Of a DNA stretch of 64,000 bases, positions 1-64,000 are shown piece by piece (the stretch's first letter is position 1; every line of letters begins with the position of its first letter). A model generated the notes under the pieces. It saw only the letters and a list, made by a program, of their open reading frames with translations. It had not been told where the DNA came from and made no database searches. This DNA is from an uncultured Tateyamaria sp. (GTDB taxonomy: Bacteria > Pseudomonadota > Alphaproteobacteria > Rhodobacterales > Rhodobacteraceae), in assembly GCF_947494755.1 (NCBI RefSeq), contig NZ_CANLVZ010000008.1, forward strand, positions 114,739 to 178,738, in the 5' to 3' direction. The position numbers were made by a program, and so were the translations under genes.

Positions 1-135
1 CTTTTCATCGCGTCGCCGAAACCCCCGACGCTGGGATATGTCCTATCGTAACAATGCAACCGTGACATTTCAATGAACCGCATGGGGCCCCGCCGCGACG
101 TCGCACGATTGCGCTCAATCAAAAGGCAGACAATC

Positions 136-1548
136 TCAATCCGGCGCGATGTCCACCTGCGTCTTGCCCAGCAGCCGAACCTCACGCTGCGGGAATGGGA
201 ACGAGATGCCGTGTTCCTGAAACATGTCCCAAAGCGCCAGATACACATTGCCCCGGATATTGGTCAGCCCGCCCGTCGGATCAGTGATCCAGAACCGCAG
301 GATGTAATCGACCGAGCTGTCTCCGAATCCGACCATGTGGCACACGGGCGGGCGGCTCGACAAAACACGCTCAACGCCCATCGCGGCCGCAATCGCAAGT
401 TTGCGCACCTGATGCGGATCATCGTCATAGGCCGTGCCGAAATAGATATCGAGGCGGACAAACTCGTCCGAGTGCGACCAGTTCACGACCTGCCCGGTGA
501 TCAGATCCTCGTTCGGGATCAGGTATTCGCGCCCGTCCCGCGTCACCACGGACGCATAGCGCGCACCAAGCGTCTGGATCCACCCGAATGTATCGCCAAG
601 GCTGATCACATCGCCGGGCTTGATCGACTTGTCGAGCAGGATGATCACCCCGGACACAAGGTTCGACACCACCTTTTGCAGACCAAAGCCAAGACCCACA
701 CCAATGGCACCCGACAGAACCGCCAATCCGGTCAGGTCAATCCCAAGCGCGCGCACCCCAGCAAAAAATGCGATGGCATAGAATATGATTTGCACAACCT
801 TGACGATCAGCACCCGCATCGAGGGCGAGATATCCTCGTTCGCGTTGATCCGGGCCGAGGTGCTTTGGGTGATGAACCGGGCGAGCGCAAACAGCACCCC
901 GATGACCACGGCCCCCTGCACCAGCAGCAACAGCGACAGGCGCACATCCCCGATGCTGAGTGCGGCAGCATCAAGCACCTCTGCCGTCTCATCCACAATC
1001 CCGAGGATATAGAGCGTGACGTAGATAGAGGCCCCAATCCGCACCACACGGCGCAGCAGCATCGAGCGGATCAACCGCGTTGCAAAGACCACCAACAACC
1101 ACGCCATGGCAAGCGTCGCCACGAGGCTGAGGATGTAGGACCGCGATGGCCAAGTGAACTCGCGCATGGCCAGCACAACGGCCCACATGACCACAACGAA
1201 AAAGATTGCCCGCAGGCGTTGGTGAACGACGACCAGAACGCGCATGCGCCACTTGGGCCAGCCTTCGCGGGTACCCATCCACGCCCGGATCGGCGGCCCA
1301 AGCCACAGGCGCAACACATATGAGAGAAGGAACACCCCAACGACGATCGCAACCTGATAGCCGACCCAGGGCCGCATCAGCGAATGAAACATCCCGTCGA
1401 TCTCGACCAGGATCATTTCGCCCAGTGACAGAATGGTATCAACGAACATATCGCCGTTGCCACTGCTGCCAGTGACCGCCGCCTCTGCCGCCGAATTCAG
1501 CGCATCCGCAATGTTGTTGGTGGACTCACCGCCCGTGTGGTTGGCCAT
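136..1548 (-). CDS. MscS-family mechanosensitive ion channel
   Basis: A small-conductance mechanosensitive channel of the inner membrane, expected to open under membrane tension and release solutes on hypo-osmotic shock. The 470-residue product has several N-terminal hydrophobic segments. It then carries the MscS core near residues 260-310: a glycine/alanine-rich pore helix (LSGAIGVGLGFGLQKVVSN) followed by the KPGDVI stretch that opens the beta domain. It is longer than the roughly 290-residue E. coli MscS because of extra N-terminal membrane segments, as in many MscS paralogues. The frame extends upstream to 1599, but the ATG at 1548 is preceded by AGAGGGGCG, a good ribosome site, and begins a more typical N terminus. 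The gene is monocistronic and divergent from leuC. The family is certain; the physiological role is inferred. Confidence 0.9.
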   Translation of the reverse strand: MANHTGGESTNNIADALNSAAEAAVTGSSGNGDMFVDTILSLGEMILVEIDGMFHSLMRPWVGYQVAIVVGVFLLSYVLRLWLGPPIRAWMGTREGWPKWRMRVLVVVHQRLRAIFFVVVMWAVVLAMREFTWPSRSYILSLVATLAMAWLLVVFATRLIRSMLLRRVVRIGASIYVTLYILGIVDETAEVLDAAALSIGDVRLSLLLLVQGAVVIGVLFALARFITQSTSARINANEDISPSMRVLIVKVVQIIFYAIAFFAGVRALGIDLTGLAVLSGAIGVGLGFGLQKVVSNLVSGVIILLDKSIKPGDVISLGDTFGWIQTLGARYASVVTRDGREYLIPNEDLITGQVVNWSHSDEFVRLDIYFGTAYDDDPHQVRKLAIAAAMGVERVLSSRPPVCHMVGFGDSSVDYILRFWITDPTGGLTNIRGNVYLALWDMFQEHGISFPFPQREVRLLGKTQVDIAPD

Positions 1549-1816
1549 ATCGCCCCTCTTGCTTCGCCCCAACATGCAACGCCGCGCCGGGGCAGGCAAT
1601 CGCCCGTCTGCATATCAGCACTGCACGCTTGCTTGATCGGCACGGGGAATCCGGCTAGTCACCCCGTCATGACCCGTCTTTTTGACATGGATGACCGCGC
1701 GCGCCTGCGCGAACGCTTTTTCGGGGCAACGCACACGGTGCTGGCCCGGGCCTAAGCGCGCTCAACCTTGTTCATCCACTCAAAATCCGCACATCTGATC
1801 CAAGGGAGAGGACCAC
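1549..1816. other. Divergent intergenic region between mscS-like gene and leuC, with a 28-codon ORF
   Basis: This gap must hold the promoters of both flanking genes. On the plus strand an ATG at 1669 opens a 28-codon frame ending in TAA at 1755, starting MTRLFDMDDRARLRERFF. It has no convincing ribosome site and no run of leucine codons, so it does not look like a classical leu attenuator peptide. It may be chance. The leuC ribosome site GGGAGAGGA lies just before 1817. Confidence 0.3.
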
Positions 1817-3223
1817 ATGTCCCCCAAAACACTATATGACAAAATCTGGGACGCCCATGTCGCCCACGAAGCCGACGATGGCACCTGTCTGCTCTATATT
1901 GACCGTCACCTCGTTCACGAAGTGACCAGCCCGCAAGCCTTTGAAGGGCTGCGCATGGCAAACAGGCCCGTCCATGCCCCGGACAAGACCATCGCCGTGC
2001 CCGATCACAACGTCCCCACGACGCTGGACCGCGCCAATGCGGCAACCATGACCGAGGACAGCCGTGTGCAGGTCGAGGCGCTTGACAAGAACGCCAAGGA
2101 TTTCGGCATTCACTACTATCCGGTGTCAGATATCCGTCAGGGCATCGTGCACATCGTCGGCCCCGAACAGGGATGGACCCTGCCCGGCATGACTGTCGTG
2201 TGCGGCGACAGCCACACCGCCACCCATGGGGCTTTCGGCGCACTCGCCCATGGCATCGGCACCTCCGAGGTCGAGCATGTGCTTGCCACCCAGACCCTGA
2301 TTCAGAAGAAATCCAAGAACATGAAGGTCGAGATCACCGGCAAGCTCAAGCCCGGCGTCACGGCCAAGGACATCACCCTGTCCGTCATCGGCAAGACTGG
2401 CACCGCAGGCGGCACCGGCTATGTCATCGAGTATTGCGGTGAAGCGATCCGTGATCTGTCCATGGAAGGGCGCATGACCGTCTGCAACATGGCCATCGAA
2501 GGCGGCGCGCGCGCTGGCCTGATCGCGCCGGATGAAAAGACGTTTGAATACTGCAAGGGCCGCCCTCACGCACCAAAAGGTGCGCAATGGGAAGCGGCCG
2601 TGGCGTGGTGGAAAACGCTCTATTCGGACGATGATGCGCATTGGGACGAAGTTATCACCATCAAGGGCGAGGACATCGCGCCCGTCGTCACCTGGGGTAC
2701 GTCACCCGAGGACGTGCTGCCCATCACCGCCACTGTGCCTGCTGCCGAAGATTTCGAAGGCGGCAAGGTCGGCGCGGCGCAACGCTCGCTCGACTATATG
2801 GGCCTCACACCCGGCACACCGCTGACGGATATCGAGATCGACACGGTCTTTATCGGGTCCTGCACAAATGGGCGGATCGAAGACCTGCGCGCTGCGGCGC
2901 AAATCCTTAAGGGCAAGAAGATCAAGGAAGGGATGCGCGCTATGATCGTGCCCGGCTCTGGCCTCGTGCGCGCCCAGGCCGAAGAAGAAGGGCTGGCCGA
3001 TATTTTCAAGGAGGCCGGTTTCGAATGGCGTCTTGCGGGCTGTTCCATGTGTCTGGCGATGAACCCCGATCAGCTGTCCGAAGGCGAACGCTGCGCGTCG
3101 ACCTCGAACCGCAACTTCGAGGGGCGGCAGGGCTATAAGGGACGCACGCACCTCGTATCGCCTGGTATGGCGGCAGCTGCGGCGATCACCGGCAAACTGA
3201 CCGACGTGCGGGACATGATGTAG
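1817..3223 (+). CDS. leuC: 3-isopropylmalate dehydratase large subunit
   Basis: The large subunit of isopropylmalate isomerase, which with LeuD interconverts 2- and 3-isopropylmalate in leucine biosynthesis in the cytoplasm. The 468-residue length is normal for the family. The three [4Fe-4S] cluster cysteines are present: C349 in GSCTNGR, and C409 and C412 in [10 protein letters not shown]. The aconitase-type motif [19 protein letters not shown] is intact near residue 130. A strong ribosome site (GGGAGAGGA) precedes the ATG. leuD follows 350 bp downstream, separated by a small gene on the opposite strand, and leuB lies further on, so the leu genes are close but not one compact operon. Function is very secure. 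Confidence 0.98.
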
Positions 3224-3244
3224 GATGGGCAATATTGCCCATCC
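3223..3244. repeat. 22-bp perfect palindrome between leuC and the convergent small gene
   Basis: GGATGGGCAAT followed directly by its exact reverse complement, beginning on the last base of the leuC stop codon. It sits where leuC (plus) and the DUF2945-like gene (minus) converge. With no loop bases of its own, a transcript would fold into a hairpin with a few central bases unpaired. No T-run follows on either side, so it may be a bidirectional terminator, an RNA 3'-end protector or a protein site. The palindrome is seen; its role is inferred. Confidence 0.5.
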
Positions 3245-3260
3245 CACGTTCCAAGCGGGC

Positions 3261-3476
3261 TCAGGACACCTTGCGCACTTCGCTGTCGGACTTCAGGACT
3301 TCGTCACCGTCGTCCTGTTCGATCTTGTAGGCCGGTTCGTCCTCGCTCGCGTCGCGGGTCACTTCGCTGCCCTTGATCTTGAGGGTCGTTTTCTGGGTGT
3401 AGACCTTGGTCACCTTGCCGGTGCCCGTGCCGTTGCCCCAGTCCCATTCGACCTTCGTCCCTTCATTATATGACAT
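3261..3476 (-). CDS. DUF2945 / hypervirulence-associated TUDOR-domain small protein
   Basis: A 71-residue hydrophilic protein starting [20 protein letters not shown] and rich in K, E, D and T, with alternating short beta-type stretches. This is the pattern of the DUF2945 / HVA1 TUDOR-like family, small SH3-like proteins of unknown molecular function. The frame is open upstream to 3569, but the ATG at 3476 has GGAGAG before it and the conserved family start, whereas the extension is not family-like. It lies opposite to and between leuC and leuD, and the promoter must lie near the leuD ribosome site. No regulatory element was identified. Family assignment is fairly confident; function is unknown. 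Confidence 0.8.
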
Positions 3477-3572
3477 CACGTCTCTCCATATCTGTCTGTC
3501 TTGCAGGGCAAACACAGCGCGCATCGGATCGGTTCCCGACCCCGCAGCGCCCCAAGCCAAAGGAAACACCCA

Positions 3573-4178
3573 ATGGATAAATTCGAAACACTGACCGGGA
3601 TCGCGGCACCCATGCCTCTGGTCAATATCGACACCGACATGATCATTCCAAAGCAGTTCCTGAAGACGATCAAGCGATCGGGCCTCGGTGCCAACCTTTT
3701 CGACGAAATGCGCTTTGACCGTCAGGGCAACGAAATCGCCGATTTCGTGCTGAATCAGGACGCCTATCGCAATGCCGAGATCTTGGTGGCGGGCGACAAC
3801 TTCGGTTGTGGATCATCGCGCGAACACGCGCCGTGGGCGATCAAGGATTTTGGTATCCGCTGCGTGATCTCGACTTCGTTCGCCGACATCTTTTACAACA
3901 ACTGTTTCAAGAACGGTATTCTGCCCATCGCGCTGCCTGCCGAAGCGGTCGATGTGCTGATGAAGGACGCCGAAAAAGGGGCCAATGCCCGCATGACCGT
4001 CGATCTTGAGGCGCAGACCGTGACCACATCAGATGGCGAGGTGTTCAGCTTCGAGGTGGACGCATTCAAAAAGCACTGCCTGATGGAAGGTCTGGACGAT
4101 ATCGGGCTCACCATGGCCAAGGCCGATAGCATCACCGCGTTCGAAGCCGAGGCGAGCCAAGCCCGCCCGTGGGTTTAA
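3573..4178 (+). CDS. leuD: 3-isopropylmalate dehydratase small subunit
   Basis: The small (swivel-domain) subunit that pairs with LeuC to form isopropylmalate isomerase. It has 201 residues, the usual size. The substrate-loop signature [13 protein letters not shown] is intact from residue 78, with the cysteine at 79 and the arginine at 83. The N-terminal [14 protein letters not shown] motif is typical of LeuD. The frame extends upstream to 3501, but the ATG at 3573 follows AAAGGAAA and starts the conserved MDKFETLTG. It follows leuC in the same direction after the small antisense gene, so it either has its own promoter or is read through that gene. Very secure. Confidence 0.97.
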
Positions 4179-4472
4179 GACCTCATTAACCACAAAGCCC
4201 ATCAGACGGTGCTCTGATATGGGTCCCGCACGGCCCGCACACAATATGTGGACCGTGCCAAATTCCTGCCTCAGAAATGATGCACAAACGCACCACACCC
4301 TCCCTCAAAATGCCCAAGGTTTTGCGTTTCGTTAACCAACACACTTGAGCCATTGGGTCGATCAAGGCAACAATACGGCAAGAATGAGGCACACCCGCCC
4401 GACCCGGTGGGATCAAGTTGGAACAAGTTCGCGGCAACGTATCGCGGCTGGCCAGTTTGAAGGGATCGAAAC

Positions 4473-5309
4473 GTGATAGCACGACTGTCTGGCGCAGCAA
4501 TGCGCGGCTTTTTGGTGGCATTGGTCGTCGCCACCCCGGCGCTTATTGTGCCCGGCGCGTCTATTGATTCGTCTCAAGCGACTGTTTTGGTTGCTCTTTT
4601 CGCGGCTTTCATGACCTTTGTCGAATATAACTCCAAAAGCCCCAGCATCGTTGAGTTTCGCGATGCAGCCCCATTCAACCGGCTGCGTTTCATCGCGCTT
4701 TTCCTGACGGTTTTCCTTCTCAGCGTGATCTGCAAAGGCAAGACTGACCCCACATTGCTGACAGGCGCGTTGACATCCATCGGCACAATTGTGGGCAGCA
4801 GCATCGATTTCCCCTACAGCCCCGTGCGCCTCGTCGTGCTGATGCTGCCCAGCAATGCTGACGCGGACATTGTGCAATCCGTGCGCACCGCTGCGGGCCT
4901 TGCCTACCTCATTTCGCTGACTGCGATGACGGCGTTCCTGTTCTTGGTTCGAGTACTCGGATGGCCCGCGCGGTCGGGGGCCTTTAACGTTTGGGTGAAC
5001 CTGCCTCTGTTTGACCCTACGGCGGGCGGGGACGTTCTACGTCGTCTGAGCCGTGATGCGCGGATCAACATCGCGCTCGGCTTTCTTTTACCTTTTGTTA
5101 TTCCAGCGGTGGTCAAACTGGCGGCAGACCTGGTGAACCCGATCTCGCTGGAGAACCCGCAAACCCTGATCTGGACGATGAGCGCATGGGCCTTCCTTCC
5201 TGCCAGCATGATCATGCGCGGCATCGCGATGCAGCGGATCGCCGAGATGATCCGCGACCAGCGCAAGCGCGCCTATGCCAACGCGGAAGGCGATATGCTG
5301 ACCGTCTGA
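4473..5309 (+). CDS. Conserved integral membrane protein of unknown function
   Basis: A 278-residue protein with hydrophobic segments around residues 10-30, 37-50, 70-88, 143-162, 200-222 and 236-255, so probably about six membrane helices. No catalytic motif was recognised. The GTG at 4473 follows AAGGGAT and is the best start; an ATG at codon 10 is an alternative. The gene sits between leuD and leuB, and its 3' end runs directly into the next gene, so the two are probably cotranscribed. Nothing in the sequence links it to leucine synthesis. The 294-bp gap before it contains no gene that I can support. Confidence 0.75.
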   Translation: MIARLSGAAMRGFLVALVVATPALIVPGASIDSSQATVLVALFAAFMTFVEYNSKSPSIVEFRDAAPFNRLRFIALFLTVFLLSVICKGKTDPTLLTGALTSIGTIVGSSIDFPYSPVRLVVLMLPSNADADIVQSVRTAAGLAYLISLTAMTAFLFLVRVLGWPARSGAFNVWVNLPLFDPTAGGDVLRRLSRDARINIALGFLLPFVIPAVVKLAADLVNPISLENPQTLIWTMSAWAFLPASMIMRGIAMQRIAEMIRDQRKRAYANAEGDMLTV

Positions 5310-6343
5310 TTGCCACGGTCACCGCCCTGCTGACAGGGTTGGCGGCGCAGGCAGACACGTTACGCATTGCGACCTACAACACTGAACTCAGCCGGGATGG
5401 TCCCGGCCTGCTTTTGCGCGACCTGGCACGCGGCACCGACGATCAGATCAATGCGGTGCTGGCGATTATCAAGGCGGCGGATGCTGACATTCTAGCCTTG
5501 CAAGGCATTGATTATGACCTGACCAGCGCGGCCCTGTCGCGATTGGCACAGGCCGCAGAGTATCCTCACCACTTTGCCCGCCGCCCCAACACCGGGATGC
5601 CCACCGGCCTCGACATGGACGGCGACGGGCGGCTTGGCGGCCCGCGCGATGCCCAGGGCTACGGTCGGTTCTCCGGGCAAGGCGGCATGGCGATCCTGTC
5701 GCGCTTTCCCGTGCTTGCGACGGACGTGCAGGACCTGTCGGACCTGTTGTGGCGTGACGTGCCCGACCCGACATTGCCTATGGTCAACGGCGCGCCCTTT
5801 CCAGGTGACGCCGCCCAAGCCGCGCAGCGCCTTTCAACCACCGCCCACTGGATCGTTCCGATAGACACACCCGTGGGTGTGATCGACCTGATGACCTTTC
5901 ACGCCAGCCCCCCGGTCTTTGACGGACCCGAGGATCGCAATGGCAAGCGCAATCACGATGAAATCCGGCTGTGGCAACAGGTGCTCGACGGGACGGTGGG
6001 CATCGCACCCATCGGCCCCTTTGTCATCGCGGGGGACGCCAATCTGGACCCTGTTGATGGCCAAGGCATCAAGGCAGCAATCAACTCTCTGCTCACCGAT
6101 CCGCGTCTGCAGGATCCGGCCCCCAAAGGTACCCAAGGCACAGACACCGCGGACTGGGCCGAACCCGTGCCGGGAAATCTGCGGGTGGATTACGTGCTGC
6201 CATCAACCCACTGGCGCGTCATCGACAGTGGCGTGATGTGGCCCGCGCCTGATGATCCACTGACAGAAACAGCCGCGACAGCCAGCCGCCACCACCTCGT
6301 CTGGGTGGACCTCACCCTTGACCCGGCACCCCCGGATGGATAG
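5186..6343 (+). CDS. Endonuclease/exonuclease/phosphatase-fold protein, probably secreted (start uncertain)
   Basis: A member of the EEP superfamily of metal-dependent phosphodiesterases, predicted to cleave phosphodiester or phosphomonoester bonds outside the cytoplasm. Fold motifs are visible: IATYNTEL near the start of the mature part, ADILALQGID (the Q takes the place of the usual catalytic E), FVIAGDANLDP and, at the C terminus, LRVDYVLPS with SRHHLVWVD (the family D-H pair). A signal-like stretch (LIATVTALLTGLAAQA) begins at about 5306 with no ATG, GTG or TTG there; only CTG (5306) or ATT (5309) are available. The 5186 ATG adds 40 arginine-rich codons overlapping the previous gene and is unlikely to be the real start, and a TTG at 5339 would lose the signal. 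Coding is certain from about 5306. Confidence 0.75.
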   Translation: MGLPSCQHDHARHRDAADRRDDPRPAQARLCQRGRRYADRLIATVTALLTGLAAQADTLRIATYNTELSRDGPGLLLRDLARGTDDQINAVLAIIKAADADILALQGIDYDLTSAALSRLAQAAEYPHHFARRPNTGMPTGLDMDGDGRLGGPRDAQGYGRFSGQGGMAILSRFPVLATDVQDLSDLLWRDVPDPTLPMVNGAPFPGDAAQAAQRLSTTAHWIVPIDTPVGVIDLMTFHASPPVFDGPEDRNGKRNHDEIRLWQQVLDGTVGIAPIGPFVIAGDANLDPVDGQGIKAAINSLLTDPRLQDPAPKGTQGTDTADWAEPVPGNLRVDYVLPSTHWRVIDSGVMWPAPDDPLTETAATASRHHLVWVDLTLDPAPPDG

Positions 6344-6376
6344 GCGAAACCCCAAGCATTCACAGGAGTTTCGCCC

Positions 6377-7483
6377 ATGTCCAATCCATCCCTTTTGATC
6401 CTGCCCGGAGACGGCATCGGCCCCGAAGTGATGGATCAGGTCACGCGGATCATTGACTGGTTCGCGGCCAAGCGCGACCTGCCCTTTGACGTGGAAACCG
6501 ACCTTGTGGGCGGGGCCGCCTATGACGCGCATGGCACACCGCTGCACGACGACACAATGGCCAAGGCGCTGGCGGCGGACGCGGTCCTGCTCGGGGCCGT
6601 GGGTGGGCCGAAATACGACGATCTGGACTTCGCGGTCAAACCCGAACGGGGCCTCTTGCGCCTGCGCAAAGAGATGGACCTGTTTTCCAACCTGCGCCCC
6701 GCGCAATGCTTTGATGCGCTTGCCGACTTCTCCTCGCTCAAGCCGGAACTCGTCGCGGGCCTCGACATCATGATCGTTCGCGAGTTGACCTCGGGCGTTT
6801 ATTTCGGCGAACCGCGCGGGATCATCGAAGAGGGCAACGAGCGTGTCGGCATCAACACCCAACGCTATACCGAGTCCGAGATTGACCGGGTCGCCCGCTC
6901 CGCTTTTGAACTTGCGCGGCGGCGCAACAACAAGGTCTGCTCGATGGAGAAGGCCAACGTCATGGAAAGCGGAATTCTGTGGCGCGAAGTTGTCCAGAAG
7001 GTCCACGACACTGACTATCCGGACGTGGAACTCAGCCACATGTATGCCGACAACGGTGCGATGCAACTGGTACGCGCGCCCAAGCAGTTCGACGTGATTG
7101 TGACCGACAACCTGTTCGGCGACATCCTGTCCGATTGCGCGGCGATGCTGACCGGCTCTTTGGGCATGTTGCCCTCGGCCAGCCTTGGCGCACCGATGGC
7201 GAACGGGCGGCCCAAGGCGATGTACGAACCCGTGCACGGCTCCGCCCCTGACATCACCGGCCAAGGCAAGGCCAACCCCATCGCCTGCATCCTCAGCTTT
7301 GCCATGGCTCTGCGGTATTCCTTTGATCAGGGGGACGAGGCAACCCGGCTTGAGGACGCCATCGAAAAGGTGCTGGCCGACGGCGCGCGCACTGCTGATT
7401 TGATGGGCCCCGAGGGTGGCACACCGATCTCGACCACCGAAATGGGCGACGCCATTCTGGCCGCTCTCGACGCGAGCCTCTAA
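6377..7483 (+). CDS. leuB: 3-isopropylmalate dehydrogenase
   Basis: Oxidatively decarboxylates 3-isopropylmalate to 2-oxoisocaproate with NAD, the third step of leucine biosynthesis. The 368-residue length is normal. Family signatures are clear: [11 protein letters not shown] at the N terminus, [14 protein letters not shown] in the substrate loop, [14 protein letters not shown] with the metal-binding aspartates, and [12 protein letters not shown] followed by [10 protein letters not shown]. The AGGAG ribosome site lies 9 bp before the ATG. It is 33 bp downstream of the EEP-type gene and probably cotranscribed with it. Very secure. Confidence 0.98.
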
Positions 7484-7654
7484 GACTTCTGGCTGGTGGC
7501 GCAAGGCGCGTCGCCAGCACGAACGCCCCCCAGAGCCCAGGCTGGAACACTCTTTCGTCGTTAGATCGCAGTCTTGTGACCTCGGTTAACGCAGTGGACA
7601 TCTCCATCGGGCCAAGGGTATCCAAACGCCGTTGCCGAGCCCAAAGGATCAGTC

Positions 7655-8626
7655 ATGTCACCCAATATCAAAGGCGCATTGCTGGCCCTCGTCGCCTTCG
7701 GCATCTTTTCGACCCATGACGTGTTCATCAAGACGCTCGGGGCGACCTATTCCCCGATCCAGATCGTGTTTTTCAGCGTCCTGCTGTCGTTCCCGCTGGC
7801 CACGATCATGATCATGCGGGATTCGAAGCCGGGCACCTTGCTGCCGGTGCATCCATGGTGGATGGCGATCCGAACCGTGGGCGCGGTGATCACAGGCGTC
7901 TCTGCCTTCTACGCCTTCTCGAACCTGCCCCTGACGCAAACTTATGCGATCCTGTTTGCCACTCCGTTGTTGATCACCGTGCTGTCGATCCCGATCCTGG
8001 GCGAAAAGGTCCGTCTGCCGCGCTGGCTGGCCGTGATCGTGGGCCTCGCGGGGGTGATGGTCGTGCTGCGCCCCGGCACGACAGACCTCACTCTGGGCCA
8101 TGCCGCTGCCATCCTGGCCGCCTTCAGCGGCGCATTCGCATCCATCGTAGTGCGCAAGATCGGCGGGGAGGAACGCACGGCCGTTCTGCTGCTCTATCCG
8201 ATGGTGGCCAATTTCGTGGTGATGGGCGCAGCACTTGCCTTTGTCTACAAACCGATGCCGATCGAGCATCTGGGACTGTTGGCCGTCATCTCGACGATGG
8301 CTTGGATCGCCGCGCGATTCATCATCGCCGCCTACCAGACCGGGGAGGCGGCCATCGTCGCCCCCATGCAATATTCACAAATCCTCTGGGCGACAGGATA
8401 TGGGCTGATCTTTTTCGATGAAACACCGGACATCTACACCGCCATGGGCGCCGCCATCATCATCGCCTCCGGCCTGTTCATCGTGTTCCGCGAAAGCCGG
8501 GGTGGCTCGGTCAACACACCCGTTCTGCGCACCCGCAGCCGGGTGGGTACACCCGGTCTTGTCCGCCTGAGCGGCATGATGACGTCCGGGCGGCACCGGG
8601 ACAAACCGACCAAGCTGCCCAAGTGA
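7655..8626 (+). CDS. EamA/DMT-family transporter
   Basis: A 10-helix drug/metabolite-transporter superfamily permease of the inner membrane, usually an exporter of amino acids or metabolites. The 323-residue protein has two EamA repeats: the first starts at GALLALVAFGIFSTHDVF, the second near residue 150 with LGHAAAILAAFSGAFASIVV. The C-terminal tail of about 40 residues is basic and hydrophilic. It lies 171 bp after leuB, so it may have its own promoter. It ends one base before the stop of the convergent BKACE gene. Substrate cannot be told from sequence; position next to leuB hints at, but does not show, amino acid export. Confidence 0.85.
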   Translation: MSPNIKGALLALVAFGIFSTHDVFIKTLGATYSPIQIVFFSVLLSFPLATIMIMRDSKPGTLLPVHPWWMAIRTVGAVITGVSAFYAFSNLPLTQTYAILFATPLLITVLSIPILGEKVRLPRWLAVIVGLAGVMVVLRPGTTDLTLGHAAAILAAFSGAFASIVVRKIGGEERTAVLLLYPMVANFVVMGAALAFVYKPMPIEHLGLLAVISTMAWIAARFIIAAYQTGEAAIVAPMQYSQILWATGYGLIFFDETPDIYTAMGAAIIIASGLFIVFRESRGGSVNTPVLRTRSRVGTPGLVRLSGMMTSGRHRDKPTKLPK

Positions 8627-8627
8627 A

Positions 8628-9557
8628 TTAGAACGCGACCCGGTCTCCGCCTTTGAGCGCTAGAATGTCACGCGCCTGATCGGGCGTAGCCACTTCGCAG
8701 CCCAGATCCTCGATAATCCGCCGGATTTTGGTGACTTGCTGCGCATTGGACTCCGCCAGTTCGCCACGGGCGATAAACAGGCTGTCCTCCATCCCGACAC
8801 GCACATTCCCGCCCATCTGGCTGGCGGTCGTGGCCAGCGGCATCTGCGCACCGCCCGCGCCCAGAACCGACCAGCGGTAGTCGTCACCAAACAGCCGGTC
8901 CGCCGTGCGTTTCATAAAGATCAGGTTATCCACCTCGGGCCCGATCCCGCCCAGAATGCCAAAGATGAACTGGATAAACACCGGCGCTTTGAACAGCCCG
9001 ACATCCATGCAGTATTTCAGATTATAAAGGTGCCCGATATCGTAACACTCATGCTCAAATTTGATATCGTGGGGTGCCAGCGTCTCTGCGGCCTCGCGAA
9101 TATCGGCGAATGTGTTGCGGAATATGTTGGCCTCAGACCCTTCTACATAATCCTTTTCCCAACCGTATTTCCAAGTGTCATAGCGTTTGGCGAGCGGGTG
9201 AAAGGCGAAATTCATCGACCCCATGTTGAGGCTGCACATCTCGGGCGAGAATTTGGTGGCCGCCTTGATCCGCTCCTTGATCAGCATGGTTGGCGCACCA
9301 CCGGTGGTGATGTTCAGCACGGCATCGGTCGACTGTTTGACCCGGCCCAGGATCGGCGCGTAGTGGTCCGGTTCGACCGAGGGGCGGAAGTCGTCCGGAT
9401 CGCGCGTGTGCAGGTGCAGGATCGAAGCCCCCGCCTCGGCTGCCGCAATGGCCTGTTCGGCAATGTCGTTCTGGGTCAGCGGCAATGTGTCGGACATCGT
9501 GGGCGTATGGATCGACCCGGTGACCGCGCAGGTGATGATGGTGGGCTGTCTGGCCAT
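8628..9557 (-). CDS. BKACE-family 3-keto-acid cleavage enzyme (DUF849)
   Basis: A zinc-dependent beta-keto acid cleavage enzyme. Family members condense a beta-keto acid with acetyl-CoA, releasing acetoacetate and a new CoA ester; the founder is 3-keto-5-aminohexanoate cleavage enzyme (Kce). The 309-residue length fits. Visible motifs are the N-terminal ITCAVTGSIHTP, ILHLHTRDPDDF with the two metal-binding histidines, a central FEHECYD and the C-terminal MGGNVRVGMEDSLFIARGE. It is the last gene of the LIV transporter operon, starting 4 bp after livM. The context suggests it cleaves a beta-keto derivative of the imported compound. The substrate is not predictable from the motifs seen. Confidence 0.92.
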   Translation of the reverse strand: MARQPTIITCAVTGSIHTPTMSDTLPLTQNDIAEQAIAAAEAGASILHLHTRDPDDFRPSVEPDHYAPILGRVKQSTDAVLNITTGGAPTMLIKERIKAATKFSPEMCSLNMGSMNFAFHPLAKRYDTWKYGWEKDYVEGSEANIFRNTFADIREAAETLAPHDIKFEHECYDIGHLYNLKYCMDVGLFKAPVFIQFIFGILGGIGPEVDNLIFMKRTADRLFGDDYRWSVLGAGGAQMPLATTASQMGGNVRVGMEDSLFIARGELAESNAQQVTKIRRIIEDLGCEVATPDQARDILALKGGDRVAF

Positions 9558-9561
9558 GGTC

Positions 9562-10572
9562 TCACTCCTTTTTGGTGCGCACGCGATAACTCAGCGGGAA
9601 CAGTTCCAGATCGTAGCGGTCGCGCACCAACCCCCACACTCCCTTGGGGGCCTTCAGCATGACGACAATTGCCACCGCGCCCAGAACCATCAGATAGATG
9701 GTGCCGAAATCGGCAAGCGTTTCGCGCAGAAGGAAAAAGATAAGCGTTCCGATGATCGGCCCTTCGAGCGTGCCGATGCCCCCGATGACCACGATAAAGA
9801 TCACGAAAGCCGTCCAGTCATTGACCGAAAAGGCCGCATCGGGCGAAATCCGCAGCTTTTGCAGGAACAGCAGTCCGCCGATGATGGCTGTGAAGGCGGA
9901 GGTTACGACATAGACCTCTAGCTTGGTGCGCCAGATGTCGATACCGAGGCCCGAGGCGGCAACTTCGCTGTCGCGGATCGCCGTCAGCGCAAGCCCGCGC
10001 CGCGAGCGCAGGAACAGGTAGACGCACGCGATCACGGTGATCGCCGCGCCAAGCGCCAGCCAGTAGCTGAACGCCTCCCGCCCCGACCGCGAGTCCGCGA
10101 GCGAGCGCACCACATCAACCGGCAGCGAGGTCCCCGACCCGCCGCCAAGAGCGGAAATCTGTGCAAATGTAAGGCGGAAAACCTCCGCCATGACCCACGT
10201 ACCGATTGCGAAATAGGCCCCTTTGAGGCGGAAGATCAGCGCGGCCACCGGCACCGACAGCATCGCCGCCAGCACGCCGGATCCGAGGATCGCCACGATC
10301 GGGTGCAGCCCGCCAAAGATCGTCAGCGCGAACAGCATATAGCCACCAAAACCCACGAACGCCTGCTGCCCGACTGACACAAGGCCCGCATAGCCCGCCA
10401 TCAGGTTCCACAGGCACGCGAGTGACAGATAGAGAAAAATCTCGCCCATCAGGCGCAGATCGGCCCGCCCAGCCCACCACGGCGCAAGCGCCAGCACGAT
10501 CACGGCCAGTGCGGCTACAATCATCGCAACGCGGCTGGCGCGCGTGGCCCGGGTGACGACCGGGGCGCTCAA
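9562..10572 (-). CDS. livM: Branched-chain-type (LIV/HAAT) ABC transporter permease, LivM family
   Basis: The second membrane subunit of a hydrophobic amino acid-type ABC importer. It has 336 residues with about nine helices and the LivM signature FSYWLALGAAITVI region followed by RSRRGLALTAIRDSEVAASG, the cytoplasmic coupling loop. I chose the TTG at 10572 because it overlaps the livH stop (ATTGA), giving translational coupling. The frame is open to 10653, but the extension is an arginine/glycine-rich read through livH. The partner genes livH, livF and livG lie immediately upstream. The family is secure. The cargo is probably not leucine but the substrate of the linked catabolic enzymes (inference). 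Confidence 0.92.
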   Translation of the reverse strand: MSAPVVTRATRASRVAMIVAALAVIVLALAPWWAGRADLRLMGEIFLYLSLACLWNLMAGYAGLVSVGQQAFVGFGGYMLFALTIFGGLHPIVAILGSGVLAAMLSVPVAALIFRLKGAYFAIGTWVMAEVFRLTFAQISALGGGSGTSLPVDVVRSLADSRSGREAFSYWLALGAAITVIACVYLFLRSRRGLALTAIRDSEVAASGLGIDIWRTKLEVYVVTSAFTAIIGGLLFLQKLRISPDAAFSVNDWTAFVIFIVVIGGIGTLEGPIIGTLIFFLLRETLADFGTIYLMVLGAVAIVVMLKAPKGVWGLVRDRYDLELFPLSYRVRTKKE

Positions 10573-11435
10573 TGCTCGACCCTCGGGAAAAGGCCGTTGG
10601 GGCGTATGGCCAGTACGACCAGAAACGCGATGTGCCCCGCCAGAACCTGCCAACCGGGGTCGATCTTGGCCCCGATGGTTTGCGCCACGCCCAGGATCAC
10701 ACCGCCCGCAAGCGTGCCCCAGATGTTGCCAAGCCCGCCGATGATCACCGCCTCGAACCCAAAGATGAGACGCCCGCCACCGATGGACGGATCAAAGCTG
10801 GTGCGTACACCCAGCATGATGCCCGCAATCGCCGTGACGGCGAGCGCCAACGCCATGGCCAGCCCGAACACATGCGCCTTGTTCAGCCCCATCAGTTGCG
10901 CGATGTCCTGATTGTCGGACACCGCGCGGAACTGACGGCCGAGGGCAGTTGCGTAGAATATCCATTGCAGTCCGGCGATCACCGCGACGGCCATCGCAAA
11001 GGTGAGCAGCGGTAACACCCCGAGGGACAGGCCCCCGACCGACAGGCTCGCCGTTTCGATCGATCCGGCGGACAGCTTCTGTGGATCGGCGGTGTAACCT
11101 TCGAGCAGCGCGTTCTGCAGGATCACCGATAGCCCGAAGGTGACAAGCAAGGGCGGCAGAATGTCCGTCCCGAGAGTCTGGTTCAACAGGCCCCGTTGCA
11201 GCACGTAGCCGATCCCGGCCATGGCTGGCATAACGACCAACAAAGCCACGAACGGATGCACGCCCAGCATCACGGTGGTGCTCAGCCCCAAGTAAGCCGC
11301 CAGAATAATCAGGTCGCCGTGCGCGATATTGACCAGCCGCATCACCCCGAAAATCAAGGACAGGCCGGCGGCAAACAGCGCATAAAGCCCGCCCAGCAGG
11401 ACCCCCTGCACAATTGCGTTGAGCCATTCGATCAT
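10569..11435 (-). CDS. livH: Branched-chain-type (LIV/HAAT) ABC transporter permease, LivH family
   Basis: The first membrane subunit of the importer. The 288-residue product begins MIEWLNAIVQGVLLGGLYAL, the classic LivH start, and contains the conserved GLSLIFGVMRLVNIAHGD early motif and the RAVSDNQDIAQLMGLN coupling loop near the middle. The ATG at 11435 overlaps the livF stop by 4 bases (ATGA); the upstream extension to 11525 is out of family. It forms the membrane channel with LivM, powered by LivG and LivF. Very secure as a family call. Confidence 0.94.
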   Translation of the reverse strand: MIEWLNAIVQGVLLGGLYALFAAGLSLIFGVMRLVNIAHGDLIILAAYLGLSTTVMLGVHPFVALLVVMPAMAGIGYVLQRGLLNQTLGTDILPPLLVTFGLSVILQNALLEGYTADPQKLSAGSIETASLSVGGLSLGVLPLLTFAMAVAVIAGLQWIFYATALGRQFRAVSDNQDIAQLMGLNKAHVFGLAMALALAVTAIAGIMLGVRTSFDPSIGGGRLIFGFEAVIIGGLGNIWGTLAGGVILGVAQTIGAKIDPGWQVLAGHIAFLVVLAIRPNGLFPRVEH

Positions 11436-12142
11436 GCGGCCACTCCGAAATAGGCGGCGGTGATCTGGTCGCGGGTGATGTCCTCGACCCGGCCCGACAA
11501 CGACACGCGCCCTTCCTGCAGGCAATAGACGCGGGACGAGACCGACAACGCCTTGGTGACGTCCTGCTCGACGATCATGGCCGTCATGCCCCCGCTCACG
11601 ATGTTCGGCAGCGCCTCATAGATGGATTTGATAATGACGGGGGCAAGGCCCAGACTGATCTCGTCAAACAGGATTACCTCGGGGTTCGACATCAGGGCAC
11701 GGCCGATGGCGACCATCTGCTGCTGTCCGCCAGATAGCGAGGTCGAGGGCTGGTTGCGGCGCTCTTTCAAGATCGGAAACAGGCCATAGACCGCCTCTAG
11801 GAACCACGGCCCCTGCCGCCCCACAGTACCGCCGAGCTTGAGGTTTTCCTCAACCGAGAGCGAGGCGAACAACTGCCGCCCCTCCGGAACCAGCGCCACA
11901 CCGGCATAGGCCACCTGATCGGCGCGCAACGCCCCGATGGGTTGCCCCTTGAACAGGACCTGATCGGCAGCATTGGGCAACAACCCCGAAATCGAACGCA
12001 TCAGCGTGGTCTTGCCCGCCCCGTTGGCTCCGATGATTGCGATCACCTCACCCGCGTTCACTTCCATATCAACGCCGTAAAGCGCCTGAAAATCTCCGTA
12101 ATAGGCATCGAGGCCCGCGAGTTGCAGCACCGGATCAGACAT
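11432..12142 (-). CDS. livF: LIV/HAAT ABC transporter ATP-binding protein, LivF family
   Basis: One of two cytoplasmic ATPases of the importer. The 236-residue product has Walker A GANGAGKTT, signature LSGGQQQMVAIGRALMSNP, Walker B VILFDEISLGLAP and the H-loop-region glutamate EQDVTKAL, all typical of LivF. The ATG at 12142 overlaps the livG stop by 8 bases; the frame upstream to 12181 adds a non-family leader. The order livG-livF-livH-livM is standard. Very secure. Confidence 0.95.
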   Translation of the reverse strand: MSDPVLQLAGLDAYYGDFQALYGVDMEVNAGEVIAIIGANGAGKTTLMRSISGLLPNAADQVLFKGQPIGALRADQVAYAGVALVPEGRQLFASLSVEENLKLGGTVGRQGPWFLEAVYGLFPILKERRNQPSTSLSGGQQQMVAIGRALMSNPEVILFDEISLGLAPVIIKSIYEALPNIVSGGMTAMIVEQDVTKALSVSSRVYCLQEGRVSLSGRVEDITRDQITAAYFGVAA

Positions 12143-12863
12143 CGGGATCGACCCCCAGATAGATTTCCTTGACCTCGGCACTGTCCATGATCGTCTTGGG
12201 CGGCCCCTCGGCGATCTTCTTGCCGAAGTCGATCACGATCAGCCGTTCGACCACGGCCAGCAACGCATGGACCACGTGTTCGATCCAGATGATCGTGGTG
12301 CCACCCGCATGTACGGCCTTGATCGTGTCGATCAGGGCGGTGCATTCCGCTTCGGTCAGACCGCCCGCGATCTCGTCCAGCAGCAGCAGCTTGGGCCGCG
12401 CCGCCAGCGCACGCGCCATTTCCAGCCGCTTGCGATCCAGCAGGGTAAGCGCGCCGGCGCGGATATTGGCCTTGGCGAGCAGGCCTGTGTCTTCAAGAAC
12501 GGCAAGCACATGCGCCTCGGCCTCATGCCCGCGCATCCCGGCCCCTTCGACTGCACCGACCAACGCGTTCTCAAACACCGTCATCCCGCCAAAGGGTTGG
12601 GGCACCTGGAATGACCGGGCAATCCCCATCTTGCAACGCCGTGCGGCGGAGGTGGCCGAAATGTCCTGCCCCTGAAACGTGATCCGCCCGGCGTCCGGGC
12701 TGAGCGCCCCGGTCACGAGATTGAACAGCGATGTCTTGCCCGCCCCGTTGGGCCCCAGAATGCCGACAGCTTCGCCTTGCGCGATGTCAAAGCTGGTGTC
12801 GTCGGCAACCACAACGGCGCCAAACGACTTGCGCAAACCTGCGACGGATAACAGGGCGGACAT
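12135..12863 (-). CDS. livG: LIV/HAAT ABC transporter ATP-binding protein, LivG family
   Basis: The second ATPase subunit, 242 residues. Walker A GPNGAGKTS, the LivG-type Q-loop region ARSFQVPQPFGGMTVFENAL, a degenerate signature (GALTLLDRKRLEMARALAA replaces LSxGQ, common in LivG) and Walker B LLLLDEIAGGLTEAE are visible. The ATG at 12863 is 6 bp after the binding-protein stop. It partners with LivF and belongs to the same transcript. Very secure. Confidence 0.94.
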   Translation of the reverse strand: MSALLSVAGLRKSFGAVVVADDTSFDIAQGEAVGILGPNGAGKTSLFNLVTGALSPDAGRITFQGQDISATSAARRCKMGIARSFQVPQPFGGMTVFENALVGAVEGAGMRGHEAEAHVLAVLEDTGLLAKANIRAGALTLLDRKRLEMARALAARPKLLLLDEIAGGLTEAECTALIDTIKAVHAGGTTIIWIEHVVHALLAVVERLIVIDFGKKIAEGPPKTIMDSAEVKEIYLGVDPDV

Positions 12864-12869
12864 GTGGGC

Positions 12870-14141
12870 CTATCCGAGCAGCTGCAATTCGCCGCCCACC
12901 GGAATGTTCGGCGCGTGAGCGTTGTTGGTGATCACAAGCTCGACTCCATCGCCCTGCCGTTGCCACTGCCCGGACACGAGCGGCGTCTTGGACACGTTGG
13001 GCACCGGGCCGTTGGACCAGTTCACGTCGCCGACGATGGTCGACACGTTCGTGCCCTTGATTGCGGCGGCAATGGCATCCGGGTCGTCCAGATCCTCGGC
13101 CCGCGCGATGGCGTCCGCAACAACTTCGAACAGCGCGTGCTTGAACCCGATGGGTTGGGTCCAGGGCCGCCCGGTGGCGGCGGTGAAGCCATTGGCCAGT
13201 TCGCCTGCTGACGTGCCCGTCAGCGAGGACGAGAACGGGTGGTTCGGCGACCACCAGATTTCCGTGGTCAGGCCCACGCCGCGATCCCCAAGCGCCTCGA
13301 TGGCCGACGGGAAGAGCAGCGCCTTGCCGATGGTCGCAACCTTGGGATTGAAGCCCTGTTGCGCGGCCTGCGCCCAGAAGGTGCCGAAGTCCGGCGGGAT
13401 CATCACGCCCGTCACGATCTCGCAGCCTGCGTCCTTGAACGCGGCGATGTAGTTTGAGAAGTCGTCGTTCAGCGGCTGGAACCGACCCGGATCGACCAAC
13501 TCGAACCCTTGCGCGGCAAGTGGCTTGGGGAAGCCCAGTTCAGGATCGCCCCATGCGTTGCCGTCCGCATCGTTGGGGAACAGCCCGCCGACTTTCTTGG
13601 CCACGCCCGCGTTGCTCCACAGACCGGTGAAGTTCGTGATGACGTCCTCAAGGCCCCAAAAGAAGTGGTAGGTATAGCGGAACCCTTCGGCCGGGTTGCC
13701 ACCGCGCCCGAAGAAATAGGGCTGCCAGGGCGCGTCGGTGGTGACGCAGGGCACCTCGTTGATTTCGGCCTGATCGGCGACCGGGTTGGTGGTGTCGGGC
13801 GTTGCGGCGGCGGTGATGATGTCGACCTCGTCCGACAGGATGAGTTCGGCAGCCACTTCGGCAGCCCGGTTGGGGTTGGACTGGCTGTCCTTCTTGATGA
13901 TCTCGATGTTGTAGGACTTGCCGTTGTTCGTCACGCCGCCCGCAAAATGCGCGCGCAGACCGTCAAGGATATAGTCATCCGCCTCTGCAAACCCGGCCAG
14001 TGGGCCGGTCGATGGGGTGACGAAACCGACGCGGATCGTTGGATTATCCGCATAGGCGCGCGTTGCCGTCAGGATGGCTGGCGATGCGACAGTTGCCGCC
14101 AAACCGCCTAGGATCTGTCTTCTGGTTGTTCCCGTTTTCAT
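12870..14141 (-). CDS. LIV-type ABC transporter substrate-binding protein with Tat-like signal
   Basis: The periplasmic receptor of the importer, 423 residues, of the LivJ/LivK-like Peripla_BP_6 family. The N terminus carries a twin-arginine motif (TTRRQILGG, arginines at 7 and 8), then a hydrophobic stretch and a YADN cleavage region, so Tat export is likely. The mature part starts TIRVGFVTPSTGPLAGFAEA, the usual fold opening. The ATG at 14141 has a very strong ribosome site (GGGAGGAG); the upstream extension to 14225 lacks one. It is first in the transporter operon. The preceding dehydrogenase ends 134 bp upstream, so a promoter may lie in that gap. The ligand is unknown; linked enzymes suggest an acid or amine that is degraded by way of a beta-keto acid. 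Confidence 0.92.
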   Translation of the reverse strand: MKTGTTRRQILGGLAATVASPAILTATRAYADNPTIRVGFVTPSTGPLAGFAEADDYILDGLRAHFAGGVTNNGKSYNIEIIKKDSQSNPNRAAEVAAELILSDEVDIITAAATPDTTNPVADQAEINEVPCVTTDAPWQPYFFGRGGNPAEGFRYTYHFFWGLEDVITNFTGLWSNAGVAKKVGGLFPNDADGNAWGDPELGFPKPLAAQGFELVDPGRFQPLNDDFSNYIAAFKDAGCEIVTGVMIPPDFGTFWAQAAQQGFNPKVATIGKALLFPSAIEALGDRGVGLTTEIWWSPNHPFSSSLTGTSAGELANGFTAATGRPWTQPIGFKHALFEVVADAIARAEDLDDPDAIAAAIKGTNVSTIVGDVNWSNGPVPNVSKTPLVSGQWQRQGDGVELVITNNAHAPNIPVGGELQLLG

Positions 14142-14275
14142 AGCGTCTCCTCCCTGAGATGTATGGTGTGGTCTGATGCGCCGCGAAGGGCGCAAAGCCG
14201 TCTGTGTTTCTGTTCGGAATATCATGTTCCGTTTCGCAAATTATTACGGCTTTCTCTGATCTATATACCTTGTTG

Positions 14276-15208
14276 TTATGTTTTGAGGTCCAGTAGCGCA
14301 TCCAGCGCGCTCAAATGATGCGCAATGCGCGCCTTCGTCTCCGCCAGATCATCAGGCCCCCAGTCCCGAAATCCGGCCCCTGACGCCATGCCGGTTCGCC
14401 CCTGATCCAGCAGGGTCTGCAAATAATGCGAAGCGCGGGGCGTGGCATCCAGATCGCCGAGCACCTGATTGTGGATGTCTTGCGTGAGCTCGATCCCAAC
14501 CAGATCGGCGTTCTCAAGCGGCCCCAGCACCGCCATGCGCCGCCCGAAACTCGCCTTGACCACATCATCAACCGCTTCAGCGGTGCAGATCCCGTTCTCG
14601 ACCAGCGAAACCGCCTCGCGCCACAGCGCGTGCTGCAAGCGGTTGCCGATAAAGCCGGGCACGTCCTTTTCGACCATCACCGGCGTCTTGCCTGCCCCGC
14701 TCAGCAACGCGACCATGGCGTTGGCCTGGCCAGGGTGCGTCCATTCCGTCTTGATCACCTCCACCAGCGGGATCATGTGCGGCGGGTTCCACCAGTGGGT
14801 GCCGAGCGCACGGTGGCGGCCCGACAGGCCCCCCATGATCTGCGTGATCGGGATGACGGAGGTGTTGGAGGCGAGGATGGCGTCAGCAGGCGCATGCGCT
14901 TCGACTTCTGCAAAGATCGCCTGTTTCAGGGGCAGCTTTTCCGGTGCCGCCTCGATCACGAACATGGCGTCTTGCACAGTTTCGGCGACTGCATCGCACA
15001 AGGTTATGCGGGGCAGGACGTCGGAAATCTCGCCCTCGTCCGCGCCAAGCAGCGCGAGACTGCTCGCCACCCGCTCGAGCACGCTGCGCAAGGTGTCGGT
15101 CATGGGATCGGTGACGCGCACATCGTGCCCCGCGCGCGCGAATGTCAGCGCGATGCCGTGGCCCATCAAACCGGCCCCGATGACCGCGATATTTGCCGCT
15201 GCACCCAT
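14276..15208 (-). CDS. 3-hydroxyacyl-CoA dehydrogenase-like NAD-dependent enzyme
   Basis: An NAD-dependent beta-hydroxy acid or acyl-CoA dehydrogenase of the HAD/6-phosphogluconate-dehydrogenase-like class, 310 residues. The Rossmann motif IAVIGAGLMGHGIALTF opens the protein; ILASNTSVIPITQI and GTHWWNPPHMIPLVEVIK (the family H-x-x-N-P-P catalytic region) follow, then the C-terminal helical domain with VPGFIGNRLQHAL. The ATG at 15208 overlaps the SDR stop by one base (TGATG). Known relatives include hydroxybutyryl-CoA, L-gulonate and L-carnitine dehydrogenases. The WWNPP variant is not the HPFNP form I recall for carnitine dehydrogenases. It probably makes the beta-keto acid that BKACE cleaves (inference from context). 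Confidence 0.85.
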   Translation of the reverse strand: MGAAANIAVIGAGLMGHGIALTFARAGHDVRVTDPMTDTLRSVLERVASSLALLGADEGEISDVLPRITLCDAVAETVQDAMFVIEAAPEKLPLKQAIFAEVEAHAPADAILASNTSVIPITQIMGGLSGRHRALGTHWWNPPHMIPLVEVIKTEWTHPGQANAMVALLSGAGKTPVMVEKDVPGFIGNRLQHALWREAVSLVENGICTAEAVDDVVKASFGRRMAVLGPLENADLVGIELTQDIHNQVLGDLDATPRASHYLQTLLDQGRTGMASGAGFRDWGPDDLAETKARIAHHLSALDALLDLKT

Positions 15209-15993
15209 CAGCCCGCCGTATACCCGCCGTCGGCGTACAGGATATGCCCGGTGTAGAAATCCGACGCGCGCGAGGATAGGAACAGAAGTGGGCCTGCCAG
15301 GTCCTCGGGCTCGCCCAAACGGCCCTTGGGCACGCGCGATAGGAAGCCGTCGCGCACAGCCGTGGCCTCGGGTGTGTCCTCGAACATCCACGCGGTGAGA
15401 GGAGAGCGGAAGACAGTGGGCGCAATCGCGTTCACCGTGATGCCCGTCGGGCCGAGTTCGCATCCCAAAGCCTTGGTCATTCCATCTACGGCCGCCTTCG
15501 AGGCGCAATAGGCGGTGTAGCCCGCAGGGTGGCCCAGCAATCCACGGGCCGAGGACATCAGGACGATCTTGCCGCCTGCGCCCTGCGCCTGCATCTGACC
15601 TGCTGCCGCCCGCGCCATCAGCCAGCTTTGGGTGACATTGGCGTCCATGACACCCTCAAAGGTCGAGGGGTCCATATCGCCGATCTTGGCCACCTTGTTC
15701 ATGCCCGAGGCGACAACGAGAATATCGAGTTGGCCGAAGGTCGCCACGGCTTCCTCGACCATGGCGGCGCAGGCCGCCTCACTGTCGGGACGCGCATTGA
15801 TCTGATGCGTTCGCCCCGTGCAGGTGGCCGCAACCTCGGCCATCGCATCGGCATTGCCCGCCGCCAGCACAACCCTGACCCCGGCCCCGGACAAACAGCG
15901 CGCGGCAACGGCCCCGAATGCGCCCGACGCGCCTGTGATCAGCGCAACCTTGCCGGAGACGTCGAAGAACGACATGGGATTGTCGAGGCTCAT
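15208..15993 (-). CDS. Short-chain dehydrogenase/reductase (SDR)
   Basis: A classical SDR of 261 residues that should oxidise or reduce a hydroxyl/carbonyl group using NAD(P). Motifs are the cofactor-binding TGASGAFGAVA near residue 18, the NVTQSW region, the catalytic tyrosine-lysine pair in YTAYCASKAAVDG and the C-terminal GHILYADGGYTAG. The ATG at 15993 overlaps the cupin stop by four bases (ATGA); the frame upstream to 16092 is not SDR-like. It lies between cupin and dehydrogenase genes in a tightly coupled operon, so it probably acts in the same pathway. Substrate unknown. Confidence 0.9.
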   Translation of the reverse strand: MSLDNPMSFFDVSGKVALITGASGAFGAVAARCLSGAGVRVVLAAGNADAMAEVAATCTGRTHQINARPDSEAACAAMVEEAVATFGQLDILVVASGMNKVAKIGDMDPSTFEGVMDANVTQSWLMARAAAGQMQAQGAGGKIVLMSSARGLLGHPAGYTAYCASKAAVDGMTKALGCELGPTGITVNAIAPTVFRSPLTAWMFEDTPEATAVRDGFLSRVPKGRLGEPEDLAGPLLFLSSRASDFYTGHILYADGGYTAG

Positions 15994-16340
15994 GGTCGTC
16001 CTCCTTCGGGGTAGGGGATCACGACCAGCATCTTGCAGACGTGGTTGCTGCGGTTTTCGATCTTGCGCACCTCGCCGGGCGGGATCGTACAACTGTCCAT
16101 CGCGCCCAACACGGTGTCAGTGCCATCGACGCTGACTGTCATCTCACCCTCCAAAACGACGTAGACCTTTTCGAATGGGGTCGCGTCTGGCCCTGCACCG
16201 CCGCCGGGCAGGAATTGGGAAAACCCCACCCACTGATTCTCCGGGCCGCCATCCTCAAATCCCTGTAGGCGCAGGCCGGTGACACCCCAATGGTTCGGGG
16301 CCTCGTAAGCGGTCGCATCGGCAAAGCGCTTGAGGTGCAT
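15990..16340 (-). CDS. Small cupin-domain protein
   Basis: A single-domain cupin of 116 residues beginning MHLKRFADATAYEAPNHWGV. Beta-barrel motifs are recognisable: a metal-site motif variant around PFEKVYVVLEGEMTVSVDG and the second motif PPGEVRKIENRSNHVCKMLV. Small cupins of this sort act as isomerases, lyases or dioxygenase-like proteins, or bind ligands. The ATG at 16340 overlaps the cyclase stop by one base. The full open frame reaches 16745, but that part overlaps the cyclase gene. The role in the operon is unknown. Confidence 0.85.
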   Translation of the reverse strand: MHLKRFADATAYEAPNHWGVTGLRLQGFEDGGPENQWVGFSQFLPGGGAGPDATPFEKVYVVLEGEMTVSVDGTDTVLGAMDSCTIPPGEVRKIENRSNHVCKMLVVIPYPEGGRP

Positions 16341-17179
16341 CAGAACGCCTCGCCCGCCTCGATCCGGTAGCCCTGATCCTTGTCCATCATGGCAACCAGA
16401 CGGATGATGCACCCATCGCCGCGATCCCAGTTCCACGGGAAGAAGGCGAAGGTGACGCGTTTGCCCGTGACCCGATCCAGATCGCCGCCGACATTCTCGA
16501 TGCCGAGAATACCGTTGGTGAACAGCTTCTGGTGGACGGGTTCCCATTCGGGGAAATCCTCGTCCCACGGCGTACCGCCCGACCATTCGAGGTATTCCTT
16601 TTCCAGATGCGGCAGGATGGGGCCGTTGCGCTGCGGGCCGATCGCGGTCGCAAGCGGGTGGTCGTTGGCTTGGGTGTCGTGACCCACAACCTTGATCCCT
16701 TTTTCGACCATCCAATCGGCGGCAGACGGCACGAGGCCCGGGCAATAGGCGAAGTAATCGCCATCCTCATATTGCTTGTGCCAGCCCGTGTTGATGATCA
16801 GCACATCATTCTTGCGGATCGCGTGGCCACAGGCTTTTTCAAGATCGTCGCCGGTGATGCTTTCCCATTTCTTTTTGGGGATGCTGACCACCAGACCGGA
16901 CCCAAAGAAATGCGGCAGCGGCACCTCGTCGATGAACGGCGTGCCCTGAACCACATGGGCGGGTGCATCAATGTGAGTGGTGACGTGCATGGTCGTCGTG
17001 ATTGTCTGGCTCAGCACGCCGGATTTGGCCATGTAGTGCTTGCGGTCGATCTGGACGTCTTTGAAATACGGCCAGTTGGGGCACTGGAACCCGTAGCGGT
17101 GACTGAGGTTCACGAACTCCAGCCCCATATCGTTGTTGTCGTTTTCCTGAAAATCGATCCCGCGAATATTAACGACCAT
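16340..17179 (-). CDS. Cyclase-family metal-dependent hydrolase (kynurenine formamidase-like)
   Basis: A 279-residue member of the cyclase/KynB superfamily (PF04199), metal-dependent hydrolases of amides, lactones or cyclic compounds. The metal-binding signature is clear: MHVTTHIDAPAHV (H-x-x-T-H-x-D-x-P-x-H) near residues 64-76. Further family features are DVLIINTGW and KGIKVVGHDTQANDH. A strong GGGAGGAA ribosome site precedes the ATG at 17179. It is the first gene of the minus-strand catabolic operon and lies divergent to an IclR regulator. It may open a ring or hydrolyse an amide at the start of the pathway; true kynurenine formamidase activity is not implied. Confidence 0.88.
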   Translation of the reverse strand: MVVNIRGIDFQENDNNDMGLEFVNLSHRYGFQCPNWPYFKDVQIDRKHYMAKSGVLSQTITTTMHVTTHIDAPAHVVQGTPFIDEVPLPHFFGSGLVVSIPKKKWESITGDDLEKACGHAIRKNDVLIINTGWHKQYEDGDYFAYCPGLVPSAADWMVEKGIKVVGHDTQANDHPLATAIGPQRNGPILPHLEKEYLEWSGGTPWDEDFPEWEPVHQKLFTNGILGIENVGGDLDRVTGKRVTFAFFPWNWDRGDGCIIRLVAMMDKDQGYRIEAGEAF

Positions 17180-17214
17180 CCGTTCCTCCCAAAACCGGTT
17201 AAAGGTGTTTCACA

Positions 17215-17236
17215 ATATGGTGCAAATGTATCATAT
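17215..17236. promoter_or_regulatory. Candidate IclR-family operator in the divergent promoter
   Basis: ATATGGT-N8-ATCATAT, an inverted repeat with 7-bp arms and one mismatch, in an AT-rich patch between the divergent cyclase operon (start 17179) and the IclR gene (start 17321). Position and symmetry suit a regulator site controlling both directions. Repeat seen; binding inferred. Confidence 0.45.
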
Positions 17237-17320
17237 AGCGGTCAAGGACTGATTTGTCGGGCATGATTTCTGAGGCTGAGCACGTCAAGACAACGGGCTG
17301 ACACAAGGGTAGAACCACAT

Positions 17321-18058
17321 ATGAGCATCCAAGAAATCTCGAAAAATCAAGGAATTCAGGTGATCTCGCGTGCAGCTACGATCTTGCGTCTGTTGGGTCA
17401 GGAGACCGATGGCCTCAGCCTTGGGCAGATCGCTACGCGTGTCGGATTGGCCCGCTCTACGGTACAGCGGATCGTGGCAGCACTGACGGTCGAGGGCTTC
17501 ATTTCAACCGATAAGGGGTATGGGGGAATCAGGTTGGGCCCCGAGATTCAAAGTCTCGCCCAAGCGGCCTCCACCGATATACGTGACCGTCTACGTCCCA
17601 TCATGAAACGCATATCGGACGAGACCGGCGAGACGGTTGATCTGGCAATTCTTGACGGGGACAAGATGTTGTTCATCGATCAGATCGTGGGCAGTCAACG
17701 CCTGCGCGCGGTGTCGAGCATCGGCGAATCCTTTCCCCTGACAACCACCGCCAACGGCAAAGCCGCTTTGGCCTGTATGGACCCCGCCCGCGCGACGCGA
17801 CTGATCCTGGCGGAGCTGGAGAGCGACACGGCCAAACCGCTCGCCACGATCCTGCGCGAAGTCGAAGATATCCGTCAGGGCGCGCTTGCCCGCGATGAAA
17901 GCGAGCATACCGACGGAGTCTGCGCCCTTGGACTGGCCATCGAGGACGGCAACGGCGACATCTATGCACTCTCCACGCCCGTGCCCGCCAGCCGCTACGC
18001 GCGCGTGAAAGATCGCCTGACCGACGCAATCCATCGGCACCTGTCTGAACCTGTCTGA
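17321..18058 (+). CDS. IclR-family transcriptional regulator
   Basis: A 245-residue regulator with an N-terminal winged helix-turn-helix (GLSLGQIATRVGLARSTVQRI, about residues 34-54) and a C-terminal IclR effector domain containing the ETGETVDLAILDGDKMLFID stretch. It is divergent from the cyclase-to-BKACE gene run and is the likely local regulator of that run, responding to a pathway metabolite. It could also influence the plus-strand flavoprotein operon 105 bp downstream. The ATG at 17321 follows AAGGGTAGAACCAC. The effector cannot be read from sequence. Confidence 0.93.
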   Translation: MSIQEISKNQGIQVISRAATILRLLGQETDGLSLGQIATRVGLARSTVQRIVAALTVEGFISTDKGYGGIRLGPEIQSLAQAASTDIRDRLRPIMKRISDETGETVDLAILDGDKMLFIDQIVGSQRLRAVSSIGESFPLTTTANGKAALACMDPARATRLILAELESDTAKPLATILREVEDIRQGALARDESEHTDGVCALGLAIEDGNGDIYALSTPVPASRYARVKDRLTDAIHRHLSEPV

Positions 18059-18163
18059 CACGCGGTCGTCTCCGACCAAATTGATGTCGCGAAAGCACTG
18101 GACAGATCTGTCCAGTTATCCGACAGTTCCCCAAAGATCGGACGAATGCGACAGAGGGCAGAC

Positions 18164-20566
18164 ATGAAAACACATTACCGGGTGGTGGTGATCGGTGGCG
18201 GCGTTGTGGGCACATCGGTGCTCTATCACCTGGCCAAACTGGGGTGGAGCGATGTGTGCCTGATCGAACGCTCGGTGCTGACAGCCGGGTCAAGCTGGCA
18301 CGCGGCGGGCGGGTTTCACGCGCTGAACGCGGACCCCAACATCGCGCAACTGCAGGCCTATACGATCGACCTGTTCGAGGACATTCAGGCCGAAAGCGGT
18401 CAGGATATCGGCCTGCACATGACCGGTGGCTTGACGATGGCAGGCACGCCGGACCGGTGGGAATGGCTGCAATCGGCTTATCGCACGTTCCAGTCCATCG
18501 GGATCGAGGATTGCCGCCTCGTCACGGTCGAAGAAGCGGTTGAATTGAACCCGATCATGTCGGGTGACGGGTTGCTGGGCGGCATGTGGGCCGACCGCGA
18601 GGGGTATATCGACACCACCGGCACCGTGCACGCCTATGCCGGGGCCGCCAAGAAACGCGGCGCGACAGTGATCGAACACAACCGGGTGCTGGAACTGAAC
18701 CAGACCTTGCAAGGCTGGGAGGTTGTCACCGAACAGGGCACCATATCCTGTGAGCATGTCGTGAACGCTGCGGGCCTCTGGGCCAAGCAGGTGGGCCGCA
18801 TGGCAGGCGTCGAACTGCCCGTCTCGCCGCTCAACCACCACTACCTGATTTCCGACACGATCCCCGCGCTGGAGGAGCTGGATTTCGAGGTGCCCATGAC
18901 CGTGGACCTCGAAGGGTTCACCTATCTGCGTCAGGATCAGAAGGGCGTTTTGCTGGGTATTTACGAGATCAACCACCAGCACTGGATGATGGACGGCGCG
19001 CCGTGGGAATACGGGTTTGAACTTCAACAGGAAGACCCTGATCGCATTGAAAAAGAGTTGATCATGGGCTTTGAACGCTATCCCGCGTTGCAGGATGTGG
19101 GCGTGAAGACGTGGGTGAACGGTGCCTTCACCTTCAGCCCCGACGGCAACCCCTTGGTGGGCCCGGTGCCACGCAAGCGCGGCTATTGGTCGGCCTGCGC
19201 GGTGATGGCCGGGTTCCTGCAAGGGGGCGGCGTGGGCAAATCGCTGGCCGAATGGATGGTGCATGGCGAGCCTGAGGCGGATGTCTACGGCATGGATGTG
19301 GCCCGCTATGGCATCTGGGCCGAGAACAAGCAGTACATCAAGGAAACGACCGGCCAATTCTATTCCCGCCGCTTCGTGATGACCTACCCCAACGAACAAC
19401 TGCCGGCCGGCCGGCCCTTGAAAACCGCACCGGCATATGCGGACATGACCGCCGCCGGGTGCCACTGGGGTCAAAGCTGGGACCTCGAAGTGCCGCTCTA
19501 TTTCGCGCCACATGGGTTTGCCGAAACGCCATCTCTAAAACGCAGCAACGCCCACGACATCGTGGCCGCCGAATGTAAGGCAGTGCGCGAGCGGGTGGGC
19601 CTGCTGGATATCTCCGGCTTTTCGCGCGTCGAGGTCACCGGCGAGAATGCGGAGGCGTGGCTGAACTCGATCATGGCCTCGCGCCTGCCCGCACCGGGCC
19701 GCGCACGCCTCGCACCGATGCTGGGCGAAGACGGACGGCTCAAGGGTGATCTGACCGTGTTCAATTGGGGCGATGGCGTCTGGTGGATCATGGGCAGCTA
19801 CTATCTGCGGACATGGCATCAACGCTGGTTCGACGATCACATGATGGACGGTGTGACGCTCAACGACCTAGGCGACGAAATGGCTGGCTTTTCCCTGTCA
19901 GGCCCCAAATCCAAAGCGGTCATCGACGCGCTAACGGATGGCAAGGCGAGTGCACTGCCCTTCATGGGCTGCGGCACCTTCGACATCGGGCTACTTCAAT
20001 GCAAGGTCGGTCGGCTGTCCGTCACGGGCGAGATGGGGTATGAAATCCACTGCCGTATGGGAGACCATGCGACCTTGCGCAAAACGCTGCTGGCCGCGGG
20101 TGCGGATCACGGGATGATCGAATACGGGTTCAACGCGCTGCTGTCCTTGCGGCTTGAAAAGTCGTTCGGTATCTGGTCGGCGGAATTCACCCAAGGCTAC
20201 ACGCCGGCCATGACCGGCATGGACCGTTGGATCGATTGGGACAAGGAATTCGTCGGCAAGACCTCAGCGGTCGCTGAACGTGATGGCAACGGCCCCGCGC
20301 AGATGCAGGTCACGCTCGAGGTGGACGCCGATGGCGCGGATGCGTCGGGGTACGAACCGGTCTGGAAAGACGGGCAAAAGGTGGGCTTTGTCACCTCGGG
20401 TGGGTTCGGGCACACCACAGGCAAATCGCTCGCCATGGCGCTGCTCGATGCGGATCATAGCGGCACTGGCACGGACCTGACGGTACATATCGTCGGGGTC
20501 GAACGCACCGCCAAGGTCATTGCAGCCTCGCCCTATGACCCCGAGGGCAAGGCGATGCGCGGATGA
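18164..20566 (+). CDS. Dimethylglycine/sarcosine dehydrogenase-like flavoprotein with GcvT domains
   Basis: An 800-residue two-part enzyme. The N-terminal half is a DAO-type FAD oxidoreductase with VVVIGGGVVGTS (GxGxxG at residues 11-16) and SSWHAAGGFHALN, where H46 matches the histidine that carries covalent FAD in dimethylglycine and sarcosine dehydrogenases. The C-terminal half, from about residue 430, is a GcvT-like aminomethyltransferase domain expected to pass the released one-carbon unit to tetrahydrofolate. It should therefore demethylate an N-methylated amine. I chose the ATG at 18164 because AGAGGGCAG precedes it; an in-frame ATG at 18146 lacks a site. Its stop overlaps the MttB-type gene (ATGA). 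Confidence 0.88.
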   Translation: MKTHYRVVVIGGGVVGTSVLYHLAKLGWSDVCLIERSVLTAGSSWHAAGGFHALNADPNIAQLQAYTIDLFEDIQAESGQDIGLHMTGGLTMAGTPDRWEWLQSAYRTFQSIGIEDCRLVTVEEAVELNPIMSGDGLLGGMWADREGYIDTTGTVHAYAGAAKKRGATVIEHNRVLELNQTLQGWEVVTEQGTISCEHVVNAAGLWAKQVGRMAGVELPVSPLNHHYLISDTIPALEELDFEVPMTVDLEGFTYLRQDQKGVLLGIYEINHQHWMMDGAPWEYGFELQQEDPDRIEKELIMGFERYPALQDVGVKTWVNGAFTFSPDGNPLVGPVPRKRGYWSACAVMAGFLQGGGVGKSLAEWMVHGEPEADVYGMDVARYGIWAENKQYIKETTGQFYSRRFVMTYPNEQLPAGRPLKTAPAYADMTAAGCHWGQSWDLEVPLYFAPHGFAETPSLKRSNAHDIVAAECKAVRERVGLLDISGFSRVEVTGENAEAWLNSIMASRLPAPGRARLAPMLGEDGRLKGDLTVFNWGDGVWWIMGSYYLRTWHQRWFDDHMMDGVTLNDLGDEMAGFSLSGPKSKAVIDALTDGKASALPFMGCGTFDIGLLQCKVGRLSVTGEMGYEIHCRMGDHATLRKTLLAAGADHGMIEYGFNALLSLRLEKSFGIWSAEFTQGYTPAMTGMDRWIDWDKEFVGKTSAVAERDGNGPAQMQVTLEVDADGADASGYEPVWKDGQKVGFVTSGGFGHTTGKSLAMALLDADHSGTGTDLTVHIVGVERTAKVIAASPYDPEGKAMRG

Positions 20567-22092
20567 GCGATCAACCCAGACGACGACGCGGGCGCGGCGC
20601 GCCACCCGCCAAGACCCGCAAGACGGACTACCGCCGATTGCGCAACCCGTTCCCGGCAATGAACGTGTTTTCCGACGACCGGGTCGCGGCAATGCACGAC
20701 GCCGCGCTGGATGTGCTGGAACGGCTCGGCATCAAGGTGCTGCTACCCGAGGCGCGCGCGGCGTTCGAAGCCGCGGGCGCGCGCGTCGATGAGAGCACAC
20801 AGATGGTCCATATCGGGCGCGAGGTGGTCGAGGCCGCCCTTGCCACCGCGCCCAAATCCTTTGCGCTGAAAGGCGGTGCGCGCGAGCGCGATCAGGTGAT
20901 GGAACTGGGCACCATGATCTTTCAGCCCGGCGCGGGCTGCCCTCACGCGACAGACCTCGAGCGCGGACGCCGCCCCGGCACCGAACAGGACTTTCGCGAA
21001 CTCATCACCCTGACCCAACATTTCGACGTGCTGCACATGATCCCGCCACTGGTCGAACCACAGGACGTGCCCATTCACCTGCGCCACTATGCGATGACCG
21101 AGGGGCAAATGGAGTTGACGGACAAGGTACCGTTCATCTATTCGCGCGGCACTGGGCAGGTTGATCAGTCCTTCGAGATGCTGCAAATTGCGCGCGGGCT
21201 GTCGGACGCCGAATTCCGCGCCGAGGCGCATTGCTACACCATCATCAACACCAACTCGCCGCGCCAGTTGGATATCCCTATGGCCCTCGGGATCATGGAT
21301 TTCGCGCGCGCCGGTCAGATGGCGATCATTACACCCTTCACCCTGATGGGGGCGATGGCACCGATTACCGTGGCGGGGGCCATGACGCTGTCCCATGCCG
21401 AGGCGTTGGCCGCCATCACCCTGGGCCAGTTGGTCAACCCCGGCGCGCCTGTGTGCTACGGCACGTTCACCTCGAATGTCGACATGAAGTCAGGCGCGCC
21501 CGTCTTCGGCACACCCGAACACTTCAAGGCATCACTCGCCGCCGGTCAGCTTGCACGTCATGTCGGACTGCCGTGGCGCTGCGCATCCGGTTCCGCAGCA
21601 AACTTGGGCGATGTGCAGGCCGCCAACGAAACCCAGTTCGGGACGTGGGGGTGCCTGATGGCGGGGGCGACGGTGACCCTGCACGCGGCAGGCTGGCTTG
21701 AAGGAGGGCTGACCGTCTCTTACGAAAAGCTGATTACGGATGTCGAAGTGCTGCAAATGATCGCCGAGTTATGTGTCGAAACTCCCGCAGAAGAGGCCGA
21801 GATCGCATTGGACGCGTTGCAGGAGGTGCAACCGGGCGGCCACTTTTTCGGCGCGGCGCACACGATGGAACGCTACAGCACCGAGTTCTACGAACCGCTG
21901 GTGGCGGACTTTGCCAATATCGGCACCTGGGAAGAGCGGGGCAGCGTGGACGCCACGGCCCGCGCGACCGACATATGGAAAGGCATCCTGCGCGACTTTA
22001 CCCCGCCCACGGGTCGCCAAGACAACCTTGAAGACTTGCGCACCTATATCAGCAAACGCAGCGCCGAAGGTGGCTGCGCGCCGGAAAGCTGA
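20563..22092 (+). CDS. Trimethylamine methyltransferase (MttB)-superfamily protein, non-pyrrolysine type
   Basis: A 509-residue MttB-family protein. The superfamily moves a methyl group from quaternary or tertiary amines to a corrinoid protein; members without pyrrolysine, such as MtgB, act on glycine betaine or related betaines. The frame is read through with no internal amber codon, so this is a non-Pyl member. The N-terminal 20 residues are strongly basic (MSDQPRRRRGRGAPPAKTRK). The body carries family-like stretches such as FSDDRVAAMHDAALDVLERLG and YGTFTSNVDMKSGAPVFGTP. It overlaps the flavoprotein stop by four bases. No corrinoid-binding partner (MttC-like) is encoded nearby, which is unusual. 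The methyl donor and acceptor remain unknown. Confidence 0.85.
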   Translation: MSDQPRRRRGRGAPPAKTRKTDYRRLRNPFPAMNVFSDDRVAAMHDAALDVLERLGIKVLLPEARAAFEAAGARVDESTQMVHIGREVVEAALATAPKSFALKGGARERDQVMELGTMIFQPGAGCPHATDLERGRRPGTEQDFRELITLTQHFDVLHMIPPLVEPQDVPIHLRHYAMTEGQMELTDKVPFIYSRGTGQVDQSFEMLQIARGLSDAEFRAEAHCYTIINTNSPRQLDIPMALGIMDFARAGQMAIITPFTLMGAMAPITVAGAMTLSHAEALAAITLGQLVNPGAPVCYGTFTSNVDMKSGAPVFGTPEHFKASLAAGQLARHVGLPWRCASGSAANLGDVQAANETQFGTWGCLMAGATVTLHAAGWLEGGLTVSYEKLITDVEVLQMIAELCVETPAEEAEIALDALQEVQPGGHFFGAAHTMERYSTEFYEPLVADFANIGTWEERGSVDATARATDIWKGILRDFTPPTGRQDNLEDLRTYISKRSAEGGCAPES

Positions 22093-22754
22093 TGGGCGCG
22101 CCCCTGCTGCACAGGGATGACCCGGCCAAGGATCTGCTGATTGGCAATGTCAAAGTCACGAGGCAGGATTGGCTGAACGCGGCCCTTGCGGTCTTGAAAC
22201 AAGGTGGGGTCGAGGCGGTCAAAGTGGCCGATCTGGCCGCCGGGCTGGATGTGTCGCGATCCAGCTTCTATTGGTATTTCAAGAACCGGACCGACCTCTT
22301 GGATGCCCTGTTGCAACATTGGCAGGACACAAACACCGCCGCGATGGTGGCGCAGGCCAATGCGCCCGCTGACACGATCACCGCCGCCTGCTGCAATGTT
22401 TTTCGTTGCAACATCAACGCCGATCTGTTCGATAATCGCCTCGACTTTGCGATCCGGGATTGGGCGCGCCGGTCCGACCGGGTGAACGTGGTGCTCAAGG
22501 CCGGGGACGATGCGCGGTTGGAGGCCCTGACCGAGATGTTTGCCCGTTTCGCTTATGACCCGCTTGAGGCAAAGGCCCGCGCGCGCGTCCTCTACTACAT
22601 GCAGCTTGGATATGATGACGCGAACCTCGGCGAAACCCTTGCAGAGCGTCTGGCGATGGTGCCCGAATATCTGGTGGCCTTCACCGGAAAATCTGCGCAC
22701 CCCGAAGAGATCAATGCCTTTATCGAATATGCGCGCGCTGTCACCGATGCTTGA
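22092..22754 (+). CDS. TetR/AcrR-family transcriptional regulator
   Basis: A 220-residue repressor-type regulator. The TetR helix-turn-helix is at residues 35-65 (VEAVKVADLAAGLDVSRSSFYWYF), followed by a helical ligand-binding domain with no recognised pocket motif. The ATG at 22092 overlaps the last base of the MttB-type stop (TGATG), so it is translated within the amine demethylation operon and is probably autoregulating that operon. PobA follows after 50 bp. The ligand is unknown. Confidence 0.9.
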   Translation: MGAPLLHRDDPAKDLLIGNVKVTRQDWLNAALAVLKQGGVEAVKVADLAAGLDVSRSSFYWYFKNRTDLLDALLQHWQDTNTAAMVAQANAPADTITAACCNVFRCNINADLFDNRLDFAIRDWARRSDRVNVVLKAGDDARLEALTEMFARFAYDPLEAKARARVLYYMQLGYDDANLGETLAERLAMVPEYLVAFTGKSAHPEEINAFIEYARAVTDA

Positions 22755-22804
22755 CCCCCGACCACGGCCGCCCCAAAGATTGCCCTTTTAAGAAATGAGG
22801 GCCT

Positions 22805-23974
22805 ATGCGCACCCAGGTTGTGATAGTCGGCGGCGGACCATCCGGGCTTTTGCTTGGGCAACTGCTGTACAAGGCCGGGATCGAAGCGATTGTGCTGGAA
22901 CGCAAGTCGCGCGCCCATGTGCTGGGCCGTATCCGCGCCGGGGTTCTTGAACGCGGCCTGGTCGGGCTGATGGGTGAGGCGGGTGTAGATGCCCGGATGA
23001 AGGCCGAAGGGTTTGTGCATGACGGCACCCTGATCGCCTATGATAACGACATGTTCCGGGTGGATTTCACACAACATACAGATGCAACTGTTCTGGTCTA
23101 TGGCCAGACCGAGTTGACCCGCGACCTCTATGATGCGCGCGACAAGACCGGAGGCGAAACCCGGTTTGAAGTGGATAAAGTGGTGATCAACGACGCAGAC
23201 ACCGACACCCCGTTTGTCACCTTTGACCAGGACGGAACGCACCACCGCATCGACTGCGATTTCGTGGCGGGATGTGATGGCTTTCACGGGGTCAGTCGCA
23301 AGACAATCCCCGCATCCGTCCGCCGCGAGTATGAAAAAGTGTACCCGTTCGGCTGGCTTGGCGTGCTGTCTGAAACGCCGCCTGTGAATGACGAGCTGAT
23401 CTATGCCAACTCTGATCGCGGCTTTGCCTTATGTTCGATGCGCAATGCCAACCTCAGCCGGTACTACATCCAATGCGATGAAGGCGATGATGCCGCGAAC
23501 TGGAGCGATGACGCGTTCTGGGACGAGCTGCGCCGCCGCATTCCACCCACCGCCGCCGAGACGCTGATCACGGGGCCAGCCCTCGAAAAATCCATCGCAC
23601 CCTTGCGCAGTTTCGTCACCGAACCGATGCGGTGGGGGCGCTTGTTTCTGTGCGGGGATGCCGCGCATATCGTCCCACCCACCGGAGCCAAGGGCCTGAA
23701 CACCGCCGCCTCGGATGTGCACTATCTCAATCAGGGTTTGCGCCAGTTCTATGCGGACAATGACACCCATGGCATTGATGTCTATTCGGAAAAGGCACTG
23801 GCGCGGGTGTGGAAGACCGAGCGGTTCAGTTGGTGGTTTTCAAACCTCATGCACCACTCCCCCGGCCAAAGCGCGTTTGACAAAAAGATGCAGCTGGCTG
23901 AACTTGCCCTGCTGCGCGACAGCCCCGAAGCGCAAGCTGCCATGGCGCTGAACTATGTTGGGCTGCCCTACTGA
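22805..23974 (+). CDS. pobA: 4-hydroxybenzoate 3-monooxygenase
   Basis: An FAD-dependent aromatic hydroxylase converting 4-hydroxybenzoate to protocatechuate with NADPH and oxygen. The 389-residue length is exactly that expected. Signatures: VVIVGGGPSGLLLG (FAD dinucleotide motif), RIRAGVLERG (a PobA hallmark), FVAGCDGFHG (the DG motif) and LFLCGDAAHIVPPTGAKGLN (the GD motif). The C-terminal residues ending NYVGLPY are family-like. It is 50 bp after the TetR gene with an AAATGAGG-type site, so may share the operon transcript or have its own promoter. No linked protocatechuate pathway genes are in the window. Confidence 0.95.
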   Translation: MRTQVVIVGGGPSGLLLGQLLYKAGIEAIVLERKSRAHVLGRIRAGVLERGLVGLMGEAGVDARMKAEGFVHDGTLIAYDNDMFRVDFTQHTDATVLVYGQTELTRDLYDARDKTGGETRFEVDKVVINDADTDTPFVTFDQDGTHHRIDCDFVAGCDGFHGVSRKTIPASVRREYEKVYPFGWLGVLSETPPVNDELIYANSDRGFALCSMRNANLSRYYIQCDEGDDAANWSDDAFWDELRRRIPPTAAETLITGPALEKSIAPLRSFVTEPMRWGRLFLCGDAAHIVPPTGAKGLNTAASDVHYLNQGLRQFYADNDTHGIDVYSEKALARVWKTERFSWWFSNLMHHSPGQSAFDKKMQLAELALLRDSPEAQAAMALNYVGLPY

Positions 23975-24857
23975 GTGATCCGCAACGCGCCCGCGCGATG
24001 CTCGACCCATGCCGCCCGCCCGACACTGACTGTCAAGACGACGAAAACCGCGATGGACCACATGATCGCTTGCGCGGCAGCCTCTACGAATTGCGGTGCG
24101 CTCTCGCCACCTGCGGCCATCCCGTCCTCGCCCGGATTGACGAAGGGTGCCTGGCAAGCAATAGCCATCCCAAGGGCTGCGCCGATCTGTTGGAACGGTT
24201 GCACCGCCCCGGCCCCGGACCCGTCGTCCTGTGCGTCAACACTCAACATCGGCAGTCGAAACAGGACATGATCGCGGTCGCCATGCCGATGCCACAGATC
24301 AAAAATGGCATGGCAAACCCATAGGGATTCAGATCAGAACCCGTCGAACGGATGACAGCCTGAAGGCTCACTATCCCCACATACAACAGCGCAGCCCCAA
24401 TTGCGATCCGGGCAGCGAGACGATGGCCACCGAACCGTTCTGTCGCCATAGAGGCCAGCATCACACCGACGGGAAACCGGGTCATTATCAGATCGCTTTG
24501 CAGTGCGCGGAGTGCGGCGGCGGCGCCAAGCGGAATGTTGACGAAAAACGCCAGCCGCCATCCATCTCCAATATGTCCGCAGAAATCGACGCATCTCCGA
24601 ACAATGGGTCCTGCCACCTACGCCGAGACTCGAGATGGTTCCGGACAGGCCAAAAGCCCGCGCCCTTTCTTCCGGGGGGAGACGATAACATGCGCGATGG
24701 CGAGGACCTGTGGCGTCATCGCCGCCGCCGCCAGGCCCCGCAACGCGCGCGCGGTGAACAACTCGACAATGCCCGGTGCAGGCCCACACAAGCGCGAAGC
24801 GAACGTGAAGCCCGCCATCCCGATCACAAACAGCTCACGCCGCCCAAACACGCATAG
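23968..24857 (-). pseudogene. Decayed MFS drug-exporter-like gene (DHA2/EmrB type)
   Basis: Remains of a multidrug-type MFS permease on the minus strand in three frames. From the 5' end: a piece beginning FGRRELFVIGMAGFTFASRLCG and containing ALRGLAAAAMTPQVLAIAHV (24618-24851); a middle piece in another frame with ERARAFGLSGTISSLGV; then GDGWRLAFFVNIPLGAAAAL and LICGIGMATAIMS (24243-24617); and a C-terminal piece with AVQPFQQIGAALGMAIACQ (23968-24249). The first helices are missing, and at least two frameshifts plus internal losses separate the parts. It converges with pobA, overlapping its stop. Clearly a non-functional relic. Confidence 0.8.
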
Positions 24858-24872
24858 CCAAAATAGCGCGGG

Positions 24873-25427
24873 TCAAGGGGCCAGCCATTGGCCTTTCCAC
24901 GCATCCGAGCGCCGGAATTCGGCACGGCGGTGCTGCGCCCCCAGATGCACAAGATCAATGTGGCTGATGACGCAGTGCAGCACCGCGAACCGATCCCGCC
25001 GCGCCGGTTTTTCATAGGCATAGACGTCCGAAATCGGCGTGCCGGGATCAGGCGCAGTCCCGTAGGAGACCCGCGAGGCGGCAGGAACCTTGTCCCAGGC
25101 CGCCTGCACTGCATCGCCGGTTTGAATGGTGACACGGCTGGTCAGGCGAATTTGCAGGTTGGATCTGGGCACCCACACATGCAGCGCGGCATGCGGGTTC
25201 GCCCTCAGCGCCGCGAATTTCGGTGTCGCGATATCTGTGTGCACCTCGACCACACCCTCCGCCTGCCCGGCATGGCGCAGCGCCACCGTTCGCGCCTCGG
25301 GCAGTCCATCGGAGGAGACGGTCGCAAAGGTCGGATAGCGCGCAGGGGCCTTGCCGTCGGCCACGCCACGCCGCAAATGCTGCCAGCCCTCTTCCAGAAA
25401 GGCCGCCAGATCGTTTAGATCATTCAT
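24873..25427 (-). CDS. Pyridoxamine 5'-phosphate oxidase (PNPOx)-like flavoprotein
   Basis: A 184-residue FMN-binding split-barrel protein of the PNPOx-like family. Family pattern is visible: YPTFATVSSDGLPEARTVAL at the first strands, TPKFAALRANPHAALHVWVP in the middle and a basic/aromatic C-terminal segment. It overlaps the 3' end of the AttH-like gene by 8 bases and is last in the operon. It could be an oxidase, reductase or FMN/haem-binding protein. It is too divergent, and its neighbours too unrelated to vitamin B6, for me to call it PdxH. Confidence 0.8.
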   Translation of the reverse strand: MNDLNDLAAFLEEGWQHLRRGVADGKAPARYPTFATVSSDGLPEARTVALRHAGQAEGVVEVHTDIATPKFAALRANPHAALHVWVPRSNLQIRLTSRVTIQTGDAVQAAWDKVPAASRVSYGTAPDPGTPISDVYAYEKPARRDRFAVLHCVISHIDLVHLGAQHRRAEFRRSDAWKGQWLAP

Positions 25428-26460
25428 ATCCTGTCATCTCCAGATAGCCGACGCCTGTATGGGAACCTTCGACGATCACCGGGCCCTCCCAGTAGGGGAT
25501 GCTCAGCGGCATCCACGCTTGGGTGTTGAGCGCCTCAACCCGCACATCAACGCCACGATCCGGCAGTTGAACCTGCCACGTCGTGGGCACATCGCGCCCG
25601 CCCACATCGCTTTGGGCCACAGGTTGAGCCGCAAAGGCCCCGTCTGGATAAGCCGTCGTGCGCCCATCCGCCCCAATCCATGTGGAGGCGCTGTAAAGCG
25701 AACCGTCACGCTGGCGCAATTGAAACCCCATCAGCTTGGCCCCATCGTCAAAGGACAAGGAAAACCAATCCCAACCCGACTGATTGTCCGACAGCGGTTG
25801 CGAGGACCATTCCCGATCAAGCCAGGCATTGCCCGTCACCTCAACCGATCCATCAGGCAATATCAGGGTGCCTGCTATCTTGTAGAACGGTTGAGAATAA
25901 TAATAGCTCGCCTGCCCCTCGACAGATTTGACCGAAAACCCGTGCTGCCCGTGGAACACCAGCGGGCCCTGCGCCTGCAACGCCATGTCATAGGCAAAGT
26001 CGGGACCTTGGGCCGTCAACGTCAGAGTGTCAAAGTCCGCCCCCTCCATCGCCCATTCGTCAATCCAGGCACGGAACGGTTCGGCTTGGACGCCTGCAAC
26101 TCCGACGCCCCCCCGCGCGAAGCGTTCGGTGGCGAAATGGGCCTGTGGAGTGGTTACCGCCGCATGAGCAAACCAGACCTGTGGCGAAGACCAGCCTGCG
26201 TCCTCTCCGGGTGCGATGGCCGTGCGAAACAAGGTCCATTGCAATCCGTATTGCGTGCCATCCGCACTGGTCAGGTTGGCTGTCAGATACCACCACTCGA
26301 TACGGTATTCCGGGTGCGGGCCGTGATCTGCGGGAAAGTCGAATTGCGGATCGGCCTGCGGCACTGCGAACTTCTGGGCATCCGTGCCCAAGCCCGCAAA
26401 ACCCTGCGCGAACACGCTGAGAGGCCAAAGCAGAAGGAAGAGGAGCAGCCTAATGCTCAT
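25420..26460 (-). CDS. AttH / carotenoid 1,2-hydratase-like lipocalin-fold lipid-associated protein, secreted
   Basis: A 346-residue protein with an N-terminal signal peptide (MSIRLLLFLLLWPLSVFAQG) and an AttH/CrtC-like double lipocalin fold. The characteristic EYRIEWWYLTANLTSADG motif lies near residue 55, and AWLDREWSSQPL (residues about 220-230) resembles the family's D-R-x-W element. The ATG at 26460 overlaps the permease stop by 11 bases. In AttEFGH-type systems such proteins are encoded with an ABC ATPase and FtsX-type permease, exactly as here. Function of these systems is poorly known; carotenoid hydration is not implied without a crt cluster. Confidence 0.85.
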   Translation of the reverse strand: MSIRLLLFLLLWPLSVFAQGFAGLGTDAQKFAVPQADPQFDFPADHGPHPEYRIEWWYLTANLTSADGTQYGLQWTLFRTAIAPGEDAGWSSPQVWFAHAAVTTPQAHFATERFARGGVGVAGVQAEPFRAWIDEWAMEGADFDTLTLTAQGPDFAYDMALQAQGPLVFHGQHGFSVKSVEGQASYYYSQPFYKIAGTLILPDGSVEVTGNAWLDREWSSQPLSDNQSGWDWFSLSFDDGAKLMGFQLRQRDGSLYSASTWIGADGRTTAYPDGAFAAQPVAQSDVGGRDVPTTWQVQLPDRGVDVRVEALNTQAWMPLSIPYWEGPVIVEGSHTGVGYLEMTGYE

Positions 26461-28828
26461 GTGCAAACACCTTGAGTAACGCATTGGGTGGCACGCGCAT
26501 CAGACGGATCGCAGGCCACGCCGCAGCAATGCCAGCGGCCAGTATTGCATATGCCCCAAGCCCGGCATAATCGGCAGGAAACAGGTACATCGGCAAACGC
26601 CAACCAAACGCCTCCACATTGATGATCGCCAAAAGGACCCATGCCAGACCCAGCCCGACGGGCAACGCAAAAAGGCACACGACCGCAGCGAAAACCAATG
26701 CGCGGATGACCTCCAACTGGCCAATGCGGCGGCGGGTCAGCCCAAGCGCCCAGACCGGTGCCAGCTGTGGCACCCGCAAATCGGCAAGGGTCAGAAGGCA
26801 CATCAACATCGCAAACCCCGCCACGGCCAGCGTCAGCACGTTGAGTGCTGCGGTAACCGTAAAGGTCCGGTCAAAAACGCCCATCGAGAACGCCTTGAGC
26901 GCGACCTGATCGGTGATGGCACTGTCAGCGATCCCCATCTCGTCAGTCATAGCGCGCCGCACAGCGGTGGGGTCGTCTGTGCGCAGACCGAATTGGCGGG
27001 CACTGACCTCGGGGTAAAGGCTTTGGAACAGTGTCTCGCCAATCACCAATTGCCCAAGTGGATTGCCGTAGTCCGCCACAATCGCGGCAAGTGGCAGCAT
27101 GCGATCCGGGGCCACCTCAACGCGGTCTCCGACCCAAAGCCCTGCACGGCGGGCCAGCTGTTCATTCGCCACCGCAGCGGCACCCGCAGCGACCTGATCC
27201 CAGGCAGAGGGGGTGGCGGCGAGGAACTGCCAATTCTCGCGATAGGTCGGCCCGACCCGCACCCCAAACAACCGCGTCGGCTGGCCTGCCACATGCGTAT
27301 CACGCACAAGCAGCGGCAACGCAGTTGCGCCGAGGCGTGGCGCTGCCGCTTCGATTTGGGCCGCTTGCGCAGCAGTCTCCGCCTCGACGTAAAGCTCGGG
27401 TGCCAGGCGCTGATCCAGAAACGCTACAAAGGTCAGCCGAAAACTCGACACCATGGTGGCCACCCCGATATTGGCCGAAATGGCCAGCAGCAGCGCCATT
27501 AGCGCAAGGCTGAGACCGGGCAATTGCTGGCGCGTGTCCGCCCAGAACCAGCGTGCCACCGGCGATTTGGCTGTGCTCTCGGCCAAGGTCAGGACCGGAC
27601 GTACCAGAAGGGGCAGCGCAAGTGCGGCCCCGATCAGGAAGCATCCCAACAGCGCAAAACCCGCAACCAACCCTGATCCCCATACCGCCAAAGCACCCGC
27701 ACACAGCAGCAAGCCAAGTGCGCCCACACCCTGAGCCACCTGCGCATTTCCCAATGTCATCGCCCATGCGCGGGGTCGCGCACTCGCCAGCAGCGGCATC
27801 CGCGCGATCTGCCAGAGCCGCCCGCCTGCCGCTGCCAAAGCGCCTAGAACCGCAATAGCCATGCCCGACCCCCACCACGAGACCCTGAATTGCAGCGTGC
27901 CAGCCATCTCGGCCCCGTAAAGCCCACGCAAGCTGCCCGCGACATCCGGCAATAACAGCGCGGCGATCACATACCCCAGAACCACCCCGATCCCCGCGCC
28001 AACAAGCGCAAGCGCAACGACCTCAACCACCATCAGCTTGATCAGACGCGGCAAGGGTACGCCCAAGGCGCGCAGGGTCCGAACCATGCCCCGCCGCTGC
28101 TCGAACGCAAGGCCGATGGTGCTGTAGACGATGAACAATCCCACCGCAAAGCTGAGCAGGCCAAAGGCGGTGAGGTTCAGATGGAAGCTCTCGGTCAGCT
28201 CGCCCACATCTGCCGACTGGCTGGCAGATTGCAGGCGCAGATGCGGGGCCACATCCGCCAATGCGGGGCGGCGCAAGGGTTGATCGGGTTGCACCAACAG
28301 GCGCGATAGATCAGTGCGCCCCAGCAGTTGTTGCACCGCGCCGATATCCCCGACAGCGACTCCCGGCGCGACGGTGTCCTCGACCAAAACGGTAACACCA
28401 TCACCGAGTGCTTGGGCTGTTTCAGCAGTCGCATAAAGCCGGCCGGGGCTGAGGAAGCTGTCGAGGTCACCCGCCTCTGCGATTTCGCCAACGCTGGCCC
28501 CTGAAGGAGATGACAAAGGATCGAACCCAAGCACGCGCACGCCGTCCAGTCGCCCTTCGATGATGGGTGACACCAGCCAACCGGCGCGCCGCAAGGACAC
28601 GAAATCCTGTTGGGCGATACGATCCCCTGCGCGCGGTACGATCTGGTCAAATTGTCCTTCGCCCAAGGTTGCCGCCGCTGCATCATAGCTGGCGCGCGCT
28701 TCGGCGTTGATGGCCTGCACGCCGGACCACAGGCCAGTGGCCAAGGCGAGGCCGGCCAGAAAGGCAAACAACTGCAAGGGGTTGTGGCGCCAGTGCGACG
28801 CCAAAGCCGCAAAGCACGCGCGGGTCAC
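26450..28828 (-). CDS. FtsX-family ABC transporter permease
   Basis: A 792-residue inner-membrane permease with two FtsX-type four-helix units: an N-terminal helix, a large periplasmic part, helices near residues 215-330, more helices around 370-450, and a C-terminal set from about 660 to 780. The middle loop EQRRGMVRTLRALGVPLPRLIK resembles the FtsX coupling loop. This class (LolCE, MacB, YbbP) works on lipids, lipoproteins or envelope substrates by mechanotransmission. Its start overlaps the ATPase stop by four bases. Together with the adjacent ATPase and AttH-like protein it forms an AttEFG-H-type export system. Confidence 0.88.
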   Translation of the reverse strand: MTRACFAALASHWRHNPLQLFAFLAGLALATGLWSGVQAINAEARASYDAAAATLGEGQFDQIVPRAGDRIAQQDFVSLRRAGWLVSPIIEGRLDGVRVLGFDPLSSPSGASVGEIAEAGDLDSFLSPGRLYATAETAQALGDGVTVLVEDTVAPGVAVGDIGAVQQLLGRTDLSRLLVQPDQPLRRPALADVAPHLRLQSASQSADVGELTESFHLNLTAFGLLSFAVGLFIVYSTIGLAFEQRRGMVRTLRALGVPLPRLIKLMVVEVVALALVGAGIGVVLGYVIAALLLPDVAGSLRGLYGAEMAGTLQFRVSWWGSGMAIAVLGALAAAGGRLWQIARMPLLASARPRAWAMTLGNAQVAQGVGALGLLLCAGALAVWGSGLVAGFALLGCFLIGAALALPLLVRPVLTLAESTAKSPVARWFWADTRQQLPGLSLALMALLLAISANIGVATMVSSFRLTFVAFLDQRLAPELYVEAETAAQAAQIEAAAPRLGATALPLLVRDTHVAGQPTRLFGVRVGPTYRENWQFLAATPSAWDQVAAGAAAVANEQLARRAGLWVGDRVEVAPDRMLPLAAIVADYGNPLGQLVIGETLFQSLYPEVSARQFGLRTDDPTAVRRAMTDEMGIADSAITDQVALKAFSMGVFDRTFTVTAALNVLTLAVAGFAMLMCLLTLADLRVPQLAPVWALGLTRRRIGQLEVIRALVFAAVVCLFALPVGLGLAWVLLAIINVEAFGWRLPMYLFPADYAGLGAYAILAAGIAAAWPAIRLMRVPPNALLKVFAHEH

Positions 28829-29496
28829 GCCAGCACCCCGCGGCTCAGGTGCAAGCGGCGACCCATACGGGCGGCGATGACAGGTGAATGCGTCACCAAC
28901 AGCAGCGCAGCGCCCGTATCCGCCACAAGGGTCAGCAATTGGTCAAGAACCTGCACGGCTGTGTTTTCGTCCAAATTGCCCGTGGGTTCATCAGCCAACA
29001 ACACCTGCGGCCGTGCCGCGATGGCCCGCGCGATGGCGACACGCTGCTGCTGACCGCCCGACAGGGCCTCGGGGTATTTGCGCATCTGGTCCGACAACCC
29101 AAGACGCGTGGCAAGTTCACCAATCAGGGCCATATCCGCGCGCCCCGCGAGCCGCGCCTGAAACGCGATATTGTCCGTCACATTCAACGACGGGATCAAA
29201 TTAAATTGCTGAAAGATCACCGCGACATCGCGACACCGTACGGCGGCGCGATCACTGTCGGACATCCCGGTCAGCTCCTGACCAGCCACACGCACTGTCC
29301 CCGCATCCGCGACCTCCAGCCCACCGGCGATATGGAGCAACGTGCTTTTGCCGCTGCCGGATTCCCCGGTCAGCGCCAGCGTCTCGCCAGGTGCAAGTGT
29401 CATGTCCACACCGCCCAACACCGGCACAGGCCCGTCGGCGCCTGCGAATGTCTTTTGAACACCGCTTAGAAAAAGGGCCAGGTCGGCTTGCGTCAT
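28825..29496 (-). CDS. ABC transporter ATP-binding protein (LolD/MacB-like)
   Basis: A 223-residue ATPase of the LolD/MacB/FtsE group. Walker A GESGSGKST is at residues 44-52; signature LSGGQQQRVAIARAIAARP and Walker B VLLADEPTGNLDENTA follow, and VTHSPVIAARMG supplies the switch histidine. It drives the FtsX-type permease encoded next to it. It overlaps the UbiB-like gene upstream (4 bases) and the permease downstream (4 bases), so tight coupling is certain. Confidence 0.93.
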   Translation of the reverse strand: MTQADLALFLSGVQKTFAGADGPVPVLGGVDMTLAPGETLALTGESGSGKSTLLHIAGGLEVADAGTVRVAGQELTGMSDSDRAAVRCRDVAVIFQQFNLIPSLNVTDNIAFQARLAGRADMALIGELATRLGLSDQMRKYPEALSGGQQQRVAIARAIAARPQVLLADEPTGNLDENTAVQVLDQLLTLVADTGAALLLVTHSPVIAARMGRRLHLSRGVLA

Positions 29497-30824
29497 GCGC
29501 GGCTCAACCCCGTCGTGATCAACTCTGTCACTGGCACGCGGGCATTCAGGCGGGTCGCAAGTAGAAACATGCCCGCGACTTTACGCTGGATATAGAGCAG
29601 ATCCATGGGCACCGGAGGCGGCACGAAGCCTGCGGCGGCCAGCGCCTCACCTTCGCGCTGCAAGCGCCGGGACACATCCCATGTGCCAAAGTCCAGCAAA
29701 GGTGCCGCCCGAACTTCGTCAAAGACAAGCATGATCATATCAAGGATGCGGTCGCGAAAAGGAGCCTCGACGGTGTCAGGCACCAGTCCCATCTGCGCCA
29801 CGATGCTGTCGACCTCCGCGCCTTGATCTTCCAACCCGGCCTGAAAGAGCGCACGCATATGGGTCTGCAAGGCTGCGGGCACACGGCGCGTTGCGCCAAA
29901 ATCCAGCAAAACGATCCGCCCCGTGTCCGGATCAAAGCGATAATTGGCAAAGTTCGGATCGGTCTGCATCACACCAAACTCAAACAACTCTCGCAACATC
30001 AACGTACACAGCGCATGCATCACCCGGTCACGCACATCCTGACGCTGTTCAGCGACCGTTTCGATCTTGTCCGACGGCACATACGTCATGGCGAGCACCT
30101 TTTGCGTGGTCAGCGGCGCATGGAGCGCAGGCACGACAAAATGCGCATCATCCTTCAGCAAGCGGCCAAAGGTCTCTAGATGAGCGGCCTCGGCGTTGTA
30201 ATCCGCCTCTTCCTTCAGTTGCGCGCGAGCCTCATCGAGATAGGGGCGCAATTCAAACTCTTTGGGCAACAGCCGGGACATGCGGATCAGGCTGCCAATG
30301 TTTGACACGTCACTGTCGATACTGCGCGCGATGCCGGGATATTGCACCTTGATCGCCAGTTCCGTGCCATCGGGCAAACGGGCCCTGTGGACCTGCCCGA
30401 TAGAGGCCGCCGCAATGGGGCGCACATCAAACTGGGCAAAGCGTTGACGCCAGCCTGCGCCCCACTCCGCATCCAGCACATTGCGCAACTGTCTGGGCGG
30501 CATGAAATCGGCATCAGCCCGAAGGCGAGCCATGATCTCGGCCAGTTCGGGGGGCAACATGTCGCCGGTGTCCATCGAGAGAAGTTGACCAACCTTCATC
30601 GCCGCCCCGCGCATGCGCGCCAGCTCATCCGCCATGCGGCGCAGATTGCCCGGAGTCATAAACAACTGCCGCGTCGTGGGGCGGCCGCCCTGCCCCCATT
30701 GGCGCGCGCCATCAGCCGCCATGCGACCGGCCACATCGGCCGCCAGCACGCCCATGCGCATCATGCGCGACACGCGTCCTGTCGGCACGGCCAGCGGGCG
30801 CGATAAGGGGCTGTTTTCGGTCAT
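29493..30824 (-). CDS. UbiB/ABC1/AarF-family atypical kinase-like protein
   Basis: A 443-residue member of the ADCK/UbiB family, atypical protein-kinase-like ATPases linked to lipid or quinone metabolism. Hallmarks present: the KxGQ motif ([12 protein letters not shown]), the alanine-rich loop [11 protein letters not shown], the lysine in LAIKVQYPG, the ExD-type EEADYNAEA, the catalytic-loop DPNFANY and the LLDFGATR metal motif. It has no obvious C-terminal membrane helices, unlike true UbiB. I used the ATG at 30824 ([10 protein letters not shown]); upstream frame to 30872 is not family-like. It heads the operon with an envelope ABC exporter and AttH-like protein, suggesting lipid homeostasis (inference). 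Confidence 0.9.
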
Positions 30825-30934
30825 CGGTGTTTTATGTCCTTGGCTTCCTCGTAAGCTAAGTGTCGGAGGCACAAAATCAATTCGGCGATACTTGGCCAGC
30901 GCAGCATCACTTGCGCTTGCATCAGCTTGGATGA

Positions 30935-30949
30935 GAACATAATGTGAAC
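30935..30949 (+). promoter_or_regulatory. LexA (SOS) box, GAAC-N7-GAAC
   Basis: GAAC at 30935-30938, seven bases ATAATGT, GAAC at 30946-30949. This is a perfect match to the alphaproteobacterial LexA direct repeat (GTTC-N7-GTTC read on the other strand). It lies at the start of the radical SAM/UdgX operon, 3 bases before the ATG at 30953, and covers the alternative GTG at 30944. Motif seen; LexA control inferred from established knowledge of alphaproteobacterial SOS boxes. Confidence 0.85.
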
Positions 30950-30952
30950 ATT

Positions 30953-32188
30953 ATGTCCCGACTCTCTCTCGTCTCCAAGCTGGCAATCCTCAGCGACGCA
31001 GCCAAATACGACGCCTCCTGCGCCTCGTCAGGGTCGACTAAACGCGATTCACTCGACGGGAAGGGGTTGGGATCGAACGAGGGATCGGGGATTTGTCACG
31101 CCTATGCCCCAGATGGGCGCTGTATCAGTCTGCTCAAGATATTGATGACAAATTTTTGCATCTATGACTGTAGCTATTGCGTCAATCGGGTGTCGTCGAA
31201 CGTGCCTCGTGCCCGGTTTTCCGTGGACGAGGTCGTGGACCTGACGATCAACTTCTACCGCCGCAACTACATCGAAGGACTGTTTTTATCTTCGGGGATC
31301 ATCCAGTCGCCGGACCGGACGATGTCGGACATGGTGCGCATTGCGCGCAAGCTGCGGCACGAGGAAAACTTTCGCGGCTATATCCACCTCAAGACAATCC
31401 CCGATGCCGCCCCTGAACTGATCGAAGAAGCGGGGCTGCTGGCGGATCGGCTGTCGATCAATGTCGAATTGCCCACGGATGTTTCGGTCAAGAATTTCGC
31501 GCCGGAAAAGAACCCTGCACAGATCCGCAAGGCGATGGCCAACGTCCGGATGCGCAAAGAGGTGGCCAAGGACAAGTCTCACACCGGCAAGCGCCCGCCC
31601 CGGTTTGCCCCCGCAGGGCAATCCACTCAGGTGATTGTGGGGGCGGATGCGTCAAACGATGCGGCGGTGCTGTCGCAATCCACCCGGCTTTATTCCAGTT
31701 ACAAGTTGAAGCGGGTCTATTACTCGGCCTTCTCGCCGATCCCTGACAGTTCCAGCAAGCTGCCGCTGATCCGCCCGCCGTTGCAGAGGGAACATCGGCT
31801 TTATCAGGCGGACTGGCTGTTGCGGTTCTATGGGTTCGACTTGAACGAAATCACGGGCGTGACGCCGGACGGGAACCTCGACCTCGACATTGACCCCAAG
31901 CTGGCCTGGGCCTTGCAGCATCGGGGCCTGTTTCCGCTGGATGTGAACACCGCAAGCAAGGACATGTTGCTGCGGGTCCCCGGCTTTGGCGTCAAATCGG
32001 TGCAGCGTATCCTGAGCACACGGCGACATCGCACGTTGCGATATGAGGATCTGGCCTGCATGGGCGGATCGATGAAAAAGGCGCGCGCGTTCATCACAGC
32101 CCTTGGATGGACCCCGGGCCGGCTGACCGACAGCGCGGATTTGCGCGCCCGGTTCGCGCCCGCACCCCAGCAATTGACGTTGCTGTAA
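30953..32188 (+). CDS. SplB-like radical SAM DNA modification/repair protein (UDG-linked type)
   Basis: A 411-residue radical SAM protein of the group regularly encoded beside a UDG-family gene (TIGR03916-type). The [4Fe-4S] motif is CIYDCSYC (cysteines 69, 73 and 76; C-x3-C-x2-C). A C-terminal helix-hairpin-helix segment (LRVPGFGVKSVQRILSTRR) suggests DNA binding. Spore photoproduct lyase is a distant model, but the real lesion is unknown. The frame also has a GTG at 30944, but that lies inside the LexA box; the ATG at 30953 has no ribosome site upstream, which may indicate a leaderless or short-leader mRNA. The UdgX gene starts on the last base of its stop codon (TAATG). Confidence 0.92.
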   Translation: MSRLSLVSKLAILSDAAKYDASCASSGSTKRDSLDGKGLGSNEGSGICHAYAPDGRCISLLKILMTNFCIYDCSYCVNRVSSNVPRARFSVDEVVDLTINFYRRNYIEGLFLSSGIIQSPDRTMSDMVRIARKLRHEENFRGYIHLKTIPDAAPELIEEAGLLADRLSINVELPTDVSVKNFAPEKNPAQIRKAMANVRMRKEVAKDKSHTGKRPPRFAPAGQSTQVIVGADASNDAAVLSQSTRLYSSYKLKRVYYSAFSPIPDSSSKLPLIRPPLQREHRLYQADWLLRFYGFDLNEITGVTPDGNLDLDIDPKLAWALQHRGLFPLDVNTASKDMLLRVPGFGVKSVQRILSTRRHRTLRYEDLACMGGSMKKARAFITALGWTPGRLTDSADLRARFAPAPQQLTLL

Positions 32189-33654
32189 TGCGGCACATCG
32201 CGTTGCCCAAAATCGGCACGGCGGTGGCGTGGCGCGATGCGGCGCGTGCGTTGTTGGGGGAACGGGTGCCGCCCAGTGACGTCATCTGGGGCGGTGATGA
32301 CACCCCGCCCGAGTTATTTGCGAACGCACCGGCAGCGCCACCAGATCGCAGCGACATAACCGTGCCGCGCAGCTTTGTGGCATTGGCCAACAGCGTGGTC
32401 TGGCATTCCGACCCTCAGCGATTTGCACGGCTCTATGCGTTGCTGTGGCGTGTCCAAAGCGCGCCTTGGCTGATGTCTGATCGGGGGGACGCCGAGGTTG
32501 CAAAGCTGCGCAGCCTGGAAAAAGGCGTACATCGCTGTCAGCACAAGATGAAGGCCTTTGTCCGGTTTCGCGAGATCGGGGACCCCGCAGCGCCACGGCG
32601 ATCCTTTGCCGCCTGGTTTGAGCCGACCCATCACACGGTTGAGCCGACCGCGCAGTTCTTTTGCCGCCGCTTTGGCGATATGGATTGGCGTATCCTGACC
32701 CCTGATGTCAGCGCTCATTTCGAAAAGGGCGTGTTGCGGCTGGAAGACGGGGCTGACGCGCCCGACCTGCCCGATGATGCCCATGAAGAGCTGTGGGTCA
32801 CCTATTTCCGCAACATCTTTAACCCTGCCCGGCTGAAAGTGGCAGCGATGCAGTCGGAAATGCCCAAGAAATACTGGAAGAACATGCCCGAGGCGGTCGC
32901 CATCCCCGAGCTGATCGCAACAGCACCCGCCCGCGCACGCGCCATGGCAGAGGCCGCACCGACCCTGCCGCCCGCGCACGCCGCTAGCGCGCAAGCCATG
33001 CAGATGCGCAATGTCTCTGAATGGACCGGGTCCGCCTGCGCCATGCGCGACGCGCTTGAGGGCTGCACACGCTGCGATCTTCACAAGGGGGCGACCCAAG
33101 CCGTGCCCGGCAGCGGCCCGGTGGATGCGGACCTGATGATTGTCGGGGAACAACCGGGCGATCAGGAGGACCTGGCCGGGCGTCCCTTTGTTGGCCCGGC
33201 CGGGCAGCTTTTCGACCAGGCCGCGGCCCATGCAGGTCTGACGCGCGAGGCGCTTTACCTCACCAATGCAGTCAAGCATTTCAAGTTCACGGCGCGTGGC
33301 AAAAGGCGCATCCATCAACGACCCACACGATCTGAAATCGATCGGTGTGCATGGTGGCTGAACGCGGAGATCAAACAGGTCGCCCCTAAACTGATTGTCG
33401 CAATGGGCGCAACGGCGGCGCTGGCAACAACCGGATCCGGGCAAGCGATCATGAACCGGCGCGGCAAGATCGAGGATGGGCTGCACGGGGGCAAAGTGCT
33501 GATCACACTTCACCCCGCCTATATCCTGCGCGCGCAACCCGCCGAGGTTGCCCAACAGGCGATGCGCGATTTTCAAGCTGACCTTGCGCTGGCACGCCGG
33601 ATCATTTCGGGCGACGCCGTATCCCCTAGTGAAAGTCCCGCGATTTCGGGATGA
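32188..33654 (+). CDS. udgX: UdgX-type uracil-DNA glycosylase fused to an N-terminal UDG/radical SAM-linked domain
   Basis: A 488-residue fusion. The C-terminal 190 residues are a family-4-like uracil-DNA glycosylase with the UdgX hallmarks: GEQPGDQED (residues 320-328) and KRRIH (372-376). In UdgX the histidine of KRRIH forms a covalent bond with the deoxyribose after uracil excision. A cysteine pair (CTRCDLH) and others likely hold the Fe-S cluster. The N-terminal ~270 residues match the uncharacterised TIGR03915-type domain (KGVHRCQHKMKAFVRFRE, DMDWRILTPD). The ATG at 32188 overlaps the radical SAM stop by one base. Its 3' end overlaps the convergent dnaE2 by 29 bp. SOS control comes from the LexA box upstream of the radical SAM gene. 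Confidence 0.92.
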   Translation: MRHIALPKIGTAVAWRDAARALLGERVPPSDVIWGGDDTPPELFANAPAAPPDRSDITVPRSFVALANSVVWHSDPQRFARLYALLWRVQSAPWLMSDRGDAEVAKLRSLEKGVHRCQHKMKAFVRFREIGDPAAPRRSFAAWFEPTHHTVEPTAQFFCRRFGDMDWRILTPDVSAHFEKGVLRLEDGADAPDLPDDAHEELWVTYFRNIFNPARLKVAAMQSEMPKKYWKNMPEAVAIPELIATAPARARAMAEAAPTLPPAHAASAQAMQMRNVSEWTGSACAMRDALEGCTRCDLHKGATQAVPGSGPVDADLMIVGEQPGDQEDLAGRPFVGPAGQLFDQAAAHAGLTREALYLTNAVKHFKFTARGKRRIHQRPTRSEIDRCAWWLNAEIKQVAPKLIVAMGATAALATTGSGQAIMNRRGKIEDGLHGGKVLITLHPAYILRAQPAEVAQQAMRDFQADLALARRIISGDAVSPSESPAISG

Positions 33655-36600
33655 CGCGCACATTGCGCGGATGGCCATGGCTGCCGTGCGGAAGGGCTTT
33701 CCTGACTTCATCAGCACGGGCGAGCGGTGGGGTCATCACATCATTTGCCAACCGGTCAAGCGCATCGCTGCGATCAGACAGGCGATGGGCCACGACATGA
33801 ATGACGTCATCGCTGCGTTGCACCACACCTGTGACATCAATGATACGCGCGCGCATGATGACCTTGCGAAACGCCTCCATCACTTTTGGCCAGACGACCA
33901 GGTTGGCAACGCCGACCTCGTCCTCAAGCGTGATAAAGCAGACCCCCTTGGCGCTGCCGGGACGCTGGCGGATCAATACAATCCCAGCCAGCTTGATGGA
34001 CTGGCCACTGCGCATCGTGTTGAGGACCCCGGTCGAGCGATAGCCCTGCCGTGTCATGCTTGTGCGCAGAAACGACATGGGATGCTCTTTCAAGGACAGC
34101 CGCGTGGTTTGATAATCTGCAACGACATGTTCGCACATGGGCATCTGCGGCAGGGCGAACTGCACTTCGCGCCCCTCGTCCCGGTTTTCCTGGAACAGAG
34201 GCAGGGCTGGCGCATCCCGCAACGCGCGAGCATCCCAAAGCGCCTGCCGCCGATCCAGATCCATGGAGCGTACGGCATCCGCCGCCGCCAGTTTGCGCAA
34301 GGTGCCAACATCAAGGCGGGCGCGTTTTTTCAGGTCTGCCAGATCTGTATAGGGGGTCAGCCGCGCCTCCATGATGCGGTGTGCCATGTCCTGCCGCACG
34401 CCATCAATCTGGCGCAGCCCCAGACGCACCGCAAAGACATCATGTCCAAGAGGTTCCAGCGTGTTGTCCCAATCGCTGTAATTCACATCTGGCGCACGCA
34501 CTGTGACGCCGTGTTCCCTGGCATCGCGCACAATCTGGGCAGGCGCATAGAATCCCATAGGTTGGGAATTCAGCAACGCCGCACAGAACACATCCGGGTA
34601 GTGGCATTTGATCCAACTCGATACGTAGACAAGATGCGCAAAGCTGGCCGCGTGGCTTTCAGGGAAACCATAATCCCCGAACCCTTTGATCTGATGAAAA
34701 CAGCGGTTTGCAAATTCCGGATCATAGCCGCGCCGGATCATGCGCCCGACCATTTTCTCCTCCAATGCGCCAATGGTGCCGCGCGACCGGAATGTCGCCA
34801 TGGCTTTGCGCAGCTGGTTGGCCTCGTCCGGGGAAAACTCGGCGGCAACCATGGCAACTTTCATCGCCTGCTCCTGAAAGATCGGCACGCCCTTGGTCCG
34901 CTTGAGCACGTGCCTCAGCTCATCCGGATCATGCGGGGCGGCGGGTGAGGGGTATTCCTCGGCCTCTTTCCCGCTGCGCCTGCGCAAATAGGGGTGCACC
35001 ATATCGCCCTGAATTGGGCCGGGCCGGACAATGGCGACCTGAATGACCAGATCATAGAATTCGCGCGGCTTGAGCCGGGGCAACATGTTCATCTGCGCGC
35101 GGCTTTCGACCTGAAACACGCCCAGACTGTCGCCTTTGCACAGCATGTCATAAGTCGGCGTGTCGTCCTGTGGAATGCTTGCCAATGTGAATGTCGGTCC
35201 GTGATGGGCTGCAATCATATCGAAGGCCTTGCGGATGCAGGTCAGCATTCCAAGGGCCAGAACATCCACCTTGAGGATACGCAACTCGTCGATATCGTCC
35301 TTGTCCCATTCGATAAAGCTACGCTCAGGCATTGCGCCGTTTCCAATTGGGACAGTTTCGGTCAGCGGCTTTTGGGTCAGGATGAACCCGCCAACATGCT
35401 GCCCGAGGTGGCGCGGCATCCCGATCATCTGATCCGCGATTTTGATGGTGCGGGCCATGAGGGGGTCATTCAGATCGATGCCCGCCTCTGTCGCTTCGCG
35501 CGCGCCGACCTCCCGTCCCCAAGACCCCCAGATGGTCTTGGACAAGGCGGTGGTGATGTCTTCGGACAGCCCCATGACCTTGCCCACTTCGCGCACGGCC
35601 ATACGAGGGCGATAATGGATCACCGTGGCGCACAAAGCCGCCCGGTCGCGCCCGTATTTTTCATAGATATGCTGGATCACCTCTTCGCGCCGCTCATGTT
35701 CGAAATCGACGTCGATGTCGGGGGGCTCTTTGCGTTCTTCACTGATGAAGCGTTCAAACAACAAATCGTTTGTCGCCGGATCAACGGCCGTGATGCCAAG
35801 AACGTAACAGACGGCGGAGTTCGCGGCTGATCCGCGGCCCTGACACAGGATCGGGGGGGTGCAATCGTGCCGGGCGAAATTGACGATGTTCTGGATCGTC
35901 AGGAAATACTGGGCGATTTCAAGCTTGGCAATCAGCGCCAATTCTTTGCGCAAGGTCGCTGTGACGGTATCGGGTATGCCATCCGGATAGCGCCATGCCG
36001 CCCCTTTCCATGTCTGTTCGTCCAAATATTCTTGTGGGGTGCGCCCATCGGGCACGGTTTCCTGCGGGTATTCGTAAGACAGTTCGAGCAGGCTGAACGT
36101 GCAAGCATCCGCAACGACCCGCGTTGCGTGAATGGCATGCGGCCACTCTGAAAACAGCGCCTTCATCTGCGCGGGGGATTTCAAGTGCCGTTCCGCATTG
36201 GCATCCAGCAGAAAGCCTGCCTTCTGGATTGTGGTTTTATGCAGGATACATGTCATCACGTCCTGCAACGGGCGCTGCTCGGGGGCGTGATAGTGAACGT
36301 CATTGGTCGCCAGAATGGACAGCCCGTTGGCGTTTGCAAGCCTGTCCAGCCGATTGATCCGGGCCCGATCATCGCCGCGATAAAGGTAACTTGCCGCGAT
36401 GTGCTTGAGGGTCGGCAGGGCGCGGATCAGACGGCGCAGACCCGCGCTGAAGTGATTGAGGTCCAAACCGGGTATGGCGATCAGTTGCACACCCGCGCTG
36501 TGCTGCGCCAGATCATCCAATGTGATGTCGCAGGCCCCCTTGAGCTGCCATGACCCATCAACCGCCTGCATCTTGGCTTTGGACAGCAAGGTACACAGCC

Positions 36601-36928
36601 GCCCATAGGCCGCCCGGTCACGCGGATAGGCAAGGAACATCTCTCCCGTCACCAGCTCAAGACGGCAGCCAATCACAGGAGTGATCTGGGCTTTGTGAGC
36701 CTCGGCATGCAAGCGGACCACGCCTGCCATTGTGTTCAGATCCGCGCAGCCCAGTTTGTCATATCCCAGCGCATTTGCGGTTGTGGCCAGATCCACGGCA
36801 TCCGAGGCCCCGCGCAAAAAGGAAAAGCATGTGGTGATACCAAGCTCCACGAAAGCGCTGGGCGTGTTGCGGGTGAGCCCATCATCCTCGATTGTGCGCC
36901 TTGGGTGCTGGTTGTCCATGTCAGGCAT
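33626..36928 (-). CDS. dnaE2: Error-prone DNA polymerase DnaE2
   Basis: The catalytic C-family polymerase of the ImuA-ImuB-DnaE2 mutasome, performing translesion synthesis after DNA damage. The 1100-residue length is typical of DnaE2. Features: an N-terminal PHP domain (ITTCFSFLRGASDAVDLA), the palm with PPDIDVDFEHERR (catalytic D404 and D406), a HhH region with SHAASFAHLVYVSSWIKCHY, and a C-terminal OB fold (SIKLAGIVLIRQRPGSAKGV). The ATG at 36928 overlaps the imuB stop by one base. It belongs to the imuA-imuB-dnaE2 operon behind a LexA box. No intein or truncation is evident. Very secure. Confidence 0.96.
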   Translation of the reverse strand: MPDMDNQHPRRTIEDDGLTRNTPSAFVELGITTCFSFLRGASDAVDLATTANALGYDKLGCADLNTMAGVVRLHAEAHKAQITPVIGCRLELVTGEMFLAYPRDRAAYGRLCTLLSKAKMQAVDGSWQLKGACDITLDDLAQHSAGVQLIAIPGLDLNHFSAGLRRLIRALPTLKHIAASYLYRGDDRARINRLDRLANANGLSILATNDVHYHAPEQRPLQDVMTCILHKTTIQKAGFLLDANAERHLKSPAQMKALFSEWPHAIHATRVVADACTFSLLELSYEYPQETVPDGRTPQEYLDEQTWKGAAWRYPDGIPDTVTATLRKELALIAKLEIAQYFLTIQNIVNFARHDCTPPILCQGRGSAANSAVCYVLGITAVDPATNDLLFERFISEERKEPPDIDVDFEHERREEVIQHIYEKYGRDRAALCATVIHYRPRMAVREVGKVMGLSEDITTALSKTIWGSWGREVGAREATEAGIDLNDPLMARTIKIADQMIGMPRHLGQHVGGFILTQKPLTETVPIGNGAMPERSFIEWDKDDIDELRILKVDVLALGMLTCIRKAFDMIAAHHGPTFTLASIPQDDTPTYDMLCKGDSLGVFQVESRAQMNMLPRLKPREFYDLVIQVAIVRPGPIQGDMVHPYLRRRSGKEAEEYPSPAAPHDPDELRHVLKRTKGVPIFQEQAMKVAMVAAEFSPDEANQLRKAMATFRSRGTIGALEEKMVGRMIRRGYDPEFANRCFHQIKGFGDYGFPESHAASFAHLVYVSSWIKCHYPDVFCAALLNSQPMGFYAPAQIVRDAREHGVTVRAPDVNYSDWDNTLEPLGHDVFAVRLGLRQIDGVRQDMAHRIMEARLTPYTDLADLKKRARLDVGTLRKLAAADAVRSMDLDRRQALWDARALRDAPALPLFQENRDEGREVQFALPQMPMCEHVVADYQTTRLSLKEHPMSFLRTSMTRQGYRSTGVLNTMRSGQSIKLAGIVLIRQRPGSAKGVCFITLEDEVGVANLVVWPKVMEAFRKVIMRARIIDVTGVVQRSDDVIHVVAHRLSDRSDALDRLANDVMTPPLARADEVRKALPHGSHGHPRNVRVIPKSRDFH

Positions 36929-38460
36929 CAGGCAAACATCCCGTGCACGAACCAGCGCGGATCCCCGCCGCGCCCATCATCATGCAGACCCTCGCGGTAG
37001 AGCCAGATGCGGCGGCCCGTCTGATCCTCGACCTTGAAATAGTCACGCAGCCGGGTGCCGGGGCGGTCTTTCCACCATTCGGGGGCGATCCGTTCCGGCC
37101 CCGCATACCGGGTGACACGATGGGTTTGCTTGCGCCAGACGAACTGTGCCGGTGGGCCCTCGGGCACCGCATAAAGCACCCGCACTTCTTCGGGGACGTC
37201 CAGCAGACGGATGGGGCGGTTTTGGGACACGGCCTCAACCGGCGGAGGGGGGGTGGACAGGGCGGCGACACGCCCCTCGGCGCGCTCCGGTACGTGGCTG
37301 GCCCGCAAGGTAGGACGCGACACAGCCTGTGTGCCAAACTTTGCCGTCAGCCGATCCACAAGCAAGCTGAGGTCCAAACCATCCTCGACATCGCCATCCA
37401 AACCCTTTTGGACAACGTGCATCGGTTCCACCCCACCCGCGGCCAATGTGATCAGATCAAAGCCGAAACCCGGATTGATACGCTCGACCTTGTCGCGAAA
37501 CAGGCTGTGCAGGTGGATGGGGTCCTGTGAGCTGGCAGACATGGCAACATCGACAAAACTGACATCGCCATCCGTGCGGTACACCGTCAGATGCAGCCTG
37601 CGGCACCCCATGCTTGCGTGCTGCAACGCATCACACAGGTCTTCGCACAATTGGGGCAGATAGGGTGTCGGGTCGAAAATAGGCTCTGCCAAGCGGCTTT
37701 GGACCACAAACCGCGGCTTTGCATCGACGCTAGCAACAGGTTCGGCCAACCGCCCAAACGCCTGATCCAGCCGCATCAGCGGGTTGGAGGCGAGGGCCGC
37801 TTTCACAAAGCGCCGTGTCAGCGAAAGGCGCGGCACATCCATCAATGCCCCGATGGTTTTGAGCCCCAACCTTTGCAACAGCAGCAAAGTCTCGCCGTCC
37901 AGACGCAATCCCGCGACGGGCAAGGGCCCAAGTTTGTGGGGGATTTCATCGGCCATGCAGATTGAGCGCACAGGCCCGAACCTTGCCAGCGCCCAGGCAC
38001 TTCCCCATGTCGGGGCAACGGCCAGTTGTGATGTTAGACCCAGAAGGGACAATTGCGTCTCCATCTCGATCAGCATCGCAGCTTCGCCGCCCAGCAGATG
38101 ATCGGAGCCGCTTGTGTCCAAAATCATCCCGTTGTCGCCATCGCGCACCGTCCACGGACACCAGCGCCGCGCCCACAGCACCAAACGATCCAATGCGGCC
38201 CGGTCACCGGCCTGGTCTGCATATTCCACCTGCAATTCGGGACAAATCGCGCGCATATCCACAACGCGCGATCCCGGCAGAATGCCCATCCCCCGCGCGA
38301 TACGATTGGAGGCGTGGATCACCGGGCCATGATGCCCCTCACTGGCCAGCACCAGCGGAATATCATCCTGTGGCGCGTTGCCCCGTCGTTCCATCGCGCG
38401 CTGCCATCGCTCCATCGCGAAGTGGGGTAATGCGATCGAGACGATCCGCCGTCCGGTCAT
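36928..38460 (-). CDS. imuB: ImuB, catalytically inactive Y-family polymerase homologue
   Basis: The hub protein of the mutasome, which links DnaE2 to ImuA and the beta clamp. The 510-residue protein has a Y-family polymerase fold but starts RIVSIALPHFAMERW, where active Y-family enzymes have the DxDxF(F) metal motif; the missing aspartate pair fits ImuB, an inactive polymerase homologue. A little-finger-like domain and a C-terminal tail follow. It overlaps imuA upstream by 98 bp and dnaE2 downstream by one base. Regulation comes from the SOS box ahead of imuA. The family is secure; the role follows from studied mutasomes. Confidence 0.93.
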   Translation of the reverse strand: MTGRRIVSIALPHFAMERWQRAMERRGNAPQDDIPLVLASEGHHGPVIHASNRIARGMGILPGSRVVDMRAICPELQVEYADQAGDRAALDRLVLWARRWCPWTVRDGDNGMILDTSGSDHLLGGEAAMLIEMETQLSLLGLTSQLAVAPTWGSAWALARFGPVRSICMADEIPHKLGPLPVAGLRLDGETLLLLQRLGLKTIGALMDVPRLSLTRRFVKAALASNPLMRLDQAFGRLAEPVASVDAKPRFVVQSRLAEPIFDPTPYLPQLCEDLCDALQHASMGCRRLHLTVYRTDGDVSFVDVAMSASSQDPIHLHSLFRDKVERINPGFGFDLITLAAGGVEPMHVVQKGLDGDVEDGLDLSLLVDRLTAKFGTQAVSRPTLRASHVPERAEGRVAALSTPPPPVEAVSQNRPIRLLDVPEEVRVLYAVPEGPPAQFVWRKQTHRVTRYAGPERIAPEWWKDRPGTRLRDYFKVEDQTGRRIWLYREGLHDDGRGGDPRWFVHGMFA

Positions 38461-39040
38461 ATGTCACCGTCCACTTGCCCGGCTTGGCTTGACGCGACCG
38501 GAACAGATCGAGCGACCAGCGCGATTCCCCCGGCGCGTGGGCGTCGTGGGCATTGGCGGTAGAGGGGACCGACCCGATCCGCCAGCGGTTGCGGGCCGCA
38601 CTCAGGTTTGGTGTGGCGGCGTGGCGGACCAGCCAGCAAGGCACATCTGCGGCCTCTGCACGAATCGCCAACCGTTTGGTCGCGGTAAAGTCCAACGCGG
38701 CCGGATCGCCCCATATCTCGCCAATCACGGCGACAAGTGTCCGGCAACGCAACCCATCTTCTAATGCCCACAGAACGTCGACCGGACGGGACAAGTTCAC
38801 CGCAATAATGGGGCGCTGGACGCCAAGCCCCGCAAGACAAAGACGCCCCGTTTCGCGACAGGACAGGCGATCCTGCACCCACAACACAGGCGCATTGGTG
38901 CGGGGCAGACGCGCCAATATGTACCCAATTGCGGCTGCATCTGTCACCGTTTCGGGAAAGATCTCCGACAAGGTCCGTTTGATCGGGCTCCGCTGATGCC
39001 GCTGCCCAAGCTTGTATTTTTGAAGAGACAACGACTGCAT
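38363..39040 (-). CDS. imuA: ImuA, RecA/SulA-like mutasome accessory protein
   Basis: A 225-residue RecA-like/SulA-related protein, the first gene of the imuA-imuB-dnaE2 cassette, needed for damage-induced mutagenesis. Segments such as TDAAAIGYILARLPRTNAPVLWVQD and ALEDGLRCRTLVAVIGEIW fit ImuA. The ATG at 39040 and a GTG at 39049 are both possible; neither has a strong ribosome site, and I favour the ATG. Its last 98 bp overlap the beginning of imuB in another frame. The LexA box at 39064-39078 and a promoter overlapping it lie immediately upstream. Confidence 0.88.
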   Translation of the reverse strand: MQSLSLQKYKLGQRHQRSPIKRTLSEIFPETVTDAAAIGYILARLPRTNAPVLWVQDRLSCRETGRLCLAGLGVQRPIIAVNLSRPVDVLWALEDGLRCRTLVAVIGEIWGDPAALDFTATKRLAIRAEAADVPCWLVRHAATPNLSAARNRWRIGSVPSTANAHDAHAPGESRWSLDLFRSRQAKPGKWTVTYDRTADRLDRITPLRDGAMAARDGTTGQRATG

Positions 39041-39063
39041 GCACGTCACACTGATTCCCTAAT

Positions 39064-39078
39064 GTTCCTTCTTTGTTC
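39064..39078 (-). promoter_or_regulatory. LexA (SOS) box of the imuA-imuB-dnaE2 operon
   Basis: Read on the minus strand this is GAAC-AAAGAAG-GAAC, a perfect GAAC-N7-GAAC direct repeat in the same orientation as the box at 30935. It ends 24 bases before the imuA ATG. A sigma70-like promoter overlaps it: -35 TTGACC (39098-39103), a 17-bp spacer and -10 TAGAAC (39075-39080), so LexA would block the -10 element. Sequence seen, binding inferred. Confidence 0.88.
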
Positions 39079-39266
39079 TAAATATATGCAGCCGTTTGGT
39101 CAAACAGTGAGAGGGGGTTTTGGCTGCCAACATCGCCACCGCAGACCTGACAATTGGCAGAATTTCAGAATCCCCCCCCCGGAAACTGAAATACAGCGCA
39201 GCGCGCATCGGTTAGATTCGGATCATCACCTGACGCATTGTCAGATGAAAATTGAGGAGGTCTGTT

Positions 39267-39938
39267 TTGGAACACCCAACTCTCACTCTACGAAGCGCCG
39301 CCCACGATATTCGAGGATACCTTGCCAGCGCATCGCTGGCGGCAGAAGGCCTCGGCGCGCATATGGATGAAAAGGTGGCGTTGCGCGCTGAACGCATCGC
39401 CAAGGCCATCGATCAAATCGCCTGTATTTGCGACACGGACCTTGTGGAAGCAGAAAAGCCTGAGACCACAAACTGCCTCAGCCACGACGACATTGAGGAG
39501 ATGCTCAAAGACATCGCGCATCTGATTGGCCCGGTTTACGAAGATCGGATCGGACATCCCAAAATGGACGTGTTTGTATCGCAAGGCACACGGCTTGTGT
39601 GCAGCAAAACCCGGCTGTTTCGGATCATCTATAACCTTACGGTCAATGCTGCGCATGCCATCCGGGCAAGCACTGGCAGCCGGATCACGATCCGGGTGTC
39701 GCAAGGCTGCGGCAAGGTCTGTTTTTCGATATCGGATGATGGCCCCGGCCTGCCCGAACATATCATCGGCCACCTTTATCCCCGGATTGATCGCCCACCG
39801 GCCATGGGCGCACATATCGGCTTTGGCTTGATGACAGCCGTCGGCCTTGCACGCGAGATGGGTGGCAAAATGCGTCTGCTGCGCAGCTCGAAAAACGGCA
39901 CTGAGTTTTGCCTGATGTTACCCGATAGCCCGGTCTGA
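39267..39938 (+). CDS. Orphan sensor-less histidine kinase
   Basis: A 223-residue cytoplasmic kinase-like protein without any sensor or membrane part. It has a dimerisation/phosphoacceptor helix with H13 in AAHDIRGYLA and a HATPase domain with the N box (NLTVNAAHAI), G1 (DDGPGLPEHI) and G2 (GFGLMTAVGLAREMGG). The TTG at 39267 follows GAGGAGG with a 6-base spacer and is the best start; the frame opens at 39252 upstream of that site. No response regulator is adjacent. It is followed by a rho-independent terminator at 40032-40066. A run of nine C residues lies in its upstream region (39172-39180). Confidence 0.85.
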   Translation: MEHPTLTLRSAAHDIRGYLASASLAAEGLGAHMDEKVALRAERIAKAIDQIACICDTDLVEAEKPETTNCLSHDDIEEMLKDIAHLIGPVYEDRIGHPKMDVFVSQGTRLVCSKTRLFRIIYNLTVNAAHAIRASTGSRITIRVSQGCGKVCFSISDDGPGLPEHIIGHLYPRIDRPPAMGAHIGFGLMTAVGLAREMGGKMRLLRSSKNGTEFCLMLPDSPV

Positions 39939-40031
39939 CCCCCAGATCGCAACGGCGTCCCTGCCTGTACACAGCACGATGTCCCAAATGTGCAAAGGCC
40001 TGTCCCCCCAGCCTTCTGTACAGGCCACAAC

Positions 40032-40066
40032 GGCGGATGGTTTCCCGGCCATCCGCCTATTTTTTT
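40032..40066 (+). terminator. Rho-independent terminator after the histidine kinase gene
   Basis: A perfect 9-bp stem (GGCGGATGG / CCATCCGCC), an 8-base loop TTTCCCGG, then TATTTTTTT. It sits 93 bp after the histidine kinase stop and should end that transcript. Confidence 0.85.
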
Positions 40067-40332
40067 GCTCTGACCCCACCGAGCACAGCCAGCATCTCCG
40101 AGGGAAAACCCAATGAAATCGACGCTATCGCGAGGACGACACCCCTGTTGGAAGCTGAATGCGAATATCGGCAATCCGAAGATGTGGTCACCGCCCTCTT
40201 CACCCAGCATTTGGGCGCTTCGTCAGCGGCAGCATTAAAGGATCTCGTGCATCTGTCGCAAGAATGGCGCGCGCATTTCGCCAGCGGTGCCGAGGTCTAG
40301 GGAAACCGCAGCATGCTCTCACCTCTCAAAAG
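40067..40332. other. Intergenic stretch with a doubtful short ORF
   Basis: Between the terminator and the YafY-type gene. A plus-strand frame ends at 40300 with the coding-like stretch EIDAIARTTPLLEAECEYRQ and a tail LKDLVHLSQEWRAHFASGAEV, but its only ATG (40037) lies inside the terminator and no later ATG or GTG with a ribosome site was found; a TTG near 40147 is possible. It may be a small gene with a rare start, a gene remnant, or chance. Confidence 0.3.
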
Positions 40333-41031
40333 TCAGGTTTCGCTCAATCCGAAATCTTTGGTCGACACGGTGTCGTCTTTCTGGGTGGCTTCCCACTGAG
40401 CAATCAACGCATCACCCCTTCCGTTGAAATCATCCGTCAAGAAACGGCATCTGGTAACCCGGTCGAGCCTGAAATGCCGGATGGATTGCCTGAGCTCGCA
40501 CCAGGCAACCACAAGCACGTTGTCGACATAGTAAATCAGCACCAAGGGCCAAATCGTGCGCTCGGTTTCGCGACCCTCGACATCGGCGTACTGGATCGCG
40601 GCTTTATACTCGTGCCTGATCGCCTGTCTGAGCTTTGACAGGTCCACGGCGGGGATGGATTGCACACCCCAGGACGACGCAACCAGCTTTTTCGTGCTTG
40701 GCGCGACCTCGTGCAACTTGTGCGACGCACGCCGCGCCGCACGCCACAGGCCGGGATCACCGGTGCGCGCGATCATGTTCAAACCGACGGAAACGGCCTC
40801 TGCTTCGTCCACATCAAAATTGACTGGGGGCAGGTCATATCCGCGCCGCATGACATAGCCGATACCCGGTTCGCCAAGGATGGGGATCTGCATGGCCTGC
40901 AAACTTGCGATGTCACGGTAGACGGTACGCACGGACACCTCCAACGCCGCTGCCAGATCACGCGCCAGAACGGGCCGTTTGGCCGCCCGAAGAAGCTGGA
41001 TCACTTCAAAAAATCTTGTCGTTTTTGGCAA
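40333..41031 (-). CDS. YafY-type (DeoR-like HTH plus WYL domain) transcriptional regulator
   Basis: A regulator of about 232 residues. The N-terminal winged helix (LPKTTRFFEVIQLLRAAKRP, then LAAALEVSVRTVYRDIASLQ) and the WYL-type C-terminal domain (from AIQYADVEGRETERTIWPL to CELRQSIRHFRLDRVTRC) are clear. The TTG at 41031 is the preferred start because GGAGGTG lies five bases upstream. The earlier ATG at 41076 would code through the 17-bp palindrome at 41049-41065, which is more likely its operator. It is divergent from the EamA transporter gene and probably controls it and itself. Confidence 0.88.
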   Translation of the reverse strand: MPKTTRFFEVIQLLRAAKRPVLARDLAAALEVSVRTVYRDIASLQAMQIPILGEPGIGYVMRRGYDLPPVNFDVDEAEAVSVGLNMIARTGDPGLWRAARRASHKLHEVAPSTKKLVASSWGVQSIPAVDLSKLRQAIRHEYKAAIQYADVEGRETERTIWPLVLIYYVDNVLVVAWCELRQSIRHFRLDRVTRCRFLTDDFNGRGDALIAQWEATQKDDTVSTKDFGLSET

Positions 41032-41048
41032 CGCAGCACCTCCATTCA

Positions 41049-41065
41049 GTTCGGCATAGCCGAAC
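41049..41065. promoter_or_regulatory. Candidate operator: perfect 7-3-7 palindrome
   Basis: GTTCGGC-ATA-GCCGAAC lies between the divergent YafY-type regulator and the EamA transporter. Its perfect symmetry and position fit a regulator site shared by both genes. The binding protein is inferred, not shown. Confidence 0.55.
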
Positions 41066-41131
41066 ACTGCTGACATATAGATGGCATTAGCAATGCGGTA
41101 GCGTCACCCAGATATTGAATGGGGATCGGAC

Positions 41132-41983
41132 GTGACACGCCAAATGACAGAAAGTCGAAATCTGGGAATCCTACTGGTTGTGATGTCGGCCATCGTCTTC
41201 AGTTCAGCCGGGATTTTCACGAAGGGTGTGTCCACCTCCGCCTGGAACATCATCTTCTGGCGGGGCATTTCAGCTGCGTGCTTTACCCTTTTCTACCTCT
41301 ACCTGCGCCAAAACCTCAGGACGGAAGTGAGGGCGTTCGGCAAACCGGCGTTGCTGGTGACCGTTATGTCGAGCGTCGGCAGCGCAGCCTTTATCCCCGC
41401 ATTCAAACTGAGCAGTGTCGCCAATGTCGCCTTGATTTACGGCTCCGCACCGTTTGTCGCCGCGGCGCTGTCCTGGGTCTTCATAAAGGAGCCCCCGACG
41501 CGGAAGGTCGTCATCGCAAGCCTCGTTGCATTCTGCGGCGTCGTGGTTGTCGTCTCGGGATCAATTGGTGGCAGCCACCTGCGCGGAGATGCGCTGGCGC
41601 TTGTGATGACGGTCATGATGTCCGGAGTCATTGTGGTCTATCGCAAATACCCATCGACCACGGCCGCGCTTCCCGCAGCAGCGTCATCGCTGGTCTTGTT
41701 GCCCGTGGCCCTTGTCTTTGACGCCCCTCTGGCGGTGCCAGTGGCCGAAATTCCGGTCCTCATCTGCTTTGGCCTCGTCTTCGCAATCGCATCTGTCACC
41801 TTGTCAGAAGGCGCGCGGCGCTTGCCGTCCGGAGAGACCGCCTTGCTCTCCACCCTGGAAATGCCGCTCGCCCCGGTTTTTGCGTTTCTAATCCTTGCAG
41901 AGGTGCCGACATCGACGGTGTTGGCAGGCGGTCTGATCATCTTTGCTGCGGTGGTGTGGTCCCAACGCGGAGTGCAAAGCTGA
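41132..41983 (+). CDS. EamA/DMT-family transporter
   Basis: A 283-residue, about ten-helix DMT-superfamily permease, with two EamA repeats: NLGILLVVMSAIVFSSAGIF at the start and GDALALVMTVMMSGVIVVY in the second half. The GTG at 41132 and the ATG at 41144 are both possible starts. It is divergent from the YafY-type regulator and about 65 bp beyond its candidate operator, so regulated expression is likely. Substrate unknown. It is not closely similar in sequence to the EamA protein at 7655-8626. Confidence 0.87.
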   Translation: MTRQMTESRNLGILLVVMSAIVFSSAGIFTKGVSTSAWNIIFWRGISAACFTLFYLYLRQNLRTEVRAFGKPALLVTVMSSVGSAAFIPAFKLSSVANVALIYGSAPFVAAALSWVFIKEPPTRKVVIASLVAFCGVVVVVSGSIGGSHLRGDALALVMTVMMSGVIVVYRKYPSTTAALPAAASSLVLLPVALVFDAPLAVPVAEIPVLICFGLVFAIASVTLSEGARRLPSGETALLSTLEMPLAPVFAFLILAEVPTSTVLAGGLIIFAAVVWSQRGVQS

Positions 41984-42133
41984 TATCGGAGGGTCAGCGT
42001 ACCACACTGCCAACAAGGACAGCTTCCATCATCGCAGACATTCGGTTGCAAGGTCTTGCCGTCTTCATGCTTCATGGTTCATCTTCGCCATCTGGTGCGA
42101 TCGACACCAATACGCATATTATCGGAGGGCGCG

Positions 42134-43018
42134 ATGCGGGTACTCTTTACAGGCGGCAGCGGCAAAGCAGGCAAATGGGCCATCCGGCACTTGCAGGCGC
42201 AGGGGCATCGCGTCGTCAATCTGGATCAAGTGCCGTCGGGGCTGGATTGCTGTGAACTTCTAGTCGATCTGTGCGATGCAGGCCAGGTGATCGGTGCCAT
42301 GAGCCAATTCACAGACGGCGCAGAGCTCGACGAGGGCACCGGCGTTCCCACTTACGATGCAGTCGTGCATTTCGCCGCCGTCCCCCGCGTCATGATCGGC
42401 ACCGATGGCGAATGCTTCCGGCAGAACACGTTAAGCACATATAACGTGATCGAGGCTGCCGTGAAAGTCGGCATCCCGAAGGTGATCTTTGCAAGTTCCG
42501 AAACGACCTATGCGATCTGCTTTGCGGATGGAGAGGTGAAGCCCGAGTTTGTCCCCATTGATGAGACCCACCCGACGGTGCCGCATGACAGCTACGCGAT
42601 GTCCAAAGTCTGCAACGAGATGACCGCCAAGTCGTTTCAGGCGCGCACTGGCTGCGACATATACGGCCTGCGGATCAACAATGTGATTGAACCGGATGAA
42701 TATGCCGGGATGTTCCCCGCCTTCATGAAGGACCCGGCGCTGCGGCGTCGAAACATCTTTGCCTATATCGACGCGCGCGATCTGGGCCATATGGTGGATT
42801 GCTGTCTGAACACCGACGGATTGGGTTTTCAGGTGTTCAATGTGTCCAACGATGACATGTCGGTGGACCTTACCTCGGACGCGGTGATTGCGCGGTTCTA
42901 CCCCGGCGTCGAAGTGCGGGGCAAGATGGGACCAAATGAGACGTTCTATTCGAACAAGAAGGCCAAGGAGATGCTGGGCTTTGCGCCAAAACATTCCTGG
43001 CGCGATGTGTTGGGCTGA
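42134..43018 (+). CDS. NAD-dependent epimerase/dehydratase family protein
   Basis: A 294-residue extended SDR. It starts MRVLFTGGSGKAGKWAIRHL with the TGxxGxxG NAD motif, and contains the SYAMSKVCNEM segment with the catalytic Y-x3-K, and NNVIEPDEYAG. The ATG at 42134 has GGAGGGCGCG before it; frame is open from 42056 but without a ribosome site. It could act on a nucleotide sugar or be one of the many reductase/epimerase-like enzymes of uncertain substrate. It sits alone, 150 bp after the EamA gene. Confidence 0.85.
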   Translation: MRVLFTGGSGKAGKWAIRHLQAQGHRVVNLDQVPSGLDCCELLVDLCDAGQVIGAMSQFTDGAELDEGTGVPTYDAVVHFAAVPRVMIGTDGECFRQNTLSTYNVIEAAVKVGIPKVIFASSETTYAICFADGEVKPEFVPIDETHPTVPHDSYAMSKVCNEMTAKSFQARTGCDIYGLRINNVIEPDEYAGMFPAFMKDPALRRRNIFAYIDARDLGHMVDCCLNTDGLGFQVFNVSNDDMSVDLTSDAVIARFYPGVEVRGKMGPNETFYSNKKAKEMLGFAPKHSWRDVLG

Positions 43019-43080
43019 TTGGTGCCGCATCTTGGGTTCGCCATAGTACAGACTATGCGTCTGCCCGCGTGGGTGGGGCC

Positions 43081-44250
43081 CTAGTCCCCTTGGGCATCGC
43101 CCAACACGTCGCGCGCGATGCGTTCAAAGATCGCGCTGCCGATGGGGATGAGATCATCGGGAAAATCATAGTCCGGGTTATGCAGCGCCGCATAGTCTTC
43201 GCCCGGCCCCAGACACAGCATCGCCGCCTTCGCCCCCCAACCGAACACCCCGAAATCTTCTGATGCGCGCATGGGCACGTTTTCTTGTCCATGCGGGACA
43301 CCGATTGCATCCATCGCCCTGACAGCCACCTCATAGGCATCCGGGTCATTTATGGACGCTGCGAAGTGATCACGAACCTCGAATGTCACGTCCAACCCGA
43401 ATTCCTCTGCCACGGAGGAGGCCAAGGAACGCGCGGTCGCCTCAAGGCCATTCAAACCTGCGTCACCGGCAGTGCGCAGGGTCGCAAAAATCTCGGCCTC
43501 ACCCGGGGCGATGCCAAAGGTCGGCTCCCCGATATTCACATGGGTGATTGTCACCAGGCGAAAATCGTCATTGCGGGGTCCACCCTCGCCCTGCCCCAAG
43601 GCATCCAAGACGGGGATCAGCTTGGCAACTGCCAACGCGGGCGACACACCATCCTGCGGATCGGCGGCATGGGCGGTTTTCCCGCTCAACCCGATCTTCA
43701 GACCCAAAGACGCGCAATTCATCAATCCCACACGGGCAGAAACAAAACCAAATGCGGTCCCCGGCTCATTGTGAATGGCAAAGGCCCAATCCGGCTTGAT
43801 CTCCTGATAGGCCGGGTCGGCCACAACCGCTTTGGCACCGCTTCCATCCTCCTCAGCGGGTTGAAACATCAGGACGACACGCCCCCGCGCGACGGGCCTG
43901 CGCGAGATCAGGCGGCCCAAGGCAAGCAACATCGTCATATGGCCATCATGGCCGCAAACGTGACTTTTGCCAGTGGTTTGCGAGGGCCAGGCGATGGTCT
44001 CGTTGCGTTCCTGAATAGGCAGGGCGTCAAGCTCGGCCCGAAACAGCACAGTCGGGCCATCCTGCCCACTGTCGAAAATCGCGGCCACGCCATGACCGCC
44101 AAGCCCGGTAAGGATCCGCGTTGCATTCATCGGTGCCAGCGCGGCGACGATCGTTTTCGCGGTTTCCACTTCTTCGCCAGAAACTTCGGGATGGCGGTGC
44201 AGCGCCCGGCGAAATTCTGTCAGTTCGATCAGATCACTATTTGTCAGCAT
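43081..44250 (-). CDS. M20-family amidohydrolase (hippuricase-like)
   Basis: A 389-residue zinc-dependent amidohydrolase of the M20D group, which removes acyl groups from amino acids (hippurate, N-acetyl or IAA-amino acid hydrolase type). Motifs: FRAELDALPI, SHVCGHDGHMTMLLALG (metal ligands C and H), MFQPAEEDGSGA (the catalytic E pair) and the dimerisation-lid part. The C-terminal MRASEDFGVFGW is family-like. The ATG at 44250 has AAGGCGGAAA before it; the upstream extension does not. It is monocistronic. Exact substrate unknown. Confidence 0.92.
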   Translation of the reverse strand: MLTNSDLIELTEFRRALHRHPEVSGEEVETAKTIVAALAPMNATRILTGLGGHGVAAIFDSGQDGPTVLFRAELDALPIQERNETIAWPSQTTGKSHVCGHDGHMTMLLALGRLISRRPVARGRVVLMFQPAEEDGSGAKAVVADPAYQEIKPDWAFAIHNEPGTAFGFVSARVGLMNCASLGLKIGLSGKTAHAADPQDGVSPALAVAKLIPVLDALGQGEGGPRNDDFRLVTITHVNIGEPTFGIAPGEAEIFATLRTAGDAGLNGLEATARSLASSVAEEFGLDVTFEVRDHFAASINDPDAYEVAVRAMDAIGVPHGQENVPMRASEDFGVFGWGAKAAMLCLGPGEDYAALHNPDYDFPDDLIPIGSAIFERIARDVLGDAQGD

Positions 44251-44470
44251 TTTCCGCCTTGGTTTCAAATTCGGACGCAGCAATTGCGGCGGCTTCAACT
44301 AACAACATGACGGCACGGTGTTAAAGCTGCGAATATTGAGGGACGACCTGACTTGAGCCCTGATGATTTGGCGGCTTGAGACGCATTTCTATCCAGAAAG
44401 CGCAGGCGCGCCGCCGCATGTGCGACGACGCTTGGACCAGCGGCATATCACGCGCATGGCAACCGCTTTA

Positions 44471-45421
44471 CTACTGGGTCGCGTCCAATCCCGGTGGTCT
44501 GCCTTTGCAATACCCACCGGCACAGAAGACACCTGCGTTCAGGATGGAGACCGGAAAATCGACATCGAACGTATCAACCACCTCGGGCAGCCAGATATCG
44601 ATGCACGCATCTTCGACGATCCTGTAGACAGGGTGGCCGGGCTGCACGGCCTGGCCATCAATCTCCATCAACACAACCTGAATGCCGTCGCCTTCCGCAT
44701 GGAAGTTCTGCTTGTAGGGTCTGCCTTTCGGACCCGACAGGTCACCCTTGCGCGTCGTCAGGCTATCATCGTTCACGTTGAACACCCACCGCACATTGAT
44801 CGGAATGCCAGCAATATCGTTATTTGCGGTGTTCCGGCATATCGCAAACTTGGTGGTGTAGATGTCGAATTGCCCCCGACCCAGGCCAAGTTCCGTGGTC
44901 TCATCGATTGAAAACTGAACCGCGCGCAAGGAGCTTCGGCCAAGGATCGCGTCCTTGTAGAGTACGAAATTGTCATTCGAATCCGTGTTCAGCGCCTCGC
45001 ATTTTTCCGCAGCGATCGCGGCAACGCCCAGCATTACCAGCGCTGCACCTGACGATGCGCCACCCTCCAAGAGGCCAGCGCCCAAATGCTGGGTAGTGTC
45101 TCCGTTAAGTCTGTCAAACAGCGGATCTGATCGCAGCGCTTTCAACTCTTCCGGGGTTCGCGCCTCAAGTGAAAACGCGGCCTGAAACGCGGCCTGAATA
45201 GTGTAATCGGAGCGTTCGAATTCTCGCGCTAAAGCCCCAAGATCAATGAATTGACGCTCTCTGCCTGCGTCAGCCAGATAGCTGTAAAGCGCGGTCGGCG
45301 CGGTCCCTGCGTCGTTGCCTTGAGCGTTTGCCTGCGTTGATGCGAGCGCAAAAATTACTAGCCATAACAAGCGTGTGTGGCGCGCCGCATTGCGAATAGA
45401 CGAAATTGTAGTGCCGATCAT
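44471..45421 (-). CDS. Secreted hypothetical protein
   Basis: A 316-residue protein with a clear signal peptide (basic start, LLWLVIFALASTQANAQ, cleavage near residue 34). The mature part contains five cysteines (within AEKCEAL, AICRNT, DACIDI, GVFCAGGYC), suggesting disulfides, and a glycine/alanine-rich hydrophobic segment near residues 117-137. No domain was recognised. The ATG at 45421 has AAAGGAG six to eight bases upstream. The 326-bp region upstream carries two small hairpins. Its function is unknown. Confidence 0.75.
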   Translation of the reverse strand: MIGTTISSIRNAARHTRLLWLVIFALASTQANAQGNDAGTAPTALYSYLADAGRERQFIDLGALAREFERSDYTIQAAFQAAFSLEARTPEELKALRSDPLFDRLNGDTTQHLGAGLLEGGASSGAALVMLGVAAIAAEKCEALNTDSNDNFVLYKDAILGRSSLRAVQFSIDETTELGLGRGQFDIYTTKFAICRNTANNDIAGIPINVRWVFNVNDDSLTTRKGDLSGPKGRPYKQNFHAEGDGIQVVLMEIDGQAVQPGHPVYRIVEDACIDIWLPEVVDTFDVDFPVSILNAGVFCAGGYCKGRPPGLDATQ

Positions 45422-45489
45422 GTAAATCTCCTTTGACGAATAATTCTTGGAAAAAAGACAACTGATACAAAAAGCGAAATAGTCCGCAG

Positions 45490-45536
45490 GCTCGTGTAAA
45501 GACGAGCGGCCGCACTGCTCGTGAAAATTGCGAGCA
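45490..45536. repeat. Two adjacent GCTCGTG stem-loops upstream of the secreted hypothetical gene
   Basis: Hairpin 1 (45490-45507): GCTCGT-GTAAAG-ACGAGC. Hairpin 2 (45516-45536): TGCTCG-N9-CGAGCA. Both open with GCTCGTG, so they form a direct repeat of inverted repeats, 70-115 bp upstream of the start codon at 45421. They may be tandem operators or 5'-leader structures. The rest of 45422-45747 holds no supported gene. Confidence 0.45.
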
Positions 45537-45747
45537 TCAGATTTTATGGGCTTTTCTTACCACAAAAGCGTGCATCTCGCACCTACTTTGTCCACGGGTG
45601 CCACCGCGCCGTGCTTCACCAGCACATGAAAACCATCCTAAACGCCCGCTATGTACTGGCCACATGCTGTGCATCATACACGGCCGGGAGACACCAAAGT
45701 CCCAGCAACCGCTGATCCGCCAAGATCATGCGCAAACCGAAAAAAGC

Positions 45748-48700
45748 CTAGTTCAAAGCGGCCCGAATGTCCTCTTCAACGCGCGCAGTGATGGCGAGGT
45801 GATAGCAGATGGCCCCTTCCTTTTGATCGGTGTTGACCCGTTCGATGGTCGCCAGCGCGCTGTCGATATCGCCCCCGCAAAGGTAGGCATCCGCAAGAAG
45901 CGTCCGAGCAAATTGGCTGATTTGAGTGGACCCGGTGGCAAGGTAGGCATCAAGCCCGGATGTCAGCTCGGCGATACCCAAAGTGGGCTCGCCAGTCCGT
46001 GCACGGGCCCAGCCACGGATGATAGCGCTCCACGCTCCCCAGTATTGAAAACTGTGCGCATCGCTCACCTTTTTTGCTTCGTTCACCAACGCGATCAGCG
46101 CGTGCGGGTCGTCAAGCGCCTGATAGGACGTCGCGAGAATATTGAGCGCAAAACAGCGCGAAAACTCATGCTCTTCGGACCCCAGTTGCGCAACGGCGGC
46201 CTCGATTTCGGCGCGCACATCATCCGGCTTGTCACTACATAAGGATCGGGCCCAACAACGCATCGCCATATCCACCAATGCGATATCCGCAGCGTGGTAA
46301 CGCAGGACATCATCGATGGTGCAATGCCCGCGCAACGTCAAGGCAAGCTGGAATTGCGCAATGGCCTCGTGAAATTGACCCAGCATGAAAGTGGCCATGC
46401 CCCGATTGTGCGCGGAAAGTGCCTTCATTGTTGCATCGGCGCAGTCTTCGGCGAGGTGATCGAAATCATCGCACATCGCCAAAGCGGTCTGTGCATCACC
46501 CAGCATCAACTGCGCACCGAATTGGACGTGAAGCGCAAGAAACGCGTCTTCGGGCGTGGATGCCGCCCCCAACAGCAACTCGTGCAGCCGGGTCATGTTG
46601 TCCAGAACAGGACGCGAGCCGAAGGCGCGTGTGTTCAGGGCAACATTGAACATCTTGCGCAGGGTGATTTCCTCGGCTTCGCGCACGGAGCGATCCTTGA
46701 TCCTGTCATTCTGTTCCAGGGCGTTTTCAATATGTCGGATGGTTTCTTCGGTGGCGGATCGGCTTGCCGCATGCGTGGCTGCGTCGCGCCAGGCATCGCG
46801 GGCCTCGACCGGCATGTCGGCGCGCGTGTAGTGCTGTGCCAACACGTCAGGCTGTTGCCGCGCAAGGTCGGGATATCCCTCGGCGATGACCTCTGCGATT
46901 TTCCGGTGCAACGCCCGTGCGCGGCTTTTCAGCATCAGGTCATAGGCCGCTTCCTGAAACAACGCATGTCGAAAGAAATAGCTTCGGTCCGGCTGATTAC
47001 CGCGCGGCACCAGAATGTCGACATCCGCGAGGTAGTCCAACTGTGCGCGAGCCGTTTCAAAAGATGTCCCGGTGACTGCCTGCACCATTGACGGATAGAT
47101 ATTGCGCCCGATCGCAGCACATACAGCGACGATTTCACGTGCGGCGGCCAGGTTGTCGAATTTGGCCCGCAACAGATCTTTCAGAGTTGAAGGCAGCGCA
47201 ATCGTGTCGCCGTCTTCTTGGGACGCCACCGGGTCATCAAGGCGCCACCGAACCATGCGCGCCATCTCTTCCAGAAACAGCGGCACGCCATCGGATTTTC
47301 TGATGATTTGCGCCTCGATGTCCGGGGTCGCGGCTTTGCCCGAAAGGGCGTTGCGCATCACCTCCTGCGCGTAGTGGTTTTCCAAAGGCGCAATAGAAAG
47401 TGACGTCACCCCGGCCAAGCCCGTCCAACGGAACCTGTATTCCGGGCGCGAGGTGCTCAGGATCATGATCGGATAGTCACTCAGACGTTCGATCAGCAGG
47501 TCGATGAGTTCTTCGGTGGACGGATCAACCCAGTGCAGATCTTCAAAAAGCAGCAGGACAGGGCCGCGATCCGACAGATGGATGGCAAGGTTGATCAAAA
47601 CCTGTTGCAGGCGCGGCTTCAATTGTTCAGGTAACAATTCGGCGTCAAGACCTAATGCCTCAGCCGGAATGGACAGTAGGCTTGCGAACGGGGCCAAGGC
47701 GATTTCGACATCTTCATCAGAATACCAGTCCTGCAAAAGACGCCTGAGCTTGTTTGCCTGTTGCGCTGGCACATCGGACCGCCGGATGCTGGCGGCAAGG
47801 TTTATCAACGACACGAGAGGAAAGAACGCGTTGCTTTGATCGTGGACCGAGCACTGAAAGTTCAACCGAAGCCCGCCGTCATTCTCTATCTTTTCGGCGA
47901 GCGCCTCAACGAGACGGGACTTTCCAATGCCCGCTTCGCCTGACAGCAGAACGGTCTGCCTTTGGCCGCAAACCACGGCCTGCCAGCGGCTCTCAAGCAG
48001 CCGCATCTCGTCCTTTCGGTCAACCATGGGCAGGATTTTACCCTTCTGGCGTGCCCGAAAACGCAAACCGGGGTTGGTAGTCCCCAGGACACACCAGATG
48101 CCTTCGGGTTCCGCAAACCCCTTCAGCACATGTTTGCCCCGCCACTCGCATTCGACCCCAGCACCCAACAGCCGTTGCGTGCGCTCGCTGATGGCAACCG
48201 TTCCCGGCTTGGTCGTGGCCATGATCCGTGCAGCAAGGCTGGGCGTGTCACCAAAGGCGAGCCCTTCGCGCATCGAATGATCCTCAACCACGAGGTCACC
48301 CGTCGCGATGCCAACCCGCGCCTGTACCTTGCGGTTGGCAAGCGACACTTGCTCATTCAGGCTATTGCAGATTTCCAAACCGGCAAGAACGGCGCGTTCG
48401 GCGTCATCCTCCGCAGCGACAGGATAGCCAAAATAGGCCGTAACCGCATCGCCAATGAACTGAGCAAGATGTCCGTGATGCCGCCGGATAACCTCCGCCG
48501 CGAAATTCTGATAGCGATGCATAACGTCGCGAAACTCTTCAAGATCAAGCTCGTTCGAAAGGGCAGTAGAGCCGACGAGATCAGCGATGAGCATTGTTAT
48601 GTGCAGTTTTTCGGTGGGAACACCCAGCCCGATATCAGACGCAGGAGCGGTCAGAAACGGTTTGCTGTTTTCGGAAAGACCGGTGGGCTTCCCCGTCGTT

Positions 48701-48879
48701 TCATTGAGTGATCTCAGGGCACGCAGGACACGTTTGCGGTCACCAAGATTAAGGCCAAGCTCGGCAAAGTCAGCTTCTACGAGTTCTGGTATGATCTCTA
48801 GGTCAATCGAGTGTTCGACAAACAGGCCGTAGTGCTTGCCCAGTGAATGGCTTTCAAGCCAAGCTTTGAGGCGGTCCAT
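45748..48879 (-). CDS. SAM domain/adenylate cyclase/AAA/TPR multidomain protein
   Basis: A 1043-residue signalling protein. Order: an N-terminal SAM domain (MDRLKAWLESHSLGKHYGLF, to about residue 60); a class III nucleotide cyclase domain (about 95-265) retaining both metal aspartates (LIADLVGSTAL and FIGDAVTAYFGYP); a STAND-type ATPase with Walker A SGEAGIGKSR (about 310) and Walker B VLLLFEDLHWVDPS; and a long helical TPR-like C terminus from about 690. Such proteins are thought to couple ATP-driven sensing to cAMP synthesis. Start ATG at 48879. No linked cAMP-binding regulator is present. The architecture is clear; partners and trigger are unknown. Confidence 0.88.
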   Translation of the reverse strand: MDRLKAWLESHSLGKHYGLFVEHSIDLEIIPELVEADFAELGLNLGDRKRVLRALRSLNETTGKPTGLSENSKPFLTAPASDIGLGVPTEKLHITMLIADLVGSTALSNELDLEEFRDVMHRYQNFAAEVIRRHHGHLAQFIGDAVTAYFGYPVAAEDDAERAVLAGLEICNSLNEQVSLANRKVQARVGIATGDLVVEDHSMREGLAFGDTPSLAARIMATTKPGTVAISERTQRLLGAGVECEWRGKHVLKGFAEPEGIWCVLGTTNPGLRFRARQKGKILPMVDRKDEMRLLESRWQAVVCGQRQTVLLSGEAGIGKSRLVEALAEKIENDGGLRLNFQCSVHDQSNAFFPLVSLINLAASIRRSDVPAQQANKLRRLLQDWYSDEDVEIALAPFASLLSIPAEALGLDAELLPEQLKPRLQQVLINLAIHLSDRGPVLLLFEDLHWVDPSTEELIDLLIERLSDYPIMILSTSRPEYRFRWTGLAGVTSLSIAPLENHYAQEVMRNALSGKAATPDIEAQIIRKSDGVPLFLEEMARMVRWRLDDPVASQEDGDTIALPSTLKDLLRAKFDNLAAAREIVAVCAAIGRNIYPSMVQAVTGTSFETARAQLDYLADVDILVPRGNQPDRSYFFRHALFQEAAYDLMLKSRARALHRKIAEVIAEGYPDLARQQPDVLAQHYTRADMPVEARDAWRDAATHAASRSATEETIRHIENALEQNDRIKDRSVREAEEITLRKMFNVALNTRAFGSRPVLDNMTRLHELLLGAASTPEDAFLALHVQFGAQLMLGDAQTALAMCDDFDHLAEDCADATMKALSAHNRGMATFMLGQFHEAIAQFQLALTLRGHCTIDDVLRYHAADIALVDMAMRCWARSLCSDKPDDVRAEIEAAVAQLGSEEHEFSRCFALNILATSYQALDDPHALIALVNEAKKVSDAHSFQYWGAWSAIIRGWARARTGEPTLGIAELTSGLDAYLATGSTQISQFARTLLADAYLCGGDIDSALATIERVNTDQKEGAICYHLAITARVEEDIRAALN

Positions 48880-48965
48880 GTCTTCCCCTACGATCCAGTT
48901 CCTACAAAAGGTGGTGTTCTAACCTTTCTTGACGTCGCTTTTGTCGGCGTGACTGCCTGACAATC

Positions 48966-49217
48966 TCAAAGCACTCGCGAAGCCATGTGACTTCGCGTCT
49001 GGCCAGCATAGCAGCTATTTAACGGTTCTGCAGCATTGGCCAATACGGGCGCATTCGTTGAAATCAGTATCACAGCACCCGCCAGCGTCCCGTCGTGATC
49101 CAGAATCGGCATCGCCATGGCGTGCAGGTCGGGAATGTACTGCCCGTTGGCAAAGGCGCCTCCGGTTTCGCGGATACGGGCAAACTTTGGTCTTGGCCTG
49201 TGAAGCGGATGATTGCT
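48966..49217 (-). pseudogene. C-terminal remnant of an IclR-family regulator
   Basis: Reading the minus strand from directly after the upstream lyase stop, in the same frame, gives SNHPLHRPRPKFARIRETGG and on to YIPDLHAMAMPILDHDGTL and AGAVILISTN, ending at a TGA at 48966. This pattern (RETG...G.YI/V.....AMAMPI.D..G...GAV) is the IclR effector domain. The helix-turn-helix and most of the effector domain are gone, and there is no start codon, so it is a relic. It may once have regulated the TRAP operon. It fills most of the 338-bp space between neighbouring genes. Confidence 0.7.
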
Positions 49218-50093
49218 TCAGTCGCGCCGAGATGACCCATACTGCTCCGACGTCTGGTAATAGTCCTCGAACCCGATGCGTTGGCGCAGTTCGGTGAAAT
49301 CCATCTGGTTCGGGCGTGCATCATCTCTCATGGCGCGCAGCGTTGTGACCATGGCCTGCATGGCCGATGCCATGAGGGACAGCGGATAGGCCGCAATGGA
49401 ATAGCCGATCTCGTGCAGCGCGGCGTTTGGCAGGTTCGGTGTCGCGCCGCCTTCGACGATATTGGCCATTTTCGCGCCCGGCAGGTTGGCGCAAACCTCG
49501 CGCATCTCGGCTTCGGTTTGTGGGGCTTCGACGAACAGGATGTCGGCCCCAAGTTCGGCAAACTTCGCCGCGCGTTCAATCGCTTCGGACAGCCCATGTT
49601 CATGACGCGCGTCGGTCCGGGAGAGGATCACGATGTCACTGCCCTGCGCGCGCAAGGCCGCACGTTCGTCCACGGCGGCCCGGATGCGGTCAAACGCTTC
49701 GTCTCGCGACACCACGGCCTTGCCCGGAGTGTGACCGCAGCGTTTGGGGGCGACCTGATCTTCGATCATCACGGATGCGCAGCCCGCCCTGGCCATTCCG
49801 GAAACTGTTCGACGCACGTTCATCGCATTTCCGTAACCCGTATCCCCATCAGCAATCAGCGGGATCGTGACCGCATCGGCAATGCTGCGGGCCTGATCCA
49901 CCACTTCGCCGTAGCTCATCAAGCCGAGGTCCGGCGCGCCAATGCGGCTGGCCGACGCGGCAAAGCCCGACATGAAGGTCAGCGCATAGCCCTCTTGCTG
50001 GATCAGCTTGGCGGACAGCGCGTCAAAGCAACAGGGCATGATGTGGCAGGTGTCTTGCGCCAGCAGGTCGCGCAATGTTTCAGCGTGGTTCAT
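49218..50093 (-). CDS. Isocitrate lyase/PEP mutase-superfamily protein
   Basis: A 291-residue TIM-barrel enzyme. Motifs: IADGDTGYGNAMNV (metal-binding aspartates of the family), MIEDQVAPKRCGHTPGKAVV (the catalytic cysteine loop K-R-C-G-H) and a central RTDARHEHGL. Relatives include carboxyphosphonoenolpyruvate mutase, 2,3-dimethylmalate lyase, methylisocitrate lyase and oxaloacetate decarboxylases. A KRCGH loop argues for a C-C lyase. The ATG at 50093 (MNHAETLRDLL) follows the TRAP large permease stop by 4 bp; the frame extends to 50141 without family similarity. It ends the TRAP operon and probably cleaves the imported dicarboxylate-type substrate. Confidence 0.9.
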   Translation of the reverse strand: MNHAETLRDLLAQDTCHIMPCCFDALSAKLIQQEGYALTFMSGFAASASRIGAPDLGLMSYGEVVDQARSIADAVTIPLIADGDTGYGNAMNVRRTVSGMARAGCASVMIEDQVAPKRCGHTPGKAVVSRDEAFDRIRAAVDERAALRAQGSDIVILSRTDARHEHGLSEAIERAAKFAELGADILFVEAPQTEAEMREVCANLPGAKMANIVEGGATPNLPNAALHEIGYSIAAYPLSLMASAMQAMVTTLRAMRDDARPNQMDFTELRQRIGFEDYYQTSEQYGSSRRD

Positions 50094-50097
50094 GCTT

Positions 50098-51372
50098 TCA
50101 CCATTTGAACGGGATATAAAGAGCCAGGTCCGGGAAGGCATAGAGAAGCCCCACCGTCACGATCATGAGCGCAAGGAACGGCCAGACACCACGCGCCACG
50201 TTGGCCAACGACGTGCGCGCAACGGATTGGATCACGTAAAGGTTCAGCCCCACGGGCGGCGTGATCAACGCACATTCCACCATGATCACCATGTAGATGC
50301 CGAACCAGATCGGATCAAACCCAAGGCCAAGTGCGGCGGGCAAGAGGACCGGCGTCATGATCAGAATCATCGACAACGCCTCAAACACCAGCCCCATGAG
50401 CAGAAGGACGACGGAGACCACGATGATGAACATAATCGGCCCATCGATCGTCTGGGCCAAAAAGGCCGAGATGTCCTGCGGGATACGATACAGCGCAATG
50501 GCCTTGCCGAATACCTTGGCCCCGGCCACGATCAACAGGATTGCGGCGGTGGTGATGGCGGATTCACGGATCGCCTCCCAAAATGTGGCCCATGTGAGGG
50601 TACGCAGCCAGAAGGCGACGATGATCAGTGCGGCGGCAGAGCCGATGGCGGCCGCTTCGGTCGGGGTGAAGGCACCCGAGTAAAGGCCGACGATCACAAG
50701 GGCCGCCAGCGCCACCGAGGGAAGCGCGCGCTTTGACGCGGTCATGCGTTCCTGCCACGTGGCCTTGGGCGCGTCTTCGAAGTTGCCAGAGAGTTTGGCG
50801 TGAACCATGGCAAATAGGATGAACAACGTCACCAGCACCAGCCCCGGCCCGATCCCGGCAAGGAACAGCGCGATGACGGACTGTTCGGTGACAAAGCCGT
50901 AGACGATCATCGGGATCGATGGCGGGATCAGGATGCCAAGCGTCCCACCCGCGGCGAGCAGACCGTAGACAAAGCGTTTCTCGTAGCCGCGGTTGATCAT
51001 CTCGGGGATGGCGACGGTGCCGATAGTGGCCGCAGTCGCAACGGACGATCCCGAAATGGCGGCAAACAGGGCACAGCTGATGATCGTCGCCACTGCGAGC
51101 CCACCCGGCCAGTGCCCGACCCAGGCCTGAACGGCCGCAAAAAGATCGCGTCCGACACCACCTTTCAGCAACAGGTTGGACATCAACAAGAACAGCGGCA
51201 CAGCCAGCAGGATAAAACCGTTCAGCGTGGACAAGATCGATTGCGGTGCCATGAGCGGAGAAAACCCGCCCAGCACGAGCATTCCCAGCCCCATGCCGCC
51301 AAGTGCAAAGGCGACCGGAACGCCCAACAGCAGCAGCACAAACAGCGTCACAAGGATCAGGATGATGGTCAT
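50098..51372 (-). CDS. dctM: TRAP transporter large permease, DctM-type
   Basis: The 12-helix ion-coupled permease of a tripartite ATP-independent periplasmic transporter, 424 residues. Family motifs: FVLLLLGVPVAFALG at the start, AISGSSVATAATIGTVAIPEM and GILIPPSIPMIVYG. It overlaps the small permease stop by four bases. Na+-driven uptake of an organic acid is the usual role. The actual substrate depends on the binding protein. Confidence 0.95.
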   Translation of the reverse strand: MTIILILVTLFVLLLLGVPVAFALGGMGLGMLVLGGFSPLMAPQSILSTLNGFILLAVPLFLLMSNLLLKGGVGRDLFAAVQAWVGHWPGGLAVATIISCALFAAISGSSVATAATIGTVAIPEMINRGYEKRFVYGLLAAGGTLGILIPPSIPMIVYGFVTEQSVIALFLAGIGPGLVLVTLFILFAMVHAKLSGNFEDAPKATWQERMTASKRALPSVALAALVIVGLYSGAFTPTEAAAIGSAAALIIVAFWLRTLTWATFWEAIRESAITTAAILLIVAGAKVFGKAIALYRIPQDISAFLAQTIDGPIMFIIVVSVVLLLMGLVFEALSMILIMTPVLLPAALGLGFDPIWFGIYMVIMVECALITPPVGLNLYVIQSVARTSLANVARGVWPFLALMIVTVGLLYAFPDLALYIPFKW

Positions 51373-51866
51373 TCGTGTGTCGCCCCGAGGCTGGCGCTTT
51401 CAGCGTCTTTCAGGCGGATCATTTCGACCGCGCCCTGAAGTGCGAGAAGCCCAAAGCCCACGGGCACCGATGCTTCGGATATCCAGATCGGCAGGTTCAA
51501 GATCGAGCCGGTCGTGCGACCGCGTTCGAAACTGGTATGGAAAATGTCAAAGCCCCAGATGGCCACGATGGCCGAGAACACGATGACCACCATGAGCGCG
51601 ATATAGGCACAGAACCTCTGGCCGGCCTCGGGTAGCAATGCGGTCACCGCATTCACCGTGATGTGCCGTCGCAAAGTCAAAAGATGCGCCATCGCCAGAA
51701 GACAGCCCCAAACCAGACAAAGCTGGCTAAGCTCAGCCGCCCAGATGGTCGGTTTGGTAAAGAAATAGCGCGCAATGACCTCGAAGGTCAGCATGGCACC
51801 CGTCAGCGCCATCAGCACTGCACCAACACTGCACGCAAGTTGCGAAATTCGGCTTATCAGGGACAT
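51369..51866 (-). CDS. dctQ: TRAP transporter small permease, DctQ-type
   Basis: The four-helix small membrane subunit, 165 residues, with FEVIARYFFTKPTIWAAELS (the DctQ signature region around the R-Y-F) and AHLLTLRRHITVNAV. The ATG at 51866 is preferred; the frame extends to a TTG at 51908, which adds only 14 non-family residues. It pairs with DctM and lies between the receptor and large permease genes. Confidence 0.92.
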   Translation of the reverse strand: MSLISRISQLACSVGAVLMALTGAMLTFEVIARYFFTKPTIWAAELSQLCLVWGCLLAMAHLLTLRRHITVNAVTALLPEAGQRFCAYIALMVVIVFSAIVAIWGFDIFHTSFERGRTTGSILNLPIWISEASVPVGFGLLALQGAVEMIRLKDAESASLGATHE

Positions 51867-51925
51867 GTCCGCCTCGAACGGACGGCCCTGGGACCGCCCG
51901 CTTTCCAAAGTATTTACAGCGAAAT

Positions 51926-52918
51926 TTACGAGCCGGAGTTCACACCCAGTGCGTCAAAGATCTTCTGACCGGCCTCGCCTGTCGCTTCGAGATAGCTGTC
52001 AAAAACGGGTTGAGAGACTGCCTGCCACGCGGCAAGTTCTTCGTCGCTCAACTCGATAATGGTCATGCCGTTCTCTTCGGCTGCCGCGTAGGCATCGGCT
52101 TCGATCTGGCTCATCCGGTCGCGCACATCATCCTGCGCAACCTTGGCCGCGTCTTGAATGTGACCCTGAAGTTCGGGATCAAGCCCCGCCCACCAGTCCG
52201 TGTTGACCACAACGACGAACTCGATATCGGCATGATTTGTGACCGTGATGGTGTCCATGACTTCCCAAAGCTTGCGGGACTTGACGCCCGACACACCGGT
52301 CATGCCGACATCAACGGTGCCGCGTTGATAGGCCAGATATTGCTCGGATCCCGAAATCAATGTCGGCGCACCACCCGCAGCGCTCACGAAATCGCCAAGC
52401 GTTTTGCCAAAGACGCGGACTTTCTTGCCCTCAAGGTCGGCAGGTTGACGGATCGGCTCTTCTTGCGACAGAAGGATGGCCCCACCGTAGGCCTGCCAGT
52501 AAAGCACCTGACCACCAGTCTTGGCGATCTCCTCCTCGAGCACCTCGCGCACTGGCGAACCTTCGGCAACAGCTGCGCGCACCTTGTCCTCGGTATTGAA
52601 CAGGAATGGCATGTAGAAGATGTCCACCACCGGCGCATCACCGACATAACGCGTCAACGATGCAACGCCCGCTTCGATCGATCCAGAGCCAACGGCAGCA
52701 GGCACTTCGCTGTCCTTGTAAAGCGTTGCACTGTCGTAAATCTCGACATCAATCGCGCCCCCTGTGCGCTCCTCGACTTCCTTCTCGAACAGCACCAGGT
52801 TCTCGCCCAAATGGCTTGTCAGTGGCAGCTGCAGCGAAATGCGCATCTTCTCCTGCGCGAATGCAGCGCTACCCAAAACGGACAGACACGCCGCAGCAAC
52901 AAGGCTCTCCCTAAACAT
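51926..52918 (-). CDS. dctP: TRAP transporter substrate-binding protein, DctP-type
   Basis: The periplasmic receptor, 330 residues, with a signal peptide (MFRESLVAAACLSVLGSAAF, cleavage after AQE region) and the DctP fold (LPLTSHLGENLVLFEKEVEE, then GKKVRVFGKTLGDF and MTGVSGVKSRKLWEV). It should carry the conserved arginine that binds a carboxylate (R in VRVFG region). It is the first operon gene, with a good promoter at 52948-52975. The ligand is probably a carboxylic acid. Confidence 0.94.
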   Translation of the reverse strand: MFRESLVAAACLSVLGSAAFAQEKMRISLQLPLTSHLGENLVLFEKEVEERTGGAIDVEIYDSATLYKDSEVPAAVGSGSIEAGVASLTRYVGDAPVVDIFYMPFLFNTEDKVRAAVAEGSPVREVLEEEIAKTGGQVLYWQAYGGAILLSQEEPIRQPADLEGKKVRVFGKTLGDFVSAAGGAPTLISGSEQYLAYQRGTVDVGMTGVSGVKSRKLWEVMDTITVTNHADIEFVVVVNTDWWAGLDPELQGHIQDAAKVAQDDVRDRMSQIEADAYAAAEENGMTIIELSDEELAAWQAVSQPVFDSYLEATGEAGQKIFDALGVNSGS

Positions 52919-52947
52919 ATCATTCCTCCCTTTTTCGTGTCAGATGA

Positions 52948-52975
52948 TCATACCCGGAGTCCTTGACTTGACAAC
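52948..52975 (-). promoter_or_regulatory. Sigma70-type promoter of the TRAP operon
   Basis: On the minus strand TTGTCA (-35, 52970-52975), a 16-bp spacer and TATGAT (-10, 52948-52953) lie 30 bp before the dctP start codon. Both boxes are near consensus. Functional assignment is inferred. Confidence 0.6.
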
Positions 52976-52984
52976 TGTTGCATA

Positions 52985-54362
52985 GCGGAGCGCATTAAGA
53001 TCAGGCTGTGCCGGCGAGCGAAACAGACGCGGGTGCCCGACCATTGAGAGACATTCAGCCGAAACCTTTATGCTCTAATGCTGCCGGTTCCGCAGGACTC
53101 TCACTCCAACGTCACAACCGTTTGGTGAGGGCGCTAAGGGTGCGCGAAATACGGTAAATCTTGGAGTCCTAGTCCTCAACCAAGCGAGCTGCTTTTGGTC
53201 AAATCGCAGGCCCTTCCGCAATTTCCTCTTTCTGTTCCTAGCGCCTCGCGCGTCACTCACACCACGAGACCCCCCCCAGCCTAAGCATCGCTTTTCGGTT
53301 TTGCTGGCTCACTGACAGCCATCGCCCACTTCATAGCCGAGGTATGAACCTTAAGTTTACCCGACATTCCTGCCTTGATACGCCACGCACGTGAAAGCGG
53401 TTGGCTTCTTAAGGGATTTTCGCATGTTGGCGAACAACTGAAAAAGGTCAGGTACCAGGGTCGTACGCGTGGGCGTTGGCACCGAACTTGGTGCCTAAAT
53501 TTCCCCCAGGCATCAGCAAGTACAAATTTTCGCAGCTCAATCGACGCCTTCGCAGACAATCCGAGATTAAATGAACAACCGGGCGCTCCGCCAGAACCGC
53601 TTCGGGTTTTGATAAGACTTGGGTTGGGATCGTCATCGCAGTTCGCGGACTTCATCGGTTGTGGCTCCAACCTCTGCCAAGGCAGTTTTCACAGTTTCGA
53701 GTCGTATTGCTTCGCTGCTGTCGAAACGGATCGTCAGGCATTTTCGGATGGATGCCGCGATAACGTTCATCGCAGCCATTGCGCCTCCCCACCAAGCAGC
53801 GGAAATCCAACTGATTTCATCTGCGTCATGCGTCTACGGATCGGCGCTCCTACTGCCCAGCTACACATCAGGTCGAACAGAACCCCAAAACTGCTCCACC
53901 ACCGATACCGGCGGGGTTTGAATTGAAGATCGGGGGCACACCAACCACCGCCAAGTAACCCAGCAAAGCCGAGAGATTTACAGCTTTCGTCCATTGCTTG
54001 CGGGAATATACTGGCCAATCATGCGTAGTAGTAAACTATCGAAACAGGCTGAGACCGCCAGACCGGTCTCACGAAACCGGACCTTTGCCGCATGTTGTCT
54101 ATTTGCGTGGCCCGGGCTCACATCTGCTGTCAGCCACGTTGCGGCGTTTTGGGGCGGATCCTGAACCCTCGGCCTCAGAGGCAGCCCAAATCTGACTTAG
54201 AGAACAGCGTCCGAAGCGACAATGCGGTATTCACGCAAAGCCAACATTCGTCGGTGTAACCTCGTTGTCTTCATTTTATCAAATGATGTCAGAGCAAATG
54301 TTTTTCAGGCAATTCGGATGGCTTGGTGTCCGAAAGCAGATTGCAACGCATGCTTTGAAACA
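52985..54362. other. Gene-poor stretch of about 1.4 kb
   Basis: No recognisable gene except the short ORF described separately. By eye the base composition is lower in GC than the neighbours, and the open frames present read as low-complexity or stop-interrupted. A pair of arms ACTCCAA (near 53108) and TTGGAGT (near 53160) could form a structure. A run of eight C residues lies near 53271. It may be a decayed insertion or intergenic filler; I cannot identify its origin. No integrase, transposase or tRNA was seen. Confidence 0.6.
53633..53779 (-). CDS. Candidate 48-residue small protein
   Basis: An ATG at 53779 on the minus strand is preceded by GGGGAGG at proper spacing and opens MAAMNVIAASIRKCLTIRFD, running 48 codons to a TGA at 53633. 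The second half (ETVKTALAEVGATTDEVREL) looks like an amphipathic helix. It also overlaps the end of another 83-codon frame upstream (stop at 53767), which has tryptophan-rich content and no recognised family. The ribosome site and amphipathicity support a real gene, but no homologue is known to me and the surrounding stretch is otherwise non-coding. Confidence 0.4.
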   Translation of the reverse strand: MAAMNVIAASIRKCLTIRFDSSEAIRLETVKTALAEVGATTDEVRELR

Positions 54363-55844
54363 TCAGCCCTGACTATCAGTCAGAGCTGCCCCAGCGCCCG
54401 CAAGTCTGCCGAACACTGCACCTGATGTCAGACCAGAGCCACCAGGGTAGCCCTCAAAAAAGACCCCGCCGACCATCTCCCCGGCGGCAAAGAGACCGCC
54501 GATTGCGCTGTCATCCTCTTTCAGGACCGCGCCGCTATCGGACACTTTCAGTCCACCGTAGGTAAACGTAATGCCGCCCGTGACCGGATAGGCTTTGAAC
54601 GGTGGCGTATCCAGCTTTTGCGCCCAGTTCGACTTTGGCAATGGCAGGCCCGCTGTGTCCTTGCCGTCCAAACGTGTTGGGTCAAAAGCGACACTGCTAT
54701 TCACCCCGGCATTATAGGCCCTGAGCGTTGCGAGCGCGGCTGGCGCGTCTACACCATCCAGCAAGCCACACAACGCCTCAAGCGTGTCCGCTTCAACGAA
54801 ATGAGCATCGTGAAAGCGATATTCCGCGTAAAGCAGATCCTCCACTTTCGCATCGAAAATCTGCCATGCGAAGTGCCCGGGCTGTTCCAGCACGGCTTTG
54901 CCGAATTGTGCGTAAGTGTAGTTGCGGAAGTTCTCACCCTCATCGACAAACCGGTCCCCGTTCGCGTTCAACATGACCCCAAGGAAATAGCAGATCTTGC
55001 GGTAGTTTTTTCGCTCGGACGCGGGGAGATCGAGGTTGGCAAAGTCAGGCATATGCAGATCCATCGGGGTGGCGTGACACCCATCAATCAGCCCGTATCG
55101 CTGCGCACCCACGTCAGTTGCCATCGCCAGACCGTCGCCCGTGTTCATCGGCGTGCCGCGTACTTTGGCCTTGTCCCAATGCCCGCCCATCCAGTCGCGG
55201 CGCAGCTTTGTACTGGCCTCAAACCCGCCACATGCAAGGATTACAGCGTCTGCGCTGATCGCCTCAGCCCCGACCATAACGCCGGTCACCTTGCCGTTCT
55301 CCGTCAGCAGGGCCGTCACGGCGCTGTTGTACCGGATGACGCCGCCCAGACGCTCAAAGGCGGCAAGCTCCATGTCAAACAGCCCCACGCCTTCGTTCTC
55401 GGCAGCAAGCGTCAGCCCACCCCAAAACACATGGCGACCTTCCCTTTCGAAACTTTGGCGCGAATAGATCGGCTCGAACTTCACGCCGTGCCCGCCGAGC
55501 CATTGCATCGCGGGGAGGGAGCCTCCGACAAGTCGCGCCTGCTCTGCCGACAAGGGCCGCCCGCCGTTAAAGCCGAGCAAATCCTCAGTAAATTTCGCCT
55601 CTGTGTAACCACCGAAATCGGTGACGGTGAGCCGGGGATCATCGGGGTCCTTCAGCAGTGGCAGCAGGTCATCGATATTGTCATAGGCAAAGCGCATTGC
55701 ACCAGCCGTGTATTTCGTGTTTCCCCCGGCAAGGTCCTGACCGGCTTTTTCCAACATCAGCACGCTGGCACCCGCCTCGAGTGCCGCGATGCCGGCGCAC
55801 ATTGCTGCATTGCCGGACCCGACGACGATGATCTGCTTTGACAT
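54363..55844 (-). CDS. tcuA: TcuA-like FAD-dependent tricarballylate dehydrogenase
   Basis: A 493-residue flavoprotein of the fumarate reductase/succinate dehydrogenase class. It starts KQIIVVGSGNAAMCAGIAAL and then LMLEKAGQDLAGGNT, the FAD-binding motifs; FTYGGLKVSDSGAVL and AGEMVGGVFFEGYPGGSGL near the end are typical of tricarballylate dehydrogenase TcuA, which oxidises tricarballylate to cis-aconitate. It is divergent from a GntR regulator across an operator-like repeat. A GAGGAG ribosome site precedes the ATG. A TcuB-type partner is absent, so the electron acceptor is unknown. Confidence 0.85.
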   Translation of the reverse strand: MSKQIIVVGSGNAAMCAGIAALEAGASVLMLEKAGQDLAGGNTKYTAGAMRFAYDNIDDLLPLLKDPDDPRLTVTDFGGYTEAKFTEDLLGFNGGRPLSAEQARLVGGSLPAMQWLGGHGVKFEPIYSRQSFEREGRHVFWGGLTLAAENEGVGLFDMELAAFERLGGVIRYNSAVTALLTENGKVTGVMVGAEAISADAVILACGGFEASTKLRRDWMGGHWDKAKVRGTPMNTGDGLAMATDVGAQRYGLIDGCHATPMDLHMPDFANLDLPASERKNYRKICYFLGVMLNANGDRFVDEGENFRNYTYAQFGKAVLEQPGHFAWQIFDAKVEDLLYAEYRFHDAHFVEADTLEALCGLLDGVDAPAALATLRAYNAGVNSSVAFDPTRLDGKDTAGLPLPKSNWAQKLDTPPFKAYPVTGGITFTYGGLKVSDSGAVLKEDDSAIGGLFAAGEMVGGVFFEGYPGGSGLTSGAVFGRLAGAGAALTDSQG

Positions 55845-55871
55845 TGCGAACTCTCCTCTTTACACCATTGT

Positions 55872-55887
55872 GTATCCAGGCGGATAC
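55872..55887. promoter_or_regulatory. Candidate GntR operator, site 1
   Basis: GTATCC-AGGC-GGATAC, a perfect 6-4-6 inverted repeat flanked by TT and AA, between tcuA (start 55844) and the GntR gene (start 55910). It shares the TGTAT-N8-ATACA frame with the repeat at 58775-58796. Binding is inferred. Confidence 0.6.
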
Positions 55888-55909
55888 AATTTGCAAAGTA
55901 TGAATTCAA

Positions 55910-56557
55910 ATGACGGATAATCAGACCAATCTTTCTCAGGGCAGCATGGCCTTTTCAGCGCTTATGCACGCGATTGAAACTGGCGTTTATCAACCTGGCG
56001 ACAGGCTGCGTGAAGTTGAGATCGCCGAACGCTTGTCCCTGTCCCGCACCCCAATCCGCGAAGCCCTGCGCCGGTTGGAAGCAGAAAACATTGTCGAACA
56101 CCGTCCTCGCGTAGGCGCTGTCATTCGCCGTCTCGGGCAGGCCGAACTCGTCGAACTATACGAAATGCGCCTTGTGTTAGAGCGGACCGCTGCCGAGATG
56201 GCCGCCAAACACAGTGTCGAGGCCGAGGTGGATGCGCTCGCCGCGCTGAACGCGGAGATAGGCGGCAGCTGCGAGGACGCCGCGCGCGCTGCCGCCATCA
56301 ATCAGAAGTTCCACCGCGCGATCTATCTGGCGGGACGCAATCGCTTCTTGCTGGACGCCGCGCGTGCGATGAACAATGCGCTGTTACTGCTTGGCCCAAC
56401 CACATTGGCGGATGCGGAACGTATCGCGACAGTCACCCATCAGCACAGCCAAATCATCGACGCGATCAGCGCAGGTGACATTGAAGGCGCAGGCGTTGCG
56501 GCAAAGGCGCATTTGCAGACCTCGCTGCGTTACCGACTGAAGGTCATGCGCGGGTGA
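55910..56557 (+). CDS. GntR-family (FadR/FCD-type) transcriptional regulator
   Basis: A 215-residue regulator with an N-terminal winged helix (TGVYQPGDRLREVEIAERLS, then SRTPIREALRRLEAENIV) and a C-terminal all-helical FCD ligand domain (YEMRLVLERTAAEMA, NQKFHRAIYLAGRN with candidate metal residues). It is divergent from tcuA and overlaps the AbrB-family gene downstream by four bases. It probably controls the tricarboxylate genes through two similar sites. Citrate-type or other carboxylate effectors are common for this class. Confidence 0.93.
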   Translation: MTDNQTNLSQGSMAFSALMHAIETGVYQPGDRLREVEIAERLSLSRTPIREALRRLEAENIVEHRPRVGAVIRRLGQAELVELYEMRLVLERTAAEMAAKHSVEAEVDALAALNAEIGGSCEDAARAAAINQKFHRAIYLAGRNRFLLDAARAMNNALLLLGPTTLADAERIATVTHQHSQIIDAISAGDIEGAGVAAKAHLQTSLRYRLKVMRG

Positions 56558-57576
56558 TACGTGTCGCGCTTACCCATGGGATTGCCGGGGTTGGCGTGCT
56601 TGCCTTTCATCTGCTGGCCCTGCCGTTGCCGTGGCTGCTTGGACCGATTGCCGCTTGCCTCATGGCGGCCCTGATGGGTGTGCCGATGAAAAGCATTCCG
56701 GTGCTCAACAACGCCATGCGCTCAATCCTTGGGGTCGCGGTCGGGGCGACCTTCACAACGGCTTTGGTCCTCAGCATGGCGGGCTATTGGCCGACCCTTT
56801 TGCTTGTCCCGGTGATGGTCTTTGTCATTGGGTTGATCGGGGTTCCCTACTTCCAACGCCTTTGGGGTTTTGACTTCGCAACCAGCTATTATTCGGCCAT
56901 GCCCGGCGGCTTGCAGGATATGCTGTTGTTCGGTGAGGACGCGGGCGGTGATGTGCGCGCCTTGTCCTTGATCCACGCCACACGGGTCATGGTAATTGTG
57001 GTCGCTTTGCCCTTCATTCTGAAGGGGTATTGGGACGTCGATCTGAGCAATCCACCCGGCGTTCCCGCAGCCACCCTGCCCGTCACGCAACTGGCGCTGA
57101 TGGTGGTTGCTGGCCTTGCGGGTTGGCAGATCGCCAAGGCCGTGGGGCTATTCGGGGCCTCAATCCTCGGGCCGATGATCCTGGCCGGTATTCTTGCGAT
57201 GCTTGGCATTTTGGAGCACCGCCCACCGTCTGAGGCGATCTGGGCCGCGCAGTTCTTTATCGGCATGACCGTGGGCACAAAATACGCAGGGGTCACAGGT
57301 CACGAAGTACGCCGCGATGTGGTCGCGGCGCTTGGATTTTGCGTGATCCTGTTGGTTCTCTCCGCACTTTTCGTTGAGGTAATCCACCTCTTTGTCCTTG
57401 CCCCGCCGATGGAGACGTTGTTGGCCTTTGCGCCGGGTGGTCAGGCGGAAATGACGGTGCTGGCATTGATTGCTGGCGCAGATATGGCTTTTGTGATCGC
57501 GCACCACGTTCTGCGGATTGTGACGGTGATTGTGGGGGCTCCGATCGCAGCCAAGCTGTTCAGGCGCGCGGGTTGA
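56554..57576 (+). CDS. AbrB-family membrane protein (PF05145 type)
   Basis: A 340-residue membrane protein with about ten helices and two similar halves, the family's hallmark LPLPWLLGPIAACLMAALMG in the first and VGLFGASILGPMILAGILAM in the second, with SAMPGGLQDMLLFGEDAGGD between. Members were called AbrB or ammonia monooxygenase-like, but most have no known function and may act as transporters or regulators of transport. Here it follows the GntR gene with a four-base overlap. It converges with the 2-hydroxyacid dehydrogenase gene, overlapping its 3' end by 17 bp. Confidence 0.85.
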   Translation: MIRVALTHGIAGVGVLAFHLLALPLPWLLGPIAACLMAALMGVPMKSIPVLNNAMRSILGVAVGATFTTALVLSMAGYWPTLLLVPVMVFVIGLIGVPYFQRLWGFDFATSYYSAMPGGLQDMLLFGEDAGGDVRALSLIHATRVMVIVVALPFILKGYWDVDLSNPPGVPAATLPVTQLALMVVAGLAGWQIAKAVGLFGASILGPMILAGILAMLGILEHRPPSEAIWAAQFFIGMTVGTKYAGVTGHEVRRDVVAALGFCVILLVLSALFVEVIHLFVLAPPMETLLAFAPGGQAEMTVLALIAGADMAFVIAHHVLRIVTVIVGAPIAAKLFRRAG

Positions 57577-58522
57577 TCACGTTGATCGGAGATCCTGCGG
57601 CATAAGCGTTGATCTGATCGAATATATCGCTGAATTGCAGATCAAATTCATCCTCCGTTACATAGCCGATATGCGGCGTTGGCAGGACGTTCGGATGGGT
57701 GAGCAGGATGTTTTCGACATCGCGCATGGGCTCATGATCAAAAACATCAATAGCGGCATGAATGCGCCCTTTTGCAATTTCATCCTCAAGGACACCGGGG
57801 GCGATCAGGCCCGAACGCGACGTATTCACCAGCAAGCTGCGCGGGCCCATGGCGGCGAGGTCGGCAGCGGTGATGATCCCCTTGGTTGTCGGCTTCAATC
57901 TGACGTGCAGGCTGACCACATCAGAGGTCGCAAAGAACGCCTCCCGGCTTTCTGCCACGCGGCGTCCATCGGCCTGCGCCCGCGCGCGCCCGTCGTCCGA
58001 GGCCCACCACTGCACCTGCATGCCAATGGCTTCGACATAGCCTGCAACCGCCCGTGCGATCCGCCCATAGCCATAAAGCCCGAGCGTGCGCCCGCGCAAT
58101 GTTCGCCCAACGTCCATCTGCCAGTCACCCGCCCGGATCGAGGCCACTTGCTGCGGGATCTGCCGGTAGCTGGCGAGGATCAGCGCCAAAGTCATCTCCG
58201 CAGCCGCATAGGATGGCGTGTCAGCGTGCATGTTCGAACACAGCATCACAGTGTTATCCGTGCAGGCCTGCACGTTGATATGCGGGTAGACGCTGCGCTG
58301 GCTGATCAGTTGCAGATTTGGAAGTTGGGCCAGCAACTCCGCGCCTATCTTTGTGCGTTCCCGAAACAGCACAAGCGCCTCGGCACCTTGAATACGCACG
58401 GCCAGCTTGTCGGGGTCCGGCTCATGATCGGTCCACACGGTGACGTCATGGCTGGCAAGTTTCTCGAAGCAGGGCAGGTCACGGAGCGTGTCAAACCAGT
58501 CGTCGAGAATATGGACCTTCAT
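57560..58522 (-). CDS. D-2-hydroxyacid dehydrogenase family protein
   Basis: A 320-residue NAD(P)-dependent dehydrogenase. Motifs: the Rossmann LGLYGYGRIARAVAGYV, the catalytic R in LLVNTSRSGLIAP, the E in HAAIDVFDHEPM and the H in VLPTPHIGYVTEDE. Together these are the R-E-H triad of the family (glyoxylate, phosphoglycerate and D-lactate dehydrogenases). Substrate unknown; a hydroxy tricarboxylate or 2-hydroxyglutarate-type acid is plausible by context. It overlaps the small gene upstream by four bases. Confidence 0.9.
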   Translation of the reverse strand: MKVHILDDWFDTLRDLPCFEKLASHDVTVWTDHEPDPDKLAVRIQGAEALVLFRERTKIGAELLAQLPNLQLISQRSVYPHINVQACTDNTVMLCSNMHADTPSYAAAEMTLALILASYRQIPQQVASIRAGDWQMDVGRTLRGRTLGLYGYGRIARAVAGYVEAIGMQVQWWASDDGRARAQADGRRVAESREAFFATSDVVSLHVRLKPTTKGIITAADLAAMGPRSLLVNTSRSGLIAPGVLEDEIAKGRIHAAIDVFDHEPMRDVENILLTHPNVLPTPHIGYVTEDEFDLQFSDIFDQINAYAAGSPINVINPRA

Positions 58523-58758
58523 CGGCTTTCGACACCCGCATTCGGTGCAGGCGTACGCGGCGTGGGGATGAACACAGGCTGGTCGAGTTGAAAGATAGCC
58601 TGCGTGACGCGCTGGCGCTCTTGCAACAGGTGGTTGAACTGCGCATCGCAGCCGGAGATCGGCGTTGGATAGTCAATAATTTCACTGTGAATGGCGGCCC
58701 GCGCCTCTTGCAAGGTTCGCTTGGCAGTCTTGAGCAAGTCTTCATATGTTGTCTGCAT
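58519..58758 (-). CDS. Small hypothetical protein
   Basis: A 79-residue mostly helical, charged protein starting MQTTYEDLLKTAKRTLQEAR. No domain recognised. It heads a two-gene unit with the 2-hydroxyacid dehydrogenase (overlap ATGA) directly downstream of the candidate GntR operator at 58775-58796, which supports it as a real gene. Its function is unknown. Confidence 0.7.
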   Translation of the reverse strand: MQTTYEDLLKTAKRTLQEARAAIHSEIIDYPTPISGCDAQFNHLLQERQRVTQAIFQLDQPVFIPTPRTPAPNAGVESR

Positions 58759-58774
58759 TGGTCCCCTCCATTTT

Positions 58775-58796
58775 ATTGTATACCATAGTATACAAT
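58775..58796. promoter_or_regulatory. Candidate GntR operator, site 2
   Basis: ATTGTATAC-CATA-GTATACAAT, a perfect 9-4-9 inverted repeat just before the small gene at 58758 and just after the PrpF-type gene. It is the canonical TTGTATAC/GTATACAA pattern seen in FCD-type GntR sites and resembles site 1 in the tcuA/gntR promoter. Confidence 0.7.
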
Positions 58797-58798
58797 AA

Positions 58799-59890
58799 CT
58801 ACGCCTTTGTCCAGATTGCCGTCGGGATCATCACCTCACCCCGTGCCAGCAGCCTGGCGGTGCGCACCAACCCGGCAGAGCGCAGGTCTATTCCGTCGTT
58901 TGTCAGGTCATAATCGACCAGTACATCAATCTGGCCGCTGGCGTGTTCCAGCGTGATGGTCGCGGGGCGTTCATTGGATCGCGCCGCCATGCCCTCGGCC
59001 ACGGTCCCCGGTGTCAACGCACAGGAGGCAAGACACTGCGCGCCGGTCACGGCCATCGCCGGATGTGCCGTCCACGGCATGAAGTAACGGGCCGCGATTG
59101 TGCCGCCGTCACGGGCGGCCGCCAGAAGACCGAACTTGGGTGTGACGGATGTTGCAACATTTGCGATGCCCATGGCCTCTCCAGCCTGGATGCGAATAGC
59201 CTCCATAGCCGCGAAAAATGCGGTATTCTCGTTGAGGGTGTCCGCGCTTTCATAACCTGTCAGCCCAAACGTTTCGGCCCGCGCGATGGCCATGGGCATT
59301 GCCACGTCCATGCAGGTCACATCCACGCCGTTGAACGTGTCGATCAAGTTACCTGTCGGCAAGAGGGCACCAGTGGCCCCACCCACGGTATCCATGAATT
59401 GCAACGCCACAGGGGCGGCGGTGCCGGGCACGCCGTCGATGCTGGCTGTGCCATCATAAATCGCGCCATCAGGTGAGGTCCGCACCTTGGCCACCACCCG
59501 GGCCCCGGTGTTTACGGCGCGGATATTAAGGGTGGTTTCGGCTTCGCGCGCAGGGATCAACCCCATCTCGATCGCCGCAGGGCCAACCCCCGAAAGTATA
59601 TTTCCGCAGGTCGGTTTGAAATCGACGGTTCGATCCGCGACGCTCACCTGCGCAAAGAAATAGTCGACATCAGCCCAGTCGTCTGTCGACCTCGACAGCA
59701 TCGCGACTTTGGTTGTCACCGCGTTCCCCCCACCGATCCCGTCGATATTCAGCGGGTGGCCAGACCCGACCATGGCGATCAGAACTTCGGCCAGGCTCTC
59801 CAGGTCTTCGGGCAGATCAGCGCGGTTGAGATACGGCCCCCGCGATGTCCCGCCGCGCATGAACAAAAAGGGGATCGCAGTCTGTGTCAT
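58799..59890 (-). CDS. PrpF/GalD-family isomerase (4-oxalomesaconate tautomerase/2-methylaconitate isomerase-like)
   Basis: A 363-residue protein with the two-lobed diaminopimelate epimerase-like fold. Motifs are FMRGGTSRGPYL near the N terminus, IGGGNAVTTKVAM, DFKPTCGNILSGVGPAAIE with the first catalytic cysteine, and GAQCLASC in the C-terminal lobe. Family members isomerise double bonds of aconitate-type acids. In a tricarballylate cluster it may act on cis/trans- or methyl-aconitate. The ATG at 59890 overlaps the TctAB stop (ATGA); the frame further upstream is not family-like. Confidence 0.88.
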   Translation of the reverse strand: MTQTAIPFLFMRGGTSRGPYLNRADLPEDLESLAEVLIAMVGSGHPLNIDGIGGGNAVTTKVAMLSRSTDDWADVDYFFAQVSVADRTVDFKPTCGNILSGVGPAAIEMGLIPAREAETTLNIRAVNTGARVVAKVRTSPDGAIYDGTASIDGVPGTAAPVALQFMDTVGGATGALLPTGNLIDTFNGVDVTCMDVAMPMAIARAETFGLTGYESADTLNENTAFFAAMEAIRIQAGEAMGIANVATSVTPKFGLLAAARDGGTIAARYFMPWTAHPAMAVTGAQCLASCALTPGTVAEGMAARSNERPATITLEHASGQIDVLVDYDLTNDGIDLRSAGLVRTARLLARGEVMIPTAIWTKA

Positions 59891-61914
59891 GTAAGTGGCC
59901 AGGGCAAATCGACGTAGGATTGCAGCAACCCCGGTGGGAAGTCGCGGTTCAGGGTCCACGCCATCGCGCAGATGAAGGCGATGCCGGCAGCGGTATAGAC
60001 CGTGGCATAGCCCCAACCCTTGCCTGCCCGGATGCGGATGAAAAGCAACAGGAAGCCCGCGAGTGCAAAGATGAAGCCAACAAGGGCGGACGCAATCAAC
60101 AGACTTGCAAACCACATAAGCGTCGCCCAAAGCCCGTGAATGTTGATGGCGGCATCCTCAGCCTCACGGTCGGCAAGAACAGGTGCAGTTTCGTCCGAGC
60201 GGATCATCTGCACGATCAGCAACGCACAGCCCACAAGGGCAACCGTAGCCACAAAGATCGGGAACACACGGTCCATCCGCGCAAAGTCTGGGATCACCGC
60301 AGAGTTCCAATAGGCCAGCCCGATGTAGGCCGTGATCGCGAGTAGAAAGACCATCGGCGCGCGTTTGCTGCCAGCGGCCACCGCCCCCTCGGCCTGAATG
60401 TTCTTTGCCTGCCGCAGGCCGATCACGACCGACAGCAACGTGATAATTACCAAGATGATAACAATGGGGCTGAACACATATTCCAGCCCCTCTTCAAAGC
60501 CGCGCCGGAAGCGGGATGCGCCGATCTGATAGGCTTGGTTGGTATAGCGCTCGGCTGGTGCCGACAGCACGAAACCGATCAGAAAGGCTGGTCGCGACCA
60601 GTCGAACCGGCGCATCAGGATACCCAGAAGGCCGATGCCAAAAAGTGCCACAAGGTCCCAGATTTCCTGCCGTGACTGGAAGGCTGCAAAGGCAATGATC
60701 ATGAACAAGAACGGGGCCAGCAGGGCAAAGCGAATTTCGGTCAGCTTCGCGATCCCGCCCGAGGCTGCGATGCAAATCAGTGTTCCCACCACGTTGGCGA
60801 GTGCCAGCAGCCAGACAATGGCGTAGGTGAAATCGAGGTTGTTCTTGAGCATCGACGGGCCGACTTCAATCGATCCGGTGCCAAGCAGAGCGACAGCTGA
60901 GATGAAAATCGCCATGGACCCAGACCCCGGAATGCCGAACAAGAGGGTCGGAACGAGCCCCCCGCCTTCCTTGGCGTTGTTTGAGCTTTCCGGCCCGATC
61001 ACACCACGCACATCGCCAGATCCGAATTGCGATTTGTCCCTGGCCGTTTGAACCGTGTGTCCATAAGCGATCCAGTCTACGACCGATCCACCAAGGCCCG
61101 GGATCACGCCCACGACCACACCAATCAACGAGCATCGCATGGACAGCCATTTGTTCGTCCACCAATCCTTAACGCCTGCGGCCCAACCTCCCCCAAGAGG
61201 CGCGCGGTCCGAAATGGCTTTGTCGCGGCGCATCAGGGCTACGATTTCAGGGATCGCGAAGATGCCAAGGCCGACGATGACCAGTTTCAGTCCGTCCACA
61301 AGGTAGGGCATGTCGTAAGTCGACATGCGCAGCGCACCAGAGCTGGCCCCCTCACCAATCGTTCCGACAAGGATACCAAGGCACGCGGCCACCAGCCCTT
61401 TGAGCGCGACGCGTCCGGCAAGGATGCCAACCATGGAGAGCCCGAAGATCGTTATCATCAACAGCTCGGGCGTCTGGAACAGCAGCACGATGGGGCGTGC
61501 GGCGAGTATGAAGACCGTCAGGAAGGCGGCCCCTACAAGGCCCCCAAAAAGCGAAGACGCGAATGCTGCAGACAAGGCGCGTGCGGCCATGCCTTTCTTG
61601 GCCATCGGGAAGCCGTCAAGCACGGTCGCTTGCGACGCGGATGACCCGGGTATCCCCATCAGTACCGAGGCAAAGGTGTCCGAGGTCGGCACCACCGCGA
61701 CCATCCCGATCATCAGGGCCAGGCCCGCCACAGGCTCCATCCCGAACATGAACGGTAGCAAAAGGGACAATCCAGCGATGCCGCCAAGCCCCGGAAAGAC
61801 ACCGATACAAAGGCCCATCACGACGCCGAGGACCAGAAAGCCGATGACATGCGGCTGCAGGATCATTGCGAATGCGTCGTTCAACGCAGGCAATGCGGTC
61901 GCAAAGACCTCCAT
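59887..61914 (-). CDS. TctA-TctB fusion, tripartite tricarboxylate transporter permease
   Basis: A 675-residue membrane protein in which both TTT permease subunits are joined. The first 500 residues form TctA, with GVFPGLGGIAGLSLLLPFMF and the second glycine-rich half (GVIPGLGGSVVDWIAYGHTV). The last 150 residues are TctB-like (four helices, from MVFLLAITAYIGLAYWNSAV). In most systems tctB is a separate small gene. The ATG at 61914 has GGAAGGGG upstream; a GTG at 61944 is an alternative. It is separated from tctC by a terminator-like hairpin at 61944-61978. Uptake of citrate-type acids is inferred. Confidence 0.9.
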   Translation of the reverse strand: MEVFATALPALNDAFAMILQPHVIGFLVLGVVMGLCIGVFPGLGGIAGLSLLLPFMFGMEPVAGLALMIGMVAVVPTSDTFASVLMGIPGSSASQATVLDGFPMAKKGMAARALSAAFASSLFGGLVGAAFLTVFILAARPIVLLFQTPELLMITIFGLSMVGILAGRVALKGLVAACLGILVGTIGEGASSGALRMSTYDMPYLVDGLKLVIVGLGIFAIPEIVALMRRDKAISDRAPLGGGWAAGVKDWWTNKWLSMRCSLIGVVVGVIPGLGGSVVDWIAYGHTVQTARDKSQFGSGDVRGVIGPESSNNAKEGGGLVPTLLFGIPGSGSMAIFISAVALLGTGSIEVGPSMLKNNLDFTYAIVWLLALANVVGTLICIAASGGIAKLTEIRFALLAPFLFMIIAFAAFQSRQEIWDLVALFGIGLLGILMRRFDWSRPAFLIGFVLSAPAERYTNQAYQIGASRFRRGFEEGLEYVFSPIVIILVIITLLSVVIGLRQAKNIQAEGAVAAGSKRAPMVFLLAITAYIGLAYWNSAVIPDFARMDRVFPIFVATVALVGCALLIVQMIRSDETAPVLADREAEDAAINIHGLWATLMWFASLLIASALVGFIFALAGFLLLFIRIRAGKGWGYATVYTAAGIAFICAMAWTLNRDFPPGLLQSYVDLPWPLT

Positions 61915-61943
61915 CGCCGGTCCCCTTCCATAGAAGTTAAGCA

Positions 61944-61978
61944 CAAGAAAACCCCACCCACGGCCAGCATGGATGGGG
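61944..61978 (-). terminator. Hairpin with U-tract between tctC and tctAB
   Basis: On the minus strand CCCCATCCA, a 9-base loop, then TGGGTGGGG (one G-T pair) followed by TTTTCTT. It lies right after the tctC stop (61989) and before tctAB, so it may terminate part of the transcripts and give more tctC than permease mRNA. Hairpin seen, attenuation inferred. Confidence 0.65.
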
Positions 61979-61988
61979 TCAAATGTGA

Positions 61989-63080
61989 CTACTGAAGGAC
62001 GACGCCGTAACGCTCACTCAGCCAGTTGATGACAAAGTCCTTGGCCGCTTGTGGCACATCCGTGGCACTCGCCATTGCAGTCTTGGCCGCATCGCCTGTC
62101 AGCTGAGGATAGACCCCAAGGCGGGCCTTGCTGATTTCGACAAAGTCATCGCGTTCCTGAATGGCAGCAAAAGCCTCAGTGAAGGTCGCGACGGCATTGT
62201 CAGGCGCACCGGCTGGCAGGAACACCATTTTCTGTGCCGGGAAACCAGCCACGAAAAAGGCTTTCCAGGCATCCCACTGCTCACCGGATGTTTCGCAACC
62301 ATCTGTGGCTTCGCAGATTTCCTTGAACGTCGGCATGTCGGGGAACGTGGGGTCACGCACGATGTTGCCATCGGCATCCAACGCCCCGAACGAGAACCAC
62401 GGCACCGCCGTGCCAGCCTCGACCAGCGGCGTGACACCGGACAGGTAAGATGATGAAGTCTGATAGTCGATATTGGCTTCGCCACGCTCAAACATCAGGC
62501 GACCGTCGCCGCGACCCTCAATGCCAAAAACAGGCTCAACCTGTAGGCCCAGCATCTCCCATGCCAGCAAGGGGACGAGGTCGAGCCGGGTCGCGCCTTG
62601 CGAACCATAGATGAAATCTTCGCCCGCAAGCGGTGTGGCATCGCCGCCGTCACCCAGTTTTCCAGACAGATCAGCAGGCAGGTAGGCCACGCCGCCGGTG
62701 CCGGAGGCCAAAACCACATTCCAATCGCTGTATTCGTAGCGCACCCGCGGATCACTCAGAAGGTAGGGGAACTGAGTGGAGCCGGACGATCCGAAGATTG
62801 TTGTCCCGTCTTCGTAGGTCATTTCCTGAAAGGCGTTGGCGCCTTTCGTCGAGCCTGCACCGGGGTTGAAGGTCACCACAACGGTTGGATTGCCCGGCAA
62901 CGCTTCGGACAGCAAGGGTGCGTAAAAGTTCGCCCATTTGGCGGAACCGCCCGTTTCAGAGAATGGGATGATCCATTCGACCGTCTTGCCGGACAGATCG
63001 ATCTGATGACCGTCCGCCGCAGCTTGGGTGGTGACCAAGGCAGTTGTGAGCGCGAGCGCGCCCAATGTTTTCTTAAGCAT
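61989..63080 (-). CDS. tctC: TctC-type (Bug) tripartite tricarboxylate transporter substrate-binding protein
   Basis: The periplasmic receptor of the TTT system, 363 residues. A signal peptide (MLKKTLGALALTTALVTTQA, then AADG) precedes the fold-specific IIPFSETGGSAKWANF, the loop that binds a carboxylate. It has the later VVVTFNPGAGSTKGANAFQE region. The ATG at 63080 follows GGGAGGAAAAC; the longer frame to 63191 is not coding-like. It is divergent from the TctD/E-type two-component genes. Ligand probably a tricarboxylate. Confidence 0.92.
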   Translation of the reverse strand: MLKKTLGALALTTALVTTQAAADGHQIDLSGKTVEWIIPFSETGGSAKWANFYAPLLSEALPGNPTVVVTFNPGAGSTKGANAFQEMTYEDGTTIFGSSGSTQFPYLLSDPRVRYEYSDWNVVLASGTGGVAYLPADLSGKLGDGGDATPLAGEDFIYGSQGATRLDLVPLLAWEMLGLQVEPVFGIEGRGDGRLMFERGEANIDYQTSSSYLSGVTPLVEAGTAVPWFSFGALDADGNIVRDPTFPDMPTFKEICEATDGCETSGEQWDAWKAFFVAGFPAQKMVFLPAGAPDNAVATFTEAFAAIQERDDFVEISKARLGVYPQLTGDAAKTAMASATDVPQAAKDFVINWLSERYGVVLQ

Positions 63081-63215
63081 GTGTTTTCCTCCCAGAAGGA
63101 CCTGCACGGCCCCGAAAATAGCACCAAATGCCCATTTGAAGGCTTCTTGATGCGCCGAGCATGCAGTGTCATCCTTGCGTGAACCTTGCATCGGGCGATT
63201 TCAAAAGGGGGCGGC

Positions 63216-63884
63216 GTGCGCATTGTAGTGGTGGAGGACAACATCTCGGTCGCCAAAGGCATCTGCTATCACCTGCAAGACATGGGGCATGCGGTTGATG
63301 TTTTGCGCGATGGTGTCGAGGCGGACATGTTCTTACGCACAGATGGTGCTGATCTTGTCGTGCTGGATATCAATCTGCCGGCGATGGATGGCCTTGGCGT
63401 GCTGCGTGCGATGCGGGCGCGAGATGACAATAGGCCCGTTCTGTTGCTGACCGCCCGCGCCGAGACTGAAGATAAAATCGCTGGCCTTGACGCGGGTGCC
63501 GATGACTACCTTAGCAAACCCTTCGAGATGGCCGAATTCGGCGCACGTATCCGGGCCCTCACGCGTCGCGTCAGCACGCTCCCCGCGCAGGTTACATCCT
63601 TTGGTGTGCTGCGCTTCGATCAGACCTCCCGGATGGTCACCGGCCCTGACGGGCCGTTGGATATCCCCCGCCGCGAGGTGGCGCTGTTTGAGCGGCTGAT
63701 GCTGGCTGACGGCCGCATCGTATCAAAACAAGCCCTGCTCGACAGTCTTTATGGCACCGGTTCGGCGGTCGACGAACCTGTCGTCGAGGTCTATGTGTCC
63801 CGTCTGCGCAAACGATTGCAGCCTTATGGGGTGCAGATCATCGTCAAGCGGGGCTTGGGTTACCTCATGCAGGCCGCTACATGA
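63216..63884 (+). CDS. OmpR-type response regulator, TctD-like
   Basis: A 222-residue regulator. Receiver acidic residues E7 and D8, phosphoacceptor D51 in VVLDINLPAMDG, and a conserved K in DDYLSKPFE; a C-terminal winged helix with VEVYVSRLRKRLQPYGV follows. The GTG at 63216 (VRIVVVEDN) follows AGGGGGCGGC, so it is a better start than the ATG at 63186, which would add 10 residues. It overlaps the sensor kinase by four bases and is divergent from tctC, which it probably regulates as TctD does. Confidence 0.92.
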   Translation: MRIVVVEDNISVAKGICYHLQDMGHAVDVLRDGVEADMFLRTDGADLVVLDINLPAMDGLGVLRAMRARDDNRPVLLLTARAETEDKIAGLDAGADDYLSKPFEMAEFGARIRALTRRVSTLPAQVTSFGVLRFDQTSRMVTGPDGPLDIPRREVALFERLMLADGRIVSKQALLDSLYGTGSAVDEPVVEVYVSRLRKRLQPYGVQIIVKRGLGYLMQAAT

Positions 63885-64000
63885 AAAACAGCCTGTCCTT
63901 ACGCGGTCGTCTGACCCTCGTCATTCTCGTACCACTGATCCTGATCGCGGTGATCTTCGGATCCTGGGCCTACCTTGATGCACAGAAAACCGCGGCCGAA
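63881..64000 (+). CDS. Sensor histidine kinase, N-terminal part (cut by the window end)
   Basis: The first 40 codons only, starting MKNSLSLRGRLTLVILVPLI, with a membrane segment at residues 11-30 followed by LDAQKTAAE. The position after the response regulator (ATGA overlap) and the start match TctE-type sensor kinases. The rest lies beyond 64000. Confidence 0.8.
   Translation, partial: MKNSLSLRGRLTLVILVPLILIAVIFGSWAYLDAQKTAAE

Follow-up and report, generated by a model that had tools for sequence, protein, structure and literature searches.

Two LexA-boxed operons, radical SAM/DUF4130-UdgX and ImuA-ImuB-DnaE2, set tail to tail: known modules in a local layout

Two operons, each preceded by a LexA box, stand tail to tail in the window, the stretch of 64,000 nucleotides analysed here: a radical SAM gene (rSAM) with a DUF4130-UdgX fusion (30953-33654, + strand) and an imuA-imuB-dnaE2 cassette (39040-33626, - strand; Table 1). 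Both modules are known, and this layout was found locally, in two sister species; judging from sequence comparisons, a functional bond between them would be better shown by two other families, where rSAM-udgX is part of the mutasome cassette or has an operator region in common with it. We think it fairly probable that these are two LexA-repressed operons which deal with damaged template DNA simultaneously.

Table 1. Features of the two converging operons (positions in the window)
Feature	Position	Strand	Basis
Inferred rSAM promoter	30917-30945	+	-35-like TTGCAT 30917-30922, 17 nt, -10-like TAATGT 30940-30945 inside the LexA box
LexA (SOS) box before rSAM	30935-30949	+	GAACATAATGTGAAC, exact GAAC-N7-GAAC
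UDG-linked radical SAM protein, 411 aa	30953-32188	+	TIGR03916 576.5 bits (cut-off 343.5)
DUF4130-UdgX fusion, 488 aa	32188-33654	+	TIGR03915 192 bits (cut-off 112.25); TIGR03914 (UdgX) 310.6 (cut-off 189.95)
29-bp overlap of the converging 3' ends	33626-33654		UdgX stop 33654, dnaE2 end 33626
dnaE2, error-prone C-family DNA polymerase, 1100 aa	33626-36928	-	NF004225 1407.3 bits (cut-off 939)
imuB, Y-family-like mutasome subunit, 510 aa	36928-38460	-	PF00817 29.8 bits (cut-off 23.2)
imuA, 225 aa	38363-39040	-	Position and tblastn; weak NF033429 match
LexA (SOS) box before imuA	39064-39078	-	GAACAAAGAAGGAAC, exact GAAC-N7-GAAC

An earlier sequence-only reading of this DNA had named the first gene a UDG-linked radical SAM protein, and the TIGR03916 score, a CX3CX2C motif at Cys 69/73/76 and the adjoining DUF4130 gene bear it out; we take TIGR03916 to be the family also known as COG4277. 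Three more cysteines (23/48/57) are conserved in comparisons of 27 and 114 sequences, PF04055 scores over its cut-off and, in the C-terminal HhH region, HHH_3 scores under its own. The predicted model is moderate, with a mean pLDDT of 65.9 and residues 18-84, which include the cluster, below 50, and the chemistry of rSAM is therefore a guess. With this weak model the 50 Foldseek matches listed include MiaB, HydE, LIAS, viperin, RlmN and others. Were rSAM an SplB-like enzyme that directly reverses a pyrimidine photoproduct, UdgX would serve a separate lesion and the neighbourhood would reflect UV tolerance, in keeping with the LexA sites at splB described for alpha- and betaproteobacteria in passages of PMC3323433; we consider this decidedly unlikely, as spore photoproduct lyase is absent from those 50 matches, weak as the model is, and a search of the PDB up to E 1 gave no sequence relative other than HydG (0.045).

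The second gene joins PF13566 to PF03167 and probably encodes the covalent-type UdgX that had been proposed for it, to judge from motif and predicted fold. GEQPG (320-324), KRRIH (372-376) and HPAYILR (442-448) are all present, His376 being invariant across 25 sequences; phmmer matches the fusion to 6ajo (E 4.6e-46) and Foldseek aligns its model with Mycobacterium smegmatis UdgX entries at TMt 0.82-0.92, the best 30 matches listed being all UdgX and nearly all of those listed UDG-family. The likeness to M. smegmatis UdgX (6AIL and relatives) thus extends to motif A, the R-loop with its crosslinking His, the HP...LR motif B and the fold, whereas in the window UdgX follows a fused DUF4130 domain and has a radical SAM gene as its operon partner. 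Across loci, a K/RxRxH-like loop was found by regular expression in 126 of the 141 that have a UDG domain, with 15 unmatched.

UdgX is not the whole story, however, because 24 of 33 rSAM-DUF4130 loci without a detectable downstream UDG domain carry a LexA box. A DUF4130 match follows rSAM within 5.6 kb in all 174 loci, 141 of which have a UDG domain as well, and these comparisons point to rSAM-DUF4130 as the core, to which UdgX would be an addition. This constancy of pairing is also what could recommend the idea that rSAM reverses the UdgX-DNA covalent bond, so that capture by UdgX would be temporary; we find it highly improbable, since the box persists where no UDG domain was detected downstream and release of UdgX would then not be the general task of rSAM.

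For the opposite strand a complete mutasome had been claimed. The claim stands for the operon and for DnaE2, which is well over its cut-off and contains PF07733, PF17657, PF14579, PF01336 and PF02811, the OB domain among them; it is weaker for ImuA, which falls under its family cut-off (NF033429, 30.5 bits against 150). Because RecA of the same genome scores higher on that profile (41.5), ImuA is named here by position and by tblastn, in which it matches ORFs at the ImuA position in L165, L188, L192, L193, L163, L196-L198 and L200-L202. The C-terminal domain of ImuB, DUF6504, reaches 23.7 bits, just under the cut-off of 24.2, and by eye we saw none of what we take to be the usual acidic metal-site residues at its N-terminus. 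A horizontal origin of the mutasome is likely, given that the nearest DnaE2 in the plasmid collection (86.8% identical) is that of Roseobacter litoralis pROLI81, with IS91- and IS3-family elements nearby, and that in 18 of the 20 genus members DnaE2 is split and of a different kind. The cassette agrees with the ImuA-ImuB-DnaE2A modules described in passages of PMC12926913 in gene order, overlapping genes, an upstream LexA box and the DnaE2 domains including OB, and differs from them in having a second SOS operon converging on it.

The perfect GAAC-N7-GAAC box expected ahead of each operon is exact in both cases, though the motif by itself is weak evidence, since it is unenriched: the window holds three matches against 1.72 expected (at least three in 25 of 100 shuffles) and the genome has 109, fewer than the 142 of the reversed control. 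Box frequency was accordingly dropped as evidence, and position and conservation were left to decide. The third match in the window, 49807-49821, sits within an ORF (49218-50141). The likely start of rSAM, ATG 30953, is 3 nt past its box, the listed GTG 30944 falling within the box, and that of imuA, ATG 39040, is 23 nt past GAACAAAGAAGGAAC; in the sister genome both boxes retain their half-sites and have altered spacers (GAACATACCATGAAC before rSAM, GAACAAAAGAGGAAC before imuA). The recA gene of this genome, whose product scores 570 bits on TIGR02012, served as positive control: GAACACAATGAGAAC lies 61 nt ahead of the start codon ATG. Boxes near the starts, kept in relatives and present also at recA place both operons in the putative LexA/SOS regulon, with conservation that is broad for the rSAM box and, for the imuA box of the window, confined to the sister.

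Between -120 and +15 of the rSAM start, a direct-repeat box is present at 139 of 143 alphaproteobacterial loci (two sets, 61/64 and 78/79, which may share genomes) and at 0 of 35 other proteobacterial loci, while the E. coli-type CTGT-N8-ACAG occurs at 25 of those 35 (0.07 expected) and at none of the alphaproteobacterial ones. By virtue of these counts the rSAM box is, as far as sequence conservation can tell, a conserved operator. The register of the rSAM promoter follows from the consensus of 123 loci, ttg and then TAtaat inside GAAC-N7-GAAC. A generic promoter scan reported neither of the expected promoters, the + strand rSAM pair being absent and one unrelated pair appearing on the - strand. 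The predicted promoter would be nearly leaderless, with its -10 hexamer within the box, so that LexA would be expected to block transcription of the rSAM operon directly until its RecA-driven self-cleavage, and the same signal should release imuA-imuB-dnaE2 from its own box. A 7+2+7 inverted repeat that overlaps the rSAM box was considered as a second operator and rejected, as it is absent from the sister sequence.

The sequence-only reading had further regarded the convergent block as a conserved unit, and this part failed. The layout was found in one of 33 family genera with both modules and in two of 20 genus members, the window genome and one sister, in which the 3' matches of both operons overlap as they do here (L035/L133), confirming at least the overlap that had been noted. 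A conserved island is rejected, the block being missing from near relatives. In 32 of the 33 genera rSAM and dnaE2 are never adjacent at under 5 kb, the nearest other family case having them about 12 kb apart (G088); the distance is about 45 kb in G427 and 41-43 kb in three f26 genomes. Adjacency is also lacking in 79 of 80 loci of one set (flanks up to 10 kb) and, over a span of about 9.5 kb that contig ends cut short in some cases, in every one of the 35 non-alpha loci. Two mobile modules would have been placed tail to tail recently and specifically in this lineage.

The pairing of the two modules, on the other hand, was borne out, in three layouts across three families. In family f147 divergent operons surround one perfect LexA box (8 of 9 genomes with rSAM), and in family f11 rSAM-udgX directly precedes dnaE2 on one strand in 6 of 14 genomes with rSAM, the other 8 being without adjacency; in the six, udgX and dnaE2 are neighbouring genes that lie behind a single LexA box, and the udgX stop of L165 is 4 nt before the likely dnaE2 start. 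The different ways in which two further families join the modules suggest, at the level of gene arrangement, that they work together. They could instead be coincidental neighbours, two mobile SOS modules side by side with the LexA signal alone in common and with independent products, which we regard as possible if somewhat unlikely. The rarity of the layout fits such an account, as do a junction with no terminator-like and no promoter-like site (33500-33800 scanned) and the finding of both modules among 72,556 plasmid records (158 with a match to rSAM, 780 with one to DnaE2). It is harder to reconcile with linkage that recurs in different and tighter forms, or with a rough Poisson estimate for linked lineages in 58 genomes of 4.6e-4 for at least three and 0.0096 for at least two, a calculation that assumes 4-Mb genomes and independence, counts two genomes twice and includes a window chosen for adjacency. 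A scan of viral contigs gave only two rSAM loci.

In a sample of the class, DnaE2 is present in 25 of 29 genomes with rSAM and in 167 of 358 without (Fisher p 2.8e-5, phylogeny not controlled); the co-occurrence check in Rhodobacteraceae, which the sequence-only reading had called for, gave 33/36 against 134/162 (p 0.21), which is not significant. DnaE2 is not a requirement for rSAM, as some genomes with rSAM (4/29 in the class, 3/36 in the family) lack a DnaE2 that scores over the cut-off. A tree of 27 DnaE2 sequences places the polymerases of the window, the sister and pROLI81 as sister to those of f11 (support 1.0), and because of this grouping the clade may have a shared history with rSAM-udgX, in which case the three linkages would not all be independent. 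The rSAM of the window is nevertheless nearer to those of other Rhodobacterales (up to 86% identity) than to those of f11 (60-65%).

In the reading that we prefer, with both operons acting on damaged template at once, UdgX would, like others of its family, use His376 to remove uracil from DNA exposed during SOS and would then stay on the resulting abasic sugar, shielding it against strand breakage; the rSAM-DUF4130 pair might act on a damaged base by reductive radical chemistry, and completion of synthesis across the remainder would fall to the ImuA-ImuB-DnaE2 mutasome. A hypothetical hand-off of lesions from glycosylase and radical SAM protein to mutasome is plausible. Abasic-site protection is a proposal of the UdgX authors themselves, and covalent capture of uracil sites without turnover is described in the same passages (PMC10359453). 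That property would be a poor one for bulk work, and this, together with the occurrence of rSAM-DUF4130 without DnaE2 and, at loci with a LexA box, with no UDG domain detected, makes it unlikely in our view that UdgX/rSAM serves as a clean-up system, correcting wrong nucleotides inserted by SOS polymerases. Such a role would account for the co-regulation and for the co-occurrence at class level, and it has been suggested for SOS-controlled UDGs, worded as ribonucleotide misincorporation, in a passage of PMC8565304.

SOS control of the UDG pair COG1573-COG4277 is itself known in Alphaproteobacteria, Verrucomicrobia and Bacteroidetes (a passage of PMC8565304, citing its references 7 and 65), and the operon described here is apparently the same pair, a UDG-family and a UDG-linked protein under LexA. 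It differs in that non-alpha Proteobacteria with the E. coli-type box are now included, as are versions without a detectable UDG domain, and in having a -10 hexamer within the alpha-type box and a physical link to dnaE2. For linkage of rSAM-udgX with dnaE2 or imuAB we found no report in the literature, including the available passages of PMC1839093, PMC3919608 and PMC10776899; the f11 and f147 composition, with rSAM-udgX before dnaE2 or sharing the operator region, is absent from those of PMC12926913, and those of the Dinoroseobacter shibae LexA study (PMC6473078) contain nothing on uracil, glycosylase, radical SAM or imuA.

A passage of PMC10359453 describes the physiological role of UdgX as largely unknown to date, and the profile libraries used assign no reaction to the TIGR03916/DUF4130 pair. 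Whether or not a UDG domain is detectable, a LexA box accompanies the pair across bacterial groups in which the motif itself differs, and linkage to the DnaE2 mutasome recurs. These two traits make for a direct and testable assignment of the pair to SOS damage tolerance, with an altered SOS mutation spectrum as the expected effect. A stronger version, which we advance tentatively and think rather doubtful, is that rSAM, DUF4130 and UdgX are accessories of an extended mutasome that make shielded abasic or processed gap templates for ImuA-ImuB-DnaE2 and so shape SOS mutations. In some Alphaproteobacteria the cell would, by acting on selected bases that are damaged or deaminated within single-stranded gaps, shape where and how SOS mutations arise. 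HMCES, too, can shield abasic sites. The SOS neighbourhoods of SRAP/YedK (HMCES) described in passages of PMC3765255 likewise set this protein near mutagenic polymerases, although UdgX is an unrelated protein.

The 4.1-Mb host genome (99.85% complete) carries, within the window, a UDG-linked radical SAM gene (rSAM; TIGR03916) followed by a DUF4130-UdgX fusion gene (udgX), an operon that converges with the imuA-imuB-dnaE2 mutasome such that the 3' ends of udgX and dnaE2 share 29 bp; a scan of this junction found no terminator-like site. Because the ImuA family score is under its cut-off, imuA is named by its position. The sequence-only reading described this layout correctly, together with two GAAC-N7-GAAC boxes, the direct-repeat LexA motif of the Alphaproteobacteria: both boxes are exact and lie near start codons. 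Its named relatives place the host genome in the Rhodobacteraceae in the wide sense, the closest being uncultured Tateyamaria sp. isolate 4-1 (locus L035, rSAM 98% identical), which we take to be one and the same sister genome as G209 of the genome comparison.

Features of the two convergent operons in the window
Feature	Coordinates	Strand	Basis
UDG-linked radical SAM gene	30953-32188	+	family scores
DUF4130-UdgX fusion gene	32188-33654	+	family scores
imuA	39040-38363	-	by position; family score < cut-off
imuB	38460-36928	-	family scores
dnaE2	36928-33626	-	family scores

GAAC-N7-GAAC is frequent by chance, with 109 matches in the whole genome against 142 for a reversed control, so the meaning of the boxes rests on their conservation. 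In the same genome recA has a direct-repeat box 61 nt upstream of its ATG, and the sister genome keeps the half-sites of both boxes with changed spacers. When boxes in either orientation are counted from -120 to +15 of the rSAM start, the direct repeat is present at 78 of 79 named alphaproteobacterial loci (0.25 expected) and at 61 of 64 unnamed ones (0.18 expected), two sets that may share genomes, and at none of 35 loci from other Proteobacteria. CTGT-N8-ACAG, the E. coli-type LexA motif, occurs in 25 of these 35 non-alphaproteobacterial loci (L204-L238; 0.07 expected); many of the 35 come from a few genera and are therefore not independent. The direct repeat in the one group and CTGT-N8-ACAG in the others argue that a LexA box was retained while its motif shifted by bacterial group. 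The three unnamed alphaproteobacterial loci that lack the direct repeat (L172, L173 and L174) belong to genomes in which DnaE2 is not over the cut-off (G598, G381 and G587), and the sequence 3' of their rSAM showed no GEQPG motif.

Some of this regulation has been described. The imuA-imuB-dnaE2 cassette is LexA-regulated wherever it occurs (PMC3323433), the UDG pair COG1573-COG4277 is stated to be under SOS control in Bacteroidetes and, by citation within the same source, in Verrucomicrobia and Alphaproteobacteria (PMC8565304), and a study of SOS gene neighbourhoods recorded DUF4130 together with UDG and an SplB-like radical SAM protein (PMC3765255). A LexA box for the rSAM-DUF4130/UDG pair in non-alpha Proteobacteria was not found in the available portions of the literature searched.

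Alignment of 123 boxes reveals a hexamer starting with TTG, then 17 nt, then TAtaat within the box, and in most loci the ATG lies only a few bases past TAtaat. This arrangement fits a promoter at which LexA would cover the -10 element and from which the transcript would be nearly leaderless. The window in that register reads TTGCAT-N17-TAATGT, a pair that a generic promoter scan of the window did not report, so we infer its promoter from the relatives. A perfect inverted repeat, ATAATGT-GA-ACATTAT (30939-30954), overlaps both the LexA box of rSAM and its ATG; as a candidate second operator it was set aside, since the sister lacks it.

As a conserved unit, the convergent block does not hold for near relatives, being found in one of 33 family genera that have both modules and in two of 20 genus members. 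Among 198 genomes of Rhodobacteraceae in the wide sense, one per genus, rSAM is over the cut-off in 36 and DnaE2 in 167, and 33 of the 36 rSAM-positive genomes have DnaE2; within these 33, the two lie less than 5 kb apart in the window genome only, the other 32 having them more than 5 kb apart or on separate contigs (next closest G088, at about 12 kb). Across 20 genomes of the genus, rSAM is over the cut-off in four and DnaE2 of the window's type is confined to the window genome and the sister. L035 is also the only one of 80 named loci, with flanks of up to 10 kb, to have DnaE2 beside rSAM.

The mutasome of the window was likely gained horizontally. Its nearest DnaE2 in the plasmid collection, at 86.8%, is on pROLI81 of Roseobacter litoralis, where an IS91-family transposase and an integrase lie just downstream and IS3-family elements farther away; rSAM itself is on 158 plasmid records. 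The left neighbours of the block (an ABC1 kinase-like gene and an ABC transporter) are syntenic in all three relatives fetched (G213, G200 and G204). On the right, a histidine-kinase-like ATPase gene (39276-39938, +) adjoins imuA and has an 87% match in the sister, its best match elsewhere among the 20 genus members being 32%. A syntenic left side and a right gene that is close only in the sister indicate that the block was set beside a native cluster.

Linkage between rSAM-udgX and the mutasome, absent as a conserved block from near relatives, is nevertheless real at a wider range. In a class sample of 387 genomes, rSAM is present in 29, DnaE2 over the cut-off in 192 and both in 25 (Fisher p 2.8e-5). 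Caulobacter vibrioides, one of the controls, also scores over the TIGR03916 cut-off. In family f147, rSAM-udgX is divergent from imuA-imuB-dnaE2 in eight of nine rSAM genomes (L163 and L196-L202, not L195; L199 gave no ImuA match), with a single perfect box within 3 kb upstream of rSAM. In family f11, rSAM-udgX lies immediately 5' of dnaE2 on the same strand in 6 of 14 rSAM genomes (L164, L165, L166, L188, L192 and L193), with imuB upstream on the same strand in five of the six and imuA seen in four; L166 starts at a contig end 2.1 kb before rSAM, and the L164 locus stops within imuB. The imuB-rSAM gap is smallest in L192 (64 bp) and largest in L164 (about 2.5 kb), other ORFs sit in it in L164 and L165, and in L165 only 4 nt separate the udgX stop from the likely dnaE2 start. 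The closest plasmid-record relative of the f11 rSAM is from Novosphingobium (72%); in that record a search out to 9 kb gave no match to dnaE2, and none of 35 non-alphaproteobacterial loci has DnaE2 (at least 40% identity and at least 350 bits) near rSAM within about 9.5 kb, some being limited by contig ends. A rough Poisson estimate over 58 genomes puts the probability of three or more linked lineages at 4.6e-4 and that of two or more at 0.0096, assuming 4-Mb genomes and independence, counting two genomes twice and including the window, which was chosen for its adjacency. Physical joining of rSAM-udgX with dnaE2 in several layouts was not found in the accessible portions of the literature searched.

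The motifs of UdgX, its invariant His376 and its fold agree with UdgX of M. smegmatis, which excises uracil and remains covalently attached, its discoverers proposing a role in abasic-site protection (PMC10359453). In the rSAM protein (P0001), CX3CX2C and Cys 23, 48 and 57 are at least 97% conserved among 114 sequences, and the latter three may hold a second iron-sulphur cluster; a fold search returned generic radical SAM relatives. DUF4130 matches at most 5.6 kb downstream of rSAM in all 174 loci tested. No UDG domain was detected downstream in 33 of these, 24 of which still have a LexA box of either type, and from this persistence the SOS-controlled core looks like rSAM plus DUF4130. Among the non-alpha Proteobacteria, 20 of 34 rSAM-DUF4130 loci tested have no UDG domain downstream. 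The putative hand-off of lesions from UdgX/rSAM to the mutasome, which the sequence-only reading had proposed, is a good hypothesis.

The other 18 of the 20 genus members have a DnaE2 of roughly 1000 aa without the C-terminal OB domain, and a separate small gene that matches this domain at 45-49%. In all seven small genes fetched (L119, L122, L124, L126, L128, L130 and L132; 140-150 aa), an in-frame ATG lies 2 nt past a perfect direct-repeat LexA-type box; the two core loci fetched (L118 and L123) have neither such a box nor an imuAB match. This points to a split DnaE2 whose OB part looks SOS-controlled, on which a limited literature search returned nothing on point. The ImuB of genus relatives, 31-32% identical to that of the window, is located elsewhere in the genome, and in all four loci fetched (L145, L146, L147 and L148) it has its own direct-repeat box directly upstream.
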